Source of the DNA: Mesorhizobium sp. CAU 1732
GTDB lineage: Bacteria; Pseudomonadota; Alphaproteobacteria; Rhizobiales; Rhizobiaceae
Assembly: GCF_039888675.1 (NCBI RefSeq)
Contig: NZ_JBDQQR010000001.1
Location: 3,038,001-3,102,000 of the forward strand
DNA length: 64,000 bases
Direction of reading: 5' to 3'
Below are positions 1 through 64,000 of this stretch, one piece after another. The position numbers and the translations under genes are program-made. Below the pieces are notes generated by a model that saw only the letters and a program-made list of their open reading frames with translations, was not told where the DNA came from and did no database searches. How positions within the stretch are numbered: position 1 is the stretch's first letter; every line of letters begins with the position of its first letter.

Positions 1-923
1 CGTTCGATCCAGAAGGCCTGGCTTTGACGCGTCATCTGTTCGTCGATCAAGCCACTGAGTTCGTTGCGACGCGCGAAACGTTTCGCATTGTCGTCGAAGC
101 GCGGGTCGTCAAGAATGGCTTCCAGATCGATGACGCGCATGAAGCGGCGCAGCACCACATCATTGCTGGGCGCGACCGCCACCTCACCATCACGCGCGCG
201 AAAAAGGCCGTAAGGCGCGACGAGCGGGTGGTCGTTGCCAGTACGGGCTGGAAGCTCTCCGGTCATCAGATGTTCGCTCGCCAGATAGGCCATGAAGGAG
301 ATGATGCCGTTCAGCATCGCGCTCTCGACATGCTGCCCCTCCCCATTTGCATCGCGAGCACGCAACGCGTTCACGACACCAAAGGCGGCATAGAGCCCGG
401 CGACGAGATCCGTGATGGGTTGACCGCTGCGCAAGGGCTCCTGATCGGCCCGACCGTTGACGCTCATGAAGCCGCTCATGGCTTGCGCGATGAAATCGAA
501 AGCCGGACGATCGGCATAAGGGCCGTTGCTGCCATAACCGTTGATGCTGCAGGTGACGAGGCGTGGGTTGAGTGCCTTAAGCGCTTCGATACCAAGGCCC
601 ATGCGGTCAAGTATGCCGGGCCGGAAATTTTCCACCAGAACGTCGGCCGTGCGGATGAGTTCGGCCAGGAGAGCCTTGTCGCCTTCATCGTAAAGGTCGA
701 GCTCGACCGACTTCTTATTGCGGTTGAAGGCGGCGAAATACCAGCTCAGCCCGTTGCGGATCTCGCCCTGCTGGCGAACGATATCGCCCTTTTGCGGGGG
801 CTCGACCTTGATGATCTCCGCGCCCATGTCACCGAGTAGCATGGTGCAGAAGGGACCTGACAGGACGCGTGTCAGATCGATGACCCGGATGCTTTCAAGC
901 GGTTGTTTCAGCCGTTGGCTCAT
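1..923 (-). CDS. Class III CoA-transferase (CaiB/BaiF family), C-terminus cut off by window edge
   Basis: About 307 codons are open from the ATG at 923-921 to the left edge. The frame reads MSQRLKQPLESIRVIDLTRV at the N-terminus, then LLGDMGAEIIKVEPP and ENFRPGILDRMGLG, all typical of formyl-CoA:oxalate / carnitine CoA-transferases. The Asp in GQPITDLVAG fits the catalytic Asp that forms the aspartyl-CoA anhydride in this family. The start overlaps the stop of the upstream lyase (ATGA), so the two are translationally coupled and probably act in sequence: this enzyme activates an organic acid to its CoA ester and the lyase cleaves it. The acid substrate cannot be read from sequence. Family call sure, substrate unknown. 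Confidence 0.9.
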   Translation of the reverse strand, partial: MSQRLKQPLESIRVIDLTRVLSGPFCTMLLGDMGAEIIKVEPPQKGDIVRQQGEIRNGLSWYFAAFNRNKKSVELDLYDEGDKALLAELIRTADVLVENFRPGILDRMGLGIEALKALNPRLVTCSINGYGSNGPYADRPAFDFIAQAMSGFMSVNGRADQEPLRSGQPITDLVAGLYAAFGVVNALRARDANGEGQHVESAMLNGIISFMAYLASEHLMTGELPARTGNDHPLVAPYGLFRARDGEVAVAPSNDVVLRRFMRVIDLEAILDDPRFDDNAKRFARRNELSGLIDEQMTRQSQAFWIE

Positions 924-1876
924 CCAACCGCCGTCGCGACCGAATCGAGCGCGCTCGTGCGAAGCCTGGGTCCCGCGTTCATGACCTGCCCCGGCAGTTT
1001 CCTGCCGATGACGCTCTCGACATGAAGCGCGACCTCGCGAAGCTTTTCGAGATCGATACCGGTCTCGATCCCGCACTCATGCAGGAGATAGACGAGATCC
1101 TCAGTGCAGATATTGCCCGTCGCGCCAGGCGCGAAAGGACACCCTCCCAAACCCGCGACGGAGGATTCGAATGTTGTCACGCCAGCCTGAAGACCGGCAT
1201 AGACATTGGCCAGACCGACGCCGCGCGTATTGTGGAAGTGCAGAGACAGTTCGATATCCGGCACCATGTCGTACAGCTTCGCACAGCGCTCGAATACCAG
1301 CGGAGGTGTCGCCATGCCCGTCGTGTCGCCAAGCGTTATGTGCGTGATCCCGAGTGCACGGTATGCGGACGCGATCTCGACAACCGATGCGACGTCGATC
1401 TCGCCTTCGAACGGGCAGCCGAACGCCGTCGCGATCGCGCCATGAACAGGCGTTTCAGCCGCATTCGCGAATGCGCACACCGATTGGAATCCGGCAAGCG
1501 TCTGCGCGCGCGTCGCGTTCAAGTTCTTGAGGTTGTGACTTTCGGACGCCGACACGAACAGGACAATGGCATCGACACCGGCGTTGACCGCATCGCGCGC
1601 GCCGCGCTCATTGGGCGTCAGTGCCGTTAGCTTCGCACCGGAGCTCCGGTCGGCAGCCGCCATCAGCTCGGCGGCGTCCTTCAACTGGGGCACGGCGCGC
1701 GGTGAGACGAAAGACGTGGCTTCGAACTGGGAAATACCCGTATCGATAAGCGCGTTGAGAATGCTAATCTTCGCATTCGTGTCGATCCAGTCGCGTTCGG
1801 ATTGAAACCCGTCGCGGGTTCCGACCTCGACGACGCGCACGCGAGACGGGAATGTCGTTCGTTCGGTTCGCCGCAT
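920..1876 (-). CDS. Hydroxymethylglutaryl-CoA lyase family protein
   Basis: A TIM-barrel HMGL-like lyase of about 318 residues. Visible motifs are VEVGTRDGFQSE near the N-terminus (family form GPRDGLQNE), GDTTG, LHFHNTRGVGLANV with the metal-binding His pair, and GGCPFAPGATGNICTED with the catalytic Cys loop. Family members cleave 3-hydroxy-3-methylglutaryl-CoA or related 3-hydroxy-dicarboxyl-CoA thioesters to acetyl-CoA plus a keto acid. The ATG at 1876 is chosen because a GGGAGGAG ribosome site lies 5 nt upstream; an ATG at 1900 is also in frame but has none. It heads a two-gene operon with the CoA-transferase and is divergent from a GntR regulator. It could be a citramalyl-CoA-type lyase rather than true HMG-CoA lyase. 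Confidence 0.88.
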   Translation of the reverse strand: MRRTERTTFPSRVRVVEVGTRDGFQSERDWIDTNAKISILNALIDTGISQFEATSFVSPRAVPQLKDAAELMAAADRSSGAKLTALTPNERGARDAVNAGVDAIVLFVSASESHNLKNLNATRAQTLAGFQSVCAFANAAETPVHGAIATAFGCPFEGEIDVASVVEIASAYRALGITHITLGDTTGMATPPLVFERCAKLYDMVPDIELSLHFHNTRGVGLANVYAGLQAGVTTFESSVAGLGGCPFAPGATGNICTEDLVYLLHECGIETGIDLEKLREVALHVESVIGRKLPGQVMNAGPRLRTSALDSVATAVG

Positions 1877-1905
1877 GACTTCTCCTCCCTGATAAGTCAT
1901 AACAC

Positions 1906-1932
1906 AATTGGTGCACCAATTTGGTATACCAA
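1906..1932. promoter_or_regulatory. Two abutting palindromes, probable GntR operator
   Basis: Two perfect palindromes lie in the divergent intergenic space: AATTGGTGCACCAATT at 1906-1921 and TTGGTATACCAA at 1921-1932. They share the half-site TTGGT/ACCAA and their centres are 13 bp apart. The TGGT-N2-ACCA core matches operators of the FadR-type GntR family. They sit between the lyase start (1876) and the GntR start (1950), so one bound regulator could control both directions. Operator role is inference; the palindromes are seen directly. Confidence 0.7.
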
Positions 1933-1949
1933 GTCAAGCGGAGGACTGT

Positions 1950-2663
1950 ATGGCAGGTGAAGAGGATAGCCGCAGCGCGAACGTGGCCGCTTCGCAACGC
2001 CGGCACGACGGCGTCTACGCGCAATTGCGCGATGCAATCTTGACGCTGCGCCTGCTGCCCGGGGCACGAATTGCCGAGCGGCAATTGGAGAAGATGCTCG
2101 GCAGTTCGCGCACGCCCATCCGTGAAGCGCTCCACCGGCTTGAGGCCGACGGCCTCGTTCTGCGCGGCGAGCGAAGCCATGTGGTCGCGCCAATCGATCT
2201 AGCCGAGTTGATGGAGGTCTTTGAGTATCGCGAGCACATCGAGAGCGCCATCGTGCGCCTTGCCTGCCAACGCGCCACGCCAAGCGATGTCGAGCGCATA
2301 CGCGAGATCATCGATGTCGCTCTTCACGACGACGGCCACGAACTCTGGTTCGAGATTGGCACCGACTTCCACCTTGAGCTGGCGAAGCTTTCGGGAAACC
2401 GTTTTCTGATCCGCGCAATGAACGACATCATGACGCGTGTCGCACGCGCGCGCTGGATGATCGCAAGCATGCCGGAAAATCGCACTACCGCTCATAGGGA
2501 GCACAGCCATATCCTCGACCTGATCCTGGCGGGCCGTACCGCTGAGGTCGTGGAAATCATCGTCAATCATACGCGCTTCGTTCAGGAAAACCTTGCGAAG
2601 GCCATCCGCGAGACACGATCGCGGTTCCGGGCTGAGGGGCTCGACATCATCGATAAGAACTAG
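1950..2663 (+). CDS. GntR family transcriptional regulator, FadR/FCD type
   Basis: 237 residues. The N-terminal winged helix-turn-helix reads YAQLRDAILTLRLLPGARIA then LEKMLGSSRTPIREALHRLE, a canonical GntR signature. The C-terminal all-helical FCD ligand domain has the family's pattern with His and Asp/Glu (FHLELAKLSGN, HSHILDLILAGR) that bind a metal and a carboxylate ligand. The ATG at 1950 follows GGAGG at 1940-1944; an in-frame start at 1908 would lie inside the palindromes. It is divergent from the lyase/CoA-transferase operon and probably represses it until the substrate or its CoA ester is present. Confidence 0.9.
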   Translation: MAGEEDSRSANVAASQRRHDGVYAQLRDAILTLRLLPGARIAERQLEKMLGSSRTPIREALHRLEADGLVLRGERSHVVAPIDLAELMEVFEYREHIESAIVRLACQRATPSDVERIREIIDVALHDDGHELWFEIGTDFHLELAKLSGNRFLIRAMNDIMTRVARARWMIASMPENRTTAHREHSHILDLILAGRTAEVVEIIVNHTRFVQENLAKAIRETRSRFRAEGLDIIDKN

Positions 2664-2743
2664 GCGCAATCCAGATTGAGGGTTCCGTTTTGAGATGAGT
2701 GCTGGATCGATGCGTTCCGGATTTGATGATTCGGAGCGGATTG

Positions 2744-2836
2744 ATGAGCGTGAATCGCTATGAATTGAGCGAGGCACAGTGGAGCCGCATTGACCTCGCC
2801 GGCTACTACCCCAACCCTCACTTGGAGAATGTGTAA
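2744..2836 (+). pseudogene. N-terminal remnant of an IS5-type transposase
   Basis: A 30-codon frame begins MSVNRYELSEAQWSRI, which matches the conserved start of IS5-family (DUF4096) transposases (pattern RYdLtdaQWarI). After about 16 codons the similarity stops and the frame runs into unrelated residues and TAA. No matching 3' part or clear terminal inverted repeats are seen, so it is a broken fragment. It lies directly before the monooxygenase gene and marks an old insertion or rearrangement point. Recognition rests on a short stretch. Confidence 0.5.
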
Positions 2837-2837
2837 C

Positions 2838-4091
2838 GTGGCATCCTTGCAGCGTCGACCTATGCACCTCAACGCCGTGATCTACGGCCTGGGAAGCCAC
2901 GAGGCTGCGTGGCGCATGCCGGAAAGCGATCCCCGCTCGCTGACAAAGCTGTCTTTCTGGATCGATCTCGCACGGCGCGCCGAGGCCGCTGGTTTCGATG
3001 CACTCTTTCTTGGCGACGTGCTGACCCTCCAGGCAGGCGCCGACAAGCACCTGTCGGACGCGATGGATCCGATCGTGATCATGTCGGCCTTGGCTGCGGT
3101 AACGACGCGGATCGGCCTCATCGCGACCGCATCCACCACCTTTGATCATCCCTTCCATCTCGCCAGGCGCTTCGCCTGCCTTGACCACATCAGCGATGGC
3201 CGGGCCGGATGGAACATCGTCACGTCTTCCAATCGGCTCGAAGCGCAGAATTTCGGGCTTGATGACATGCCGGAACACGCTGAGCGCTACGCGCGGGCAG
3301 CAGATGTCGTGGATGCCGCGCTTGCACTTTGGGGGAGTTGGGAGGAAGACGCCAAAGTCGCCGACCAGCAAAGCGGGCATTATCTCGATCCCGCCAAGGT
3401 GCATCGTGTCGACCACAAGGGACCCTTCGTGCGTACGGCCGGTCCGCTCAACGTGCCCCGCCCGCCAGGTGGGCGTCCGCTGCTCGCGCAGGCCGGTTCC
3501 TCGGAAGAAGGCCGCGCTTTCGCCGCGTCGCGTGCGGACATCGTTTTCACCGTGCAGTCCGACCTCTCGGAGGCGCGCGATTTCTACAACGACATCAAGG
3601 CGCGCGCTGTTCGCGCCGGGCGCGATCCGCAGAGCATTCGCGTGCTGCCGGGCATCGTTCCGATTGCGGCAACGACACGGGAGGAAGCCGAGGCGCGTTT
3701 GTTACAATTGAACAGCTTCGCCAACCTGGAGCATCTGATCGCCAAAGGCTCCGAGTTCCTGGGAGTGGATCTCAGGTCGATCGATCTGGAGCAGCCTCTG
3801 CCGGAGGAGCTGAATATGACGGCCGGCAACCAAGCGAGCAAAAGCCGCGTCGCTGCGCTGGTGGGTGTGGCGCGGCGCGAAAAGCTCACGGTCCGGCAGT
3901 TGCTCGCGCGTGTGGCTTGCGGTCGCGGGCACCTTCTGGCCGTCGGCACCGGCCAGGACATCGCAAGCACGATGCAGGAGTGGGTCGAAGGCGGGGCCGC
4001 CGACGGATTCAACGTCATGTGCCCGGTCCTACCAGGTGACCTGACGATGTTCGCCGAGCATGTCATGCCCAGACTGGCCGAACGAGGTTGA
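2838..4091 (+). CDS. FMN-dependent monooxygenase, NtaA/SnaA/DszA class (luciferase-like)
   Basis: About 417 residues if started at GTG 2838, which has GGAG 10 nt upstream; ATG 2829 and ATG 2862 (MHLNAVIYG, where the homologous region begins) are alternatives. Typical blocks are MHLN, EAAGFDALFLGDVL, TTFDHPFHLARRFACLDHIS, SDGRAGWNIVTS, NFGLDDMPEHAERY and LLAQAGSSEEGR. Family members use FMNH2 from a separate reductase plus O2 to oxidise nitrilotriacetate, dibenzothiophene sulfone, pristinamycin or alkyl sulfides. No flavin reductase gene is adjacent. It stands alone after the IS remnant, and its substrate is unknown. Confidence 0.88.
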   Translation: MASLQRRPMHLNAVIYGLGSHEAAWRMPESDPRSLTKLSFWIDLARRAEAAGFDALFLGDVLTLQAGADKHLSDAMDPIVIMSALAAVTTRIGLIATASTTFDHPFHLARRFACLDHISDGRAGWNIVTSSNRLEAQNFGLDDMPEHAERYARAADVVDAALALWGSWEEDAKVADQQSGHYLDPAKVHRVDHKGPFVRTAGPLNVPRPPGGRPLLAQAGSSEEGRAFAASRADIVFTVQSDLSEARDFYNDIKARAVRAGRDPQSIRVLPGIVPIAATTREEAEARLLQLNSFANLEHLIAKGSEFLGVDLRSIDLEQPLPEELNMTAGNQASKSRVAALVGVARREKLTVRQLLARVACGRGHLLAVGTGQDIASTMQEWVEGGAADGFNVMCPVLPGDLTMFAEHVMPRLAERG

Positions 4092-4232
4092 TCCCCGCGC
4101 TCGACGGAATCTAAGCGATGATCGACGTTTAGCGCGCAGGCATGCCCGGGCCAACAACCATGGCCGGGGAGTATGACAGCCGAATTGTTTCCGTCGGCGC
4201 CAGCCGCTCTGTTCCCCGGGAATGCCAGGTTG

Positions 4233-4271
4233 TTGACAAAGATGTTTTCTTAAGGGAAACTCCAAGGAAAC
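4233..4271 (+). promoter_or_regulatory. Promoter/operator A upstream of the ABC importer
   Basis: A perfect -35 hexamer TTGACA (4233-4238) is followed at exact 11-bp steps by GTTTTC (4244-4249), GGAAAC (4255-4260) and GGAAAC (4266-4271). GTTTTC and GGAAAC form an inverted repeat with a 5-bp spacer, and the last block repeats the right half. The same arrangement with identical spacings occurs at 9750-9788. It lies about 150 bp before the binding-protein start. The nearby XRE-cupin regulator (9122-9697) is the likely binder, by inference. The rest of the 331-bp gap 4092-4422 holds no convincing gene. Confidence 0.72.
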
Positions 4272-4422
4272 AAGCTGGAGGCCGGGAGGAGACCGGAAGT
4301 TCCAGGCAGGATTCAGAGCTTTAGGTGATGCATACCGCCAACGCGGCTATGTGAAGGTACCGTTTTGACCTGTGGTCAGCGGGCCATGGGATTTTGTTGC
4401 TTTAAAGGGAGGAGCACCTCGA

Positions 4423-5634
4423 ATGAACAGACTGGTCAAGTTGCTGTTGGCGACATCGTTCGCCGTGTCGGTCCTGCCAGCCGGTTTTGCGGCAGCACAG
4501 GACAAGACGATCAAGCTGGGCGTCCTGACGGATATGTCCGGCGTCTTCTCGGACGCCAACGGGACCGGCTCCGTCGTCGCCGCGCAGATGGCGGTCGACG
4601 ACATGGCAGGCGAACTCGAAGGATTCACGGTTCAGGTCGTGAGCGCGGACCACCAGAACAAGCCGGACGTGGGCGCCGGCATCGCGCGCAAATGGTTCGA
4701 TGAAGATGGCGTCAACGTCGTCCTCGACGTGCCGGTCTCTCCCATCGCGCTCGCAGTGCGGTCGATCGCGGAGGAAAAGGACAAGATCGTTCTCCTGTCG
4801 AGTTCCGGCTCGTCCGACATCACGGGCAAGAGCTGCACGAACAACACGATCCAGTGGACCTACAACACCTATGCGCTGTCGAACGTCGCGGGGCGCGCGA
4901 CGGTCGAGAGGGGGGACAAGTCGTGGTTCTTCATCACCACCGACTATGCTTTCGGTCACGCCCTCGAGCGCGACGCCACCGCGGCCGTGACGGCGGCGGG
5001 CGGAGAGGTTCTCGGCCGGGCGCTGAACCCGATCGCATCGCCTGATTTCTCGTCCTACCTGCTGTCGGCGCAGGCGTCGGGCGCGAATGTCATCGCGCTG
5101 GCGAGTTCAGGTGGCGACATGCAGACCGCCGTGAAGCAGGCGGCCGAGTTCGGCATCCAGGCAGGCGGCCAGAAGCTTCTGGGCCTTCTCTTCGACGTGA
5201 CCGACGTAAACGCGCTCGGGTTGGAGAGCACGCAGGGGATGTTGCTGGCGACGCCGTTCTACTGGGACCGGAATGATGAAAGCCGGGAATTCGGAGAGCG
5301 CTTCATGAAGCTTCACGGCAGAGTCCCGACCATGCACCAGGCCGGTGTCTATTCGGCGGCGACCCACTACCTGAAAGCTCTCCGCGAGACCGGAACGGAC
5401 GACACACAGACGGTGCTGCAGAAGATGCGCGAGATGCCCGTCAACGATTTCTTCGCGCAGAATGGCCATATCCGCGAGGATGGCCAGATGATCCACGACT
5501 TCTATCTGGTCGAAGTGAAGAGCCCGCAGGAATCGGCCGGAAACTGGGATTTCTACAAGGTGCTGTCGACGGTCCCCGGAGACCAGGCCTTCCAGCCTGT
5601 CGAGAACTGCCCGCGCATCGCCGCCAAGCAATAA
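4423..5634 (+). CDS. ABC importer substrate-binding protein, branched-chain amino acid (LivJ/K) class
   Basis: 403 residues. The start at 4423 follows a strong GGGAGGAG site. The N-terminus MNRLVKLLLATSF...GFAAAQ is a cleavable Sec signal, and the mature part begins KTIKLGVLTDMSGVFSD, the Peripla_BP_6 fold hallmark. LLSSSGSSDITGKSC and FGHALERDATAAVTAAGG fit the hinge region of subfamily members that bind aromatic or other carboxylates rather than leucine. It delivers substrate to the LivHM permease and LivGF ATPases encoded next. Its link by a shared operator to an acyl-CoA ligase operon suggests an organic acid ligand (inference). Confidence 0.92.
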   Translation: MNRLVKLLLATSFAVSVLPAGFAAAQDKTIKLGVLTDMSGVFSDANGTGSVVAAQMAVDDMAGELEGFTVQVVSADHQNKPDVGAGIARKWFDEDGVNVVLDVPVSPIALAVRSIAEEKDKIVLLSSSGSSDITGKSCTNNTIQWTYNTYALSNVAGRATVERGDKSWFFITTDYAFGHALERDATAAVTAAGGEVLGRALNPIASPDFSSYLLSAQASGANVIALASSGGDMQTAVKQAAEFGIQAGGQKLLGLLFDVTDVNALGLESTQGMLLATPFYWDRNDESREFGERFMKLHGRVPTMHQAGVYSAATHYLKALRETGTDDTQTVLQKMREMPVNDFFAQNGHIREDGQMIHDFYLVEVKSPQESAGNWDFYKVLSTVPGDQAFQPVENCPRIAAKQ

Positions 5635-5649
5635 CGCCAGTTACGAAAC

Positions 5650-5684
5650 ATGCGGAGCGCCCACGTTTCAGGAGCGCTCCGCAT
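5650..5684 (+). other. Intercistronic hairpin after the binding-protein gene
   Basis: A perfect 11-bp inverted repeat, ATGCGGAGCGC (5650-5660) and GCGCTCCGCAT (5674-5684), encloses a 13-nt loop. It stands 15 nt after the binding-protein stop and is not followed by a T run. Such hairpins in importer operons usually stabilise the upstream mRNA, so that binding protein exceeds permease and ATPase. That role is inferred. Confidence 0.6.
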
Positions 5685-5770
5685 CATCGCGAATGCGTCG
5701 GGGACGATGCGGCGCACGCTTCGCCGGGCCGCATCGACCCGGATCGGCAACGTCAAAGGATTCGGAAAGA

Positions 5771-6535
5771 ATGACTCCAGACATCGTCTTGTCGGCATCG
5801 CGCCTGACAAAGCAGTTCGGCGGCTTCAAGGCGGTCGATGGTGTGGACCTAGACGTTCGACGCGGCACGATCCATGCCCTGATCGGTCCCAACGGCGCGG
5901 GCAAGACAACCTGCTTCAACCTGCTGACCAAACTCCTGGTGCCGACCGACGGCACGATCACGCTTCATGGCGAGGACATCACACGTGTCGATCCGGCAAA
6001 GGTCGCGGGCAAGGGGCTGGTGCGCTCGTTCCAGATTTCGGCGATCTTTCCCAAGCTCACGGTACGCAACAATGTGCGGATCGCACTACAGCGCAAGCGT
6101 GGCGGGTCCTTCGATTTCTGGCGCTCCGGTTCGGTGCTGCGGTCGCTGGACGACGCGGCCGATGAACTGCTCGACGCGGTCGGGCTGCTGTCGCTTCGCC
6201 ATCTGGCAGCCGCCGAACTGTCCTATGGGCGCAAGCGGGCGCTGGAGATCGCCACGACGCTCGCGCTCGACCCTTCCGTGCTGCTTCTCGATGAGCCGAT
6301 GGCCGGCATGGGACGCGAGGACGTCGAGCGTATCGAGGCGCTGATCCGCAAAGTGTCGGTGGGCCGCACCATCCTCATGGTCGAGCACAATCTGTCGGTC
6401 GTGGCGTCGCTTTCCGACCGGATCACGGTTCTGGCGCGCGGGAAGGTCCTGGCGGAAGGCGACTACGAAACCGTCGCAGCCGATCCGCGTGTCGTCGAGG
6501 CATATATTGGCACGGGAGGCTCCGATGCGCATTGA
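5771..6535 (+). CDS. livG: ABC importer ATP-binding protein, LivG type
   Basis: 254 residues. Walker A is GPNGAGKTT near residue 42, the signature region is LSYGRKRALEIATTLA (LSYG in place of LSGG, as is usual for LivG), Walker B is VLLLDEPMAGM, and the switch His is in MVEHNLSVV. It supplies ATP hydrolysis for the importer together with the LivF-type protein encoded next. The ATG at 5771 has GGAAAGA just upstream. Its 3' end overlaps the next gene by 11 bp, indicating coupling. Confidence 0.93.
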   Translation: MTPDIVLSASRLTKQFGGFKAVDGVDLDVRRGTIHALIGPNGAGKTTCFNLLTKLLVPTDGTITLHGEDITRVDPAKVAGKGLVRSFQISAIFPKLTVRNNVRIALQRKRGGSFDFWRSGSVLRSLDDAADELLDAVGLLSLRHLAAAELSYGRKRALEIATTLALDPSVLLLDEPMAGMGREDVERIEALIRKVSVGRTILMVEHNLSVVASLSDRITVLARGKVLAEGDYETVAADPRVVEAYIGTGGSDAH

Positions 6536-7235
6536 CGGTCATTCGCTTCGCGTGCGCGGGCTGGAGGCATGGTACGATGAAAGCCATGTGCTTCACGGGG
6601 TGGATATCGAGGCCTCGCGCGGCGAGGTGGTGACGCTTCTGGGCCGGAACGGCGCCGGCAAGACCACGATCCTGAAATCCATCATGGGCGTGCTTGCGGA
6701 GCGCAGGGGCTCTGTCCTCGTCAACGGATGCGAGACCATCGGTGAGCCGTCGCGCCGGATCGCCCGGCTCGGCATCGGCTACGTGCCCGAGGAGCGCGGC
6801 ATCTATTCGAGCCTGACGGTCGAGGAGAATCTGCTTCTGCCGCCACGGCTCAAGCCGAACGGACTTTCGCTGGAGCAGATCTTCGAACTGTTTCCCAATA
6901 TCCGCGACCGGATGAGCAGCCAGGGCACCAAGCTCTCCGGCGGCGAGCAGCAGATGCTGGCGATCGGCCGCATCCTGCGCACAGGGGCCGACCTGCTGCT
7001 GCTCGACGAGCCGACCGAGGGACTGGCCCCGGTCATCATCGAGCAGATCGGGAAGGTGATCGCGCAGCTCAAGCAGCGTGGCTTCACCATCGTGCTCGTT
7101 GAGCAGAATTTCCGTTTCGCCGCCACGGTGGCCGACCGGCACTACGTCGTCGAGCAAGGCAAGGTGATCGACATGATCCCCAATGCCGAGATCGAGGCGA
7201 ACATAGCGAAGCTTCAGGGCTATCTGGGGGTCTGA
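6525..7235 (+). CDS. livF: ABC importer ATP-binding protein, LivF type
   Basis: 236 residues. Walker A is GRNGAGKTT, the Q-loop region includes GYVPEERGIYSSLTVEEN, the signature is KLSGGEQQMLAIGRIL, Walker B is LLLLDEPTEGLAP, and the switch region is VLVEQNFRFA. The short C-terminus YVVEQGKVIDM is typical of LivF. It pairs with LivG as a heterodimeric ATPase of a branched-chain-type importer. The start at 6525 lies inside livG and follows GGGAGG. Confidence 0.93.
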   Translation: MRIDGHSLRVRGLEAWYDESHVLHGVDIEASRGEVVTLLGRNGAGKTTILKSIMGVLAERRGSVLVNGCETIGEPSRRIARLGIGYVPEERGIYSSLTVEENLLLPPRLKPNGLSLEQIFELFPNIRDRMSSQGTKLSGGEQQMLAIGRILRTGADLLLLDEPTEGLAPVIIEQIGKVIAQLKQRGFTIVLVEQNFRFAATVADRHYVVEQGKVIDMIPNAEIEANIAKLQGYLGV

Positions 7236-7237
7236 TC

Positions 7238-8125
7238 ATGAGCGAACTCATCGGAATCCCGCCGCAGGTGCTGCTCGGCCAGATCGTCCTCGGGCTGATC
7301 AACGGCTCGTTCTACGCGATGCTCAGCCTGGGTCTCGCCGTCATCTTCGGCCTTCTCAACATCATCAATTTCGCGCATGGCGCGCTATACATGATGGGCG
7401 CCTTCGTCGCCTGGATGCTGTTGCACTATCTGGGCATCAACTACTGGGCAGCGCTGTTGCTGGTTCCCCTGCTGGTGGGCGCGTTCGGGGTGCTGATAGA
7501 GCGGTTCCTGATCGCGCGGATCGCGCATCTCGACCACCTCTACGGATTGCTGCTGACCTTCGGCATCGCACTCATCATCCAGGGACTGTTCCGCAACGGG
7601 TTCGGATCGTCCGGTCTGGCCTACGAGATCCCGGACGCGCTGCGGGGCGGCCAGAATCTCGGCTTCATGTTCCTGCCGAACTATCGGGCCTGGGTGATCG
7701 TCGCGTCCCTGGCGGTGTGCCTGCTCACATGGTTCGTCATCGAGAAGACAAGGCTGGGCTCCTATCTGCGGGCGGCAACCGAAAATCCCGCGCTGACGGA
7801 AACCTTCGGCATCAACGTCCCGCTGCTGATCACGCTGACTTACGGGTTCGGGGTAGCGCTGGCGGCGCTTGCCGGGGTGTTCGCCGCGCCGATCTACGCC
7901 GTCAATCCCAATATGGGCGTGGACCTGATCATCGTCGTCTTCGCCGTGGTCGTCATCGGCGGCATGGGTTCGATCATGGGGGCCATCATCACCGGATTCG
8001 CGCTCGGGCTCGTCGAGGGGCTGACCAAGGTGTTCTACCCGGAACTCTCGGCGACGGTGATCTTCATCATCATGGTTCTCGTACTGCTCGTGAAGCCGTC
8101 CGGCATCTTCGGCCGTTCGATTTAG
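7238..8125 (+). CDS. livH: ABC importer permease, LivH type
   Basis: 295 residues with about eight hydrophobic segments. The N-terminal LINGSFYAMLSLGLAVIFGL and NFAHGALYMMGAF are hallmark LivH sequences, and the ATPase-contacting segment lies near RAATENPALTETFGIN. It forms the membrane channel with LivM. The ATG at 7238 follows the livF stop by 2 nt, consistent with one operon. Confidence 0.93.
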   Translation: MSELIGIPPQVLLGQIVLGLINGSFYAMLSLGLAVIFGLLNIINFAHGALYMMGAFVAWMLLHYLGINYWAALLLVPLLVGAFGVLIERFLIARIAHLDHLYGLLLTFGIALIIQGLFRNGFGSSGLAYEIPDALRGGQNLGFMFLPNYRAWVIVASLAVCLLTWFVIEKTRLGSYLRAATENPALTETFGINVPLLITLTYGFGVALAALAGVFAAPIYAVNPNMGVDLIIVVFAVVVIGGMGSIMGAIITGFALGLVEGLTKVFYPELSATVIFIIMVLVLLVKPSGIFGRSI

Positions 8126-8142
8126 ATACTGGAAAGTGGATC

Positions 8143-9114
8143 ATGTCTGACCTCGCACATGCCGGGACCGTGCCGGATGAACGCAACGATAGGCGGTTGC
8201 ATCTCGCGATCATGGTCGGGATCGTCCTTGCCCTGATCGTCACGCCGTTCTTCCTTTATCCCGTCTTCGTCATGAAGTGCCTGTGTTTCGCGCTGCTTGC
8301 CCTGGCCTTCAACCTGCTTCTGGGTCAGGGAGGGCTTCTGTCGTTCGGCCACGCCGCCTTCTTCGGCATGGCCAGCTATGTCAGCGCCTATGCGGCGGCG
8401 AGTTGGCAATTGCCTCCCGAACTGGCGATCCTCGCCGGGATGCTGGCGGCGACGGTTCTCGGTGCCGTGTTCGGGTCGCTCGCCATTCGCCGGCAGGGCA
8501 TTTATTTCGCCATGATCACGCTGGCGCTGGCACAGATGGTCTACTTCTTCTCGCTTCAGGCTACCGGTTTCACGGGTGGTGAGGACGGCATCCAGGGGGT
8601 GCCGCGCGGAATGCTATTCGGCGTCATCGATCTTTCCAGCGACCGCGCCCTCTACTGGGTCGTCGCCGCGATCTTCATGGCCGCCCTTGCCGCGATGTAC
8701 CGGATCATGAACTCCCCGTTCGGCGAGGTCTGCAAGGCCATACGCGACAACGAGCCCAGAGCGATCTCGCTCGGCTATGGCGTCAACCGCTACAAGCTGA
8801 CGATCTTCATCCTCTCGGCCACCCTTGCCGGGCTGGCGGGAGCCATGAAAGCGCTCGTGTTCCAACTCGCCACCCTGACGGACGTGCATTTTTCGATGTC
8901 GGGCGAGGCCGTGCTCATGTCACTTGTCGGCGGCGTCGGCACCATCTTCGGGCCGATCGTGGGCGCCTTCGTCATCGTGACGATGCAGAACTATCTCGCA
9001 AGCCTCGGCGGATGGGTCACGGTCATACAGGGCGTGGTGTTCGTCTTCTGCGTGATCGCGTTCAGGGATGGGATCGTCGGCACACTGGCACGGCTGATCC
9101 GCAGGCCGCTGTGA
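8143..9114 (+). CDS. livM: ABC importer permease, LivM type
   Basis: 323 residues. The N-terminal extension before the first membrane span is charged (VPDERNDRR), followed by ALAFNLLLGQGGLLSFGHAA, the LivM signature, and AIRDNEPRAISLGYGVNRYK, the cytoplasmic loop that contacts the ATPases. It completes the five-gene importer operon. The gene ends 7 bp from the convergent regulator gene. ATG 8143 is the first in frame after the livH stop. Confidence 0.93.
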   Translation: MSDLAHAGTVPDERNDRRLHLAIMVGIVLALIVTPFFLYPVFVMKCLCFALLALAFNLLLGQGGLLSFGHAAFFGMASYVSAYAAASWQLPPELAILAGMLAATVLGAVFGSLAIRRQGIYFAMITLALAQMVYFFSLQATGFTGGEDGIQGVPRGMLFGVIDLSSDRALYWVVAAIFMAALAAMYRIMNSPFGEVCKAIRDNEPRAISLGYGVNRYKLTIFILSATLAGLAGAMKALVFQLATLTDVHFSMSGEAVLMSLVGGVGTIFGPIVGAFVIVTMQNYLASLGGWVTVIQGVVFVFCVIAFRDGIVGTLARLIRRPL

Positions 9115-9121
9115 GGCCCCC

Positions 9122-9697
9122 TCACCGGTCAGTCGTGATGACCACGAACGCCTTGGCATCCCTGCCGTTGATGGCGACGCCATAGTGCTCGAACGAGGAT
9201 TCGAACTGGATGCAGTCGCCCGTCTCGAGAATGATCTGGGCGCCGGCATATTCGAACAGGATGGTTCCCTCCAGCACGAGAAGAATCTCCTCACCGGCAT
9301 GACGAAACCGGGGCAGGCCCTTGTTCTCGATGCAGGGCAAAGTGAGGAAGAAGACTTCGGAACGCGGGTTCGCCTTGTTAAGCGATGCGACCTCGTAGAC
9401 GTATCCCAGCTCGGTTCCATTCCGGTTGATGGCCCGCCTCTCACTGGCACGGACGATCGAGATCGGCTTCTTCTCGCCTTCCGAGATGAAGACCTCGGAC
9501 AACGGAATGCCGTACCCTTCCGCCAAGCGCGTGATCACCGCGATCGAGGGTTGCGACAGGCCAGATTCGACTTTGGAAAGATAGCCCTTCGTCACTTCGG
9601 CACGCCGCGCGGCCGCCTCGATCGTAAGCCCGGCGGTCTTGCGCAGCCTGCGTAGCGTAGCCCCCAGTTCCCGAGTGCTGGTGGTGCCGTCTTCCAT
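9122..9697 (-). CDS. XRE family regulator with C-terminal cupin
   Basis: 191 residues. The N-terminal XRE helix-turn-helix includes LGATLRRLRKTAGLTIEAAA and GYLSKVESGLSQPSIAVITR; the C-terminal cupin includes RHAGEEILLVLEGTILFEYA and GDCIQFESSFEHYGVA. This architecture (PuuR/SutR type) senses a small ligand in the cupin. The ATG at 9697 has GGAGGG 5 nt upstream and is preferred to 9745. It sits between the importer operon and the ligase operon and is divergent from the latter. It is the best candidate to bind the repeated GTTTTC/GGAAAC operators. Confidence 0.9.
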   Translation of the reverse strand: MEDGTTSTRELGATLRRLRKTAGLTIEAAARRAEVTKGYLSKVESGLSQPSIAVITRLAEGYGIPLSEVFISEGEKKPISIVRASERRAINRNGTELGYVYEVASLNKANPRSEVFFLTLPCIENKGLPRFRHAGEEILLVLEGTILFEYAGAQIILETGDCIQFESSFEHYGVAINGRDAKAFVVITTDR

Positions 9698-9749
9698 CTT
9701 TCCCTCCGCGCATATCCAACCAAGGCAGCTCAGTATCGCACACAAGTTG

Positions 9750-9788
9750 TTGACATAAAAGTTTTCGTGTAGGAAACAATCAGGAAAC
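9750..9788 (+). promoter_or_regulatory. Promoter/operator B upstream of the acyl-CoA ligase operon
   Basis: TTGACA (9750-9755), GTTTTC (9761-9766), GGAAAC (9772-9777) and GGAAAC (9783-9788) lie at exact 11-bp steps, the same order and spacing as at 4233-4271. The bases between blocks differ, so the conservation is of the blocks, not of a recent duplication. It lies between the divergent XRE-cupin gene and the ligase operon, so the regulator may also control itself. Confidence 0.74.
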
Positions 9789-9816
9789 TACACGTCGCGA
9801 TCCATGGGAGGAGAAA

Positions 9817-9921
9817 ATGCGGCTTGTCACTTTGCCATCGCTGGCAGGCCCCGGCATCGAGGCGCAGAAATGCCCGCTCCGGCATGGCTGCGGCTGTGCC
9901 CGGATCGGCTGGAGGGGATGA
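9817..9921 (+). CDS. Small ORF (34 codons) translationally coupled to the acyl-CoA ligase
   Basis: An ATG at 9817 stands 4 nt after a strong GGGAGGAG site (9806-9813). It opens a 34-codon frame beginning MRLVTLPSLAGPGIE and containing three Cys, ending at TGA 9919-9921, which overlaps the ligase ATG at 9918 (ATGA). This is the best ribosome site in the interval, while the ligase has its own GGAGGGG just inside the sORF end. It may be a leader that couples translation, or the relic of a longer N-terminus lost by frameshift. No homology is recognised. Confidence 0.45.
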   Translation: MRLVTLPSLAGPGIEAQKCPLRHGCGCARIGWRG

Positions 9922-11495
9922 TGCCGAGCACCGACGCATCGGCATCACACCTGGTAGGGCTGGCTGCAGCGGGTCCTACCGTCGCATCCCTTTTTCGCGA
10001 CAGGGCGCGCACGCATGGAAATCTGCCCGCTTTGATGCAGGCCGAATCGATTGTCACCTACCGGCAGCTCGACGAACGTATCAATCGCCTTGCTTCGACG
10101 CTTCTTCACGCCGGCGTGCGGCGCGGCGATCGACTGGCGATCGTCTCGGAGAACCGTTTCGAATATATCGAGCTGCTGCTGGCCTGCGCCAAGATCGGCG
10201 CGATCGCGGCGTGCCAGAACTGGCGTCAGGCGTCACCGGAGCTGGCGCATTGCCTGTCGCTGGTCGTACCAAAGCTGATCTTTGTATCCCCGCGCTTTCT
10301 GCCCGTGATCCGAAGCTTGGATCTGTCCGTGTCCGTCGTCGAATTCGGCGCTGAGTATGAGCGAATGGTTCGCGACGGTTCGCCGGAGGAACCGACCATA
10401 TTGGCACAACCGGAAGACGGCCTGCTGATCCTTTATACAAGCGGCACGACCGGGCTGCCCAAGGCCGCCGTCATCAGCCATCGCGCGATCATAGCAAGAG
10501 CGCTCGTGATGATGGTCGACTGGTCGGTCCGTCCCACGGACGGTTCAATTGCCTGGTCGCCGCTGTTCCACATGGCGGGCGCCGATCCCGCGCTTGCCGC
10601 CCTGTGCTCCGGCGCACCGGTCTATCTGGTCGATGGTTTTGATCCCCATGAGATCAGCCGGGCTCTGGGACAGATTGATGTCGGCTGGCTGGTCCTTATG
10701 CCCGGCATGATCGAACGTATGATCGACGTGCTGCGCGCAACATCGCGCGCCCCCCGGCGTGTCGCCGGTGCCGGCTGCATGGCCAATCTCGTGCCTCCGG
10801 AACATATCGCCGGCGTGTCACGCCTTGTATCCGCGCCGTTCCTCAACAGCTTCGGCTCGACCGAGACGGGTATTGCTCCGGCCAGCGGCGACGGCATTCC
10901 GCCGGGCGTCGCACCGCTATCCCTCGCCAAGCGCCAGACATCGTTCTGCCAGGTGCGGTTGGTGGACGAGGACGACCGGGAGGTTTCGACCGGCGAGATC
11001 GGTGAAATGACCCTGCGCTCGCCGACCCTGTTCAGCGGCTACTGGAACGCCCGTGATGTCACCGCTCGCGACTTTCGCGGCGGCTGGTTCCACATGGGCG
11101 ACGACTTCGTCCGCAACGAGGACGGGACCCTGCATTTCGTCGACCGGAGAAAGTATCTGATCAAGTCCGGCGGTGAGAACATCTACCCGGCCGAACTTGA
11201 GCGCATCCTGCGTCAATCCGTGAGCGTGAAGGAGGCTATCGTGGTGCGGCAGCCCGACAGGCATTGGGGCGAGGTCCCCGTCGCCTTCGTGGTTCCGGCG
11301 GACGACCGGCTGACAGAAGACGGGGTCATGACCCTCTTCGACGGACAGGTCGCCCGCTACAAACTGCCCAAGCGGGTCGTGTTCATTCGCGAAGAAGACC
11401 TGCAACGCAATGCGACGGGGAAGATCCAGCGCCAGCCGCTGGAAGCCCTTCTCGTCGTCGGCCATCGCGATGGCCGCGATCCCGGTTCCGCCTGA
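9918..11495 (+). CDS. Acyl-CoA synthetase (AMP-forming ligase)
   Basis: 525 residues, ANL superfamily. The phosphate-binding loop is ILYTSGTTGLPKAAVISH, the A5 motif is NSFGSTETG, the hinge/A8 region is WFHMGDDFVRNEDGTLHFVD then KYLIKSGGENIYPAELE, and the catalytic Lys is in RNATGKIQRQ. It converts a free carboxylic acid to its CoA thioester via an acyl-AMP. ATG 9918 or 9921 is chosen because GGAGGGG precedes it; a longer frame from 9804 would start inside the ribosome site region. It is the first full gene of the operon with the thiolase-like, DUF35 and SDR genes. Substrate unknown; fatty, aromatic or terpenoid acids are possible. Confidence 0.9.
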   Translation: MMPSTDASASHLVGLAAAGPTVASLFRDRARTHGNLPALMQAESIVTYRQLDERINRLASTLLHAGVRRGDRLAIVSENRFEYIELLLACAKIGAIAACQNWRQASPELAHCLSLVVPKLIFVSPRFLPVIRSLDLSVSVVEFGAEYERMVRDGSPEEPTILAQPEDGLLILYTSGTTGLPKAAVISHRAIIARALVMMVDWSVRPTDGSIAWSPLFHMAGADPALAALCSGAPVYLVDGFDPHEISRALGQIDVGWLVLMPGMIERMIDVLRATSRAPRRVAGAGCMANLVPPEHIAGVSRLVSAPFLNSFGSTETGIAPASGDGIPPGVAPLSLAKRQTSFCQVRLVDEDDREVSTGEIGEMTLRSPTLFSGYWNARDVTARDFRGGWFHMGDDFVRNEDGTLHFVDRRKYLIKSGGENIYPAELERILRQSVSVKEAIVVRQPDRHWGEVPVAFVVPADDRLTEDGVMTLFDGQVARYKLPKRVVFIREEDLQRNATGKIQRQPLEALLVVGHRDGRDPGSA

Positions 11496-11559
11496 CGGAA
11501 AGCCTTTCACGCGGTCGCCTGTGAGTCGACCGATCGTCAACGAGGGAGAATTCGCCTTG

Positions 11560-12735
11560 ATGCAAAAAACGAAAGCCGCAGCGGTCGGCATAGGCGAGGT
11601 GCCGTCCGGGCGCTTCCCGGAAAGAAGCGAGTTGGAAGCCGCCATCCTCGCTTGCAGGGACGCCATCCTCGACGCGGGACTGTCGCCGCGCGACATCGAT
11701 GTCGTCATGCCGGTCGGCGCGCTGGCATCGCGCCATTTCAACGTCGATCTCGTCTTTTCGCGACTGTGCGAGGAGCTCGGCATGTTGCGTTCGGCCAAAA
11801 TGAACGTCCAGGTGATGTCCGGCGGGGCGACAAGCTCGAGCATGTTGGCGGTCGCCGAAGGTCTCGTGGCCGGCGGCCTCGCCCGCAACGTGCTGTGCGT
11901 TCATTCCGACGCCGTGGGTTCGCTTCCCAAGCAGGCGGGTATCGATCTCTTCTCCACGACGGGCGTGTCGGAAGAGTGGGAGGCCCCCTACGGCCACAAC
12001 ATGAATGCGGTCGGCGCACTCGCCTCGAACCGCTACATGCACGAAACCGAAACGACCGAGGAAGAGCTCGCCGCCGTCTGCGTGTCGCTGCGCAAATGGG
12101 CGGAGCTTAACCCTCATGCGATGTTCCGCACGCCGCTCACCATCGAGGAAGTGCTGGCTTCCAGGATGATCGCAACGCCGCTGCGGGCCAAGCACTGCAA
12201 CATGCTGGCGGATGGTGCCGCCGCCTTCATCGTCGCGCGGGCCGAGGATGCGCCGCATATCACGTCGACGCCCGTTTATGTCCGGGGCCATGGCTCCCTC
12301 GTCACCCACTATACGGTATCGCAAGACACCGACCTTGCCAGGCTCGGCTTCGAGCAGGCTGCCGCCGAGGCGTATGCCAAATCCGGTATCGGCCCCGAAA
12401 GCATCCAGCTCGCGCAGATTTACGACGCCTATCCCGTCTGGCCACTGATAACGTTGGACGGGTTGAAGCTGTGCCGTGGCGAACGTGCGGGCGCCTTCGT
12501 GGCCGCCGGTGAAACCGCGCCGGGCGGCTCCCTGCCGATGACCACCAATGGCGGGATGCTGTCACAGGGACACACCGCCGTCGGCGGCGGCATCGCCGTC
12601 CTTGTGGAAGGCTTCCGCCAGCTCATGGGCAAGGCCGGGCCGCGACAGGTCGCAAATCTGGTGAACGCGGTCGAGACGGCGTCGGGCGGCACCTGGATGG
12701 ATTCGCACGTAACAGTTCTTTCGAGGGAGCATTGA
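11560..12735 (+). CDS. Thiolase-superfamily protein, probable non-thiolytic (Ltp2-like) partner of DUF35
   Basis: 391 residues with the thiolase fold. The segment that normally carries the nucleophilic Cys reads QVMSGGATSSSML (residues 84-96) and has no Cys. The C-terminal Cys motif is also absent (VETASGGTWMDSH), while the GH of LSQGHTAVGGG is retained. This pattern is seen in lipid-transfer/SCP2-type thiolases such as the steroid side-chain aldolase Ltp2. The next gene encodes the DUF35 protein these enzymes pair with. Cleavage of a beta-hydroxyacyl-CoA (retro-aldol) is therefore as likely as thiolysis. ATG 11560 follows GAGGGAGAA. Confidence 0.85.
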   Translation: MQKTKAAAVGIGEVPSGRFPERSELEAAILACRDAILDAGLSPRDIDVVMPVGALASRHFNVDLVFSRLCEELGMLRSAKMNVQVMSGGATSSSMLAVAEGLVAGGLARNVLCVHSDAVGSLPKQAGIDLFSTTGVSEEWEAPYGHNMNAVGALASNRYMHETETTEEELAAVCVSLRKWAELNPHAMFRTPLTIEEVLASRMIATPLRAKHCNMLADGAAAFIVARAEDAPHITSTPVYVRGHGSLVTHYTVSQDTDLARLGFEQAAAEAYAKSGIGPESIQLAQIYDAYPVWPLITLDGLKLCRGERAGAFVAAGETAPGGSLPMTTNGGMLSQGHTAVGGGIAVLVEGFRQLMGKAGPRQVANLVNAVETASGGTWMDSHVTVLSREH

Positions 12736-12736
12736 C

Positions 12737-13165
12737 ATGACCGCAACCGCCCGCCCCCTGCCCGTCCCAAGCGCCTGGTCGGCAGGCTACTGGCAGGCCG
12801 CCGCCGAACGTCGCTTCGTGGTGCAGGAATGCAAAAGCTGCGACAAGGCGATCATGTATCCCAAGCGCGTCTGCCCGCATTGTCTCGGAGAGAACCTGGG
12901 CTGGCGCGTATCCGCCGGCCGTGGCGAGATCTATGCCGTCACCGCACAACTGGCCGGCCCGCCCACCGGCTTCGCCGATCACCTTCCCTACGTGATCGCG
13001 GTCATCCGTCTGGACGAAGGCGTCCAACTGATGAGCAACATCGTCGGTGACGGAGCACTGGGCGCCAGGATCGGCGACCGGGTCGTCGTCGACTTCGAGG
13101 AGGTCGAAGGCACAGTCCTTCCGGTGTTCCGCCTCGATGCGGGAGCGGAGACGCGGGATGCGTGA
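12737..13165 (+). CDS. DUF35 Zn-ribbon/OB-fold protein (acyl-CoA-associated)
   Basis: 142 residues. The N-terminal rubredoxin-like zinc ribbon has C32-x2-C35 and C46-x2-C49 (QECKSCDKAIMYPKRVCPHC), followed by an OB-fold that includes GEIYAVTAQLAGPPTGFADH. DUF35 proteins bind thiolase-like enzymes and position the acyl-CoA. It starts 1 nt after the thiolase-like stop and overlaps the SDR start by 8 bp, so the three products are probably made together. Confidence 0.9.
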   Translation: MTATARPLPVPSAWSAGYWQAAAERRFVVQECKSCDKAIMYPKRVCPHCLGENLGWRVSAGRGEIYAVTAQLAGPPTGFADHLPYVIAVIRLDEGVQLMSNIVGDGALGARIGDRVVVDFEEVEGTVLPVFRLDAGAETRDA

Positions 13166-13907
13166 CGATAACCGAAGCGTCGTGATTACCGGCGGGGCGC
13201 AGGGCATCGGCGGCGCGGCCGCGACGCAGTTGCGCGGTCGTGGCTGGACTGTCCATGCGCTGGATCGCAAGCCGCATCCGGACCCGGAAATCGTCAGCCA
13301 TATCTGCGACGTCACCGACGAGGCGCAGCTCAAATCATGCGCGACGGAAATCGGGGGCATAGCGGCGCTCGTTCCCTGCGCCGGCATCAATTTGCGCCCC
13401 CACGACAACCGTGCCGAAGAGCTGGACCTCGATGCGTGGCACCGCACGCTTGCAGTGAACCTGACGGGGGTGATGCTCACGGTGCGCGCTTTCCGCCCAT
13501 CGATCCGCAATGATGGGGCGATCGTGCTCCTGTCGAGCGTCGCCGCCCTGCGGGCGATGCCGCTGGCCGACGCCTATACCGCGTCGAAGGGCGCGCTGGT
13601 CGCGCTGACGCGGTCTTGGGCAGTCGATTATGGCCGCTTCGGAATCCGCGTGAACTGCATATGTCCCGGCCCTACCTCGACCGAGATGATGTCTGGGATG
13701 ATCGATCAGTTCGCGGAGAGCCGGCAATTGCAGCTTCCGCAACAGCGCATGGCGCGGCCGGAGGAAGTCGGCAACCTCATCGCGTTTCTGGCATCGCCGG
13801 ATTCCTCATACATCTCTGGAGCCGTGATACCCGTCGATGGCGGCGCCGTCGCGCACAGCGCCGGGATGCCGTTCCCCCGTTATAGGGGAGGCGATCATCC
13901 CGCATGA
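13158..13907 (+). CDS. Short-chain dehydrogenase/reductase
   Basis: 249 residues, classical SDR. The cofactor motif is TGGAQGIG (11-18), the acidic residue after beta-2 (HALDRK, D36) favours NAD(H), CAGIN replaces NNAG, the catalytic Ser is in LLSSVAAL, and the pair is Y140-x3-K144 in YTASKGAL. The C-terminus SSYISGAVIPVDGGAV is typical. It probably oxidises the hydroxyacyl-CoA or an alcohol intermediate of the same pathway. The ATG at 13158 lies within the DUF35 gene end, and the operon ends here. Confidence 0.9.
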   Translation: MRDDNRSVVITGGAQGIGGAAATQLRGRGWTVHALDRKPHPDPEIVSHICDVTDEAQLKSCATEIGGIAALVPCAGINLRPHDNRAEELDLDAWHRTLAVNLTGVMLTVRAFRPSIRNDGAIVLLSSVAALRAMPLADAYTASKGALVALTRSWAVDYGRFGIRVNCICPGPTSTEMMSGMIDQFAESRQLQLPQQRMARPEEVGNLIAFLASPDSSYISGAVIPVDGGAVAHSAGMPFPRYRGGDHPA

Positions 13908-13994
13908 GCGCGTAACAGTTTCCAGCAATCTTTCTTGCCGGCTCCGTCGCCCGTAGCGGCGTATCCGTTGAACATTTGGCGTAGCGGGCAATCC

Positions 13995-14468
13995 TCAGCG
14001 AGCGTTATAGCGTTCGAGATACCCTTTGAGGGGCATGTGCAGGAGGTCCCCGTTTATTCTCGGCGGATCTTCATGCCGGAACGAGAACGTGTAGGTTCCG
14101 CCACGGTCCAGCACGATGTCCGCGATGGTCCATCGCCCCTGCCCGGCTGCATCCATCTTAGCGCGGAGGCCAGCCAGTTCCATCTTGGTTTGCGCACTCA
14201 ATCGGAATCCCAGCGCCTCCAGATGCCTGTTGGGATGACGCGCCAGCACGATAGCCTGGGTGCTCGACCGCAGATCCTCGTTGGGGTCCAGCTCGTGATT
14301 GACCGCAAGCTCGACCCATTCGCGATTGCCCCATTCACCATCGGAGATGTCGATGACGTCCCGTGCCAGGAGGAAGGCAATACGATCCTGCGACGCGGTG
14401 ATGTCCTGGACCACGCTTTTGCTTTTTCCACCCCCGAATAGCCCTTCAAACACCGGCAAATCCTTCAT
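13995..14468 (-). CDS. Orphan protein, possibly YezG/DUF600-like
   Basis: 157 residues from the ATG at 14468; a TTG at 14477 is in frame. There is no signal or membrane segment. The N-terminus has FEGLFGGGKSKS, the middle DISDGEWGNREWVELAVNHE, and the C-terminus LDRGGTYTFSFRHEDPPRING then GYLERYNAR. The last block resembles the C-terminal strand of YezG-type (DUF600) antitoxin/immunity proteins, but this is a weak, by-eye resemblance. No toxin gene is adjacent, and it stands alone between convergent operons. Treat as hypothetical. Confidence 0.55.
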   Translation of the reverse strand: MKDLPVFEGLFGGGKSKSVVQDITASQDRIAFLLARDVIDISDGEWGNREWVELAVNHELDPNEDLRSSTQAIVLARHPNRHLEALGFRLSAQTKMELAGLRAKMDAAGQGRWTIADIVLDRGGTYTFSFRHEDPPRINGDLLHMPLKGYLERYNAR

Positions 14469-14560
14469 CGTGCTCAAACTCGATGACCGTAGATCATTGA
14501 CTCGGAAACGTCGATACAGGCTTCGTAGTCCCGCATGAGGCGCACAGGGATGGAATGGTC

Positions 14561-16870
14561 TCAGCGGTGCGAGCGGCTGTCATCGTCGCTCTCTGAAGCG
14601 ATCCGCACCGGTATCGATTTCGCCGCAGGCGTCTTGCTTTCTTCGGCAAACTGCCACAGCGGGATCAGTGCATTGCATTCGGGATAGTAGGCTGCGACCG
14701 TACCTTCGGGAATGTCGTAATCGATCACCTGCAAGCCACCGACGCTTCGGTCGATGCCGTCATCCACGGCGGTGGACAGACGCGCGATGCCGTCCTTGGC
14801 GATACCGAAACGCTCGCGATCCCTCGCATTCATCATCACGATCATGCGGGACTTGTGAATGCCGCGCAGCCGGTCGGCATTGCCATAGACCGTGGTGTTG
14901 AACTGGTCGTTGGACCGTAATGTGATGAGCCGCAGCACATTAGTGTCGCTGCCGTCGTCGAAGCTTGCATGCAGCGCCTTCGGCAGCTTGAAATTGGCCT
15001 TGCCAGTATCGGTTTCCCATATCCGATCGCGCGCCGCCACCGGGCGCGGGAAGCCGCCGGGCGTGTCCATGCGACGGTTGAAATCGCGAAAATCGTCCGG
15101 AAAGATTGCCTGGATTTCGTCGCGCACCAGCGCATAGTCAGCGACCCACTTGTCCCAAGGCACGGCCGGGTTCTCAGGCAGCGCGGCCTTGGCGATTTCG
15201 GCGACAATGCAAGGCTCCGACAGAAGGTGCGCGCTGGCAGGCTTGTGGATGCCGCGCGAGGCGTGAATGCAGGTGGTGGAATCCTCCATCGTCACGATCT
15301 GCGGACCCGAAGCCTGTTCATCGATCTCGGATCGTACCAGCGTCGGCAACAGATAGGAGGTCTTAGCGGTGATGAGATGGGTGCGGTTCAGCTTGGTGGC
15401 GACCTGGACCGACAAATCGAGGTTGCGCCATTTTTCCTCCATCAGTTCGCGCTCGGGGATGGCACGCACGAAATTGCCGCCCAGCCCGATGAAGGCGCTG
15501 ACGGTGCCCGCCACGATTCCCTCACACGCCTCGACCGTGTTCATGCCGTCCTCGCGCGGCGGCTCGAAGCGATAACGTTCGGCCATCGCATCCAGCGGCA
15601 CCAGTTCGACCTTCTCGGCGATGCCGACGGTGCGCTGGCCCTGAACGTTGGAGTGGCCACGGACCGGACAGATGCCCGCGCCGGGCCGCCCGATATTGCC
15701 GCGCATCAAAAGCAAGTTGACCAGCATCTGGACGGTGTCGACGCCAAGCTTGTGCTGGGTCAGACCCATGCCGTAGATCGCGATCACGGATTTCGCACTG
15801 GCGTAGGTTCGCGCCGAATCCCTGATCGCCTCAAGTGGGAGGCCGCACGTCTGCGTTATCTCTTCCCAGGGCGTCTCGCGGACTCTCGTTTCAAACGCCT
15901 CGAAGCCCGATGTGTGTTCAGCAATGAAAGCGGTGTCGATGACCCGCTCGTCGCTGGTTCGCGTCGCTTCGTCGTCCCATTCAAACAGGAACTTGGCGAC
16001 GCCCATCATCACCGCGATGTCGCTGCCCGCACGGGGCTGATAATACTGCGTCGCGATCTGCGTGGCGCTGTTGGTCAGCATCTGGCCGGGTCGCTGCGGA
16101 TTGACGAACTCTTCCCAGCCCCGTTCGCGCAACGGGTTGAACACCACGATGGGCACGTCGCGTTCGCGCACCTCTTGAAGGGAATGAAGCAGGCGCGGCG
16201 AATTGGTCCCGACATTCTGGCCGAAAGAGAAGATGCAGTCGGTTTTGTCGTAATCTTCCAGCAGCACGGTGCCGACCGGCGTGCCGATGCTTTGCGGCAA
16301 GGCCACAGACGTCGTCTCGTGACACATGTTTGAACTGTCGGGCAGGTTGTTGTTGCCGTAGAGCCGCGCAAGAAGCTGATACATGAACGAGGTTTCAAGG
16401 GATGCGCGACCGGAAGCGTAGAACACGACGCTCTTGGGATCGTAGAACTGGAGCTTGGCGCCGATGTCGTCGAACGCGTCTTCCCACGAGACCTCGACAT
16501 ATCTGTCGCTCGCCGCATCATAGCGCATGGGATGCGTCAGGCGGCCCTCGTTCTCCAGATCGTAGTCCGACCAGCCGAGGAGTTCGGAAACCCTATGGCG
16601 GGCAAAGAAGTCCGGTGTGGTTCGTTTCGAGGTAAGGTCCCAGAATGTCGCCTTCGCCCCGTTCTCGCAAAACTCGGCCAGGTGCGGCTTGCTTGGCTTC
16701 GCCCACGCGCAGCTCGTGCACATATAGCCGCCGGTCTTGTTGTGATCGCGCATGAGACCAACCGCGCTGGATACCGCGCGCTGCCGTGTGGAATGCTTCA
16801 CCAGCGATTTGACCGAGCCCCACCCTCCGGTCGGCTGTCGATAGGGTTTGTAGGTGGCTCGATCGGACAT
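14561..16870 (-). CDS. FdhF/YdeP-type molybdopterin oxidoreductase
   Basis: 769 residues. The N-terminus TGGWGSVKSLVKHS and YMCTSCAWAKPSKPH followed by EFCENGAKATFWDLTSKRTT match the YdeP group of the formate dehydrogenase alpha superfamily. Those proteins keep two or three Cys near the N-terminus rather than the full four of FdhF. NMCHETTSVALPQSIG lies where FdhF has its active-site Cys/SeC. The C-terminal molybdopterin dinucleotide domain includes LRLITLRSNDQFNTTVYG. YdeP in enterobacteria is linked to acid resistance, and the electron acceptor is unknown. A GGGAG site precedes the ATG. The nearby cytochrome b561 could be an electron partner (inference). Confidence 0.85.
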   Translation of the reverse strand: MSDRATYKPYRQPTGGWGSVKSLVKHSTRQRAVSSAVGLMRDHNKTGGYMCTSCAWAKPSKPHLAEFCENGAKATFWDLTSKRTTPDFFARHRVSELLGWSDYDLENEGRLTHPMRYDAASDRYVEVSWEDAFDDIGAKLQFYDPKSVVFYASGRASLETSFMYQLLARLYGNNNLPDSSNMCHETTSVALPQSIGTPVGTVLLEDYDKTDCIFSFGQNVGTNSPRLLHSLQEVRERDVPIVVFNPLRERGWEEFVNPQRPGQMLTNSATQIATQYYQPRAGSDIAVMMGVAKFLFEWDDEATRTSDERVIDTAFIAEHTSGFEAFETRVRETPWEEITQTCGLPLEAIRDSARTYASAKSVIAIYGMGLTQHKLGVDTVQMLVNLLLMRGNIGRPGAGICPVRGHSNVQGQRTVGIAEKVELVPLDAMAERYRFEPPREDGMNTVEACEGIVAGTVSAFIGLGGNFVRAIPERELMEEKWRNLDLSVQVATKLNRTHLITAKTSYLLPTLVRSEIDEQASGPQIVTMEDSTTCIHASRGIHKPASAHLLSEPCIVAEIAKAALPENPAVPWDKWVADYALVRDEIQAIFPDDFRDFNRRMDTPGGFPRPVAARDRIWETDTGKANFKLPKALHASFDDGSDTNVLRLITLRSNDQFNTTVYGNADRLRGIHKSRMIVMMNARDRERFGIAKDGIARLSTAVDDGIDRSVGGLQVIDYDIPEGTVAAYYPECNALIPLWQFAEESKTPAAKSIPVRIASESDDDSRSHR

Positions 16871-17227
16871 TGGCGCGCTCCCGGCTGGCTTCCTGTCCGC
16901 TAATGTCTCCCTGCAAAAGATGTTCCCTGCTCATCCGAAGACGCGTTCATGCGCGCCCGCTTTCGCCAGCGCTGAACGCGGGAAAACAGGAACGTTGGCA
17001 GGCGCTGCCGAACGGGCACAGAAGAGAATCTGCGGCGAACGGGCTTAGAAGTTGCCCGCCGCGGCCTCTTTCAGGATCAGCTTCTCGGGTGCCGGATCCG
17101 TCAAGGCAAGGTTTTGGAACTGGATCGAAACAGGCAGGCTGCGCGAAGTGCAGCCTTTCAGACGCCTCGCCATCGCGACGTTGTACGGGATTTTCGTCTT
17201 CAGACGGAACAGGCGGCAAAACCGCCG
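16871..17227. other. Gap between cytochrome b561 and the YdeP-type gene; possible gene remnant
   Basis: No complete gene is supported. On the minus strand a 42-codon frame from ATG 17173 to TAA at 17045 ends LALTDPAPEKLILKEAAAG, which looks like a natural C-terminus, but its upstream part is closed by a TGA. It may be the tail of a gene eroded after the cytochrome gene. The last 100 bp before 16870 must hold the promoter of the oxidoreductase gene; no clear hexamers were picked out. Confidence 0.25.
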
Positions 17228-17776
17228 TCAGCGACGAGTCGGCCACGGAGCCATGCGGGAGAACACGCCGTCTCTCTTCAAGACTGCGTGATAAAGTGCA
17301 GCTCCGATATGGAGCAGGATCAGCGGGATGAGTGCGATGCGCGTGTAGAAATGGATCGACTGCGCGATTTCGGCGATCGGATCGGATTTCGCAACGAGCT
17401 TGGGAATGCCCATCGCGTCGAAGACCTCGAGCGGAAATCCGCCTGCCGACACGCGCACATAGCCCGAAACGCCCATCACGATCAAAAGCGCGTAGAGCAG
17501 CCAGTGGTTGATCTCGGCGATGTGCCGTTGAAGGGGCGGAATACTTGCCGGCAGGGGCGGAGCCGGGTTGAACGCCCGATACACGAGCCGCGTGATGACC
17601 AGCAGGAGGATCACGACGCCGACATTCTTGTGAAAGATGAAGAGCGCGTCCTGCGTGCCACGATCCAACCCTTCCCGGATCATGATCTGACCGGCGGGAA
17701 TGGTTGCGATCACGAGGATGGCCACAATCCAGTGCAACAAACGTGCAAACGGCTTATACGAAGCAGATGCCAACAT
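17228..17776 (-). CDS. Cytochrome b561 family protein
   Basis: 182 residues, four membrane segments. Candidate heme-ligand His residues are in ARLLHWIVA, FIFHKNVGV, INHWLLYALL and IHFYTRIALIPLILLHIGAA. It is a di-heme b-type cytochrome of the bacterial CybB family, moving electrons from quinol or to a periplasmic partner in the inner membrane. ATG 17776 follows AAGGAG; ATG 17803 is also in frame. It is divergent from the CDP-alcohol phosphotransferase gene. It could serve the adjacent molybdopterin oxidoreductase, but no gene coupling proves this. Confidence 0.88.
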   Translation of the reverse strand: MLASASYKPFARLLHWIVAILVIATIPAGQIMIREGLDRGTQDALFIFHKNVGVVILLLVITRLVYRAFNPAPPLPASIPPLQRHIAEINHWLLYALLIVMGVSGYVRVSAGGFPLEVFDAMGIPKLVAKSDPIAEIAQSIHFYTRIALIPLILLHIGAALYHAVLKRDGVFSRMAPWPTRR

Positions 17777-17805
17777 CGCCGGCCACTCCTTGGGACGCGT
17801 CATTC

Positions 17806-18645
17806 ATGGCACCACCCGTGCTTCTTCGCAACTGTGGTTCAAAACTTCGTGCAGCCCTCGGCCACTTGCCGATCCCGCGATTTGAGCCATTCTTTGCCGA
17901 CGCAAGACGCCTCGACATCGGATTCCACGTGGCCCACCCCTTCTACCGCTTCCTGCTCATAGGCTTCGGCAACGCCGCTCTCCTCGCGGCACTCGCCACA
18001 TGGCTTGCGCCTTCGGACGGCAAGACCGCCGTCGTCGCCGCGGTCGCCGTCTACGGAATCGGAATCGTCATCGCGGCATTCGGGCTGCTCGCGACCTACT
18101 CGCACCGCGAACTGGGGTTGGCCAACGCCGTGACCCAGTTGCGCGCGGCGCTCGGCGCGGCGCTGATCGTTCCCCTCGCGGTCCCGGGCATGATGCCGCT
18201 GAGCGACGACCGCGCCTGGGCTGCTTTGGCGATCGCGGCGACCGCACTGGCGCTCGATGGCGTCGACGGCTGGCTCGCGCGCAGAAGCGCCCTCATCTCC
18301 AGCTTCGGCGCGCGCTTCGACATGGAGGTGGATGCGCTGCTCGCGCTGGTGCTTTCGGTACTCGCGCTTCAAAACGGCAAGGCCGGCGCCTGGGTGCTGA
18401 TCCTGGGCATGATGCGCTATCTGTTCGTCATCGCCGGCTGGGCCCTGCCCTGGTTGCAGACGCCGCTTCCCGAGAGCCTCCGCCGCAAAGTCATCTGCGT
18501 CGTCCAGATCGGCACGCTGGTCGTGCTGCTCGCACCTACCGTGCAATCGCCGGTCTCGACGGTGCTCGCGGCGGCCGCCGCGATCCTGCTCGTGTGGTCA
18601 TTTGCCGTCGATGTGGTGTGGCTCGCCAGGAACCGGCGCACATGA
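17806..18645 (+). CDS. CDP-alcohol phosphatidyltransferase family membrane protein
   Basis: 279 residues. The full family motif D-G-x2-A-R-x8-G-x3-D-x3-D is present as DGWLARRSALISSF then GARFDMEVD, so the active site is intact. About six to eight hydrophobic segments follow. These enzymes join an alcohol to a CDP-activated lipid or polyol with loss of CMP. It overlaps the next gene (ATGA at 18642), forming an operon with a sulfatase-fold membrane protein and a flippase-like protein. The substrate cannot be inferred, and the set is not a standard PgsA/PssA context. Confidence 0.85.
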   Translation: MAPPVLLRNCGSKLRAALGHLPIPRFEPFFADARRLDIGFHVAHPFYRFLLIGFGNAALLAALATWLAPSDGKTAVVAAVAVYGIGIVIAAFGLLATYSHRELGLANAVTQLRAALGAALIVPLAVPGMMPLSDDRAWAALAIAATALALDGVDGWLARRSALISSFGARFDMEVDALLALVLSVLALQNGKAGAWVLILGMMRYLFVIAGWALPWLQTPLPESLRRKVICVVQIGTLVVLLAPTVQSPVSTVLAAAAAILLVWSFAVDVVWLARNRRT

Positions 18646-20348
18646 GCCGTGCCGCAAAACTGGCCCTGCTGGTCGTCGCCGCGCTGATCCTGCACCTCGT
18701 TCTGGTGCAGCCGAACCATCCCAGCGCGATGACGCCGGGCGCGTTGCTCCTCTTCCCGCTGGAACTGCCGGTCATCCTGCTCGGGCTGATGCTGCTTCCC
18801 ACCACCGGACGCCTGACGGTTCTCGTCAGGTTCGCACTCGTCGGCCTGCTCGTCGTGACCGCCCTTCTCAAGGTCGCGGACTATGCGATGTTCACCGCCT
18901 TCGCTCGCAGCTTCAACCCGATCATCGACATGCCGCTGGTCGATGCGGGCTGGAATTTGTTGACCGGATCGGTGGGAGCCGTTTCGACGGCAGTGGTGGT
19001 TGCTGCCGGCTCTGCCGCGCTCATCCTGACCGTGATCGGCCTGTGGTGGGCGACCGGCAGGTGGGCGGCGGTTTCCGTTCCGCCACGCTGGCGCAGGGCC
19101 ACGCGCGCGGCCGCACTCGTGGCGACCGGCATTGCGGTCGCCGACATGGGCCACGCATCATCGGTCTGGCGGCTTCCCTTCGATCCGCCGGGCGCAGCCT
19201 TCACCGCAAGCGTCGGCGTCCAGCGCACCATGCTGGCAGCGCGGACGGTCGCCGACATAAGCGACTTCAGCCGTGCGGCGGCAGAGGACGAACTCGCCGA
19301 TCGCGACGATCTTTTCGATAGCATAGGCAATCGCGACGTGATCCTCATCTATGTCGAGAGCTACGGACGCACGAGCTTCGACAACCCGCTTTACGCCACC
19401 ACCCATCGCGCGACGCTGAGAAACGCCGAGCGCATGCTGGCGTCGAGTGGATTGTCGACACGATCGGGTTGGCTCACCTCGCCGATCGCCGGCGGCCAGA
19501 GTTGGCTTGCGCATGGGACACTTGCGTCGGGCCTGCTAACCGACAACCAGGCGCGCTACGGCGCAATGCTCATGAGCCCGCGTCGCACACTTTTTCACCT
19601 CGCGCAGGAGGCGGGCTTCGAGACGCTGGCGGTCATGCCGGCGATCACGCTCGCCTGGCCGGAGGGCGAAAGGATGGGCTTCGGCCGGATCTACGACGCC
19701 GAGGCGCTCGCCTACCGGGGAAAGCCGTTCAACTGGGTCACGATGCCAGACCAGTTCACGCTTTCGGCGCTCGAGCGCATCCTGTCGCAGGACAGAACCG
19801 GGCGTGGGAGGATGGTTCAGGTCGCGCTGATTTCGTCACATGCACCATGGTTGCCGATCCCCGAGTTGATCGATTGGGACGAGGTGGGCGACGGCAGTGC
19901 CTTCGACCGCTGGGCGACATCGGGCGAAACGCCTGAGACGGTGTGGCGCGATCAGGACCGCGTGCGCAACCAGTATCGTCTCGCGGTCGACTACGCACTG
20001 CGCGCGGTCACCGAGTTCGCCGCACGACAGGCGCCCCGTACGCCTCTGATCGTGGTGCTCGGCGACCATCAGCCGGCGCGGTTCGTGTCACAGATCGAGA
20101 GTCGGGACGTCCCCGTCCACATCATCGCTCCGCAGGATCTGATGTCGTCCATCGACGGATGGGGATGGGCCGAAGGGATGGTGCCGGACGCCAGCACGCC
20201 TGTCTGGCCCATGGCGGCGTTTCGCGACACGTTCATCGAGGCGTTCAGTGTACCGCCGGCTGGACCTGTGGACACCTCGCTGGTCAGAAGGCCGGAGAGG
20301 AAAGTCGATGGATCGCGCCTTGAAATTCCGCAAGATCGGCTAGATTAG
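18642..20348 (+). CDS. Membrane-anchored sulfatase/alkaline-phosphatase-fold protein
   Basis: 568 residues. Four to five N-terminal membrane segments (to about residue 170) are followed by a periplasmic catalytic domain. Metal-site features are DVILIYVESYGR and VVLGDHQPARF; a candidate nucleophile Ser/Thr lies in IAGGQSWLAHGTLASG. The layout resembles phosphoglycerol or phosphoethanolamine transferases (OpgB, EptA, LtaS classes) more than secreted sulfatases. With the CDP-alcohol enzyme before it, a headgroup transferase acting on an envelope lipid or glycan is plausible, but this is inference. The start overlaps the preceding stop (ATGA). Confidence 0.82.
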   Translation: MSRAAKLALLVVAALILHLVLVQPNHPSAMTPGALLLFPLELPVILLGLMLLPTTGRLTVLVRFALVGLLVVTALLKVADYAMFTAFARSFNPIIDMPLVDAGWNLLTGSVGAVSTAVVVAAGSAALILTVIGLWWATGRWAAVSVPPRWRRATRAAALVATGIAVADMGHASSVWRLPFDPPGAAFTASVGVQRTMLAARTVADISDFSRAAAEDELADRDDLFDSIGNRDVILIYVESYGRTSFDNPLYATTHRATLRNAERMLASSGLSTRSGWLTSPIAGGQSWLAHGTLASGLLTDNQARYGAMLMSPRRTLFHLAQEAGFETLAVMPAITLAWPEGERMGFGRIYDAEALAYRGKPFNWVTMPDQFTLSALERILSQDRTGRGRMVQVALISSHAPWLPIPELIDWDEVGDGSAFDRWATSGETPETVWRDQDRVRNQYRLAVDYALRAVTEFAARQAPRTPLIVVLGDHQPARFVSQIESRDVPVHIIAPQDLMSSIDGWGWAEGMVPDASTPVWPMAAFRDTFIEAFSVPPAGPVDTSLVRRPERKVDGSRLEIPQDRLD

Positions 20349-20350
20349 CC

Positions 20351-21337
20351 ATGGATGACACGGTCCGGACCACGACGAAGCGGATTATGCGGAGACAGAT
20401 TGCCGCGACAGCCCTGCGCGTCGGTACGCCGGTCGCGATCCTTGCAATCCTGTGGAATTTTCTCGACGGTCCACACATTATCGACCGCCTGGCGCATACG
20501 GACTGGCGATGGATATCAGCGGCGCTCCTGACGGCAATCCTGCAGATCGTGCTGTCGGCATTGCGCTGGCAACTGACGGCGCGAGCGCTCGGGCTTCCGC
20601 TCCAGACCGCCTATGCGATCCGCGAGTATTTCGTGGCGCAACTGGTCAACCAGACCATACCGGGAGGCGTGGTGGGCGACATCGCGCGGGCGGTTCGGTC
20701 GCGGGGCGGCACAACGCTCGCCATTGCAGGACAGGCCGTCGTGCTGGAACGTGCCTCGGGTCAGATCGCGATCTTCGCGGTGATGCTGTCGGGCCTCGCC
20801 TTCGTGGCCCTCGTGCCGAGCGGTCTCAGCCTGCCGCCGAACGCGATCAATTTCGGTGTCATCGCAGTCGCGGCGATACTCGCCATCGGCCTCGCATGGC
20901 TGGCATGGAAGCACATCGGATTGCCGCAACGCCTGCGTCTTCTCGCTTCCTCGTCGCGCCATGCGCTGTTCGGTCGTTCGGTCCGGTTGCGACAGGTCTT
21001 GCTCGGCCTGGCGATCGTCGCGTGCAATCTCGCGACCTTTGCGTTTGCAGCGCGCGCGACGGGAACCGCGTTGAGCCTTGCCGCCGCGATGTGCATCATC
21101 CCGCTGATACTGACCGCTATGCTCCTGCCGCTGTCGATCGCCGGCTGGGGCTTTCGCGAAGGCGCGGCCGCGGTGCTTCTTCCCTTTGCAGGCGCGACGC
21201 CGGAAGGTGCGGTGGCGGCGAGCGTCGCGTTCGGTATCGTGATTCTGGCCGCGAGCCTGCCGGGGGTCTTCTGGCTGGTGCGCCGAAGCGTTCCGACGCC
21301 ACCGCCCGTGGGCACCTTCCGGGAGCCGGCACGGTGA
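20351..21337 (+). CDS. Flippase-like integral membrane protein (UPF0104/LPG synthase TM domain)
   Basis: 328 residues with about eight membrane segments. The blocks RWISAALLTAILQIVLSALR, YFVAQLVNQTIPGGVVGDIA and ITVLLPLSIAGWGFREGAAA-like ILTAMLLPLSIAGWGFREGA are hallmark positions of the MprF N-terminal domain / AglD-YbhN family. Members move lipids across the membrane or aid glycolipid assembly. It starts 2 nt after the preceding stop and closes the three-gene envelope operon. Confidence 0.85.
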   Translation: MDDTVRTTTKRIMRRQIAATALRVGTPVAILAILWNFLDGPHIIDRLAHTDWRWISAALLTAILQIVLSALRWQLTARALGLPLQTAYAIREYFVAQLVNQTIPGGVVGDIARAVRSRGGTTLAIAGQAVVLERASGQIAIFAVMLSGLAFVALVPSGLSLPPNAINFGVIAVAAILAIGLAWLAWKHIGLPQRLRLLASSSRHALFGRSVRLRQVLLGLAIVACNLATFAFAARATGTALSLAAAMCIIPLILTAMLLPLSIAGWGFREGAAAVLLPFAGATPEGAVAASVAFGIVILAASLPGVFWLVRRSVPTPPPVGTFREPAR

Positions 21338-21358
21338 ATTCCAGATGACGAGGACACG

Positions 21359-22360
21359 ATGATGACCCGGTTTCACCTGACGCGCCGCCATTTATTGGGA
21401 GCCGGTCTCGGTACGTTCGCAGCCGCCGCGACGGGATTGCGGCCGACATCGCTTTTCGCCGCCACACCCGTTTCCTTCCAGCTCTCATGGCTGCATTCGG
21501 TTCAGTTCGCCGGCAGCTACATCGCCAAATCGCGCGGCTACTGGACCGAGCAGAACCTTGATGTAACGCTCAATCCGGGCGGGCCGAACGCACCCGTCGA
21601 GCCGCCCGTCGTCGCCGGCCAGGCGCTGGTGGGGATTTCGGCCGCCGACTACACCGCCGCCGCCGTGGCACAGGGTGCTCCCTTCAGGATCGTGGCGGTC
21701 GCGATGCAGAAGAACCCCTTCACCATCGCCTCCCTGCCCGCAAATCCGGTGCGCACGCCAGCCGACCTCGTCGGCAAGAGGATCGGCATGGCGCTCGCCA
21801 ACACACCTGTCCTCCAGGCGCTCTGCACCATCAACGACGTCGATATCGATGCGATCGAGATTGTGCCGACGCAGTACGATGCCGCTCCGCTCATTGCCGG
21901 CCAGGTCGATTGCCTGCTCTGCTGGGAGACCGATCTGCCGGTCGCGATGACCGTGAAGGGCATCGACAACGTGACCATGCTGATGGCCGACCACGGCTAT
22001 GTGCTGCACTCTCAGACCTATATCGCGACCGACGAGAGCATCGCCGACAGGCGTGCCGAGATCGTCGGCCTGCTGCGCGGCGAAGCGCGGGGCTGGAACG
22101 AGTTTCGCGCCGATCCCGATGCGGCCGCCCAACTCACCGTCGACATGTTCCCGGATGCCGGCCTCGACATCGAGATCCAGAAACGTCAGGCGGAACGCCA
22201 GACGCCGCTGATGTTCTCCGACCTGACCGAAGAACACGGCTTCGGCTGGTTCACCGACGACACCGTCGCGCAGAACATCGAAACGCTCAAGCTGCTGGGT
22301 CGGGACGTGACGCCGGATTTGTGGGACCGGTCACTCCTCGAAGAAGCATATGCCAGTTGA
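21359..22360 (+). CDS. NMT1/THI5-like ABC importer substrate-binding protein
   Basis: 333 residues. A Tat-type signal is visible ([19 protein letters not shown]), with the mature domain starting near [40 protein letters not shown] and [18 protein letters not shown] match the NMT1 family that carries pyrimidine precursors, sulfonates or similar heteroatom compounds. It overlaps the ATPase gene by 11 bp, so it belongs to the importer encoded at 22350-24766. Ligand unknown; thiamine-precursor, riboflavin or sulfonate types are possible. Confidence 0.88.
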
Positions 22361-23165
22361 GTTGAACGCGTCCGCACCACCCGAACTCATCTGCCGCGAC
22401 CTTGCGAAGACTTTCAAGGGGCCGGCGGGTTCGGTGGAGGCTGTGGGCGCCTTGAACCTGACGATTGCCGCCGGCCGCACCACCGCCCTCGTCGGTCCCT
22501 CCGGCTGCGGCAAGTCGACGGTGCTGCGCATGATCGCCGGGCTGGAGCCCCCCACCACCGGCTCGGTCAGCATTGGAGGCGAAACGCCACTCGCCGTTCG
22601 CAAGCGCGCTGGTCTCGCGCTCGCCTTCCAGGAAGCGTCTCTGCTTCCATGGCGCACGGTGCGCGGCAACATTTCGCTCGCCCGCCAGCTCGCCCGCTTT
22701 ACGGCAGACGCTGAGGCGGTCGATGCGCTGATCGATCTGGTCGGACTGTCCGGTTTCGAGGAGACGCGACCGGCCGAACTCTCGGGCGGCATGCGCCAGC
22801 GCGTGGCGATCGCACGCTGCCTTGCGACGGAACCGGGCTTGCTGCTTCTCGACGAACCCTTCGGCGCGGTCGACGAGTTGACGCGCGCGAAACTCAATCA
22901 GGACTTGCCCACGCTCTGGGAGCGGCGGGGAACGACCACCGTGCTGGTCACGCATTCGGTGCGTGAGGCCGTGCTCCTGTCCGACCGCGTGATCGTATTT
23001 TCGCCACGTCCGGCAACGGTCGTCGCTGACATCGAGATCACGTTGCCCCGGCCCCGTACGCGCGACATCACGCGCGGCGAACGCTATGAACAGCTCGTGG
23101 ATGAGGTGTCGTCAGCCATCTGGGCGGGAGCCGATCCAGCGCCTGCGGCTCAGGCGGCCGAGTGA
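22350..23165 (+). CDS. ABC importer ATP-binding protein, TauB/SsuB/ThiZ type
   Basis: 271 residues. Walker A is GPSGCGKST, the Q-loop is [17 protein letters not shown], the signature is [16 protein letters not shown], Walker B is [13 protein letters not shown], and the switch His is in [10 protein letters not shown]. The LLPW Q-loop is typical of nitrate/taurine/thiamine-precursor importers. It ends in a GTGA overlap with the fused permease gene. Confidence 0.92.
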
Positions 23166-24766
23166 GCGCGACATCGCTCCCGCTGAGCGAGAGACGCGCC
23201 GCATTGCCCCCGGCAGCCACCTTCTTGAGCGTCGTGGTGGCACTTCTCGCATGGGAACTGCTTGCCCGAAGTCTCGCCGGAACGTTTCTGCTGGCCGGTC
23301 CGTGGGACGTGGCAACGTATCTCCATGCCAATGCGGGCCTGATCGGCCGCGCACTGGCCGTCACCATGCAGGAAGCCGCATGGGGCTTTCTGTTCGGCAA
23401 CCTGGCAGCTGTCGGGCTTGCGCTCATCGCCCACATGCTGCCGCGCACCGAAAAGCTCGTCTCGGCGCTGGCGCTCCTGTTCTTCTGCCTGCCACTCGTC
23501 GCGACCGGCCCGATACTGCGCCTGCTCTATGGGCCCGGAATAGGGCCACAGATCACGCTCGCGGCGCTGGCCGTTTACTACACGACCTACCTGTCGGTGA
23601 TGGTCGGCCTGCGCGCGGTGCCGTCCAACTGGGTCGATCTCGTCAGGAGTTATGGACGCGGCAGCGCGACCGAACTTGTCCGGGTGCGTGCGAGAGCGGC
23701 CCTGCCCTATCTGATCGGCGGGCTCCAGATCGCGGCACCGGCGGCATTCCTCGGCGCGATGGTGGGTGAGTTCACCGGCGCTGAGCGCGGCATGGGCGTT
23801 CTCGCGATCCGTGCAATGCGCGAACTCGACGTACAGGCGACATGGACGCTGGCATGCGTCGCATCGGCAGTGAGCATGGTGGCGTACTGGCTGTTCGGAT
23901 GGATCGGGCGACGCCTGAGCGTCGCGCCGCCTGCCCTGATCCTGTCGTCGCCCGGTCCTCGCGAGACGCACCCCACACATGGTCGGCGGTTTCTGAGCAG
24001 CCTCGCAATGTTCGTCCTGATTGCCGTGGTCGTCCTGATCGCATGGCGCGGCCTGATGGATTTGTTTGACCTCAACGTGTTTTTTGCCAAGCGCCCGGAC
24101 GACGTCTGGCGTTTTCTGATCACCGATCTCGATGCCGCGACCAACCGCGCGGTCCTGTTCGAAGCCCTCGGCCAGACGCTCGTCTTCACGCTGCCGGGCT
24201 ATCTGGTGGGGCTGGCACTGGGTGCCGGTCTGGCCGCCTGCATCATGCTCCTGCCGTCGCTCTCCGCGACCGTCCTGCCGGTCGCCATAGCCCTGCGCTC
24301 GATCCCGATCGTCACGACCGCGCCGCTCATCGTGCTGGCGCTCGGGCGCGATGCGGCCGGCATGGTGACCATTGTCGCGATCATGATCTTCTTTCCCACA
24401 CTCGTCGCCTGCCTTCAGGGCATGCGCCAGGCACCGGCAGAAGTGCTGGACATCTTCGACAGCTATGCCGCGAGCCGCTGGCAGCGGCTCAGGCTGGCTC
24501 AGGTGCCCGCAATGCTGCCGGCCTTTTTCGCCGCCGCGCGCATGGCTGTGCCGGCCGCCTTCCTGGCAGTGACGACGGCCGAATGGCTCGGGACGGGAAC
24601 CGGCATCGGCGGGCTCATTGCGATGACGGCATCGACCTCGGCATACGGGATGTTGTGGAGCGGCGTGGCAGCGCTCTCGCTCCTTGCATGCGCCGCCTAT
24701 GTAGCAGTCGAGTTCGTCGAGCGGGCGGTGCTCAGCCGCTATGCGAGCGAGCAGATCGTGCGCTGA
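23162..24766 (+). CDS. Fused double permease of the NMT1-type ABC importer
   Basis: 534 residues, about twice the usual length. Two complete BPD-type permease domains are joined in one chain. The first EAA loop is [20 protein letters not shown] near residue 160 and the second is [20 protein letters not shown] near residue 430. Each is followed by the expected Leu/Pro- and Ala-rich helix ([40 protein letters not shown]). The start is GTG 23162, overlapping the ATPase stop. One chain would thus make the whole membrane channel, whereas most family importers use a homodimer. Confidence 0.88.
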
Positions 24767-24790
24767 GGCATGACCATTGGAGCAGACGGA

Positions 24791-25840
24791 ATGAGCATGC
24801 GACCAGCCGCCTTTGCGATCCCCGGCGACATCGAGACCAAGACCGGCGGCTACATCTACGAGCGGCAACTGCTTCTGGCATTGCGTGAGGCGGGACGTGA
24901 AGTGCGCCACATCGAACTGCCTGCCAGCTTCCCGAACGCCTCGCAGAGCGAAACCGCGCAGGCGATCGCGCAAATGCGCGAACTGCCAGCCGGCATGCCG
25001 CTGATCCTCGACGGCCTCGTCTATGGCTCCATCGACACGGCGGGACTGGCGCAGGTCAAGGCGCCGCTCTGCGCCATGATCCATCACCCCCTCGCCCTCG
25101 AAACAGGCCTCGATGCGGCGCGCGCGCGGGAACTGGCCCGGATCGAACGCGACAATCTCGCGCTCGCCAGGCACGTCGTGGTCCCGAGTCGGCACACGCT
25201 CGAAATCCTCACCTCACAGTACGATGTGCCCGCCGAGAAAATTTCGATTGCGCCGCCCGGCTTTGCGCGCGCGGGGCCGTCACAGGTAAAGGCCGATCCG
25301 CCGCTGATCCTCTCGGTCGGCATCCTCGCCGCCCGCAAAGGTCACGACGTACTGCTGGACGCGCTGTCGCGGCTTCGCGACCTGAACTGGACGTGCAGCA
25401 TCGTCGGCGGCACCCACGACTCCAGCGTGAAAGCGGCGCTTTTGGAACAGCGCGACGCGCTTGGCCTTGGCGATCGCGTGCGGTTCGCCGGTCTGATCCC
25501 GGAAGCTGAGCTTCACGCGCTCTATGGGACTGCATCAGTCTTTGCGCTGGCAACTCGCTACGAAGGCTACGGCATGGTGTTCAGCGAGGCGGCGGCCAAT
25601 GGCCTTCCGATCGTCACCTGCGCGGTCGGCGCGGTTCCCGACACCGTGCCGGAGGGTGCTGGTCTGCTGGTGCCGCCGGACGATCCGGAAGCCTTTGCAG
25701 ACGCTCTCCGTCAGGTGCTCACCAACACCGTGCTGCGCGAGACGATGGCAGAGGCGTCCACCAAGGCAGGCAACCAACTCCCGACCTGGGCAGACACCGC
25801 CTCGATCATGGGGCGTGCTCTGGACAGGATCGCCGGTTAG
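24791..25840 (+). CDS. Glycosyltransferase family 4 (GT-B fold)
   Basis: 349 residues. The N-terminal acceptor half begins IPGDIETKTGGYIYERQLL. The C-terminal nucleotide-sugar half has ILSVGILAARKGHDVLLDAL, ALATRYEGYGMVFSEAAANG with the E-x7-E pair, and GAGLLVPPDDPEAFADAL. It transfers a sugar from an NDP-sugar to an unknown acceptor. ATG 24791 has GGAG 8 nt upstream; ATG 24770 is in frame without one. It follows the importer closely and converges on phnN. It may belong with the lipid-type operon at 17.8-21.3 kb (inference). Confidence 0.87.
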   Translation: MSMRPAAFAIPGDIETKTGGYIYERQLLLALREAGREVRHIELPASFPNASQSETAQAIAQMRELPAGMPLILDGLVYGSIDTAGLAQVKAPLCAMIHHPLALETGLDAARARELARIERDNLALARHVVVPSRHTLEILTSQYDVPAEKISIAPPGFARAGPSQVKADPPLILSVGILAARKGHDVLLDALSRLRDLNWTCSIVGGTHDSSVKAALLEQRDALGLGDRVRFAGLIPEAELHALYGTASVFALATRYEGYGMVFSEAAANGLPIVTCAVGAVPDTVPEGAGLLVPPDDPEAFADALRQVLTNTVLRETMAEASTKAGNQLPTWADTASIMGRALDRIAG

Positions 25841-26424
25841 AGCTCTGCCCTGACCACGTCGACGAACGCCTGCGCGGCCGCATCGAGGCTGCCGCTGTTG
25901 TCGATCACGTCCATATCCAGCGAACACGCGACATCCACCACCCGCGCCAGCCGTTGCTGGACGGCGTCGCCATCCTCCCGGCCGCGCCCCGCGACGCGCG
26001 CCGCGATCGCTTCCGGCGAAGCGGTGATCATCACGATCCGATTGCGTGCGTAGCGCGTGGCAAGCTCGGGCAGCACCGTCCGCGACAGGTTGGCTATGAC
26101 GATGCCACCGTCGCGAATTCGCTCATCCACGGCTGCGGGAATGCCGTAGGCCTGGCCGTGTGCCTTCCACCACAACGCAAACGCGCCGGTGTCGACAGCA
26201 AGGTCGAAATCGCCCGTTGCAAACGGCTCGTGATCTTCATGCACGCCGTCGGTGGGCCTCGTGATGCAGCGTCGGACGAAATGGACATTCGCCACATCGC
26301 CAAGCGCGCGCCGCGCCGCGTTCATCACGGAATCCTTGCCCGCCCCGCTCGGGCCGACGACGGCGATGAAGCAGCCGCCTTCGATCGGGAACCGCGTCTC
26401 GGCAAGAGCGGCGCTGGGCGTCAT
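25837..26424 (-). CDS. phnN: Ribose 1,5-bisphosphate phosphokinase
   Basis: 195 residues. The P-loop is VVGPSGAGKDSV near residue 23, followed by FVRRCITRPTDGVHEDHEP, both characteristic of PhnN in the guanylate-kinase-like family. It phosphorylates ribose 1,5-bisphosphate to PRPP, recycling the sugar left by C-P lyase. The start overlaps the phnM stop (ATGA), and it is the last gene of the phosphonate cluster. Confidence 0.92.
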   Translation of the reverse strand: MTPSAALAETRFPIEGGCFIAVVGPSGAGKDSVMNAARRALGDVANVHFVRRCITRPTDGVHEDHEPFATGDFDLAVDTGAFALWWKAHGQAYGIPAAVDERIRDGGIVIANLSRTVLPELATRYARNRIVMITASPEAIAARVAGRGREDGDAVQQRLARVVDVACSLDMDVIDNSGSLDAAAQAFVDVVRAEL

Positions 26425-27563
26425 GCCACGCGCTCGCCCGAGCGCCAGACCGAGCGTACGACGGGGATTTCGCCGCCGCGATTGCGCACGCGCACGATAT
26501 CCGCCTTTGCGCCCTCCGCGATCCGGCCGCGGTCGTCGAGGCCGACCGTGCGGGCCGGCGTGGACGTGACGAGCGCGATCGCCTTCGGCAGGCCGATCGT
26601 TTCCACCTCCTCGCCGAGCTTGAATGCCGCCTGCAACAGGCTCGACGGAATGTAGTCGGATGACAAAACGTCAAGGATGCCGGCTTCGGCAAGGTCCCGC
26701 GCGGCGATGTTGCCCGAATGCGATCCGCCGCGCACGACGTTCGGCGCGCCCATCAGCACACTCATGCCGGCTTCGTGCGACGCGCGCGCCGCCTCGATCG
26801 AGGTCGGGAACTCCGCCAGTCTCACGCCCTGGTCGATCGCCTCGCCGACATGGTCGAGCGTTGCGTCGTCATGGCTGGCGAGCGTGACGCCGTTGGCCCT
26901 GCAATGCTGCGAGATCACCTCGCGGTGCGGGCCGGAAAAGCGCTGCGACTGCTCCTTGCGCAAGGTGACATAGCGCTCGAACGCCTCGTCCGACATGCCG
27001 CGCTTCGTCTTGTAGTAGAGCGTGTACTGACCCATCGTCTGGAACTGGCGCTGCCCCGGCGCGTGGTCCATCAGCGATGCGAGCCGGACGCGACGGTCGT
27101 CCAGAAACCCGTTGAAGGACGTCAGCACGTCAGGCGCGGAAACCTCGCAACGCAGATGGATGAAGTGCTCGGCGCGAAGCCGTCCTTCCTTACCCGCCAT
27201 CTCGATCGCATCGGCAAGCGCACGCATTTCACCGGGCTGGAAGCCGCCATCCTCGTCCGCGCCCATGCGCAGGCAGTCGAACACGGTGGTGATGCCGGAC
27301 GTCGCGATCTGTCCGTCATGCGCCTGCACGGCCGCAACCGCATTCCAGCGCACGCCGGGGCGCGGAGCGTAGTGCCCCTCCAGATGGTCGGTGTGCAGCT
27401 CGACAAGGCCGGGGATCAGGTAGTCGCCCTCGAAATCGTCACCGACCGAAACCGCGCCCGTATCGATATCCGCAATGACGCCGTCGACGATCCTGACCGA
27501 GCCGGTGACGACCTCCTCGGGCAGGACGATGCGGGCGTTTCTGAAAATGGTTTCGGACGGCAT
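26421..27563 (-). CDS. phnM: RPnTP hydrolase (alpha-D-ribose 1-methylphosphonate 5-triphosphate diphosphatase)
   Basis: 380 residues, amidohydrolase fold. LIPGLVELHTDHLEGHYAPR contains the metal-binding HxxH variant of PhnM; TTVFDCLRMGAD, ASHDDATLDHV and VLSSDYIPSSLLQAAF are further family blocks. It removes diphosphate from the phosphonate-ribose triphosphate before C-P cleavage. The ATG at 27563 gives the normal family length, since upstream in-frame residues are out of family. It lies 1 nt after the DUF1045 gene. Confidence 0.94.
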   Translation of the reverse strand: MPSETIFRNARIVLPEEVVTGSVRIVDGVIADIDTGAVSVGDDFEGDYLIPGLVELHTDHLEGHYAPRPGVRWNAVAAVQAHDGQIATSGITTVFDCLRMGADEDGGFQPGEMRALADAIEMAGKEGRLRAEHFIHLRCEVSAPDVLTSFNGFLDDRRVRLASLMDHAPGQRQFQTMGQYTLYYKTKRGMSDEAFERYVTLRKEQSQRFSGPHREVISQHCRANGVTLASHDDATLDHVGEAIDQGVRLAEFPTSIEAARASHEAGMSVLMGAPNVVRGGSHSGNIAARDLAEAGILDVLSSDYIPSSLLQAAFKLGEEVETIGLPKAIALVTSTPARTVGLDDRGRIAEGAKADIVRVRNRGGEIPVVRSVWRSGERVA

Positions 27564-27564
27564 G

Positions 27565-28269
27565 TCAGGCAGTCTTTCGTTCAGGCATGGATTGGAAGGG
27601 ATAACAGGATAACACGTGGAACGGTTCGCCCGGACTGTCCTCGGTAAACAGTGCCAGCGATCCGATCTCGACATCGCGATGCAACAGGTCGCCGAAATGC
27701 TCCTCGATCGCCGCGCGGACACGCAGCGCATCATCGGCTGCGACGCGCCCCGTCAGAGTCATATGGAAACGGAACTCGTCGAAGACATAGGGATACCCCC
27801 ACTGATGGAGATTGCGCAGCTCCGACGGCGAAAGGCTCTCCGGGTTTCTTCGTTCGATCTCCGCGTCGCTGAGCGGCGCGCCGAACGATGCGAAAGCAGT
27901 GATCACATCGCCAGCCAACTGGTCGAGCGCAGGGCTGCGGACGTCCGGGACGAGAGCGAAGAACCCGCCCATCTGGCGCAGCGCGAGCTTGACCGTGAAC
28001 GGCATGCGATGCGCGCCGAAAGCCTCGAGCCCGGCGCCGAGCTCATCCGGGGTAGCGTGATCGGCGAGACGGAACGGTGCCTTGATCGTCGCGTGAAAGC
28101 CGTAACGCCGCGCGGGCGCGGTGTGGAACGCGAGTTCCTGGGGCGTCAGCCGGGTGGATCGAGGCTGCGCGACCGCCGAGCCGGCAAACGCATCGCGTCC
28201 CAGCCACGCCGAAGCAAATTCGGTCAGTGCGTCGTCGTTCGGCGGCGTGAAATAGATGGCGTATCGCAT
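27565..28269 (-). CDS. DUF1045 phosphonate-operon protein (2H phosphoesterase-like)
   Basis: 234 residues. Two His motifs of the 2H/LigT superfamily are visible: FHATIKAPFRL and RFHMTLTGRV. The start MRYAIYFTPPNDDALTEFAS is highly typical of the family found only in phn operons. Its reaction is not established; a phosphodiesterase acting on a cyclic ribose phosphate intermediate is plausible because C-P lyase yields 5-phosphoribosyl 1,2-cyclic phosphate. It heads the DUF1045-phnM-phnN unit. Confidence 0.9.
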   Translation of the reverse strand: MRYAIYFTPPNDDALTEFASAWLGRDAFAGSAVAQPRSTRLTPQELAFHTAPARRYGFHATIKAPFRLADHATPDELGAGLEAFGAHRMPFTVKLALRQMGGFFALVPDVRSPALDQLAGDVITAFASFGAPLSDAEIERRNPESLSPSELRNLHQWGYPYVFDEFRFHMTLTGRVAADDALRVRAAIEEHFGDLLHRDVEIGSLALFTEDSPGEPFHVLSCYPFQSMPERKTA

Positions 28270-28297
28270 GTCGTTCCTGATCCCGCTTGTGACCGGG

Positions 28298-28330
28298 AAT
28301 TAGGTGATTTTCGTGACAGTTTCACGAACT
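28298..28330 (-). promoter_or_regulatory. Candidate Pho box (three 11-bp units) before DUF1045-phnM-phnN
   Basis: Read on the minus strand, three abutting 11-bp units are AGTTCGTGAAA (28330-28320), CTGTCACGAAA (28319-28309) and ATCACCTAATT (28308-28298). The middle unit matches the PhoB half-site CTGTCAY plus an A/T-rich 4-bp tail. The array ends about 30 bp before the DUF1045 start. PhoB control of phosphonate genes is well established; binding here is inferred. Confidence 0.5.
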
Positions 28331-28381
28331 GCCGGCCCGCTTTGCGCACCGGCAATCAAGATACACGACTGCACTTGTGGA

Positions 28382-29239
28382 TCACCGCGAGAGTTCGCCT
28401 ATGAACCGTTCGCGTATCAGCCGCGAGAGCCAGTCGATCACGAAGATGCAGACCAGTACGTTGAGCACCACGAACGCAACCTGATCGAACATGTTGGCCC
28501 GGAATCGCTCGATGATGATCATGCCGATGCCGCCGGCGCCGACAAGTCCCAGGATCGTCGCACTGCGGGTGCTCGATTCGAAGAAATAGAGTGACTGCGA
28601 GATGAAGACCGGCAGGACCTGCGGGATGTAGCCGAAGCGCACGATCTGGATCGGGCCCGCACCGGTTGCGCGCACGCCCTCGACCTGCTTGCGATCGATG
28701 TTCTCGATCGCCTCGGCGTAGAGCTTGGACAGCGTGCCCATATCCGAAATGAAGATCGCCATCACGCCGGCGAGCGGCCCAAGACCCACCGCGCGGACGA
28801 AGACGAGACCCCAGACGAGTTGGTCGACGCCGCGAAACACGTCGAGCATTCGGCGGGTAAGCTGGCGAACGATCCTCGATGGCATCGTGTTGCGCGCTGC
28901 GAAGAAGCCGATCACCAGCGCGGCGCAGGATCCGAGCAGCGTACCGAGGAACGCCATCGCAAGTGTCTGCGCGATCCCCTTGTAGATGTTCGCATATTGC
29001 CAGGTCTCCATGTCCTTCCAGACGAAGAAGTTGGAGATGAGGCGCCAGGTGCGGTCGGAGGCGTAGGCGAGCTTCCATATCTCGAAGTACCAGAGCGACC
29101 CGATTGTGTAGGCAATGATGGCAAGCCAGACCGCCGTCGCGATCGCGCGCGACCGGTTGCCGCCGAACACGCCGGGATGCGCGCGTTGGACGGCCTCGAT
29201 CTCGTGGGTGGCCATGGAGGAGATCGTCATGGCGGTCAT
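28382..29239 (-). CDS. phnE: Phosphonate ABC importer permease PhnE (second copy)
   Basis: 285 residues with six or so membrane segments. The EAA-type loop is EGVRATGAGPIQIVRFGYIP followed by SLYFFESSTRSATILGLVGA, characteristic of PhnE. Its ATG overlaps the stop of the other permease gene (ATGA). Together they form the heterodimeric channel for phosphonates with PhnC and PhnD. The C-terminal IDWLSRLIRERFIGEL is also family-typical. Confidence 0.92.
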   Translation of the reverse strand: MTAMTISSMATHEIEAVQRAHPGVFGGNRSRAIATAVWLAIIAYTIGSLWYFEIWKLAYASDRTWRLISNFFVWKDMETWQYANIYKGIAQTLAMAFLGTLLGSCAALVIGFFAARNTMPSRIVRQLTRRMLDVFRGVDQLVWGLVFVRAVGLGPLAGVMAIFISDMGTLSKLYAEAIENIDRKQVEGVRATGAGPIQIVRFGYIPQVLPVFISQSLYFFESSTRSATILGLVGAGGIGMIIIERFRANMFDQVAFVVLNVLVCIFVIDWLSRLIRERFIGELSR

Positions 29240-30159
29240 CGGAAATTCTCCTTGCCGATAAAGTGCATCCGCAGCCGCTCGGAGAGGAGGTCGATGAGGG
29301 TGACGGTGAGGACGACCAGCAGCAGCACCGCGACGACGCGGTCATCGGAATAGAGGCTGATGACCCGGTTCAGCTCCTGCCCGATGCCGCCCGCGCCAAC
29401 GAAGCCGACAATCGAGGAAGCCCGCACGTTGATCTCGAAACGCAGGAGCGTATAGGAGGTGAAATTCGGCAGGATTTGCGGGACGATACCGTAGCGGATT
29501 TCCTCGAACCAGCTCCCGCCGACGCCGCGAATGCCTTCCACAGGTCGCATGGACGCGTTCTCGTTGACCTCGGAAAAGAGCTTGCCGAGCGCGCCCGCGG
29601 TGTGGATCGCGATCGCGAGAACACCGGCCAGCGGACCGATGCCGACCGCGAACACCAGCACCAATGCGTAGAGGATTTCGGGAACGCCGCGGCAGAACTC
29701 CATGAAACGACGCGACAACGCATAGATCACGCTGTTCGGCGCAAGGTTCCGCGAGGCCGGAAAGCACAGCAGGAAGGCAACGGCGGCACCGAGAATGGTC
29801 GCCGTCAGCGCCATCAGGATGGTTTCGAAGATCAGGCGGATATAAACCCAGAAATCCGAGTACCAAAAGGTGATCGAGCCCGGCACCGCTCGCCCGTTCT
29901 CGCCCCTGCCCAGAAACAGCTTGTCGAGTTCCAGGTTCGGCATGATCGTGCCGAAATATTCGAAGATGCGCGGCAATCCGGACGCGAGGCGGTCCGGATG
30001 GAACTGCGATACCTGGATCGACGCAAAGAGCACCAGCAGGAAACCGCCGACAAACAGCATATTCATCGCGCGGCGGCTGCGGATCAGGTCGGAGCGGTGA
30101 CGCTCGAACTGGCTGACCGCCGCATCCCCGGACGGTGTGTATTCGACTGCATTCGCCAT
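29236..30159 (-). CDS. phnE: Phosphonate ABC importer permease PhnE (first copy)
   Basis: 307 residues. FMEFCRGVPEILYALVLVFA and EGIRGVGGSWFEEIRYGIVP (EAA loop), then RFEINVRASSIVGFVGAGGI, are typical PhnE blocks. The long segment after the first span includes FLGRGENGRAVPG, common in alphaproteobacterial PhnE. It lies 4 nt after phnC on the minus strand. It is not a duplicate of its neighbour, since the two differ throughout and keep matched loops. Confidence 0.92.
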   Translation of the reverse strand: MANAVEYTPSGDAAVSQFERHRSDLIRSRRAMNMLFVGGFLLVLFASIQVSQFHPDRLASGLPRIFEYFGTIMPNLELDKLFLGRGENGRAVPGSITFWYSDFWVYIRLIFETILMALTATILGAAVAFLLCFPASRNLAPNSVIYALSRRFMEFCRGVPEILYALVLVFAVGIGPLAGVLAIAIHTAGALGKLFSEVNENASMRPVEGIRGVGGSWFEEIRYGIVPQILPNFTSYTLLRFEINVRASSIVGFVGAGGIGQELNRVISLYSDDRVVAVLLLVVLTVTLIDLLSERLRMHFIGKENFR

Positions 30160-30163
30160 CGTC

Positions 30164-31015
30164 TCAGCCTGCCGCGAGTCCGAGTTCGGCGCGCTGTGTC
30201 AGATCGCGTTCGCTCAGACGCTCCTTGGCAGGCGCACCGCCGAGAGACGTGGAGGTCATACCTTCGGCAAAGGCGTCGTCGGCCTCCGCGCCATAGATTT
30301 CGCGCGCCACGTCCTGCGTGAGTTGCTCGGGCGCGCCGTCGAAGAAGAGCTTGCCGTCCTTGAGCCCGATGATCCTGTCGCAATAGGAGCGCGCAGTATC
30401 AAGCGTATGCAGATTGCAGACGACGGTCATGCCGTCCTCGCGATTGATGGTGCGTAGCGCATCCATCACCACTTTCGCATTCAGTGGGTCCAACGAGGCG
30501 ATCGGCTCATCGGCAAGCACGATCTTGGGCTCCTGCACGAGCGCACGGGCGATCGCCACGCGCTGCATCTGGCCGCCCGAGAGCGTGTCTGCCTGCTGGA
30601 GCGCCGTATGCGCCATGCCGAGCCGATCAAGCGCGCGGATCGCATAGGCGCGCTCGCGCGCGGTGAAGCGCTGCAGCATCGAAGAGACGAAACCGTGATG
30701 GTAGAGCCGGCCGGTGAGCACGTTGGTGATGACGTCGAGACGGCCGACGAGATTGAACTGTTGGAACACCATCGCGCAGGTCGCACGCCACGCCAGCAAC
30801 TCGCGCCCCTTGAGCGCGGTCACGTCGCGGCCGTCGAAGCTGATGCCGCCCTGTGTCGGCTCGGCGAGGCGGTTCATCATGCGCAGGAGCGTCGATTTCC
30901 CGGCACCCGAGCGCCCGATGACGCCGACCATCTGTCCTTGCGGGATCGCGAGCGAGATGTCGGACACCGCATTGCGCCCTTTGAAACTCTTGGTCAGGTG
31001 TTCGGTCTTCAGCAT
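30164..31015 (-). CDS. phnC: Phosphonate ABC importer ATP-binding protein
   Basis: 283 residues. Walker A is GRSGAGKST, the Q-loop region is [16 protein letters not shown], the signature is [15 protein letters not shown], Walker B is [13 protein letters not shown], and the switch is [16 protein letters not shown]. PhnC-typical features include [15 protein letters not shown]-terminal tail of about 35 residues extends past the usual end. It energises PhnE1E2 import of phosphonates bound by PhnD. Confidence 0.94.
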
Positions 31016-31051
31016 GATGTCGCCTCGTCGTCGGGAAGGTGAACATGCAAA

Positions 31052-31078
31052 GGCAGGACCGCATGAAGCGGCCCTGCC
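31052..31078 (-). other. Intercistronic hairpin between phnD and phnC
   Basis: In the minus-strand transcript GGCAGGGCCGC and GCGGUCCUGCC pair over 11 bp with one G-U pair around a 5-nt loop. It lies midway between the phnD stop and the phnC start. Three U follow the stem, too few for a strong terminator. It probably favours high phnD mRNA over the rest of the operon. Confidence 0.6.
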
Positions 31079-31097
31079 CTGGCAATACGGTTGCGTG

Positions 31098-32027
31098 TCA
31101 GCGCGAGCCTTCCAGCTCGAGCTTGCGCATTTCGACGATGTTGGTGAAGAACGCGTGGTCCACGCGCTTGAAGCCTTTGCCTTCGCCCTGCGAGACGTTG
31201 ACGTAGCAGTCGTAGTCGGTCTCGTTCAGGGTCTCCATCCAGTTGATGGCGATGTCCTTGGCTTCCTGCGGGGCGTTCTTGCGCAGCACCCACGGTCCGT
31301 TCGGGATCAGGTTCGACTTCCAGATGATGCGCAGATCCTTCATGTCGAGAAGGTCCTTGTCGACCATCGACCGCAGCGCACCGCGCGAAAAGCCCTCGGC
31401 CTCTTCGCCCACGCCCGACGTCCAGGTCACGCCCGCATCATACTGGCCGTTGAGCACGGCGACGACCGCCTGCTCATGACCGCCACCGAAACCGGTCGAC
31501 GAGAAATACTCGGCGGGGTTGATTTCCTGCATCTCGAGTTCCGCCTTGGGAACGAGATAGCCGGAGGTCGAATTCGGGTCGGCGAAGGCGAGCGACTTGC
31601 CGCGCATGCCTTCGAGATCCTCGATGCCGCTGTCGGCCTTCGTGTACATCATCGCGTAATAGCCGTCGGAACCGTCATTCTCGAGCGCGACGAAGATCGG
31701 CTCGACGGCTTCCGGATCCTGCAGATAGATGCCTGCGTAACCCGATGCTCCGAGTTGGGCAGCATCGAGCTGGCCAGCAAGCAGGCCCTGCATGACGCCG
31801 GCATAGTCGGATGCCGGATAGAGTTCGATCGGCACACCCAGCTTGGCGCCGAGCTGTTCGACGATGCATTCGTTCTTGCGCAGGCGGTCGGCTTCGTTTT
31901 CGCCGCCGAGAATGCCAACGCGGAAAGCCGGCAATTCGGACTTCCAGTCCTGCGCCATGGCGGACGAGGTGAGAGCGGATGCCGCGATAGCGGCGGCTGC
32001 GGTTGTGCGGATGAGAGAGGCAAACAT
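31098..32027 (-). CDS. phnD: Phosphonate-binding periplasmic protein
   Basis: 309 residues. A signal peptide ends SSAMAQ near residue 25, then [20 protein letters not shown], the PhnD-specific start. [12 protein letters not shown] and [20 protein letters not shown] line the phosphonate pocket in this family (the Ser/Thr run binds the phosphonate oxygens). [18 protein letters not shown] is further family sequence. It is the first gene of phnDCE1E2 and lies 81 bp after a PhoB-like array. Confidence 0.94.
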
Positions 32028-32107
32028 GCGAGGCTCCAGGGTTTCAGGAGTGAAACTGACCAGCCGGCCCGGACACCCGAGCCTGCGGTGTGGAACCCGT
32101 ATCGGCC

Positions 32108-32151
32108 TTTGACGACAGCTCGATTACGCTTTCGCTACGCTTTTGTGACGT
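32108..32151 (-). promoter_or_regulatory. Candidate double Pho box (four 11-bp units) before phnD
   Basis: On the minus strand four abutting 11-mers are ACGTCACAAAA (32151-32141), GCGTAGCGAAA (32140-32130), GCGTAATCGAG (32129-32119) and CTGTCGTCAAA (32118-32108). GT is fixed at positions 3-4 of each and the last four bases are mostly A. This is the PhoB arrangement (7-bp half-site plus A-rich 4 bp, period 11). The array lies 81 bp before the phnD ATG. Individual units are only moderately close to consensus. Confidence 0.5.
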
Positions 32152-32244
32152 TCAACAGGGTCGAATGCGACACGTGCCCACCAGAACGGCAAACGCCGCA
32201 TCGAGAGGCGGCGACACGATCAAACGTCCAGGAACAGGAACGGC

Positions 32245-32859
32245 TCAACCATTGTGCTTCTCGAGGAATGCGTCTGCTGAGAGGTCACGAAAATCGTCCA
32301 GCGTCGTCCGAAGCTTCGCATGATCCCAATCCCACCAGGCAAGCGCTCGGAACCGCTCCGCGGTCGCGCGATCGAACCGCTCGCGGATCGGCTTTGCGGG
32401 CATGCCTGCGACGATCGTATAGGGCGCGACATCCTTCGACACGACGGCCCCTGCCCCGACCACCGCACCGTCGCCCACGGTCACGCCGGGCAGAACCGTC
32501 GATCCATGACCAAGCCAGGTGTCATGCCCGATCGTCACCGCCTTGGCACGGCGACGATCGAAGAATGCGTCGTCAGGCGCGGCATCCTCCCAATAATCGC
32601 CCGAGCGGTAGGTGAAATGATGCAATGTCGCGCGCTCGACCGGATGGTTCGTCGCGTTGAGGCGCACGGATGCGGCTATGTTGGAGAACTTGCCGATCGT
32701 CGCGACCCAGGCGCTGCAATCCTGCATCAGGTAGGAATAGTCGCCGACGACAGTATCGTGGATCCGGCAGCGTTCCGCGATTTCGGTATAGCGGCCGAGC
32801 GTCGTGCCGGTCACCTCGGCGCTCGGGTGAACGAGCGGTGTCTCGGAGAGCTTGGTCAT
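32245..32859 (-). CDS. Phosphonate-operon hexapeptide-repeat transferase
   Basis: 204 residues, left-handed beta-helix. Hexapeptide turns are visible around VHPSAEVTGTTLGRYTEIAE, TIGKFSNIAASVRLNA and TVLPGVTVGDGAVVGAGAVV. HHFTYRSGDYWEDAAPDDAF is typical of the subgroup found in phn operons. CoA-dependent acetylation of an aminophosphonate is a likely reaction, in parallel with PhnO, but unproven. Its ATG overlaps the phnL stop, so it is the last gene of the phnG-to-phnL unit. Confidence 0.9.
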   Translation of the reverse strand: MTKLSETPLVHPSAEVTGTTLGRYTEIAERCRIHDTVVGDYSYLMQDCSAWVATIGKFSNIAASVRLNATNHPVERATLHHFTYRSGDYWEDAAPDDAFFDRRRAKAVTIGHDTWLGHGSTVLPGVTVGDGAVVGAGAVVSKDVAPYTIVAGMPAKPIRERFDRATAERFRALAWWDWDHAKLRTTLDDFRDLSADAFLEKHNG

Positions 32860-33569
32860 GCAGCCTCCCGGCGTGGTGCAAAAGCGGTGACGTCGATGAT
32901 CCGGTCGGCAACCGCCTCGCGCACGTCGGCATCATGGAAGATGCCCAGAAGCGCCGTCCCGGTCTCCTTCTTCGCCGCGATCAGGTCGATCACGACCTGC
33001 CGGTTCACGGCATCGAGGGACGCTGTCGGCTCGTCCAGAAGCAGGATTGGATGGTCCGTGATAAACCCGCGCGCAATGTTGACGCGCTGCTGCTCGCCGC
33101 CGGAGAACGTTGCCGGCGGAAGCTGCCAGAGCCGTTCGGGCAGATTGAGCCGCGCGAGAAGGTCGGCTGCCCGCTCGCGCGCTGCGCTTACTGAGGCGCC
33201 CCGCGCGGTCAGCGGCTCGGCCACGATATCGATCGCGGCAACGCGCGGAAGGGTGCGCAGGAACTGGCTGACATAGCCGATCGTATCGCGCCGGATCGCG
33301 ATGACGGTGCGGGGATCGGCGGTGGCGAGATCGACGTCGCCGCCCCGATGCGTCAGCCGGATGCTTCCGGCATCGACACCGTAATTGCCGTACAGCATCT
33401 TGAGGATCGAACTCTTGCCGGCACCCGACGGACCGCCAAGCACGGCACATTCGCCGGCATTCAGGACGAATGACACATCCTCGACCACGGCGAGCTGCAC
33501 CCCGTCGCGCAGATGCATGGTGAAGCTCTTCGAGACATTCGAGGCGATGAGTGAAGGAGCCATAGTCAC
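32856..33569 (-). CDS. phnL: C-P lyase subunit, ABC-type ATPase PhnL
   Basis: 237 residues. The start includes ASNVSKSFTMHLRDGVQLAV, specific to PhnL. Walker A is GGPSGAGKSS, the Q-loop region is TIGYVSQFLRTLPRVAAID, the signature is FSGGEQQRVNIARGF, and Walker B is ILLLDEPTASLDA. PhnL associates with the PhnGHIJ core with PhnK and is not part of a transporter. It overlaps both neighbours by ATGA. Confidence 0.94.
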   Translation of the reverse strand: MTMAPSLIASNVSKSFTMHLRDGVQLAVVEDVSFVLNAGECAVLGGPSGAGKSSILKMLYGNYGVDAGSIRLTHRGGDVDLATADPRTVIAIRRDTIGYVSQFLRTLPRVAAIDIVAEPLTARGASVSAARERAADLLARLNLPERLWQLPPATFSGGEQQRVNIARGFITDHPILLLDEPTASLDAVNRQVVIDLIAAKKETGTALLGIFHDADVREAVADRIIDVTAFAPRREAA

Positions 33570-34351
33570 ACCTGCAGGATCGAGGAGACGAGAAGCTGCG
33601 TGTAGGGCGCGCGCGGATCGTCGAGCACGCGATCGGTGAGACCGTGCTCCACGACGCGCCCGTCCTTCATGACGATCATGCGGTGCGACAGGAGACGCGC
33701 GACCGCGAGATCATGCGTGACGACGATCGCGGCCAGCCCCATATCGGCGACGAGGCCGCGCAGGAGGTCGAGCAGGCGCGCCTGGACGGACACGTCGAGG
33801 CCGCCCGTAGGCTCGTCCATGAACATCAGGCGCGGCGACGTGACGAGGTTGCGCGCGATCTGGAGCCGCTGGCGCATGCCGCCCGAAAACGCGCGCGGTT
33901 CGTCATCGACGCGGTCTGCTGCGATCTCGACGCGGCCGAGCCAGTCGATCGCCGATGCGCGGATGTTGCCGTAATGGCGGTCGCCCACCGCCATCAGGCG
34001 CTCGCCGACATTCGCGCCTGCCGATACCGCCATGCGCAATCCGTCGGCCGGGTTCTGATGCACGAACCCCCAGTCGGTGCGCATCAGGAAGCGGCGCTCC
34101 GCCTCGCTCATCGCGTAAAGGTTGCGCCAGGTCTCATCGCGCATGCGGTAGCTGACGGTGCCCGATGTCGGCTCGAGACGCGTGGATATGCAGTTCAGGA
34201 GCGTGGTCTTGCCGGAACCGCTTTCGCCGACGATCGCCAGAACCTCGCCCGGCCAGAGCTCGAAGGAGACGTTGTCGCAGCCGATGCGCGATCCGTAGGT
34301 TTTGGAGACAGCGGAAACCCGCAGCAGCGGCTCGTCATTGTCGATCGTCAT
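33566..34351 (-). CDS. phnK: C-P lyase subunit, ABC-type ATPase PhnK
   Basis: 261 residues from ATG 34351, which overlaps the phnJ stop. Walker A is GESGSGKTTLLN, then LMRTDWGFVHQNPADGLRM (the PhnK Q-loop), FSGGMRQRLQIARNL, LMFMDEPTGGLDVSVQ and IVVTHDLAVARLL. PhnK docks on the PhnJ helices of the core complex. Its sequence resembles oligopeptide importer ATPases, which is normal for PhnK. Confidence 0.94.
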   Translation of the reverse strand: MTIDNDEPLLRVSAVSKTYGSRIGCDNVSFELWPGEVLAIVGESGSGKTTLLNCISTRLEPTSGTVSYRMRDETWRNLYAMSEAERRFLMRTDWGFVHQNPADGLRMAVSAGANVGERLMAVGDRHYGNIRASAIDWLGRVEIAADRVDDEPRAFSGGMRQRLQIARNLVTSPRLMFMDEPTGGLDVSVQARLLDLLRGLVADMGLAAIVVTHDLAVARLLSHRMIVMKDGRVVEHGLTDRVLDDPRAPYTQLLVSSILQV

Positions 34352-35223
34352 TCTGCTGCCTCCCGCACGCCCAGTTCGCCGACATGCCCCGCCGCCTGCC
34401 GTTCCTCGCAATGGTCGGTGTCAGAGCAGACGAACATGCGCCCGCCCCGGTCATCCAGCACGACTTCGTCGAGATAGACCTGTTCCGCCCCGCACAGCGC
34501 GCAGGGTTTGTCGAACGTCTGCACCTCGAAGGGATGATCCTCGAAATCGAGACTGACGACTTGTGTAAACGGCGGCACGGCATAAATGCGCCGTTCGCGC
34601 CCTGCCCCAAAAAGCTGGAGCGCCGGAGACATGTGCATCTTCGGATTGTCGAATTTCGGCGTCGGAGACGGATCCATCACATAGCGCCCCTCGACCTTCA
34701 CCGGATAGGCATAGGTCGTCGCGATGCGCCCATGGCGCGCGATGTCCTCGTAAAGCTTCACATGCATGAGGCCGTATTCCTCCAACGCGTGCATCGTGCG
34801 CGTCTCGGTCTCGCGCGGCTCGAGGAACCGCAGAGGCTCGGGGATCGGCACCTGATAGACGAGGACCTGACCGGCCGTCAGCGCCTTTTCCGGGATGCGG
34901 TGCCGTGTCTGGATGATCGTCGCATCTGCCGTGTGCGTCGTGACCGCGACATTCGCGACCTTCTGGAAGAAGGCGCGGATCGACACCGCATTCGTCGTGT
35001 CGTCGGCGCCCTGGTCGATCACCTTGAGCACGTCGTCCGGCCCGATGATTGACGCGGTCACCTGCACGCCGCCGGTGCCCCAGCCATAGGGCATGGGCAT
35101 CTCGCGGGATGCGAAAGGCACCTGATAGCCGGGGATCGCGATCGCCTTGAGGATCGCACGGCGGATCATCCGCTTCGTCTGCTCGTCAAGATAAGCGAAG
35201 TTGTAGGTGGCAACGCTAGCCAT
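34348..35223 (-). CDS. phnJ: C-P lyase radical SAM subunit
   Basis: 291 residues. The start at 35223 (MASVATYNFAYLDEQTKRMI) has AAAGGA upstream. The C-terminal cluster CALCGAEQ, VCSDTDHCEER supplies the Cys triad for the 4Fe-4S cluster plus the Cys that in E. coli forms the thiyl radical. YGWGTGGVQVTASIIGPDDV is the strongly conserved N-terminal block. It splits the C-P bond of ribosyl phosphonate. Unusually, it is separated from phnI by 260 bp that hold an opposite-strand gene. Confidence 0.95.
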   Translation of the reverse strand: MASVATYNFAYLDEQTKRMIRRAILKAIAIPGYQVPFASREMPMPYGWGTGGVQVTASIIGPDDVLKVIDQGADDTTNAVSIRAFFQKVANVAVTTHTADATIIQTRHRIPEKALTAGQVLVYQVPIPEPLRFLEPRETETRTMHALEEYGLMHVKLYEDIARHGRIATTYAYPVKVEGRYVMDPSPTPKFDNPKMHMSPALQLFGAGRERRIYAVPPFTQVVSLDFEDHPFEVQTFDKPCALCGAEQVYLDEVVLDDRGGRMFVCSDTDHCEERQAAGHVGELGVREAAE

Positions 35224-35297
35224 GTGTGTATTCCTTTCGCCAGCAATCATGGCGTAACATCGCGCGTGAAGACGTTTTCGGAGAACAATGAGGGTCC

Positions 35298-35480
35298 ATG
35301 TCCTATTTCTGGTTCAGTTTTCTGCTCGTTGCCGGATTTCTGGCATTGGCATTGTACGTTCGCGCTCAGTCGAAACGCGCTGAAAGAGACGGCCAAACCT
35401 TCCACGGCGCTCATATCAACTCCCACGGCAATGGGGACGACAGCGGCGGCGGGGACGGCGGTGGAGGTGGCGGCGACTGA
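35298..35480 (+). CDS. Small membrane protein with Gly/Asp tail, nested antisense in the phn operon
   Basis: 60 residues. The N-terminal segment FWFSFLLVAGFLALALYV is a single membrane span, then a basic stretch (RAQSKRAERDG), a His-containing linker (TFHGAHINSHGNG) and a Gly/Asp tail ending GGGGGGD. A GAGGG site lies 3 nt before ATG. It sits between phnI and phnJ on the opposite strand, ending 2 nt from the phnI stop. It is not a known phn component. It could be a tail-anchored or metal-binding small protein; function unknown. Membrane topology and ribosome site make it credible as a gene. Confidence 0.6.
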   Translation: MSYFWFSFLLVAGFLALALYVRAQSKRAERDGQTFHGAHINSHGNGDDSGGGDGGGGGGD

Positions 35481-35482
35481 CA

Positions 35483-36580
35483 TCATTCCGCAGCCTCCGC
35501 GCCCTCGCCGCTCGCCTCATGCTCGGCGCGCATGCGGCGAACCAGATCGAGCTCGGCCTGGAAGTCGACGTAATGCGGCAGCTTCAGATGCTCGACGAAG
35601 CCGGTGGCCTGCACATTGTCGGAATGCGAGATCACGAATTCCTCGTCCTGCGCCGGCGCGACGAGGTCCTCGCCAAGCTCTCCGGCGCGCAATGCCCGGT
35701 CGCAGAGCGACATCGCCATAGCCTTGCGCTCCGACTGCCCGAAGACGAGACCGTAGCCGCGCGTGAACTGCGGCGGGGCCGTTGCCGAGCCCTTGAACTG
35801 GTTGACCATCTGGCATTCCGTCACGCGGACGCGGCCCAGCGGGACCGGAAACGGCAGTTCGGGAACATCGAGTTCGACCTCGACTTCGCCGATCCTGATT
35901 TCGCCGACGAAGGGATGGCTGCGGCCGTATCCACGTTGCGTCGAATAGGCGAGCGCGAGCAAAAACCCTTCATCGCCACGCGACAGCGCTTGCAGCCTCC
36001 CGTCGCGATCGAGCGGAAACGCGATCGGCTCGCGCGTGATATCGGTCGGCGTCGCGTTTGCGTCGCGATCGCCGCCATCAGGCTCGATCATTCCGTCCGC
36101 TGCCAAGAGATCGGTGACGCGCGGCATCGCCGCGTCGTCCGCCTCGCGCTCCACCGGCGCTTGCGGTTCGCTGCCATCGGCCAGACCGGGCTCCAGCAGG
36201 CGATGCGTATAGTCGAATGTCGGACCGAGAAGCTGTCCGCCCGGCAGATCCTTGTAGGTCGCCGAAACACGGCGTTCGACCTGCATTGCCGCCGTGTCGA
36301 CCGGAAGCGTATAGCCGAAGCGAGGCAGAGTGGTGCGGTAGGCGCGCACGAGAAAGATCGCCTCGATCAGGTCGCCCCGCGACTGGATCACGGCAAGACC
36401 GGCCAGATCCCGGTCGTAGAGCGACCCTTCGCTCATCACCCGGTCGACGCCGAGCCCAAGCTGTTCGACGATCTGCGCGACGTGCAGAGCCGGAACCGAG
36501 CGGTCGCCGCGCCGACGATCGGCGAGGAGCGTATGAGCGTTGCGAATGGCGGTCTCGCCGCCCTTGACTGCGACATACAT
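35483..36580 (-). CDS. phnI: C-P lyase core subunit PhnI
   Basis: 365 residues. MYVAVKGGETAIRNAHTLLA and ESQARGYGRSHPFVGEIRIG-type sequence (YSTQRGYGRSHPFVGEIR) plus YGLVFGQSERKAMAMSLCDR and ISHSDNVQATGFVEHLKLPH are strongly conserved PhnI blocks. PhnI displaces the purine of ATP/GTP with the phosphonate, with PhnG, H and L needed. It follows phnH by 3 nt. Confidence 0.95.
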   Translation of the reverse strand: MYVAVKGGETAIRNAHTLLADRRRGDRSVPALHVAQIVEQLGLGVDRVMSEGSLYDRDLAGLAVIQSRGDLIEAIFLVRAYRTTLPRFGYTLPVDTAAMQVERRVSATYKDLPGGQLLGPTFDYTHRLLEPGLADGSEPQAPVEREADDAAMPRVTDLLAADGMIEPDGGDRDANATPTDITREPIAFPLDRDGRLQALSRGDEGFLLALAYSTQRGYGRSHPFVGEIRIGEVEVELDVPELPFPVPLGRVRVTECQMVNQFKGSATAPPQFTRGYGLVFGQSERKAMAMSLCDRALRAGELGEDLVAPAQDEEFVISHSDNVQATGFVEHLKLPHYVDFQAELDLVRRMRAEHEASGEGAEAAE

Positions 36581-36583
36581 GGC

Positions 36584-37198
36584 TCAGACCTCGCTGTTCG
36601 CGGAAATCCGCGTCGTGCGCGGCAGGCAGACGATCTCGTCGGGAGCAGCCAAAACCAGATCGACGCCAAGCGGATAGGCAGCACCGTTCTCGCGCCACTG
36701 TGCGAGAAAATCGGCCGGCATTGGCGACGGCGCGATCGCCGCCTTGTGTTCGATGCCCGGCCCTTCGAGCGTGAGCCGATCACCGCCATCGAGCGCATCG
36801 ACCTGAAGGATCAGCGTCGCAGACCTGTCCGGATACTCGGCCGTCCCTTGCGCAAAGACGCCGAGTGCCGGCATCCGTACCGGATCGGAAATCAGGGCGA
36901 ATGCTGCCAGTTCTGGCTCCGCCACGAACGGTGCACCGGTCTGAAACCCGAGCCACGTGCGCACGGCATCGCCTTTGGCGAGCTCAGGATCGAGCCACAC
37001 AGGCGTGTCGTGATCGGTGATCGTGAGCGCGATCGCCGCCGCAGTCGCTGTCAACGGCGCGGGCGGTCGAGCCGGCGCGGCAAAGCTCTGGACGCTTCCC
37101 GGCCGCGCCATCGCGTCCATCAGAGCCTTGAAAACGGTCTGCGCTTCGAACACCGGGTTCGAGAAGCCACCTTCGAGTTCGCTGGTCGCTACGGTCAT
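36584..37198 (-). CDS. phnH: C-P lyase core subunit PhnH
   Basis: 204 residues. The start MTVATSELEGGFSNPVFEAQ and MDAMARPGSVQSF are typical, and the C-terminal GVDLVLAAPDEIVCLPRTTR is the family's end block. PhnH is structurally related to PLP transferases but lacks cofactor; it dimerises in the core. ATG 37198 overlaps the phnG stop by one base (TGATG). Confidence 0.93.
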   Translation of the reverse strand: MTVATSELEGGFSNPVFEAQTVFKALMDAMARPGSVQSFAAPARPPAPLTATAAAIALTITDHDTPVWLDPELAKGDAVRTWLGFQTGAPFVAEPELAAFALISDPVRMPALGVFAQGTAEYPDRSATLILQVDALDGGDRLTLEGPGIEHKAAIAPSPMPADFLAQWRENGAAYPLGVDLVLAAPDEIVCLPRTTRISANSEV

Positions 37199-37668
37199 CA
37201 GTCCTCTCCCCGTACCATCGTGAAGAAGTCCACCTTGGTCGCGGCGGTCTCCGCCCGGCGCCTGGCGTCGTCTCGCTCGGCACTCTCGGTCAGAGGCACG
37301 AAGACAGCACTCCGCACGGTCTCGCGCGTCTCCGCCCTCTGCCAAAGCGCATCGAGCACGGCGCAGAGGCGCGCCTTCTCGATGTCCCGGCCAAGCGCAT
37401 AGGAATGTCCCGTTTCACCCGTTGCGAGGCGGACACTGGCGCGCGTGACCGTCGCTTCGCCCACATTGAAGGCCGACCCGCCGCCACCGATCCGTCCGCG
37501 CACGGTGACGAGTCCCGTCTCCGGCCGTCGGATATCGACATGCTCGACTGCAATACCCGCGCGATCCCAGACCTGTCGAAGAGCCGGCATCGGCGTCGAA
37601 GCGAGCACGGACATGAGCGCACGGCGCCCCTCATGCTCTCCCGGATCGCTGCTTGTGTCTCGTGTCAT
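37198..37668 (-). CDS. phnG: C-P lyase core subunit PhnG
   Basis: 156 residues from ATG 37668. Family blocks are RRALMSVLASTPMPALRQVW, NVGEATVTRASVRLATGETG with the conserved ATVTR, GHSYALGRDIEKARLCAVLD and KVDFFTMVRGE at the C-terminus. An in-frame ATG at 37722 would put the phnF operator inside the gene, so 37668 is preferred although its ribosome site is weak. It is the first gene of the C-P lyase unit and is divergent from phnF. Confidence 0.92.
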   Translation of the reverse strand: MTRDTSSDPGEHEGRRALMSVLASTPMPALRQVWDRAGIAVEHVDIRRPETGLVTVRGRIGGGGSAFNVGEATVTRASVRLATGETGHSYALGRDIEKARLCAVLDALWQRAETRETVRSAVFVPLTESAERDDARRRAETAATKVDFFTMVRGED

Positions 37669-37683
37669 ACCCGTGTCACCCGT
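37662..37683 (+). promoter_or_regulatory. Weak Pho-box-like direct repeat at phnG/phnF
   Basis: GTGTCATACCC (37662-37672) and GTGTCACCCGT (37673-37683) repeat with an 11-bp period and match the PhoB core TGTCAY. It points toward phnF and overlaps the phnG start codon, an awkward place for phnG activation. The tails are GC-rich rather than A-rich, so this may be chance. Confidence 0.3.
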
Positions 37684-37691
37684 CGATGCGA

Positions 37692-37715
37692 ATTTGTCGA
37701 ATGATCTAGACAAAT
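37692..37715. promoter_or_regulatory. Probable PhnF operator between phnG and phnF
   Basis: ATTTGTC (37692-37698) and GACAAAT (37709-37715) form a perfect inverted repeat with a 10-bp spacer. Inside it TGATCTAGACAA (37702-37713) resembles HutC-type GntR operators (T-x-GTCTAGAC-x-A). A further near-inverted repeat, GTCGAATGAT and ATCATTTCGAC, overlaps it at 37696-37728. The site lies between the divergent phnG and phnF starts. Repression by PhnF is inferred from family and position. Confidence 0.65.
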
Positions 37716-37757
37716 AAATCATTTCGACGTGTGATAAAACCCTTCAATGACGGCTGC

Positions 37758-38522
37758 ATGACAAACGCGATGACGATGAACGATAAATCAGTGAGACGAC
37801 GGGATGGTGTCGCGCTCTGGCGCCAGATTTCCGACCAGATCCGCCTTCTCGCCGGCGGCGGGGAACTCGTGGCGAACCGCCTTCCGACCGAAATGGAGCT
37901 CGCAAGCCGATTCGGCGTCAACCGTCACACGGTGAGAAGCGCGATCGCGCAGCTCGTGCGCGAGGGTTTTCTTCGATCCGAGCAAGGTCGCGGAACCTTC
38001 GTCATCCCGCAGCAGCGCCTGAGCTACCCGATCACGGCGCGGACGCGATTCTCCACCGGGCTTGACGGCCAGGCGTCCGATCTGCGCTCGCAACTCGTGC
38101 GGTACGAGACGCAGCCGGCCGATGCGAATGTCGCGGCAGCGCTGAACCTCGATCCGGGCACGGATGTGATCCGCATCGACACGGTCAGCCTCGCCGATGG
38201 CGCGATGATCTCCGTCGCGAGCCACTGGTTCGAGGCGTTGCGGTTCGCCGGGCTGGCGGAGCGTCTCGAAGAGACCGGCTCGATCACGGCGTCGCTCGCC
38301 GGGCTCGGTATCAGCGACTACACACGCCGGTCGACCACGATCGTCGCCATGCACGCGCTGGACGAAGACCTGAACGCCCTGCGGCTCGGCCCCGGCGCGA
38401 TCGTTCTGCTGCTGGAGGCAATCAACGTCGATCCCGACGGCAGACCCATCCAGTTCTCGCGAACGCGGTTTGCGGCCGACAAGGTCAGCCTGTTCGTCGA
38501 GACGCCGCTGAGCGTGGGTTAA
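37758..38522 (+). CDS. phnF: Phosphonate operon regulator, GntR/UTRA family
   Basis: About 254 residues from ATG 37758; ATG 37770 and 37776 are alternatives. The HTH reads LPTEMELASRFGVNRHTVRS then EGFLRSEQGRGTFV, typical of HutC-type GntR. The UTRA ligand domain begins ITARTRFSTGLDGQ, the form seen in PhnF, and ends PIQFSRTRFAADKVSLFVE. It is divergent from phnGHI and probably represses it. The 3' end overlaps the convergent AbrB-type gene. Confidence 0.9.
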   Translation: MTNAMTMNDKSVRRRDGVALWRQISDQIRLLAGGGELVANRLPTEMELASRFGVNRHTVRSAIAQLVREGFLRSEQGRGTFVIPQQRLSYPITARTRFSTGLDGQASDLRSQLVRYETQPADANVAAALNLDPGTDVIRIDTVSLADGAMISVASHWFEALRFAGLAERLEETGSITASLAGLGISDYTRRSTTIVAMHALDEDLNALRLGPGAIVLLLEAINVDPDGRPIQFSRTRFAADKVSLFVETPLSVG

Positions 38523-39565
38523 ATCCAGCCGCGCCGCTTCATCACGTCGAAGAAGAGGCCCGCGCAGGCGATGATCAGGATCACGCGGAACAGATGGTTC
38601 GCAACGACGAAGGCGACGTCGAGCTGCATCGCAAGCGCGATCAGGCTCATTTCCGCAAGGCCGCCCGGCGCGTAGGAAAGCATGAGCGACGGCAGACCCA
38701 TACCAGTGATCTGGCCCACGACCATCGCGCCGACGATCGACACCGCCACCAGGATGACGCTGACGAGGATCGACAGGCCCATCGTCCGCATGATCAGGCG
38801 GCGATCCACATTAGCAAAACGGGCGCCGATCCCAACGCCGATCACCACCTGCGCAAGGGCGATCAGTTCGAAGGGCAGCTTGAAATCGGTCCAGCCCGCG
38901 ACGTGGACGATCATGCTGACGATCATCGGCGCGAGCATGAACCGTGCAGGCAGGTGGACGACCATGCCGAGCGCGAAGCCCGCCGCCACGACGCCGACGA
39001 ACCAGCTTGCGTCCGTCGCCGAAATATCCGCGAGCGTGACGCCTGATCCCGATCCACGCGCGGCCGGCATGCCCGTCAGCCACTCGAACAGGAACGGCAG
39101 ACACAAGACGACGAGGAAGATGCGCGACGCATGGACGAGCGCGACGATGCGGTCGTCCCCGCCTCGCTCATGCGCCAGCGTGACCATCTCGATGACGCCG
39201 CCGGGCATGGCGCAGAAATAGGCCGTCTCGGAGGACAGCCCGGCAAAGCGTCGAAGCACCCAGAGCGCGATCGCGGCGGCCGCGAAGGACGACACCGTCA
39301 GCCCGATCAGCGGAATCGCGAATGTCGGCAGCGATAGGAAGAAGCCGGCGGAAAAGGATGCGCCGAGCATCGTGCCCACCACCGCCAGCATCGTCGGACG
39401 AAGCGGATTGAGCGGCGGGACCGGAACACCGCCGATCGCCGCGATCGCGGCGGCCACCATCGATCCCATCATCCACGGCAGCGGCAGGTTGAGCCACCAG
39501 AAGATCGCACCGCCGACGGCACCCAAAAGCAGGGCGGCGCAGCCACTTGCGATCTGACGGACCAT
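38519..39565 (-). CDS. AbrB/AmoA-like integral membrane protein (Gate domain)
   Basis: 348 residues with about ten membrane segments. It contains two internally similar halves, with LPLPWMMGSMVAAAIAAIGG in the first and AYFCAMPGGVIEMVTLAHER plus MLSYAPGGLAEMSLIALAMQ as the paired PGG motifs. The family name AbrB is misleading, since no DNA-binding domain is present. Function is unproven; transport or regulation of a small metabolite is proposed for relatives. ATG 39565 is chosen by family length. It is convergent with phnF and has no clear operon partner. Confidence 0.85.
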   Translation of the reverse strand: MVRQIASGCAALLLGAVGGAIFWWLNLPLPWMMGSMVAAAIAAIGGVPVPPLNPLRPTMLAVVGTMLGASFSAGFFLSLPTFAIPLIGLTVSSFAAAAIALWVLRRFAGLSSETAYFCAMPGGVIEMVTLAHERGGDDRIVALVHASRIFLVVLCLPFLFEWLTGMPAARGSGSGVTLADISATDASWFVGVVAAGFALGMVVHLPARFMLAPMIVSMIVHVAGWTDFKLPFELIALAQVVIGVGIGARFANVDRRLIMRTMGLSILVSVILVAVSIVGAMVVGQITGMGLPSLMLSYAPGGLAEMSLIALAMQLDVAFVVANHLFRVILIIACAGLFFDVMKRRGWI

Positions 39566-39811
39566 ACTTCGAATGCCTTTTGGAGCGTGTTCCGGGATGC
39601 AACCGCCGGGCGCTGAAACATGGCGCGGTGCAAGATGGGGGTGCACCCGGTTTCGCATCGCTCGCTTCGTATCGCAAGGTCGCAGAGATACTTTTTAGGC
39701 GGCATCGGCATGCGCCTGCCCGATACCGCGAATGACCCGGCATCTCGCTTCTTGGCGTCTCGTGCGATATGGATAAAGCCGAGTGGGTGGAGAACGAACA
39801 CGAGTGCGCAG

Positions 39812-40858
39812 ATGAGTCAGATTTCGAGACCGACGGGCGGCGCGAGCCTTCACGCGCTGCCGACAGCAGCCGCGGCACAGGCGCAAGACACCGCCGATAC
39901 GGCCGAACTGCCCCGCAATCCGGGAATGCCGCTTGATCTGGCATGGGTCGAGGAGATGCGCCATGTCAACCGCAGCGCGCTCGAACGCCGCGTCCAGACG
40001 CTGACGAAGCGGCGGTCGATCAAGGGCGAGAACCAGGCGGCCTGGCTCCTGCGCTCGATCAGCCTCATGGATCTGACGACGCTCAACAGCAACGACACCG
40101 ACGAACGCGTGCGCCGCCTCTGCGCAAAGGCGCGCAACCCGCTGAGCCGCGAGCTGGTCGACGGGCTCGGTCTGGGCAAAACCGTGATCCGCCCGGCGGC
40201 GATCTGCGTCTATCATCCCTTCGTGGCAACGGCTGTGGCCGCCCTTGAAGGCACCGGCATTCACGTCGCAGCCGTCTCGACCGCCTTCCCGCACGGACTG
40301 TCGCCGCTTGAAACCCGCATCGCCGAGATCAAAGCATCCGTCGCCGCCGGGGCCGACGAGATCGACGTGGTCATCCCGCGCGGGCTGGTGCTCGGCGCGA
40401 AGTGGAACGAACTCTACGACGAGGTCGCGCAATTCCGCGAGGCGTGCGGCGACGCGCATCTCAAGGTGATCCTCGGCACGGGCGACCTTGCGACGCTGCG
40501 CAACGTCATGCTGGCATCGATGGTTTCCATGATGGCGGGTGCCGACTTCATCAAGACCTCGACCGGCAAGGAAAGCGTCAACGCGACCCTGCCCGTTGGC
40601 TTGATCATGACCCGCGCGATCCGCGCCTATGAGGAGCGCACGGGCTTCAAGATCGGCTTCAAGCCGGCCGGCGGCATCTCGACGGCGAAATCGTCGCTCG
40701 ACTGGCTCGTTCTGATGAACGAGGAACTCGGCCGCCGCTGGCTCGAGCCCGACCTCTTCCGCTTCGGCGCGTCGAGCCTTCTGACCGACATCGAGCGCCA
40801 GCTCGAACACCATGTGACCGGCCGCTATTCGGCGGCCCATCGCCACGCGATGGCCTGA
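39812..40858 (+). CDS. deoC: Deoxyribose-phosphate aldolase
   Basis: 348 residues. It is longer at the N-terminus than the 220-260 residues of E. coli DeoC, as is common in alphaproteobacteria. The Schiff-base Lys is in FIKTSTGKESVNATLP and the proton-relay Lys in IGFKPAGGIST; ADEIDVVIPRG carries the active-site Asp. It splits 2-deoxyribose 5-phosphate to glyceraldehyde 3-phosphate and acetaldehyde. The next gene, 22 bp on, encodes an aldehyde dehydrogenase that can dispose of the acetaldehyde. Confidence 0.94.
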   Translation: MSQISRPTGGASLHALPTAAAAQAQDTADTAELPRNPGMPLDLAWVEEMRHVNRSALERRVQTLTKRRSIKGENQAAWLLRSISLMDLTTLNSNDTDERVRRLCAKARNPLSRELVDGLGLGKTVIRPAAICVYHPFVATAVAALEGTGIHVAAVSTAFPHGLSPLETRIAEIKASVAAGADEIDVVIPRGLVLGAKWNELYDEVAQFREACGDAHLKVILGTGDLATLRNVMLASMVSMMAGADFIKTSTGKESVNATLPVGLIMTRAIRAYEERTGFKIGFKPAGGISTAKSSLDWLVLMNEELGRRWLEPDLFRFGASSLLTDIERQLEHHVTGRYSAAHRHAMA

Positions 40859-40880
40859 GACAGGCGGAGGAGTTTTTAAA

Positions 40881-43259
40881 GTGAACATTCTAGAACGATA
40901 CCACGCGATGGAATACGGACTTGCGCCCGAAGCGCGCGGCGAAGCGGATGCCTGGCTGAAGGCGCGCGATTTCGGCGCCTCGCTGTTCATCGGCGGCGAG
41001 TGGAAGGCTGCGAAGTCGGGCAAGACTTTCGATGTCAGCGACCCGTCCAGCGGCAAGCTCCTGGCCAAGATTTCCGATGCCGGCGAAAGCGACATCGACG
41101 CAGCCGTCGCGGCGGCACGCAAGGCGTTGCCGAAATCGCAGGCGGCTTCCGGCTATGAGCGCGCGCGCATTCTCTATGCGATCGGGCGCGCCATGCAGCG
41201 CCATGCGCGGCTTTTCGCGGTTCTGGAATCGATCGACAACGGCAAGCCGATCCGTGAGAGCCGCGACATCGACGTGCCGCTGGCGATCCGCCACTTCATC
41301 TATCATGCCGGCTGGGCCCAGAACCTTGCGAAGGAATTTCCGGGCGCGTCAGGCGTCGGCGTCGCGGGCCAGATCATCCCGTGGAACTTCCCGCTCCTGA
41401 TGCTGGCCTGGAAGATCGCGCCGGCACTTGCGACCGGCTGCACGGTGGTGCTCAAGCCGGCCGAGTACACGCCGCTGACGGCGATCCTGTTCGCCGAGAT
41501 TTGCGAGCGTGCGGGCGTGCCGAAGGGCGTCGTCAACATCGTCCATGGCGGGCCAGAAGCAGGTGCGGCCATCGTCAACCATGACGGCATCGACAAGATC
41601 GCTTTCACCGGCTCGTCGGAAGTCGGGAAGATCATACGCCGCGCGACGGCCGGCTCCGGCAAGAAGCTGTCGCTGGAACTCGGCGGCAAATCCGCCTTCA
41701 TAGTTTTCGAGGATGCGGACCTCGATTCGGCGGTCGAAGGATTGGTCGACGGCATCTGGTTCAATCAGGGCCAGGTGTGCTGCGCCGGCTCGCGCCTGCT
41801 CGTGCAGGAAGGCGTGGCTGAAGCTTTCATCGCCAAGGTCAAGGCCCGCATGGGCAAGCTTCGGCTCGGCGATCCGCTCGACAAGAACACGGATATCGGT
41901 CCGCTCGTCGATCGCACCCAACTCGATCGCGTGAAGGGTCTCGTCGCCGAGGGCGCGCGCCAGGGCGCCGAATGCTGGCTGCCGCAGGGCGAGGTGCCGG
42001 CGACCGGCTGGTATCATCTGCCCGTCCTGGCGACCAACGTCGCGCCGTCGAACATCCTCGCGCAGGAAGAGGTCTTCGGACCGGTCCTCGCGACGATGAC
42101 GTTCAGGAACACCGAGGAAGCGATCGAACTCGCCAACAACACCCGCTACGGTCTGGCGGCCTCCGTGTGGAGCGAGAACGTCAACCTCGCTCTGCATGCC
42201 GCTCCACAACTCAAGGCAGGCGTCGTCTGGGTCAACGGCACCAACATGTTCGACGCTGCCTGCGGCTTCGGAGGCTACCGCGAAAGCGGGTTCGGCCGCG
42301 AAGGCGGGCGCGAGGGCCTGATCGAATATCTCGCACAGCCGAAGTCGAAATCCGCGCTCATCACGGCGCTTGAAGCACCCGGCGGCTCCGGCGAGCGCGG
42401 CGACGGCGCCGGCGATTTCATCGACCGCACGCCGAAGCTCTTCATCGGCGGCAAGCAGGTGCGCCCTGACGGGGCCTATTCGATGGCCGTCCATGATCGA
42501 AAGGGGCGGCCCCTCGGCGAAGTCGGGCTCGGCAACCGCAAAGATATCCGCGAGGCCGTGTCGGCTGCCCGCGGCGCCAAGGGTTGGTCAGGCGCCACCG
42601 CCTACAACCGCGCGCAGGTGCTCTATTTCCTCGCCGAAAACCTGTCGGCGCGGGCGGATGAATTCGCCGCGAGGCTCACCCAGACCACCGGCGCATCGGC
42701 AAAGGCCGCGCGAGCGGAAGTGGATGCCTCGATCGAACGGCTCTTCGAGGCCGCCGGCATGGCGGACAAGTTCGAGGGCAGCGTCCACACGCCGCCGTCG
42801 CGCACTGTCACGCTGGCGCTGCATGAGCCGGTCGGCGTCGTCGGCATCGTCGCGCCGGACGAAGCGCCACTTCTGGGCATGATCTCGCTCCTGGCCCCTG
42901 CCCTCGCCATGGGAAACAATGTGGTGCTGGTGCCCTCGGCGCGCTGGCCGTTGCTGGCGACCGATCTGTATCAGGTGCTGGAGACCTCCGACGTCCCCGC
43001 CGGCGCGATCAACATCGTCACGGGACGCAGTGCCGAGCTCTGCAAGGTTCTGGCCATGCATGACGATGTGGACGGGCTCTGGGTCGTTGCGGACGAAGAT
43101 ACCTGCCGGACAGCCGAATTGGAATCGGTGGGCAATTTGAAGCGCGTCTGGACGTCCGGCGGAAAGGCAATCGACTGGACGGCACAGGAAGGCTCGGTCT
43201 CGACGTTCCTGCGGCGCGCCGTCGAGGTGAAGAACGTCTGGGTCCCGTACGGCGACTGA
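40881..43259 (+). CDS. Two-domain aldehyde dehydrogenase
   Basis: 792 residues, two ALDH-like domains in tandem. The first (about 30-490) is complete: IPWNFPLLMLAWKIAPALAT, FTGSSEVGKIIRRAT, SLELGGKSAFIVFED with the general base Glu, and QGQVCCAGSRLLV with the catalytic Cys. The second (about 515-790) has ALDH-like sequence (EPVGVVGIVAPDEAPLLGMI) but no recognisable catalytic Cys or Glu. The start is GTG 40881 with GGCGGAGGAG upstream. Acetaldehyde to acetate is the probable reaction from its deoC context. Confidence 0.9.
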   Translation: MNILERYHAMEYGLAPEARGEADAWLKARDFGASLFIGGEWKAAKSGKTFDVSDPSSGKLLAKISDAGESDIDAAVAAARKALPKSQAASGYERARILYAIGRAMQRHARLFAVLESIDNGKPIRESRDIDVPLAIRHFIYHAGWAQNLAKEFPGASGVGVAGQIIPWNFPLLMLAWKIAPALATGCTVVLKPAEYTPLTAILFAEICERAGVPKGVVNIVHGGPEAGAAIVNHDGIDKIAFTGSSEVGKIIRRATAGSGKKLSLELGGKSAFIVFEDADLDSAVEGLVDGIWFNQGQVCCAGSRLLVQEGVAEAFIAKVKARMGKLRLGDPLDKNTDIGPLVDRTQLDRVKGLVAEGARQGAECWLPQGEVPATGWYHLPVLATNVAPSNILAQEEVFGPVLATMTFRNTEEAIELANNTRYGLAASVWSENVNLALHAAPQLKAGVVWVNGTNMFDAACGFGGYRESGFGREGGREGLIEYLAQPKSKSALITALEAPGGSGERGDGAGDFIDRTPKLFIGGKQVRPDGAYSMAVHDRKGRPLGEVGLGNRKDIREAVSAARGAKGWSGATAYNRAQVLYFLAENLSARADEFAARLTQTTGASAKAARAEVDASIERLFEAAGMADKFEGSVHTPPSRTVTLALHEPVGVVGIVAPDEAPLLGMISLLAPALAMGNNVVLVPSARWPLLATDLYQVLETSDVPAGAINIVTGRSAELCKVLAMHDDVDGLWVVADEDTCRTAELESVGNLKRVWTSGGKAIDWTAQEGSVSTFLRRAVEVKNVWVPYGD

Positions 43260-43289
43260 GACGCGGGCGGACAGGGTCGGGGCATACGA

Positions 43290-43940
43290 ATGAGCGAGAT
43301 CGTCCTTCACAACTATTTCCGGTCTTCGACCTCCTACCGCGTCCGGATCGCGCTCAATCTGAAGGGTCTCGACTACCGCTACGTGGCGCATCATCTGCGC
43401 CATGGCGGCAACCGGTCGCCCGAATATCTGGCCATCAATCCGCAGGGTCTCGTGCCGACGCTGGTCTGGCATGACGGCACGGTGATCGCGCAGTCGATGG
43501 CGATCATCGAATTTCTCGACGAGACGCAGCCCGAGCCGCCGCTCCTTCCAGCCGATCCGGCGGGGCGCGCGCGCGTTCGCATGCTCTCGCAGATGATCGC
43601 CTGCGAGGTTCATCCGGTGAACAATCTGCGCATCCTCAACGCCTTGCGAAGCCGCTACGGCGCCGACGATGCCGGCATCGCCGAGTGGTTCCGCCACTGG
43701 GTCAACGAGACGTTCCAGCCGCTCGAGGCGATGCTCGCGCAAAGCCCGGACACGGGCACGTTCTGCCATGGCGACGGGCCGGGCATGGCGGATATCTGCC
43801 TCGTGGCGCAGGTGGCCAACAATTCGCGGTTCAACGTCGATATGACGCCCTATCCCACGATCGGCCGCATCCGCGACGCATGCATGGCGCTTCCCGCCTT
43901 TGCCGATGCCGCGCCCGCACGCCAGCCCGACGCCGAGTAG
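43290..43940 (+). CDS. maiA: Maleylacetoacetate isomerase (zeta-class GST)
   Basis: 216 residues. LHNYFRSSTSYRVRIALNLK contains the zeta-class SS-x-S-x-RVR active-site motif, followed by NPQGLVPTLVWHDG and SMAIIEFLDE (glutathione-binding). The C-terminal helical domain has FCHGDGPGMADICLVAQVAN. It converts maleylacetoacetate to fumarylacetoacetate in tyrosine/homogentisate breakdown. No hmgA or fahA is adjacent, so it stands apart from its pathway. Confidence 0.92.
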   Translation: MSEIVLHNYFRSSTSYRVRIALNLKGLDYRYVAHHLRHGGNRSPEYLAINPQGLVPTLVWHDGTVIAQSMAIIEFLDETQPEPPLLPADPAGRARVRMLSQMIACEVHPVNNLRILNALRSRYGADDAGIAEWFRHWVNETFQPLEAMLAQSPDTGTFCHGDGPGMADICLVAQVANNSRFNVDMTPYPTIGRIRDACMALPAFADAAPARQPDAE

Positions 43941-43968
43941 ACCCGGCACAAGAAAATCGCGCGGCCGC

Positions 43969-43993
43969 GGAATAATCCTTCACGGCCTCCGTT
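43969..43993 (+). promoter_or_regulatory. Candidate sigma-EcfG-type promoter before the Gly-rich gene
   Basis: GGAAT (43969-43973), a 16-bp spacer and CGTT (43990-43993) resemble the alphaproteobacterial general-stress promoter (GGAAC-N16/17-CGTT) with one mismatch. It lies about 95 bp before the Gly-rich gene ATG. Short motifs like this occur by chance, so the call is tentative. Confidence 0.3.
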
Positions 43994-44088
43994 CTCCACC
44001 CAATGCCGCATGACGACGAGGCGATTGTCTCGAACCGGCAGACCGCTCGCCGGGAAGCCGGCGGCGTCAGTGGAAACGGAGAAGTCAA

Positions 44089-44508
44089 ATGACAAACACG
44101 ATCAAAGACATGAACGCGTCCGTGGATGCCACCACTGCCGACGGTGACGTCTCGAAGGACCGTCGCCGCCTGCTCGGCATGCTCGGTCTCGCGGCAACTG
44201 CCGCCTACATCACTCCCACGCTGCTCTCAATGGACAAGGCGCACGCGTCCGGCGGTTCGGGCGGCGGGTCTGCCGGTGGCGGCGGTGGAAGCGGCGGCGG
44301 TGGCCGTGGCGGCTCCGGCGGCGGTGGTCGCGGTGGATCGGGCGGCGGTGGTCGCGGTTCGGGCGGAGGCGGCTTCGGCGGTCGTGGCTCGGGAGGTCGC
44401 AGCTTCGGCGGGCGTGGTTCGGGTGGCCGGAACTTCGGCGGTCGCGGATCGAGCGGTCGCGGCCCGGTCAACGCCCTCAACAACGCTTTCGGTCGCATCT
44501 TCCGCTAG
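44089..44508 (+). CDS. Exported Gly/Ser/Arg repeat protein, candidate modified-peptide precursor
   Basis: 139 residues. The leader (1-53) has a polar N-region, RRRLLGMLGLAATAAY (25-40, Tat-like) and an AHA cleavage site at 51-53. The mature part (54-139) is almost entirely Gly, Ser, Arg and Phe: GGGGRGGS-type units, then three copies of FGGRGSGGRx, then the tail NALNNAFGRIFR. GGAGAAG precedes the ATG. The neighbouring gene encodes a kinase-like protein fused to PqqD, the RiPP leader-binding fold, so Ser residues of the repeats may be modified. That role is inference; it may instead be a structural cell-surface protein. Confidence 0.8.
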   Translation: MTNTIKDMNASVDATTADGDVSKDRRRLLGMLGLAATAAYITPTLLSMDKAHASGGSGGGSAGGGGGSGGGGRGGSGGGGRGGSGGGGRGSGGGGFGGRGSGGRSFGGRGSGGRNFGGRGSSGRGPVNALNNAFGRIFR

Positions 44509-44519
44509 GCAAATCGAAC

Positions 44520-44554
44520 CCCATCGGGGCGGCACTATCCGCCGCCCCGATGGG
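44520..44554 (+). terminator. Strong intercistronic hairpin between the Gly-rich gene and the kinase/PqqD gene
   Basis: A perfect 14-bp GC-rich stem, CCCATCGGGGCGGC (44520-44533) and GCCGCCCCGATGGG (44541-44554), encloses a 7-nt loop and is followed by TTT. It starts 12 nt after the first gene's stop and ends 27 nt before the second gene's ATG. It should act as a partial terminator or attenuator, giving more Gly-rich product than kinase/PqqD product, as is usual for RiPP precursors. Confidence 0.75.
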
Positions 44555-44581
44555 TTTCGCGTATCAGAGGAGGCAACGCCG

Positions 44582-45790
44582 ATGCTGCTTCAACTCCAGG
44601 GGCTCCCCGCCCGGATCGAATTCTGCCCGGACTCGAGCGTCGTGGCCGACGGTGTGAGCGCAGTCCTGACCGGCTGGCCAATGTCGAAGCAGGCTTCAAA
44701 CGACAGCGAGCCGGCCTTCATGCGGATCTTTCGCGACGGCTCGGACACGATCGTCCGCAGGACCGATTGCGCGTGGGAAACCCGCGAACCGAGCCATGTG
44801 AGCGCCGTATGCTCGGCGATCGTCGAGATCGTCGAGGCCTACGTCACGCAATCCGACCGGCTGGGGGCTTTGCACGCAGGCGCCGTGGCGTTCGATGGCC
44901 GGCTGGTGCTGTTCCCGGCATCCACGCGGGCGGGCAAGAGCACATTGATGACACGGCTTGCTGCCGGCGGGCATAAGGTGTTTTCCGACGATCTTCTGCC
45001 CATCGAACTTTCGACCGGAATGGGCATCTCGACGGGCTGCCTGCCGCGCCCGCGCCTGCCGCTTCCGGCCAACGCCACGCCGGAATTTTCATCCTTCGTG
45101 CAGGATCATCTGCACCTGACGGACGGCTACTTCGGCTATGTCGATCCGGGGCCAGCGTCTCGCGCGACATTTGGCGAAGGCCTGCCCGCTGGTGCAGTCG
45201 TGTTGCTGTCTCGATCCGAGACGCCGTGCGATGCACGCATGGAAGCGGCCACGCCTGAACAGGCCCTCTGGGCGCTCGTTTCGCAGGAAACCCGCAGGGC
45301 TTTGCCGGCGGAATCCGTCCTCGATTCCTATCTCCACCTTGTCGGCGGCCTGAAATGCCTGCGGCTGCACTATTACGATCTCGAGGGCGCGGTGCGATGC
45401 CTCGAAGGAGCCTTCGCCAACTGGGATCTGGAAGATGGCTCAACGGCCAAGCCTGTCGACGCCATGCCTGCGGGCGACGAACTGGTCATCACGTGCAACG
45501 GCATCGGACCCATCTACCGCCACGCGCCGCAGACCATCCTGCGCACGGCCGGCACTGACGGCTTCCTCATCCGGCGCGAAACGAACGAAACGCACAATCT
45601 CAATCAGATGGGGTTGGCGATCTGGCGGGTTCTGGAGCAGCCGGTCGCGGTGCCGACGATCGTCGACCTGTTCGCGGAAGCGTTTCCCGATGTCGATGCG
45701 ACGATCATCGCCGCCGACATCGACGCCACGTTGAGCCGCATGCTGGAACTGGGCCTGCTCGTGGAGGACCTGAAGCAGCCCGCCTGTTAG
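44582..45790 (+). CDS. HPr-kinase-like / PqqD (RRE) fusion protein
   Basis: 402 residues. The N-terminal half has the HprK-related kinase pattern: LGALHAGAVAFDGRLVLFPA, a P-loop TRAGKSTL (K119), and HKVFSDDLLPIEL with the acidic pair at 136-137. The C-terminal 75 residues fit PqqD: NETHNLNQMGLAIWRVLEQP then a helix-rich end LSRMLELGLL. PqqD folds bind RiPP leader peptides, and HprK-like kinases phosphorylate lasso-peptide precursors. Kinase and leader-binding parts joined in one chain next to a Gly-rich exported protein suggest a dedicated modifying enzyme. GGAGG precedes ATG 44582. Activity is unproven, and the P-loop departs from the usual G-x4-GKS. Confidence 0.85.
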   Translation: MLLQLQGLPARIEFCPDSSVVADGVSAVLTGWPMSKQASNDSEPAFMRIFRDGSDTIVRRTDCAWETREPSHVSAVCSAIVEIVEAYVTQSDRLGALHAGAVAFDGRLVLFPASTRAGKSTLMTRLAAGGHKVFSDDLLPIELSTGMGISTGCLPRPRLPLPANATPEFSSFVQDHLHLTDGYFGYVDPGPASRATFGEGLPAGAVVLLSRSETPCDARMEAATPEQALWALVSQETRRALPAESVLDSYLHLVGGLKCLRLHYYDLEGAVRCLEGAFANWDLEDGSTAKPVDAMPAGDELVITCNGIGPIYRHAPQTILRTAGTDGFLIRRETNETHNLNQMGLAIWRVLEQPVAVPTIVDLFAEAFPDVDATIIAADIDATLSRMLELGLLVEDLKQPAC

Positions 45791-46254
45791 GCTGCAATCA
45801 GCAACACCAGCGTTTCCGCGACCAGCGCGGGACGCTCCTCGCCATCGATCTCGACGACGCAGGAACATTTCATCAGAAACTGGCCTGGCGACTTTTCATC
45901 GAAGGACATGAGCGTTGAGCGCAGCCGCACGCGCGCACCGGCCTTGACGGGCGACAGGAAGCGCAGCTTGTCCAGCCCGTAATTTATCGACGCGGACACG
46001 TCTTTGGGGCGAATGCCGATCTCGTATGACATGCCGGAAATCAGCGACAGCGTCAGGAACCCGTGCGCCACCGGCGCACCGTAGGTGCTTTCGCGCCGCG
46101 CCCGCTCGACGTCGACATGAATCCACTGCTCGTCGCGCGTGGTCGCTGCAAAGCTGTCGATCATCGCCTGGTCGATCTCGACCCAATTGGACACGCCCAG
46201 TTCCTGACCAGTCTTGCCCGCCAGGTCCGCTATCGTCAAAGTTTCGTCCGTCAC
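45787..46254 (-). CDS. MaoC-like (R)-specific enoyl-CoA hydratase
   Basis: 155 residues, hot-dog fold. The hydratase 2 motif is visible as [20 protein letters not shown] (Asp and His catalytic) with [18 protein letters not shown]. It starts at GTG 46254, overlapping the hydroxyacid oxidase stop (GTGA). It hydrates trans-2-enoyl-CoA to (R)-3-hydroxyacyl-CoA, which could feed polyhydroxyalkanoate synthesis; a phasin gene stands two genes upstream. It converges on and slightly overlaps the kinase/PqqD gene. Confidence 0.88.
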
Positions 46255-47543
46255 GCCGTTGCCATCTCCTCGCACGCATCGACGATCGATGCGCGGCCGA
46301 GTTCGGATACGCTGGCGTAGCCGCACAGCGCAAGCGTCAAGTCGAGTTCGGCGATGACGTTGCGGATGACCTCGCGCACGCCTGCCTCACCCCCGATGGC
46401 AAGACCGTAGACATAGGGGCGGCCAAGCAGGACGGCCTTCGCGCCAAGCGCGAGCGCCTTTGCCACGTCCGCGCCGGAACGAATGCCGGAATCCATCAGC
46501 ACCGGGATGTCGCCGGCCGCCTTCACGACATGCGGCAGCATATCCAGCGTCGCGGCTTCGCCATCGACCTGCCGTCCGCCGTGATTGGAGACGATGATGC
46601 CATCCACGCCGTGCTCGCGCGCGAGCGCCGCATCGTCGGGATGCCGCAAGCCCTTGAGCAGGATCGGCAGCTTCGTCATTTCGCGAAGCCGGGCAATATC
46701 CGACCAGTTGAGGTCGGGCCGCGAATAGGTGGCGGTGAAATGCGCGGCGGCGGCGCGCATCTGGCCGAAACCGAGCCCGTGCTCCCTGCCCTTCGCGCGC
46801 AGCGTCAGCGCGGTCTTGAGAAGCCCGCTCCCTTTTGGCTTGACGCCCGTCTCCGGCGGCGATGCCGGAATGCGCGAAAGAAAGACGGGATCGCTGAGAT
46901 ACTGCGCCAGCCCCATGCCCCGCAGGAAAGGCAGCCAGCCGAGATCGAGATCGCGCGGCCGCCAGCCCAGAAGCGTCGTATCGAGCGTGACGACGATAGC
47001 CTCCGCACCACAGGCCTCGGCGCGCGACAGGAGCGAGCGGACGAAATCGTCGTCACTCGACCAGTAGAGCTGGAACCAGCGCGGCGCGTCGCCCATCGCG
47101 GACGCGCAGCGTTCCATCGCAACCGAGGCCTGGTTGGAGAATACATAGCCGATACCCTCGGCCGCCGCTGCCCGCGCAACGGCAAGGTCGGCATCCCGGT
47201 GGGCCATTTCCAGCACGCCGATCGGCGCAAGCAGGAGCGGCGCCTTGTGCGTCCGCCCGAGAAGCGACACCGAGAGATCGCGCCGGGCCACGTCGCGCAG
47301 GACACGCGGAACAAAGCGCCAGCGGTCGAACGCGGCACGGTTGGCCGCCATCGTCGCTTCCGAACCGGCCCCGCCGATGATGTAGGCGCAGGCCTCTCGG
47401 CTCATCGTACGCGCGGCTTTTTCCTCCAAGGCCGGGGGCGAAACGGGAACGAGCGGCCGTGCGCCGCCTGCCCCGGTCACATAGACTTCCATCTGCCGCA
47501 ACCGCCCCGGCTGCGACGCGGCCTGCCGACCGGCATCGCTCAT
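46251..47543 (-). CDS. FMN-dependent alpha-hydroxy-acid oxidase (LldD / lactate 2-monooxygenase class)
   Basis: 430 residues, longer than LldD (about 380) and nearer to lactate 2-monooxygenase. [20 protein letters not shown] opens the barrel, [15 protein letters not shown] and [20 protein letters not shown] carry the FMN-binding Lys, and [20 protein letters not shown] carries the catalytic His and substrate Arg. It oxidises an (S)-2-hydroxy acid, and acceptor and substrate are unknown. ATG 47543 is chosen by family alignment and gives the first sensible start. Confidence 0.87.
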
Positions 47544-47565
47544 CTCATGTTCCCCCAGACTTGAT

Positions 47566-48003
47566 TCAGGATTTGTCGCGGCGATCGTAGCCCTCGCGAA
47601 TTTCCGCCATGCTTTCGCGGATGCGCGCGCGCAGGATTTCGATCGCATCCGTGCTGGATTGCCGAACGAGCTCAGCCACTTCGCCGGTGTTCTTCACAGC
47701 CGCCTCGAACCCCTTGCGTGCAAGGTCGGTCTGCTTCTCCACGAAAGCTTTCGGATCGCTCGGCGTTCCCATCGTCTGCGCGGTGTCGACGAAATCGCGG
47801 ATCGTCTCCTCCAGCATCTCGCGCTGGCGTGTCATGAGGGTCGTCGCGCCCGCCGATGCGGCTTTGGCGCTTTTCTCGAAGGCTTCGAGATTGCGTCGGT
47901 GATGCTCGATGATGCGCTCGATATCGACGTCCGGCATCTTCATATCGCGACCGATGCGCACGAACATGTCGACGATCGAGTTGGTTTCAGGATTCTTGGC
48001 CAT
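47566..48003 (-). CDS. Phasin family protein (PHA granule-associated)
   Basis: 145 residues, nearly all helix. The central block [20 protein letters not shown] then [17 protein letters not shown] and [20 protein letters not shown] match the phasin_2 family. Phasins coat polyhydroxyalkanoate granules in the cytoplasm. It is the first gene of the minus-strand unit with the hydroxyacid oxidase and MaoC hydratase. Confidence 0.87.
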
Positions 48004-48072
48004 GGCGTCCTCCCTGTTTCCGGCCCCAATCGGTGCCGGCAGGCGGGAGTGTAGGCCAGCCCTATCCGCGCA

Positions 48073-49371
48073 TCAATTCGCGATCATCCGTTCGCCGACA
48101 TGCAGCGCAAGACCCGCAAGTCCGCCGATCAGCATGCCGTTGAAACGGATGTACTGAAGGTCGCGCCCGATATTGAGCTCGACCAGCCGCGTCAGTTGGA
48201 CGATGTCCCACTTGCGGACCTGGTCCGCGATGAACTGCGAAACGCCGCTCTTCTGGCTTTCGACGAAGGAGGCGAGCGCGACGACGAACCCTTGGTTCAT
48301 GTCGGCACGGATCTTGTCGTCGGAGGCAAGCTGGCGTCCCACTTCAACGAACATCTCGGCCAGTTGCTTTCGCACGAGCGAGCGTTCGGACTGGAGGTCC
48401 GTTTCGATGAAGGTGCGCAAACTGGTCAGGAAATCGCCCGCAAGGCCGCGCAGTTCGGGCCGCTTCAACAGGTCGCGCTTCAGGCGCTCGGCGCGCTTGG
48501 CGTAGTCCGGGGAGGTTCGCAGTTCGGCGATGAAGGTTTCGACGAAGCGATCGAACTCGCGCCGCATGGCGTGGTCGGGGTCGCCCTCGACATCCTCGAT
48601 CAGCGAGCCAGTCGACGCCACGATCTTGCGCAAGAGATACGCATCTGCCTTGAAGATGCGTGCGAGGCTCGGCAGTTCGTCCCTGATCTTGTCACGGATC
48701 GCGGCCAGCGCATCCTCGTCACGCAGGAGCCCGCCAAAGACGCGCAGCAACTCGTCGAAAAGCTGCTGGTGCCGTCGATCCGCCGTGAACGCGCTCAGCA
48801 TGTCGGCTGCGAACGGCGCGACCTGCACCTTTTCGATCTGCTCCGACACGCGTTTCGACACGAAGTCGCGCAGGCCGGACGCCTCCAGTCCGGCAAGTGC
48901 CTTGGGCGCCAGGCTGCCGACGAAGCGCGACAGGCCCGCCGATCGGCTTCGATCCGACAGCCAATCCGCGACGAGCCTCGCGAAATCGACCTCTTTGAAT
49001 TTTTCGCGAACAGGGCCCGGCGCCAGGAAATTCACCTCGATGAAGCGCCCGAGGTTGTCCGCGATGCGGTCCTTGTTGGCGGGAATGATCGCCGTGTGCG
49101 GGATCGGAAGGCCGAGCGGCCGGCGAAACAGCGCCACGACGGCGTACCAATCCGCGAGCCCGCCGATGGTCGCCGCCTCCGCAAATGCAGCCACATAGGC
49201 AAGCATCGGCCATCTGGCTTCACCGGCCCGCGCCGCCATGAATATGCAGAAGCACAGAGCGAGCGAACCCGTCGCGATCAGCTTGGTCCGGCGAAGCGCC
49301 GCGATCTTTTCGGTTTCGTCCCGTTCCAGCGCCCGTTGCCAGGTGCCGGTTTCCGATGCTGCGCCAACCAT
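48073..49371 (-). CDS. DUF445 membrane protein
   Basis: 432 residues. Two N-terminal membrane segments around ATGSLALCFCIFMAARAG and AYVAAFAEAATIGGLADWYA, then ALFRRPLGLPIPHTAIIPAN, the DUF445 signature. A long helical cytoplasmic or periplasmic middle follows, and a C-terminal segment QYIRFNGMLIGGLAGLALHV. Function of the family is unknown. ATG 49371 (MVGAASETG) is preferred to 49428. Confidence 0.87.
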   Translation of the reverse strand: MVGAASETGTWQRALERDETEKIAALRRTKLIATGSLALCFCIFMAARAGEARWPMLAYVAAFAEAATIGGLADWYAVVALFRRPLGLPIPHTAIIPANKDRIADNLGRFIEVNFLAPGPVREKFKEVDFARLVADWLSDRSRSAGLSRFVGSLAPKALAGLEASGLRDFVSKRVSEQIEKVQVAPFAADMLSAFTADRRHQQLFDELLRVFGGLLRDEDALAAIRDKIRDELPSLARIFKADAYLLRKIVASTGSLIEDVEGDPDHAMRREFDRFVETFIAELRTSPDYAKRAERLKRDLLKRPELRGLAGDFLTSLRTFIETDLQSERSLVRKQLAEMFVEVGRQLASDDKIRADMNQGFVVALASFVESQKSGVSQFIADQVRKWDIVQLTRLVELNIGRDLQYIRFNGMLIGGLAGLALHVGERMIAN

Positions 49372-49498
49372 GTGCTGCCCTTCACTGCTCAAATCAAGGC
49401 CGCGATCAGGCGCCGCCTCGATACGCAATGTGGGTGTTCAGCGGGGCAACGTCACGCTTCGTTCGAAAACCGCAGCGATTCCGGTGCTTCGGGCGCGC

Positions 49499-50056
49499 TC
49501 ACGGCACGCTTTGAACCGCAGCCCTCGGTGCACCCGCACCCGGCCGCGCAGGCAGGGGCGGCGCAGGCTCAAGCGCGATGACGCCGACCGTTTCGCCATG
49601 CTCGAACTTGAGCGACGCATTGAAGCGACGTGCAAGCCGCTTCATCGTTTCGTTCTGAGGGTGGGTGGTGACGCGAAGCCGCTCATAGCCGAAAGCGCGC
49701 GCGCTCTCGATCAGGCGCTCGAAGAGATGGCCGCCAAGGCCGCGATGCTGCAGATGCCGCTCCACGCTGAAGGCGATCTCGCCGGTTGGCTCGGACTCTT
49801 CCGGGCGTTCATGCAGTTCGGCCGCCCCAAACACCCGGCCACTTTCCACATAGCCGATGACGATCGTGCCATCGTGGAAGCAGCGATCCGCGTAGGCCGC
49901 CACGAATGCGTCGTTGCCGGGACCGTTGAATCGATCGCGCCTGCTCTCCGAATCGAGACGCAGAAGATGCGCCTTGAATTCGTGCAGTTCGGAATGCCTG
50001 AGCAGCCGGACAATGCCCGTCAGAGGCTCGGCAGCGCTAAAATGTGGATGGTGCAT
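49499..50056 (-). CDS. GNAT family N-acetyltransferase
   Basis: 185 residues. The acetyl-CoA loop is HRGLGGHLFERLIESARAFG (motif A), and FSVERHLQ is the preceding strand. The His-rich start MHHPHFSAAEP follows AGAGGA at the chosen ATG 50056. Substrate unknown. It is convergent with nothing and lies between DUF445 and the protease gene on the same strand. Confidence 0.82.
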   Translation of the reverse strand: MHHPHFSAAEPLTGIVRLLRHSELHEFKAHLLRLDSESRRDRFNGPGNDAFVAAYADRCFHDGTIVIGYVESGRVFGAAELHERPEESEPTGEIAFSVERHLQHRGLGGHLFERLIESARAFGYERLRVTTHPQNETMKRLARRFNASLKFEHGETVGVIALEPAPPLPARPGAGAPRAAVQSVP

Positions 50057-50163
50057 GTCGCTATCCTCTGGGTTCCTCCCCGAGTCAGCGCAACTCGACA
50101 CGCACGTATATTGTGCAATGCAGCATAAAATTCAAGAACGAATTGGGAATGATGGCCATGCGC

Positions 50164-51654
50164 TCAGGGCTGGACTGTCTCCGTCACGGACGGAGCGATC
50201 GGCGCTTTGGCGGAGGGAGCGTCATCGCCCGCACAGAAGTCGCTGGCGTCGAGCAGCCCCCAGCCGAATACCGGATCGCGGCCTTCGTCGCCCAGATCCT
50301 GCGCGCTCTCCGACAGGCGCGCCTTGACCTGGGCGGTCGTCAGCGTGGGTTCGGACCCCTTGAGAAGCGCGACCGCCGCCGTCACGAACGGAGCGGCAAA
50401 CGATGTGCCGGTCTTTGGCCGTCCGCCGCTGACCGAGGCTGCGGTCCAGACATCGACGCCGGGTGCGGCGATGTCGACCTGTCCTCCGCGACCCGCGCGG
50501 CGATAAACCCGCTTGCCGCGATCCACGGCGGTAACGCCGATAACGCCGGGATAGGCCGCCGGAAACGCAGGGTTAGCGTTCGGTCCGTCATTGCCGACGG
50601 CTGCAACGACTACGGCACGGTCGGACGCGACAGTCACCGCACGCTTGAGCAGGTCGTTTGCAGGCCCGGCCAGGCTCAGATTGACGACCGACACCTCACG
50701 GGCGAGTGCCGCGTCGAGCGCGCGGACCAGCGTATAGGCATCCGACCGATCGTCATCACCACGCGCGCGATGGAACGCGTCGATGGCCACCAGTTCGGCA
50801 TTCGGCAGGAGGCCGGGCGTCCGACTGTCCGCGGAGCCGGCCAGAAGGGCGGCGACTGCGGTTCCATGCTGGTGCCCCGACGCCTCCAGATCGTCATCTC
50901 CGATGCGGACGAGGTCGATGCTACGACCCTCGAACACCGCGTGATCGGGGTTGATGCCGGTATCCACGAGCGCGATGCGTACGCCTTTGCCACAGGCACG
51001 CTCGCCAGCAGACAATGGCCAGCCGACGAGTTGAGGTGCCGCGCAGTGCGGCCCGCTGCAATTTTCCGCCTCGCCCGCCTCCGGTCGGTAGAAATGGTTG
51101 AAGTCGACGTCGGCACCGACAGCCAGTGAGCGAACCTGCTCACGCGCGTCATCGAGGGACGTTCCCTCCGGCACAAGCAGCTTCATCACGGTGGTGCCAA
51201 GCAACGGCACATCCGTTTCCGCGACGACCGAATAGCCTATCGCGACCAGTTCGACCCGCTGCGGCGCACTCACGCCGGCTGCGATAATCTCGCGATCGAC
51301 GCGAACCGGGAACGCGGCAGGCGCTGCGCGGGTTGCAGACCTGCGTGGGGCAGAACGACCCGTGATCGCACGCCGGATGCCGCGAAAGATGCCGCGAGGA
51401 GATACATTGCCGAGATTACCAGTGCCGCGATGGATGCCGGTGGGGCTGTTGCCGGCCCCGCCACCGCCACCATAGCCGCCACCGCCGCCATCATCACCGT
51501 CGTCGTCCGCATAGGCTGGCGCCAGACCCAGCGCGAGGAACGAGTCCCGTCCGGCATCGATCGGGGCCAGAAGCATCGCACCGGTCATCACGCATACGAA
51601 AGCGACTCGCAAAATGCAAGTCAAGCCATTGTTTACATTGGTTTTTCTTGACAT
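50164..51654 (-). CDS. Secreted subtilisin-like serine protease (S8)
   Basis: 496 residues from ATG 51654; several in-frame ATGs lie upstream to 51702. A long signal region ends near APAYADDDGDDGG and a Gly-rich linker follows. The catalytic triad is visible: Asp in IALVDTGINPDHA, His in SGHQHGTAVAALLAG, Ser in KTGTSFAAPFVTAAVALL. The region between the linker and the triad (RVDREIIAAGVSAPQRVELV) may be a prodomain. It is divergent from an ECF sigma/anti-sigma pair, so it may be in that regulon or act on the anti-sigma factor. Confidence 0.9.
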   Translation of the reverse strand: MSRKTNVNNGLTCILRVAFVCVMTGAMLLAPIDAGRDSFLALGLAPAYADDDGDDGGGGGYGGGGGAGNSPTGIHRGTGNLGNVSPRGIFRGIRRAITGRSAPRRSATRAAPAAFPVRVDREIIAAGVSAPQRVELVAIGYSVVAETDVPLLGTTVMKLLVPEGTSLDDAREQVRSLAVGADVDFNHFYRPEAGEAENCSGPHCAAPQLVGWPLSAGERACGKGVRIALVDTGINPDHAVFEGRSIDLVRIGDDDLEASGHQHGTAVAALLAGSADSRTPGLLPNAELVAIDAFHRARGDDDRSDAYTLVRALDAALAREVSVVNLSLAGPANDLLKRAVTVASDRAVVVAAVGNDGPNANPAFPAAYPGVIGVTAVDRGKRVYRRAGRGGQVDIAAPGVDVWTAASVSGGRPKTGTSFAAPFVTAAVALLKGSEPTLTTAQVKARLSESAQDLGDEGRDPVFGWGLLDASDFCAGDDAPSAKAPIAPSVTETVQP

Positions 51655-51785
51655 TCCCGTCTTGACTCCCGTGTCGTGCCTCATCATCATGACGACCGAC
51701 AAGATCGTTCAGCCTTGCATGTGAAACGGCTGGACGTCGCCAATATTCCACGTCGCGACAGATATTCGCAACAAACCGGCCGAGC

Positions 51786-52328
51786 ATGACCTCGAATGCA
51801 GAAGACATAGGCGCGCAACTGATCGCGATGCTGCCGACGCTGCGGCGCTTCGCGCTTTCGCTCACGCGCTCGGCCGACAAGGCGGACGATCTCGTCCAGT
51901 CGGCCTGCGAGCGCGCACTTGCGAACGCTGCGCGCTACGAGCCCGACACGCGTTTCGATGCCTGGATGTTCCGGATCATCCGCAATCTGTGGATCGATCG
52001 CGTGCGCCGCGAGAAGACGGCGGGACCGACCGACGATATCGACGACCGTCCCGACCTCGCCGGCATATCGGGGGTGCAGGTCGTCGAGGCCCGGTCGACG
52101 ATGCAGAGCGTCAGCGACGCGATCGATGCCTTGCCAGACGAGCAGCGCGAGGTCCTGCTGCTGACCTGTGTCGAGGATGTTTCATACAAGGACGCCGCCG
52201 AGGTGCTTGGCATTCCGATCGGCACGGTGATGAGCAGGCTGGCGCGCGCGCGCCGCAGACTTGCCGAGATCACGGGAATAAGCGGCGGGACCGCACGTTC
52301 CCCTGCCGACAAGGATGAGAGGCGATGA
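51786..52328 (+). CDS. ECF RNA polymerase sigma factor
   Basis: 180 residues. Region 2 is DDLVQSACERALANAARYEP and FDAWMFRIIRNLWIDRVRRE; region 4 is LPDEQREVLLLTCVEDVSYK and EVLGIPIGTVMSRLARARRR, the HTH. It overlaps the anti-sigma gene (ATGA), so the pair is coupled. No -35/-10 for its own promoter was firmly identified in the 131-bp divergent gap shared with the protease gene. Confidence 0.92.
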   Translation: MTSNAEDIGAQLIAMLPTLRRFALSLTRSADKADDLVQSACERALANAARYEPDTRFDAWMFRIIRNLWIDRVRREKTAGPTDDIDDRPDLAGISGVQVVEARSTMQSVSDAIDALPDEQREVLLLTCVEDVSYKDAAEVLGIPIGTVMSRLARARRRLAEITGISGGTARSPADKDERR

Positions 52329-53113
52329 CCGTGCAGACTTTCGACGACGAAACACTCATGGCTTACGCCGATGGCGAACTCGACGCGGCGACAGCCGCCG
52401 CCGTCGAACGCGCGTTGGAGACGGACGACGATATCGCCCTTCGCGTCGGAATGTTCATGGAAACGCGGCTTCAGGCCAGGGACGCGGTCGTATCGCGTAC
52501 CGATGACACCGTGCCTGCCGCGCTGCGCCAGAACATCGAGGCGATGATCGAGCGCGCCAAGGCCGAGGACGCTCTGGCCGAAAAGCGCGCGGGCGTGGCG
52601 CCGCTGCGGCGCGCGGCAAATGACGACAGCCCATGGTTCCGCTCGCGCTGGATCGCGCCGATCGCAGCCTCGCTCATTGCAGTGCTTGCCGGTGTCGGCG
52701 GATATACGCTCGGCACATCGCAGACGCCCGCTCCCGGCGCTCTCCAGGTCGCGGGCTTGTCGCTCACCGATCTCCCCCGGACGCTGGACACGGCTCCCTC
52801 TGGCGGAGACGTGTCGCTGGCTGGCGGTGAGGCACGGTTCCGTGGCATCGCAACCTTCGAGAATGGCGCAGGCGCGCTGTGCCGCGAGTTCGAGGTGGAC
52901 ACGCCGGGCGGCGCAGCGGTCGTCTCCGTCGCATGCCGGGATGGAGCGGATTGGCAGACCGCTTTCGTGGTCGTGTCGCGCACCAGCAATGACGGCTATG
53001 CGCCGGCCTCCTCGCTGGAGGCCCTCAACGCCTATCTGGAAACGGCTGGAGCGGGTGAGCCGATGTCGGCCGAAGCAGAAGCCGAAGCCCTGGCGGCAGC
53101 GCGATCGCGATAA
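52325..53113 (+). CDS. Transmembrane anti-sigma factor
   Basis: 262 residues. The N-terminal anti-sigma domain has MAYADGELDAATAAAVERAL, an RsiW-like helix without the HxxxCxxC zinc motif. A single membrane span lies near residues 108-128 (WIAPIAASLIAVLAGVGGYT), and the C-terminal part is periplasmic. Sequestration of the ECF sigma until a signal acts on the periplasmic domain is the standard model. The periplasmic domain has two Cys (ALCREF, VACRDG) that could form a disulfide. Confidence 0.88.
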   Translation: MTVQTFDDETLMAYADGELDAATAAAVERALETDDDIALRVGMFMETRLQARDAVVSRTDDTVPAALRQNIEAMIERAKAEDALAEKRAGVAPLRRAANDDSPWFRSRWIAPIAASLIAVLAGVGGYTLGTSQTPAPGALQVAGLSLTDLPRTLDTAPSGGDVSLAGGEARFRGIATFENGAGALCREFEVDTPGGAAVVSVACRDGADWQTAFVVVSRTSNDGYAPASSLEALNAYLETAGAGEPMSAEAEAEALAAARSR

Positions 53114-53136
53114 ACATGAATTCTGCAGTCATGTTT
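53112..53136. promoter_or_regulatory. Palindrome before rirA; IRO-box form, or terminator of the anti-sigma gene
   Basis: AAACATGA (53112-53119) and TCATGTTT (53129-53136) are a perfect inverted repeat with a 9-bp spacer, and the core is TGA-N9-TCA, the rhizobial iron-responsive (RirA) box. It stands 80 bp before rirA, which would fit autoregulation. It also overlaps the anti-sigma stop codon and is followed by TTCTT, so a rho-independent terminator is an alternative reading. Confidence 0.5.
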
Positions 53137-53216
53137 TTCTTGATTTGCTCTCTGGAATTGTTCTAAGGTAAGGACGATATAGAGACGACGAGTCAATCAC
53201 CGCGGAAGGGGAGTCC

Positions 53217-53681
53217 ATGCGACTCACACGCCAGACCAATTACGCAGTCCGCATCCTGATGTATTGCGCCGCAAATGACGGCAAGCTCAGCCGGATCGCG
53301 GAGATCGCAGCCGCATATTCGGTGTCGGAGCTGTTCCTGTTCAAGATTCTGCAGCCGCTGGTCGAGAACAAGCTCGTCGAGACCGTGCGGGGCCGCAATG
53401 GCGGCGTTCGCCTCGGCAAGCCGGCGACCGATATTTCGCTCTTCGACGTTGTCCGCGTCACTGAAGACAACTTCGCCATGGCGGAGTGCTTCGAGAACGA
53501 CGCCACCGAATGCCCGCTTGTGGATTCGTGTGCCCTCAACGAGGCGCTGCGCAAAGCGCTCGGTGCCTTCTTCGAGGTGCTGGAGAGCTATTCGATCGAT
53601 GATCTGGTCAAGGCACGGCCGTCGATGCGCGATCTTCTCGGGATCGCAGACCTGCCGCCCCGGGTCGCCGCGGCAAACTGA
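53217..53681 (+). CDS. rirA: Rrf2-family iron regulator RirA
   Basis: 154 residues. MRLTRQTNYAVRILMYCAAN is the RirA start, the winged HTH runs to GRNGGVRLGKP, and the three Fe-S cluster Cys are in ECFENDATECPLVDSC. RirA represses iron and heme uptake when iron-replete. It is convergent with hmuV and 12 bp from it, at the end of the heme operon. The start has GGAAGGGGAG upstream. Confidence 0.92.
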   Translation: MRLTRQTNYAVRILMYCAANDGKLSRIAEIAAAYSVSELFLFKILQPLVENKLVETVRGRNGGVRLGKPATDISLFDVVRVTEDNFAMAECFENDATECPLVDSCALNEALRKALGAFFEVLESYSIDDLVKARPSMRDLLGIADLPPRVAAAN

Positions 53682-53693
53682 GACCTCAAGCGC

Positions 53694-54485
53694 TCAGAGC
53701 GTCGCCGATTGCGGCAGGACGAACGGCATGTCGCCCGCGGGCAGCACGCCGACCTTGAGCCGGCAGTCGAAAACCCTGTGAATCAGATCGTCCGTCAGGA
53801 CGGCGCGCGGCGAACCCGACGCCGCCACCCTGCCCCGGCACATCACGGTCACCTCGTCGGCGAACATCGCGGTGAGGTTCAGATCATGCAGGATCGCGAC
53901 CACGCCGCCGCCGCGAGACGCGAACTCGCGGGCGATCTTCATGATGATCAACTGGTGCTTGATGTCGAGCGACGACACCGGCTCGTCCAGAAACAGCCAG
54001 CGCGGCTCGCCATCGAGAACCGGCGCCCAGACCTGGCACAGGACCCGTGCAAGCTGGACGCGCTGCTGCTCGCCGCCTGAAAGCTCCTGATAAAATCGCC
54101 CCGAGAAACCATCGAGATCGACCTTCGCCAGGGCACGGTCGGGAAGACGCTCGGCCTCGCCTGCAAGCGCGCCCGTGCGGCCATTGACGATCCCCAGCCG
54201 GACGATCTCGCGCACGGTGAACGGAAACGACAGCGTGGTCGCCTGCGGCAGCACCGCACGCAGGCCAGCGGCCTGCCAGGGCTTCATGTCGCGCAGGTCG
54301 CGGCCGTTCAGCCTGATCGTGCCGGACGCGGGCAGATCGCCCGACAACGCCTTCAGGAAGGTCGTCTTGCCCGATCCGTTCGGCCCGACGATGGCCGTCA
54401 CAGTTCCCGCCCGCGCTTCGAACGAGACATCGTGCAGAATGCGCGTGGTGCCGATCATCACGGAAACGTCGTGTGCGTCGATCAT
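53694..54485 (-). CDS. hmuV: Hemin ABC importer ATP-binding protein
   Basis: 263 residues. Walker A is GPNGSGKTTFLKALSG, the Q-loop region LRAVLPQATTLSFPFTVREI is diagnostic of HmuV, the signature is LSGGEQQRVQLARVL, and Walker B is LFLDEPVSSLDIKHQ. It powers HmuU. Last gene of hmuPSTUV. Confidence 0.94.
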   Translation of the reverse strand: MIDAHDVSVMIGTTRILHDVSFEARAGTVTAIVGPNGSGKTTFLKALSGDLPASGTIRLNGRDLRDMKPWQAAGLRAVLPQATTLSFPFTVREIVRLGIVNGRTGALAGEAERLPDRALAKVDLDGFSGRFYQELSGGEQQRVQLARVLCQVWAPVLDGEPRWLFLDEPVSSLDIKHQLIIMKIAREFASRGGGVVAILHDLNLTAMFADEVTVMCRGRVAASGSPRAVLTDDLIHRVFDCRLKVGVLPAGDMPFVLPQSATL

Positions 54486-54495
54486 GGCAGGGTCC

Positions 54496-55593
54496 TCACA
54501 GGTCCAGGACGCCGCGCTTGCGCAGCAATATCCACAGGAAGAAGGGTGCGCCGACGGCGGCGGTCACGATGCCGATCGGCAGTTCCGCAGGCGCGACGAT
54601 CGTGCGGCTGACGGCGTCGGCGAGCAGCAGAAGCGACGCGCCGAGCAGCGCCGACGCCGGCAGGAGATAGCGGTGATCGGGCCCGATCAGCAGCCGCAGC
54701 AGATGCGGCACGACGATGCCGACGAAGCCGATGCCGCCCGAAACGGCGACCGACGCGCCGGTGGCCGCCGCGACGACCACGATCGCGATGTTCTTGAAGC
54801 GCTGCACCGGAATGCCGAGATGGTGCGCGGTCGCCTCTCCGAGCGCCATCGCGTTGAGCGAGCGCGCCATGAACGGTGCCGCGAGCAGCGCCAGGGCGAT
54901 GATCGGCCCCGCGGACAGGATTTTGGTCCACGTCGCGCCGGCCAGCGATCCCAGACCCCAGAAGGTCAGGTCGCGGAGCTGCCGGTCGTCCGCAAGGTAG
55001 ATCAAAACGCCCGAAAACGCGCCCGCCATCGCACCGAGCGCGATGCCTGCAAGCAGCATGGTGGCGATCGACGTCTGCCCGCGCCGCGTGGCGACGTGAT
55101 ACAGCAGCAGCGTCGTCGCGAGGCCGCCGGCGAAGGCGGCAAGCGGCAGCGCGTAGATGCCGAACAGCGCGATGACCGGACCCAGAATGCCACCCCCAAG
55201 CACGATGATGCTGATGGCGCCCAGGCCTGCACCGGCCGACACGCCGACCAGGCCGGGATCGGCCAGCGGATTGCGGAACAACCCCTGCATCACCGCGCCG
55301 GACACCGCAAGCGCTGCCCCGATCAGTACGCCGAGGATCATGCGCGGCAATCTTATGTCGTAGACGATGATGCGGTCGCGGGCGCTGAGCGCGCCATCCT
55401 CCGCCCCGCCGAGCCAGCCGAGCACCACATCCACTGCCGACGCATCGGAGGCACCCGCCGTAAGGCTGAACAACGCGACGACGACCAGGACCACAGCAAG
55501 GATAACGATCGTCGCGCGTGCACGCGCCGAGCGGTCACCCGCCACGACCGGCGCGGAAAAGAAGCCGCCAGCCGCCCTCTGCAACATTTCCAT
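54496..55593 (-). CDS. hmuU: Hemin ABC importer permease
   Basis: 365 residues from ATG 55593 (MEMLQRAAGGFF); other in-frame starts at 55620 and 55587 exist and no strong ribosome site decides. FecCD-type permease with about ten membrane segments. PRMILGVLIGAALAVSGAVM, FRNPLADPGLVGVSAGAGLG and GGIGFVGIVVPHLLRLLIGP are the family's most conserved blocks. It forms the inner-membrane channel for heme with HmuV and HmuT. Confidence 0.92.
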   Translation of the reverse strand: MEMLQRAAGGFFSAPVVAGDRSARARATIVILAVVLVVVALFSLTAGASDASAVDVVLGWLGGAEDGALSARDRIIVYDIRLPRMILGVLIGAALAVSGAVMQGLFRNPLADPGLVGVSAGAGLGAISIIVLGGGILGPVIALFGIYALPLAAFAGGLATTLLLYHVATRRGQTSIATMLLAGIALGAMAGAFSGVLIYLADDRQLRDLTFWGLGSLAGATWTKILSAGPIIALALLAAPFMARSLNAMALGEATAHHLGIPVQRFKNIAIVVVAAATGASVAVSGGIGFVGIVVPHLLRLLIGPDHRYLLPASALLGASLLLLADAVSRTIVAPAELPIGIVTAAVGAPFFLWILLRKRGVLDL

Positions 55594-55597
55594 GAGA

Positions 55598-56482
55598 TCA
55601 GTCCGCAGCCGCTTTGCCATAAAGCGCGGCGGCCAGATCGCGCGCGGCAGCCGCCGTGCGCGGTCCGAAGCCGAGCAGGAACGCACCATCCATACGCACC
55701 ACCTTGGCATCGCGCCCGGCAGGCGTCGCCGCTAGCGCCGGATGGGTCACGAGCTCGTCGAGTTGCGTGGCGTGGTCGCCGCCCCGATCCATCGCCAGGA
55801 TGACGTCGGGCGCAGCCTCGATGACGGCTTCGTCGGTCAGTTGCTTGTAGCCGGAATAGTCGGTGACGGCATTCTCGCCGCCCGCCATGCCGATGATCGC
55901 ATTTGCCGCTGTGTCCGTGCCGGAGGCAAGGATTCGCCCACCCTGCAACGACAAGACGAACAGCACCTTCTTCTTTTCCTCGACCGAGGCGGCGGCGGTT
56001 TCGGCGGATGCCAGATCGGCATCGATCTGGCTGGCGACGGCAGCGGACTTATCCTCCACGCCAAGAACCTCGCCGATAATGCGCACCTTATCGACGATGC
56101 CCTCACGATCGAATTTCTCGGGAACCGTCACGAGCGGTATGCTGGCCTTCTGCAACACCTCCAGCGCTTCAGGCGGGCCGCTGCCTTCGAGCGCGAGAAT
56201 GAGGCTTGGATTGACCGACAGAACGCCCTCGGGCGAGAGCTGGCGAATGTAGCCGACATCGGGGAGAGCAAGTGCGGCCTCGGGGAAGACGCTCGTGGAA
56301 TCGCGGGCGATGAGGCGTGCTTCCTCGCCCAATGCGTAGACGATCTCGGTCACCGAGCCACCGATCGCGACGATGCGGGACGTGTCCACTTCCTGCGCGG
56401 CGGCAGACATGGTGAGCAGGCCCACGATCGCCCCGGACGCAAGGCAGCGCGCCAGCGATGGCGCGAGATATTTCAAACGCAT
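55598..56482 (-). CDS. hmuT: Periplasmic hemin-binding protein
   Basis: 294 residues from ATG 56482, which has GAGGAG upstream. A signal peptide ends MSAAAQ near residue 23; RIVAIGGSVTEIVYALGEEA opens the type III binding fold. DVGYIRQLSPEGVLSVNPSL carries the conserved Tyr that coordinates heme in HmuT/ShuT. It passes heme from the outer-membrane receptor to HmuUV. The gene lies 11 nt downstream of hmuS. Confidence 0.93.
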   Translation of the reverse strand: MRLKYLAPSLARCLASGAIVGLLTMSAAAQEVDTSRIVAIGGSVTEIVYALGEEARLIARDSTSVFPEAALALPDVGYIRQLSPEGVLSVNPSLILALEGSGPPEALEVLQKASIPLVTVPEKFDREGIVDKVRIIGEVLGVEDKSAAVASQIDADLASAETAAASVEEKKKVLFVLSLQGGRILASGTDTAANAIIGMAGGENAVTDYSGYKQLTDEAVIEAAPDVILAMDRGGDHATQLDELVTHPALAATPAGRDAKVVRMDGAFLLGFGPRTAAAARDLAAALYGKAAAD

Positions 56483-56492
56483 TGCAGTCTCC

Positions 56493-57548
56493 TCAGGCCG
56501 CACTGGAGCGCGGTATCCGCGGCAGGTTTTCGGCGATCATCCGCCAGTCGGGCCGCTCGCCCTCGCCTTCGTGGCGCTTGCCGAAGAACTGGATGATCAA
56601 TTCGTTGTTCGCGTCATAGGCTTCGAGCGACGTGACATGACCGTCCTTGGTCGGTTTGCGCACGCCCCACACCTCGGCGACGTGATCGAGCCGCAGATGG
56701 AGATGGAAGGTTTCGTCCATGACATTGATCCACGGTCCCATCGTCTTGATGTTCTGGACCGGGCCGGAATGGATCTGGATGCACCCGTGATTGCCCACGA
56801 AGCACATGATGGGGATTTCCTCCTGCGCGGCATGGGTGAACATCGCCGGCAGTGCGCCACCGTCGAGGAGCCACGCATAATCGTCTCCGACCATGCCCAC
56901 GGCCTGGCGTCGGCTGAGCTTCAGCGTCCGCAGCATGCCGAAGAACTGATGGACGTCGGTCATCGCGCTCCAGCGTTCGCGAAGTTCGTGAGCCGACCCC
57001 GTTTCGCCGTCCTCCGGTTCGACGGCCGAGATCGCCCGCGTCTCGATGCCCTGCGATTGATCCGCTGACACCAGCTCGGCGACGAGCTTCTGATAGGCGT
57101 AGAGATTGGAGTTCGGGCGCAGATGCACCTTGTGGACCGCGTCGCCCGCTTCGTCGAAGAACTGCAGGCTATGGCGTACGGCATCGCCGTCGCGTTTTTC
57201 GACGGCAAAGCCGTGCGCCCAGGCCTTCGGGAAAATTCTCAGATCGATGTCGGCGCCAAGCACCATCGCATTGCGATCGCCCGTGAAGACCTTGTCGTAG
57301 ATGCCGATCTTCTCGTGCACGGCGCTTTCGTTGCGGGTCAGCGCCATGACTTCGCCGACCGCCTCCAGACCACGCAGGAGGTCGTTGACGCGCGGCTCGA
57401 CGCGCCGCACGCCCTCGCCCACATGGGCTGCAACCAGATCGCCTTCGGAGATGCCAAGCTGCGCCGCGAGATCGCGTTCGCGCATTTTCGGGTTTTCAGC
57501 GCGCGCGCGCCGGATCGCTTCTGGAGCGGGTTTCGCTTCAGCACTCAT
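56493..57548 (-). CDS. hmuS: Cytoplasmic heme-handling/degrading protein
   Basis: 351 residues with two HemS/ChuX-type repeats. The first includes RNESAVHEKIGIYDKVFTGD and SLQFFDEAGDAVHKVHLRPN; the second includes MCFVGNHGCIQIHSGPVQNI and LRLDHVAEVWGVRKPTKDGH. It binds incoming heme and in several species degrades it. A second heme-degrading enzyme, HmuQ, is encoded at 63345-63659, so the two may share or divide the task. Confidence 0.94.
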   Translation of the reverse strand: MSAEAKPAPEAIRRARAENPKMRERDLAAQLGISEGDLVAAHVGEGVRRVEPRVNDLLRGLEAVGEVMALTRNESAVHEKIGIYDKVFTGDRNAMVLGADIDLRIFPKAWAHGFAVEKRDGDAVRHSLQFFDEAGDAVHKVHLRPNSNLYAYQKLVAELVSADQSQGIETRAISAVEPEDGETGSAHELRERWSAMTDVHQFFGMLRTLKLSRRQAVGMVGDDYAWLLDGGALPAMFTHAAQEEIPIMCFVGNHGCIQIHSGPVQNIKTMGPWINVMDETFHLHLRLDHVAEVWGVRKPTKDGHVTSLEAYDANNELIIQFFGKRHEGEGERPDWRMIAENLPRIPRSSAA

Positions 57549-57564
57549 GATGTCACCTGAAATC

Positions 57565-57768
57565 TTACTTGTTGAGGATCAGCTTGCCCTGACGGGTGAT
57601 TTTCAGCCGATACATCGCGCCTTCATGTTCGATCCCGATCTCGTGCGTCCCGCGGAACAGCGAATCGCTCGTGACGATCCTGGTCAGCGGACGCGGCATG
57701 ATCTCCGGGCGATGCTCGGTGATCGACCTGCGGAATGACGGATGATTGCTGGGCGTAAAGCTGTTCAC
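57565..57768 (-). CDS. hmuP: Hemin uptake protein HemP/HmuP
   Basis: 67 residues from GTG 57768. The C-terminal part SDSLFRGTHEIGIEHEGAMY then RLKITRQGKLILNK is the HemP family signature. In Bradyrhizobium HmuP is a co-activator needed for hmuR expression. It is divergent from hmuR and heads the hmuPSTUV operon. The N-terminal 30 residues are less typical, so an internal start (MPRPLTR) is possible. Confidence 0.9.
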   Translation of the reverse strand: MNSFTPSNHPSFRRSITEHRPEIMPRPLTRIVTSDSLFRGTHEIGIEHEGAMYRLKITRQGKLILNK

Positions 57769-57842
57769 GATACCGTTCCTTTCTGTGTGCCGGGCTCGCG
57801 GATGCTGGCTGGGACGACGTCGCTAAATTGCGCTGTAATTCT

Positions 57843-57857
57843 TGACACTAATTATCA
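57843..57857. promoter_or_regulatory. IRO (RirA) box overlapping the hmuR -35
   Basis: TGACACTAATTATCA has the TGA-N9-TCA form of the rhizobial iron-responsive box. TTGACA at 57842-57847 is a perfect -35 hexamer for hmuR, so a bound repressor would block the promoter. It lies between divergent hmuP (start 57768) and hmuR (start 57972) and may serve both. Binding by the RirA encoded at 53217 is inferred. Confidence 0.62.
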
Positions 57858-57878
57858 GGTTTAATAGGGAGTGCAATA

Positions 57879-57912
57879 CCGGAGTGAAGCAGTCAACATT
57901 AAGACACTCCGG
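57879..57912 (+). other. Hairpin in the hmuR 5' leader
   Basis: CCGGAGTG (57879-57886) and CACTCCGG (57905-57912) form a perfect 8-bp inverted repeat with an 18-nt loop, 60 bp before the hmuR ATG. It lies in the expected 5' untranslated region. It could be an mRNA structure that controls translation or a protein site for HmuP; nothing in the sequence decides. Confidence 0.5.
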
Positions 57913-57971
57913 ATGATGCGAGCAAGCGAGATGCCAGCCAGCGTGACCCTTGAAAATCAGGAGTTTGGGAC

Positions 57972-60149
57972 ATGGGGCTGGTGGCTCGCAAGACGGCCGT
58001 TCTGCTTGGCGGAGCGGCAATGGCGATGGTGGCTGGGATAATGCAGGCGTCCGCACAGGACACGGCAACGCATCCGCAGACGACGGCGCAGGCGCAAAAG
58101 CAGGGTCGCGTGACCCTTCTCCAGCGTCTTGTCGTCGGCGCGGGCGTCGAGAAGGTTGCGATCGACACGCCGCAATCCGTAACCGTCGTCGATCAGGAAG
58201 AAATCGACATCTTGCAGCCACAGAGCATCGGCGACGTGTTGCGGTCGGTGCCCGGTGTGAACGTGACGGGCTCGGATCGCGTGCTCGGCCAGAGCTTCAA
58301 CATTCGCGGCGTCGGCGCGCCCGAGAACAGCGGCGATGCGGGACGCATCATCGTGAATGTCGACGGCGTGCAGAAGTTCTACGAACAGTACCGCCTCGGC
58401 TCGTTCTTCTCCGATCCCGAACTCTACAAGCGCGTCGAAGTGCTTCGCGGGCCGGCCTCGTCCACGCTATACGGCTCCGGCGCGCTCGGCGGCGTCATCA
58501 ATTTCGAGACCAAGGACGCCTCGGACTTCATCGCCGACGGACAGAGCGGCGCACTGCGCATGAAGAGCAGCTATTCGAGCAATGGCGATGGATGGCTGTT
58601 CTCCCCGGTTCTCGCGCATCGCTTCAACGAAGCCGCCGAACTGCTGGTCGCGGGAAACTATCGCTTTGCCGACCCCTATAAGGACGGCGCGGGCAACGAG
58701 ATCATCGGCAGCAACTTCAAGGCGTGGTCGGGGCTCGTCAAGGGCACCTTCAACGTCGGCGACGAAGGCACGCTGCGCGCGTCCTATCAGCGGTGGGATT
58801 CCGATCTCGACCGCCAGCAGCTCTCGCAGACCAGCACGGCCGCGTTCTTCGGCCTCATCGATCGCCACGTCGTCGACCAGACGGCGATCGTTTCCTACGA
58901 GAACCCGTTCAGCGACAACGACATGCTGGACGTGAAGGTCTCGGCGTCCTACTCCGACACCAGCAACAGCCAGCGCAACGCCGACCTGCGGCCGGCTTGC
59001 AGCCCCGGAAGCTTCGCCGTGGTCTGCGATTCCGACTATGCCTACCGGACATGGCAGTTGAACGCCCAGAACACGATAGCTTGGAGCGGCGGCAACTGGG
59101 AAAACCACCTTACTTTCGGCAGCCAGACCACCTTCCAGACGCGCGAGGCGCAATCCTTCTTCAACAACGGCACGGCGTTCCCGGTCACCTTCCATCCCGA
59201 AGGGACGGATTTCAAAACCGGAATATTCGTACAGAACGAGTTCGTCTGGGACGAGAAGCTGACGCTCATCCCGGGTGTGCGGCTCGACTGGCATAGCCTT
59301 TCGCCGGACGGCAACGTGATCGATCCGGGAACCGGCCTGACGGCCTCCGACACCAACGACACGGCGATCTCGCCCAAGATCGCGGCGCACTACCGCTTCA
59401 ACGACACGCTTGCCGTGTTCGGCTCCATCGCCCACACCGAGCGCTTCCCGACGATCGACGAGGTTTTCTCGACGGCGAGTTCGTCGGCGATCTTCTATCC
59501 GAGCCTCGGCCTGCGCAAGGAGCGATCGAACAATTTCGAGGCCGGTTTCGCGCTCTCCGGCTACGACATGTTGCAGGGCGGGGATTCCGGGCAGGTCAAG
59601 GTGACCGGCTTCTACAATGACGTGACCGACCTGATCATACTCGACTCGCCCTTCACCCCCGGCCTGAACCCCCGGCCCGGCTTCCGGAACGTCGACGAGG
59701 CCGAGATCTATGGCTTCGAGGTCGAGGCGGCCTACGAAGCGGACTACGTCTTCGCCAACGCGTCCTATTCGCATGTCGTCGGCAAGGACAAGTCGGATGG
59801 GTCCTACCTGACCTCGGTCGCGCCGCATGCGCTCGCCTTCACCATCGGCGGCAAGATTCCGCAGCATGACCTCCGCTTCGGCTGGCGTTCGCGCATCATC
59901 TCGAACCCACAGGATCCCGCGCTCGTGAGCGATACACCGCCGGTCCCCAACACCACCCGTTACGCCAAGGCCTTCGACGTCCATGACGTCTTCGCAACCT
60001 GGAAGCCTCAGGACAACCAGTTCGCGGGCTGGGAAGTGACCGGCGGAATCGACAACATTTTCAACCAGGACTACAAGGAATTCCTGAACAACGACCGTGC
60101 CATGGGCCGGACGTTCAAGGTCTCCTTGTCCAAGCAGATAGGATGGTAG
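57972..60149 (+). CDS. hmuR: TonB-dependent heme/hemoglobin outer-membrane receptor
   Basis: 725 residues. A signal peptide ends MQASAQ near residue 29, then the plug domain (VTVVDQEEIDILQPQSIGDV as part, NIRGVGAPENSGDAGRIIVN, VEVLRGPASSTLYGSGALGG) and a 22-strand barrel ending FKVSLSKQIGW with the aromatic C-terminus. VFGSIAHTERFPTIDEVF resembles the FRAP/NPNL receptor region of heme receptors. It imports heme with energy from the TonB-ExbBD system encoded just downstream. AGGAG precedes ATG. Confidence 0.93.
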   Translation: MGLVARKTAVLLGGAAMAMVAGIMQASAQDTATHPQTTAQAQKQGRVTLLQRLVVGAGVEKVAIDTPQSVTVVDQEEIDILQPQSIGDVLRSVPGVNVTGSDRVLGQSFNIRGVGAPENSGDAGRIIVNVDGVQKFYEQYRLGSFFSDPELYKRVEVLRGPASSTLYGSGALGGVINFETKDASDFIADGQSGALRMKSSYSSNGDGWLFSPVLAHRFNEAAELLVAGNYRFADPYKDGAGNEIIGSNFKAWSGLVKGTFNVGDEGTLRASYQRWDSDLDRQQLSQTSTAAFFGLIDRHVVDQTAIVSYENPFSDNDMLDVKVSASYSDTSNSQRNADLRPACSPGSFAVVCDSDYAYRTWQLNAQNTIAWSGGNWENHLTFGSQTTFQTREAQSFFNNGTAFPVTFHPEGTDFKTGIFVQNEFVWDEKLTLIPGVRLDWHSLSPDGNVIDPGTGLTASDTNDTAISPKIAAHYRFNDTLAVFGSIAHTERFPTIDEVFSTASSSAIFYPSLGLRKERSNNFEAGFALSGYDMLQGGDSGQVKVTGFYNDVTDLIILDSPFTPGLNPRPGFRNVDEAEIYGFEVEAAYEADYVFANASYSHVVGKDKSDGSYLTSVAPHALAFTIGGKIPQHDLRFGWRSRIISNPQDPALVSDTPPVPNTTRYAKAFDVHDVFATWKPQDNQFAGWEVTGGIDNIFNQDYKEFLNNDRAMGRTFKVSLSKQIGW

Positions 60150-60151
60150 GC

Positions 60152-60604
60152 ATGCGACACGCAGCTATGGGCCGTTTTCTGACCTCGGTCCTGCTGATGG
60201 CCGCAGCGCCGTTGCACCACGCGACGGCGCAAGGGACGGAGGAGCAATCCTCCGCCCCCGCTCTTCGGGTGGAACTCAATGCCACGCAGCCCACCGACAA
60301 TGGCTGCAGGTTCACCTTCGTCGTCACCAACGCATTGCAGGGCGAACTCGCCAACGCCGCGTTCGAGCTCGTTCTGTTCGACAAGGCTGGCATGGTGAGC
60401 CGCCTGACGATCGTGGATTTCAAGGATTTGCCACAGGGCAAGACCAAGGTCAGGCAGTTCGACTTCTCAGGCGTCGATTGCAACAATCTTGGCCGGGTGC
60501 TGGTCAACGACGCCACGCAATGCGTCGGCGACGGCATTGGGACGGGGGCCTGCATACGCGGCCTCGAGACAGAAACGCGTACGGAAATCCGGTTCGGCAG
60601 CTAA
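60152..60604 (+). CDS. Periplasmic Tat/Sec-exported protein of the heme locus, unknown function
   Basis: 150 residues. A signal peptide MRHAAMGRFLTSVLLMAAAP ends near ATAQG. The mature domain has four Cys (NGCRF, VDCNN, TQCVG, GACIR), enough for two disulfides, and beta-type sequence (RFTFVVTNALQGELANAAFE). It starts next to the hmuR stop and lies 3 nt before exbB, so it is made with the heme uptake machinery. ATG 60143 is an alternative start. A heme-transfer or TonB-associated role is possible but unsupported. Confidence 0.75.
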   Translation: MRHAAMGRFLTSVLLMAAAPLHHATAQGTEEQSSAPALRVELNATQPTDNGCRFTFVVTNALQGELANAAFELVLFDKAGMVSRLTIVDFKDLPQGKTKVRQFDFSGVDCNNLGRVLVNDATQCVGDGIGTGACIRGLETETRTEIRFGS

Positions 60605-60607
60605 CAC

Positions 60608-61555
60608 ATGATCATCACACGTCTATCCGCCCGGGCATCGGGCCGGCTCGTCGCACTGCTTCTCGCCGGCTGGATGGCATCCGCCCTGACGCTGGGAAGC
60701 GCCGCACATGCGCAGCAGACGCCGCCAGCGCCTATTGAGCAGCAGGCGCCAGCGCCGACGACACCCGATCAGCCTGCGGCGGATACCGCCCAGCAGCCCG
60801 TGCCGCTGGAGACCGAGGCGAGCCCGCGCGACGGCACGCTCCCCCACGACCTGTCCCCATGGGGCATGTTCATGGCGGCCGACTGGGTCGTCAAAGCTGT
60901 CATGATCGGCCTCGCCATCGCCTCGCTGATCACCTGGACCGTCTGGCTGGCGAAGACGCTGGAACTCGCGGGCGCCAAGCGCCGCGTGTCGGGCGCACTC
61001 GACCGCATCGTCAGTGCCCGGAGCCTGCTGGAAGCGGGACGGGAGCTGGAGAACAGGGGCAAGGGTCCCGCCATGCTCATGGTCCGCGCGGCCGGCCACG
61101 AACTTGCGATGTCGGAAACGACGCTCGACCACGGCGGCGCGGCGGGCCTGAAAGAACGCATCACGTCGCATCTCGGACGCATCGAGGCGCAGGCGGCACG
61201 CCGCATGACGCGCGGAACGGGTGTTCTGGCGACGATCGGCTCGACGGCTCCGTTCGTCGGCCTCTTCGGAACCGTCTGGGGCATCATGAACTCGTTCATC
61301 GGCATCTCGGAAGCGCAGACGACGAACCTCGCAATCGTCGCGCCGGGCATCGCCGAAGCCCTTCTCGCGACCGCACTGGGTCTCGTCGCTGCGATTCCCG
61401 CCGTCGTGATCTACAACGTCTTCGCGCGGGGCATTTCGGGCTACAGGCTTCTTCTGGCGGACGCCTCCGCAGCGGTGGAGCGTCTGGTGAGCCGTGACCT
61501 CGACCATCGCGCGGCGCAGCCAGGCCGCGCACCGGTGACGCGGGCAGCGGAGTAG
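60608..61555 (+). CDS. exbB: Proton-channel subunit ExbB
   Basis: 315 residues. A Pro/Gln-rich N-terminal extension with a signal-like start is followed by three membrane spans; GVLATIGSTAPFVGLFGTVW and GIMNSFIGISEAQTTNLAIV are the core ExbB blocks, and LLATALGLVAAIPAVVIYNV the last span. It forms the pentameric channel that energises TonB. The long N-terminal periplasmic extension is typical of alphaproteobacterial ExbB. Confidence 0.94.
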   Translation: MIITRLSARASGRLVALLLAGWMASALTLGSAAHAQQTPPAPIEQQAPAPTTPDQPAADTAQQPVPLETEASPRDGTLPHDLSPWGMFMAADWVVKAVMIGLAIASLITWTVWLAKTLELAGAKRRVSGALDRIVSARSLLEAGRELENRGKGPAMLMVRAAGHELAMSETTLDHGGAAGLKERITSHLGRIEAQAARRMTRGTGVLATIGSTAPFVGLFGTVWGIMNSFIGISEAQTTNLAIVAPGIAEALLATALGLVAAIPAVVIYNVFARGISGYRLLLADASAAVERLVSRDLDHRAAQPGRAPVTRAAE

Positions 61556-61559
61556 CGGG

Positions 61560-62027
61560 ATGGCCGGAAGCCTGAAGTCCAGCACCGAGAACGACGATCT
61601 CGCGGAAAACCACGAGATCAACGTCACGCCCTTCATCGACGTGATGCTCGTGCTGCTCATCATCTTCATGGTCGCGGCTCCGCTTGCGACCGTGGACGTC
61701 AATGTCGATCTTCCGACCTCGGCCGCCCAGCCCCAGCCGCGCCCGGACGAACCGGTCTACGTCACTGTGCAGGACGATTTGTCGGTCAGCGTCGGCAACG
61801 AACAGGTGACGCACGAGGCGGTGCGCGGCGCCCTCGATCGCATCACCGAGGGCGATCGAGACGCACGGATATTCCTGCGTGCCGACAAGGCCGTGCCCTA
61901 TGGCGACCTGATGATCGTGATGAACGTGCTGCGCATCAGCGGCTACACCAAGATCGCGCTCGTCGGGCTCGAAGGGCCGGTCGCCTCGCCCGCCGCCGAC
62001 GACACAGAGACCACCGACACAGAATGA
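61560..62027 (+). CDS. exbD: Proton-channel subunit ExbD
   Basis: 155 residues. One N-terminal span with the conserved Asp: INVTPFIDVMLVLLIIFMVA, followed by a periplasmic domain (VYVTVQDDLSVSVGNEQVTH, RADKAVPYGDLMIVMNVLRI). It works with ExbB to harness the proton gradient for TonB. It overlaps tonB by 4 bp. Confidence 0.94.
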   Translation: MAGSLKSSTENDDLAENHEINVTPFIDVMLVLLIIFMVAAPLATVDVNVDLPTSAAQPQPRPDEPVYVTVQDDLSVSVGNEQVTHEAVRGALDRITEGDRDARIFLRADKAVPYGDLMIVMNVLRISGYTKIALVGLEGPVASPAADDTETTDTE

Positions 62028-63058
62028 TGGCGCATCCCGACATAGCCTGGTCACGGCAGCTCGCCAGAACCTCCAGGGCCCAGCTTGCGGTGTGGACGAC
62101 AGCGGCGGTCGTGATGTTCAGTGCGCACGCCGGTGCCGCGTGGTGGCTGATGCGCACGCCGCCAGCGCCCCTGGTGCAGATCGAAGGCGGCGCGCCCATC
62201 GAGGTCGATCTGGCGGCCCTCGGTGTCGCAGAGGCAGATCAGGTTGCGGCAGGCGAGGTGACCGATACCGTCGAACCCACCGAAGCCGACGCCGTCGAGC
62301 CTGTCGAGCAGGCCACGCAGGCGCAGCCCGCCGAAACGCCGCCGGTAGAGCAGGCCGAACCCGTCGAGCAGGCTGCACCTCCACCGGTTCAGCCAGCAGA
62401 GCCGGTAGAGACCGCAACGCCTGTCGAGACCCCACCCGTGGAAACGACGCCGATCGAGGCGTCCCCGCCCTCGGACGTGTCGATCGCGACCGCGACACCG
62501 GTCGAAGAAGCGCAGCCCGTCGAGGAACCGGACGAACTGGCCGCGATCGAAGACGTTCCGCTGCCGTCCCCTCGGCCCGAATACACGCCGCCAGCGCCAC
62601 CTGTGGAGCGCCAGCGGACCGAACGTCCAAAACGCGAAGAGCCTGCGCCGAGACGACAGGCAGAGCGCCCTGCCGCCGGCTCGCAGGGACAGAACCAGGC
62701 CGATGCCCGCCGGGGCTCTGCCAGCGGCTCCGAGAACGCGCGTGCAACCCAGCAATCCGAACGCGGCCACCGCAACACGCAGGCCGGCAATGCCGCGATG
62801 TCCAACTATCCCGGAAAGGTGACGTCGAAGCTGCGTCGCGCCTTGCGGCAGACGCGCGGACGCGGACGTGGCGAAGTTCTGGTGAGCTTCACGGTCAGCG
62901 GCTCCGGCGCAGTCGGGTCAGTCAGCATCGCGCGCAGCTCCGGTTCGCCGGACCTCGATCAGGCCGCGCTCGACACGGTTCGGCGTGCATCGCCGTTCCC
63001 TCCGACGCCGGACGGCAGAAATTGGCCGTTCCGACAGCCGCTGGGCTTCGGACGCTGA
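62024..63058 (+). CDS. tonB: Energy-transducing protein TonB
   Basis: 344 residues. A membrane span (about 18-40) is followed by a long Pro/Glu/Val-rich linker (repeats such as VEQAEPVEQAAPP and VETATPVETPPVE) that spans the periplasm, and the C-terminal TonB domain YPGKVTSKLRRALRQTRGRG, GEVLVSFTVSGSGAVGSVSI and SGSPDLDQAALDTVRRASPF. It delivers energy to HmuR. It overlaps the exbD stop (ATG 62024). Confidence 0.93.
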   Translation: MMAHPDIAWSRQLARTSRAQLAVWTTAAVVMFSAHAGAAWWLMRTPPAPLVQIEGGAPIEVDLAALGVAEADQVAAGEVTDTVEPTEADAVEPVEQATQAQPAETPPVEQAEPVEQAAPPPVQPAEPVETATPVETPPVETTPIEASPPSDVSIATATPVEEAQPVEEPDELAAIEDVPLPSPRPEYTPPAPPVERQRTERPKREEPAPRRQAERPAAGSQGQNQADARRGSASGSENARATQQSERGHRNTQAGNAAMSNYPGKVTSKLRRALRQTRGRGRGEVLVSFTVSGSGAVGSVSIARSSGSPDLDQAALDTVRRASPFPPTPDGRNWPFRQPLGFGR

Positions 63059-63079
63059 CTGCGATCGAAAGGAAGACCG

Positions 63080-63328
63080 ATGTCCGACATGATCGCCCTT
63101 CACCGCCTTGCTGCATCCAGAGGCGACGGGCTGCACCCCAAGCTGCTCGACCTCCTGGCACACCGCGAGGCGCTCATCGAGGGCAATCCCGGCATCGTCG
63201 AGATCAACGCGACCCAGTCGGGCCCCAACCCGACCGGCGCGGTCCCCGACTTTCTTCCCGGCAACGTGGTAGGCTTCAGACCAAAGCCAACCGTGGCTGC
63301 CAGCCAGCCCAAAGCATCACTGAAATAA
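63080..63328 (+). CDS. Small protein of the heme locus, unknown function
   Basis: 82 residues from ATG 63080, with GAAAGGAAG upstream. It contains LHRLAASRGDGLHPKLLDLL and a Pro-rich end GPNPTGAVPDFLPGNVVGF. There is no membrane span or signal, so it is cytoplasmic. It lies between tonB and hmuQ with normal spacing, so it belongs to the heme operon. The family is not recognised. Confidence 0.75.
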   Translation: MSDMIALHRLAASRGDGLHPKLLDLLAHREALIEGNPGIVEINATQSGPNPTGAVPDFLPGNVVGFRPKPTVAASQPKASLK

Positions 63329-63344
63329 ACTCGAAAGGACAAGC

Positions 63345-63659
63345 ATGTACATCGCAATGAACCGCTTCAAGGTGAAGACCGGCTCCGAGGACGATTTCGA
63401 AGCGGTCTGGAAGAACCGCGACTCGACCCTCCACGAGATGGCCGGGTTTCGCGAGTTCCACCTGCTGCGCGGGCCGGTGAACGCCGAGGAAGGCTACACA
63501 CTGTTCGCCTCGCACACCGTGTGGGAAAGCCATGACGACTTCGTCGCATGGACGAAGTCGCAGAATTTCCGTGACGCCCACAAGAATGCCGGCGACCGCA
63601 AGCCCGCCTATATCGGCCACCCGCAGTTCGAGGGTTTCTCGATCGTCGAAGGCGCCTGA
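63345..63659 (+). CDS. hmuQ: Heme-degrading monooxygenase (IsdG/HmuQ type)
   Basis: 104 residues, antibiotic-biosynthesis-monooxygenase fold. The start MYIAMNRFKVKTGSEDDFEA holds the conserved Asn, and LFASHTVWESHDDFVAWTKS then FRDAHKNAG holds the Trp and His that bind heme in IsdG/HmuQ. It splits heme to release iron in the cytoplasm. AAAGGA precedes ATG. Last gene of the heme operon. Confidence 0.88.
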   Translation: MYIAMNRFKVKTGSEDDFEAVWKNRDSTLHEMAGFREFHLLRGPVNAEEGYTLFASHTVWESHDDFVAWTKSQNFRDAHKNAGDRKPAYIGHPQFEGFSIVEGA

Positions 63660-63673
63660 AATCCTTGTTTTGA

Positions 63674-63719
63674 GCATCGGAATAACCCGAAAACCGGATT
63701 CCACTTTTCGGTCCGATGC
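63674..63719. repeat. Palindromic intergenic repeat of rhizobial type
   Basis: An outer inverted repeat, GCATCGGA (63674-63681) and TCCGATGC (63712-63719), encloses an inner one, CCGAAAA (63687-63693) and TTTTCGG (63705-63711). Sequences of this form, with the AACCGG..TTCCACTTTTC core, are widespread between genes in Rhizobiales. It lies between convergent hmuQ and putA and may also serve as a bidirectional terminator. No other copy was seen in the window. Confidence 0.6.
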
Positions 63720-63720
63720 C

Positions 63721-64000
63721 CTACTCCGCCGCGGCGAGCAGGCTGGCATTGCCGCCTGCCGCCGTGGTGTCGACGCAGACGGCCCGCTCATGCGTATAGG
63801 CCGTCGGATTGATCACCGCGGCGACCAGCCTCACGATCGGCCCTTCGCGGCCCGCCAGGGCCGTACGCACGGCCCGCAGCGTGGCTTCGTCTGCCGATGT
63901 CGCCACCACTTCGACGGCGAGTTCGCCAAGGTCGGCCGCATCCACGATCCCGTCGATGGCCTCGACCGGCATGCCTTTGCCGGTCAGGGACGACAGTGCG
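63721..64000 (-). CDS. putA: Bifunctional proline dehydrogenase/P5C dehydrogenase, C-terminal fragment
   Basis: 93 codons open to the right edge, ending with TAG-type stop at 63721. The end ERAVCVDTTAAGGNASLLAA is diagnostic of the PutA C-terminus, where it closes the ALDH-superfamily tail. The visible part also has KGMPVEAIDGI. The remaining large N-terminal part lies outside the window. It converges on the heme operon across the palindromic repeat. Confidence 0.9.
   Translation of the reverse strand, partial: ALSSLTGKGMPVEAIDGIVDAADLGELAVEVVATSADEATLRAVRTALAGREGPIVRLVAAVINPTAYTHERAVCVDTTAAGGNASLLAAAE

Follow-up and report, generated by a model that had tools for sequence, protein, structure and literature searches.

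In the window, i.e., the whole stretch of 64,000 nucleotides from Mesorhizobium sp. CAU 1732 that was analyzed, the gene for an exported repeat protein is followed by a gene for a kinase with a fused PqqD/RRE domain, and the system is a proteobacterial variant of the LPP-like kinase-RRE systems. It is proposed that the PqqD/RRE domain binds the precursor at a YxxPxL motif that is part of the twin-arginine-type signal peptide, as suggested by the fold of the domain and by the motif, and that binding puts the adjoining core at the HprK/PEPCK-type kinase domain. The kinase would use ATP to phosphorylate serines or threonines of the core in the cytoplasm, in line with its catalytic residues and with the precedents of LPP and BsfK. 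The finished protein would be exported by the Tat system, which is suited to proteins completed in the cytoplasm, and signal peptidase would cut after AxA. An ECF sigma/anti-sigma pair would switch on the precursor and kinase genes, an S8 protease gene and the anti-sigma gene together. The S8 protease would act outside the cell, where its target would be the product or the envelope; in several relatives it carries the leader of the precursors and, behind it, a short low-complexity tract. We regard this leader-guided peptide kinase model as fairly probable as a whole, i.e., including Tat export, the ECF regulon and the role of the S8 protease.

The precursor, its leader and the fused kinase

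The two open reading frames of the original prediction, 44089..44508 and 44582..45790 on the forward strand, were recovered exactly. The first encodes an exported repeat protein of 139 amino acids, with a leader of 53 residues and a mature part of 86 residues that contains 47 Gly, 12 Ser and 11 Arg. The leader has three arginines at residues 25-27 and a cleavage-type site AHA. Its residues 40-45, YITPTL (44206..44223, forward strand), place a YxxPxL motif within the signal peptide. The literature used for comparison (PMC10368454, PMC13381572, PMC8498205, PMC12710340) was available in part, and the statements on published systems refer to these parts. YxxPxL is known there from the leaders of lasso peptides and of LPP, the linear polyphosphorylated peptides of Bacillota (PMC10368454, PMC13381572, the latter from 2026). 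The motif was read off the leaders first and compared with lasso leaders afterwards. Some leader patterns required Tyr (one of them Tyr/Phe plus Pro), and one alignment was anchored on Tyr and Pro, so that invariance is built in there.

A leader profile (A3) built from 31 leaders has a single strong match in the genome of the window, namely the precursor (E 1.1e-15), and the next best has an E-value of 0.007. Of 34 weak matches (E 1e-5 to 0.01), which serve as a control for YxxPxL, 21 end at or before model column 23, i.e., they cover the RR half only. In another control, too small to carry weight, three of nine other RR signals turned out to be further leader genes, and YxxPxL was present in none of the remaining six. 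An RR pair is found in most related leaders, often preceded by S, T, G, D or N. The signal of the window precursor reads K-D-R-R-R, not S-R-R, and the precursor of an Oxalobacter locus (L006) lacks the RR pair and retains the YxxPxL part. This single case points to a role other than Tat export for the second half of the leader. The Tat route is therefore uncertain; TatC is encoded in the genome (E 4.4e-70).

The second gene encodes a protein of 402 residues, the C-terminal RRE domain of which spans residues 310-398 (45509..45775, forward strand). An AlphaFold2 model (pLDDT 92) consists of a PEPCK/HprK-type kinase and a PqqD/RRE domain, and the best structural match of the latter is the lasso RRE TbiB1, which was solved together with its leader. 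The structural relatives of the RRE domain are thus consistent with the YxxPxL motif in the signal of the neighbor. The PqqD/RRE half passes the gathering score of PF05402, and thus the C-terminal assignment of the original prediction holds at the level of both profile and predicted fold. The protein is below the cut-offs of TIGR04352 (HprK-rel-A; 41.2 versus 200 bits) and TIGR04353 (PqqD_rel_X; 14.7 versus 35 bits), and it is not listed at E-values up to 1 for PF07475 and TIGR00679, which represent HPr kinase/phosphorylase proper.

The residues H98, K119, S120, D136 and D137 are invariant in all 46 homologues of alignment A1, which omits four truncated sequences (P0028, P0046, P0048, P0049) out of 49 homologues. 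According to the available text on the lasso-precursor kinase BsfK, H148, G163, K169, S170, D186 and D187 matter for its activity, while G166 does not (PMC10368454). The five residues shared with the window kinase are equally spaced in both proteins (21 positions from His to Lys, 16 and 17 from Ser to the two Asp). The P-loop of the window kinase, FPASTRAGKS, has Ala113 at the position of G163 and Arg116 at that of G166. Because five of the six BsfK residues are kept at the same spacing and G163 is replaced by Ala, kinase competence is likely, but not certain. The HprK-like N-terminal half of the original prediction is supported by the predicted fold and the invariant residues; one glycine of the P-loop is not kept.

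The fusion protein might also be an ATP-driven export chaperone, which holds the precursor by its signal up to the moment of export and introduces no covalent change. Tat substrates often have dedicated chaperones, the RRE domain would bind inside the signal peptide itself, and the P-loop glycine that is needed in BsfK is absent here. We nevertheless find a chaperone quite improbable, because the five residues mentioned above are kept in every aligned homologue and the closest studied pairs are kinases, as far as the available parts of the two reports go (PMC10368454, PMC13381572). Recognition of the leader by the kinase fusion, as originally predicted, is well supported computationally by the RRE fold, the YxxPxL motif, gene linkage and co-occurrence. 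In BsfK, the exchanges Y(-17)A and L(-12)A left phosphorylation unaffected (PMC10368454, available part), and the motif may therefore matter more for other steps.

The gap between the precursor and kinase genes comprises 73 bases and contains a stem-loop (44515..44559, forward strand; -41.9 kcal/mol, z -4.5), which is possibly an attenuator. An inverted repeat is present within 150 bases downstream of just 16 of 55 leader genes, an uncontrolled count in relatives, and the stem-loop was rejected as a general trait of the system.

Linkage of kinase and leader genes in other genomes

Seventy-two records, which include some duplicates, yielded 42 distinct recognized kinase loci, and two of these had too little upstream sequence. 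At all 40 assessable loci, i.e., those with at least 500 bases upstream, an upstream gene encodes an RR signal with YxxPx[LMIV], and the search itself required the RR pair and a hydrophobic stretch and nothing of YxxPxL. The loci are not independent, and L005/L032, L015/L024 and L052/L053 are close kin. The kinase pattern missed five further loci (L003, L006, L009, L034, L050), all of which have an adjoining leader gene, and L038-L042, which are weak matches without an adjacent leader gene. It also missed all of L060-L074, where a leader gene adjoins in L060 and L067-L069 and none was found in the sequence examined for the rest.

Co-occurrence was analyzed in 385 genomes of the window's class. 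Among the candidates scored, the kinase is present in 35 genomes, the leader in 35, and both in 33 (Fisher p 6e-43). When the 12 genomes that had contributed to profile A3 are left out, both are present in 21 genomes, compared to 23 with the kinase and 23 with the leader (p 6e-30). The thresholds (kinase E <1e-25, leader E <1e-7) were chosen with the result lists already known. Up to four candidates per genome were scored in one pass and 19 in another, so that members may be missed; the genome tallies of both passes agree. As evidence against the pairing, kinase-like matches without a leader occur in G336, G254 and G462, of which the kinase of G254 is just outside the threshold (3e-22) and the match in G462 is a PqqD fragment. 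Conversely, a leader without a close kinase occurs in G526 and G264. In G526 a fragment of 64 kinase residues lies 8 kb from the leader gene (G526:C3:202070-202261) and is perhaps a decaying kinase copy.

Gly-rich genes of low complexity are frequent in general, which is what might be expected if the gene pair were an accident of position. The presence of a leader gene at every assessable locus and both co-occurrence values make chance extremely improbable. The leader gene can even be remote from the kinase gene. It is located away from it in 16 genomes of the class, and 14 of these still encode the kinase among the candidates scored, with a distance of 25-119 kb on the same contig in eight and a location on another contig in six. 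Profile A3 thus picks out likely substrates even away from the enzyme gene, and uncharacterized HprK-like/PqqD proteins can be assigned a specific candidate substrate for tests. In the family of the window, the kinase is encoded in nine of 151 genomes (E <1e-28), so that its distribution is patchy, and all nine also have a leader gene, in G070 as a piece at a contig edge.

The hosts found are mostly Alphaproteobacteria, and also Oxalobacter and Desulfovibrio. Five loci (L009, L022, L051, L056, L057) contain two leader genes with diverged cores. A second form of the system has kinase and PqqD as separate genes (L149-L160; the respective clusters are present in 10 and 8 of 12 regions). At L149 the split genes adjoin type I secretion genes, with an HlyD-family match above and an LssB/HlyB-like match below the cut-off, and several split-form regions lie near genes that look RegB/RegA-like by sequence. 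The leader genes of the split form are the remote ones, 25-119 kb away in eight genomes and on another contig in six. Among their regions L134-L148, most of which encode short Cys-containing cores, a gene that was judged from its sequence to be HldE-like is near in 9 of 15.

Variable cores and relation to known peptide kinases

The conserved trait behind this linkage is the leader, not glycine. Cores of the GGRGS type are encoded in the window and at L002-L005, L012 and L034, PSRP/PTRP repeat cores at L011, L021, L022 and L025, and SR-type cores at L006, L015, L020 and L024. Leader genes away from the kinase gene mostly encode short Cys-containing cores, many of which start PSPC-like (P[ST][PN]C). 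Gly-richness was dropped as a defining trait, since Ser/Arg or Ser/Arg/Pro cores are present at L006, L010, L011, L015, L018, L020-L022, L024, L025 and L027. The Gly-rich partner of the original prediction was therefore too narrow, as the same leader precedes Ser/Arg or Ser/Arg/Pro cores in Rhodobacterales, Oxalobacter and Desulfovibrio. Kinase genes conserved without a Gly-rich neighbor, which had been named beforehand as evidence against the prediction, were indeed found: they have Ser/Arg(/Pro) neighbors or, in the 14 genomes of the class mentioned above, a leader gene elsewhere.

In a set of 52 precursors, which leaves out further precursors from genomes with a leader gene away from the kinase, Ser/Thr is the commonest of the residues counted. 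It makes up at least 10% of the mature part in 50 precursors, compared to 34 for Gly, 34 for Arg and 21 for Pro, and Ser alone reaches this level in 47. The most frequent contexts are P[ST]R and G[ST]G. That Ser/Thr is the most constant core residue is expected if it is the target of the enzyme; composition by itself is no proof.

The kinases of LPP and BsfK modify one serine, in contrast to the repeats found here, and this speaks against the model. Phosphorylation might be restricted to a single Ser/Thr adjacent to the cleavage site, with the repeats serving as a scaffold or spacer that stays unmodified. For BsfK and LppK, Ser3 is the sole target (PMC10368454, PMC13381572, available parts), a Ser/Thr is located at most six residues from the predicted cleavage site, as assigned by a simple AxA rule, in 42 of the 52 precursors, and many short Cys-type cores begin P[ST][PN]C-like. 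We still consider phosphorylation at a single site unlikely, because the 47 precursors with at least 10% Ser have very different cores, as if serine were needed throughout.

LPP are the closest comparison. In the available part of PMC13381572, an HprK kinase, an RRE and a YxxPxVL leader are described, together with a linear core that is phosphorylated at Ser3. The HprK-like kinase, the lasso-type RRE, the YxxPx(L/V) leader and the linear core are common to both systems, as would be the cleavage of the leader by a signal-peptidase-type enzyme, which is a proposal in our case. In contrast to LPP, in which the RRE is discrete according to that part, kinase and RRE are fused here, the leader with the motif is a twin-arginine-type signal, the cores are repeats, an S8 protease gene has the promoter motif of the precursor gene, and the hosts are mostly Alphaproteobacteria instead of Bacillota. 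The LPP-type NTP transferase, MsbA-like exporter and SipW-like peptidase were searched for among ten neighbors in the window, and none was found; the ABC genes at 53694-55710 resemble an importer in our reading.

Phosphoserine might also be an intermediate that is further modified by another enzyme, as in pseudomycoidin, which has sugars on its phosphate, or that is removed again. An NTP transferase is indeed part of LPP and paeninodin-like clusters in the literature available to us. The lack of such an enzyme among the ten neighbors searched, and of a candidate, in our reading of the sequences, among the clusters found in at least four of 27 neighborhoods, leaves this route even less probable than an export chaperone.

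The lasso kinase/RRE pairs, e.g., BsfK-BsfB1, share the kinase fold, five of the six tested residues, the B1-type RRE and the YxxPxL leader with the window system, and phosphorylation by BsfK is boosted by the RRE (available part of PMC10368454). In contrast to lasso clusters, a long repeat protein destined for export provides the core, the B2 leader protease (PF13471) has no match in the window's genome, and no lasso cyclase was found among the ten neighbors. Further lasso peptide kinases are PadeK and ThcoK. HprK-rel-A (TIGR04352/TIGR04353) and the SynChlorMet proteins ScmC/ScmD (TIGR04249/TIGR04248) also combine an HprK-like kinase with a PqqD-like partner by their family descriptions, but the scores here are far under the cut-offs. 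HxsA (His-Xaa-Ser repeat) systems likewise comprise a leader, a low-complexity core and a dedicated modification enzyme; however, they use radical SAM enzymes instead of a kinase, and the one HxsA4 match in a relative is sub-threshold (15.5 versus 55 bits). A literature search largely confined to journals without subscription retrieved no paper on an "HprK-related kinase" and none on an HprK/PqqD fusion joined to exported repeat proteins. Leader-guided phosphorylation just before export would thus be widespread and, as it seems, undescribed.

If the model is true, exported repeat proteins join LPP and lasso peptides as targets of kinase-RRE modification, with Alphaproteobacteria, Oxalobacter and Desulfovibrio as hosts, and a signal peptide that doubles as a RiPP leader is suggested. 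As a guess, a phosphorylated Ser/Arg/Gly polyampholyte might bind cations or glue the envelope. More tentatively, and with some doubt, we envisage a widespread and so far undescribed class of exported phospho-repeat proteins, in which the enzyme motif would be built into the signal peptide, modification would be coupled to export, and one leader would serve hypervariable cores (GGRGS, PSRPTR, RS-like, Cys-type) and a protease. The products, which an ECF sigma factor would call up when needed, would correspond in bacteria to heavily phosphorylated Ser/Arg or silk-like matrix proteins.

The window precursor ends in a short amphipathic-looking tail (44467-44505, VNALNNAFGRIFR); others resemble LPPWMQRILGV, and comparable tails are present at L002, L003, L016, L017, L022, L023, L025 and L026. 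They are perhaps a membrane or surface anchor.

The S8 protease and a putative ECF regulon

The original prediction described a two-gene system without a protease nearby. A gene for an S8 subtilisin-like protease is present at 50164..51702 on the reverse strand (PF00082, E 1.6e-35), and both it and the likely anti-sigma gene have the promoter motif of the precursor and lie next to an ECF sigma gene, so that neither claim stands. The protease has a Gly-rich stretch after a signal that we read as Sec-like, unlike the leader of the precursor, and its residues D247, H279 and S434 are invariant across eight aligned sequences. The ECF sigma factor (51786..52328, forward strand; PF04542/PF08281) is followed by the likely anti-sigma factor (52325..53113, forward strand), which scores just under the cut-off of the PF13490 zinc-finger (21.7 versus 22.2 bits).

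The ECF-type promoter motif GGAATA-N15-CGTT is located before the precursor gene (43969..43993, forward strand), before the protease gene (51725..51749, reverse strand) and, within the end of the sigma gene, before the anti-sigma gene (52275..52299, forward strand). These are three matches compared to 0.05 expected in the window, and they represent three of only five in the whole 5.4-Mb genome, in which a reversed-pattern control matches twice. Because the motif is common to these three genes and rare genome-wide, a single ECF regulon of the precursor, kinase, S8 protease and anti-sigma genes is most likely, and the adjoining sigma factor would be the one that reads the motif. A looser pattern, GGAA[CT]-N16-17-CGTT, precedes 24 of 55 leader genes, namely those of 21 of 51 precursors and three of four leader-bearing S8 genes, compared to 0.21 expected from simple shuffles. 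It is absent from L046-L069, and the promoter motif was not retained as a general trait.

When the neighbors of the window and of 26 further loci were clustered, only two clusters besides the kinase occurred in at least six of the 27, namely the S8 protease (8) and the ECF sigma factor (6), with the window included. Among the 151 genomes of the family, the S8 protease is encoded in 15 (E <1e-130), and seven of these also belong to the nine with the kinase (Fisher 7e-7). The two are linked in G000, G032, G060 (twice) and G070, and unlinked in G024, G067 and G125. The other eight of the 15 have no kinase, and the S8 protease was discarded as an obligatory partner.

S8 proteases that carry the precursor-type leader are encoded at L013, L014, L016, L017 and L025, and one more is encoded in G060 (G060:C7). 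At L025, the leader of the protease is followed by an RPSRPS repeat as in the nearby precursor. When the tracts of six such proteases were compared with the cores of their own precursors, the observed value was reached in 2 of 720 permutations, including itself, which is a hint driven mainly by L025. A further copy of the promoter motif (G000:C1:1460079-1460103, L110) precedes a frame of 404 residues that encodes a lysozyme-type (GH25) domain and may also belong to the regulon.
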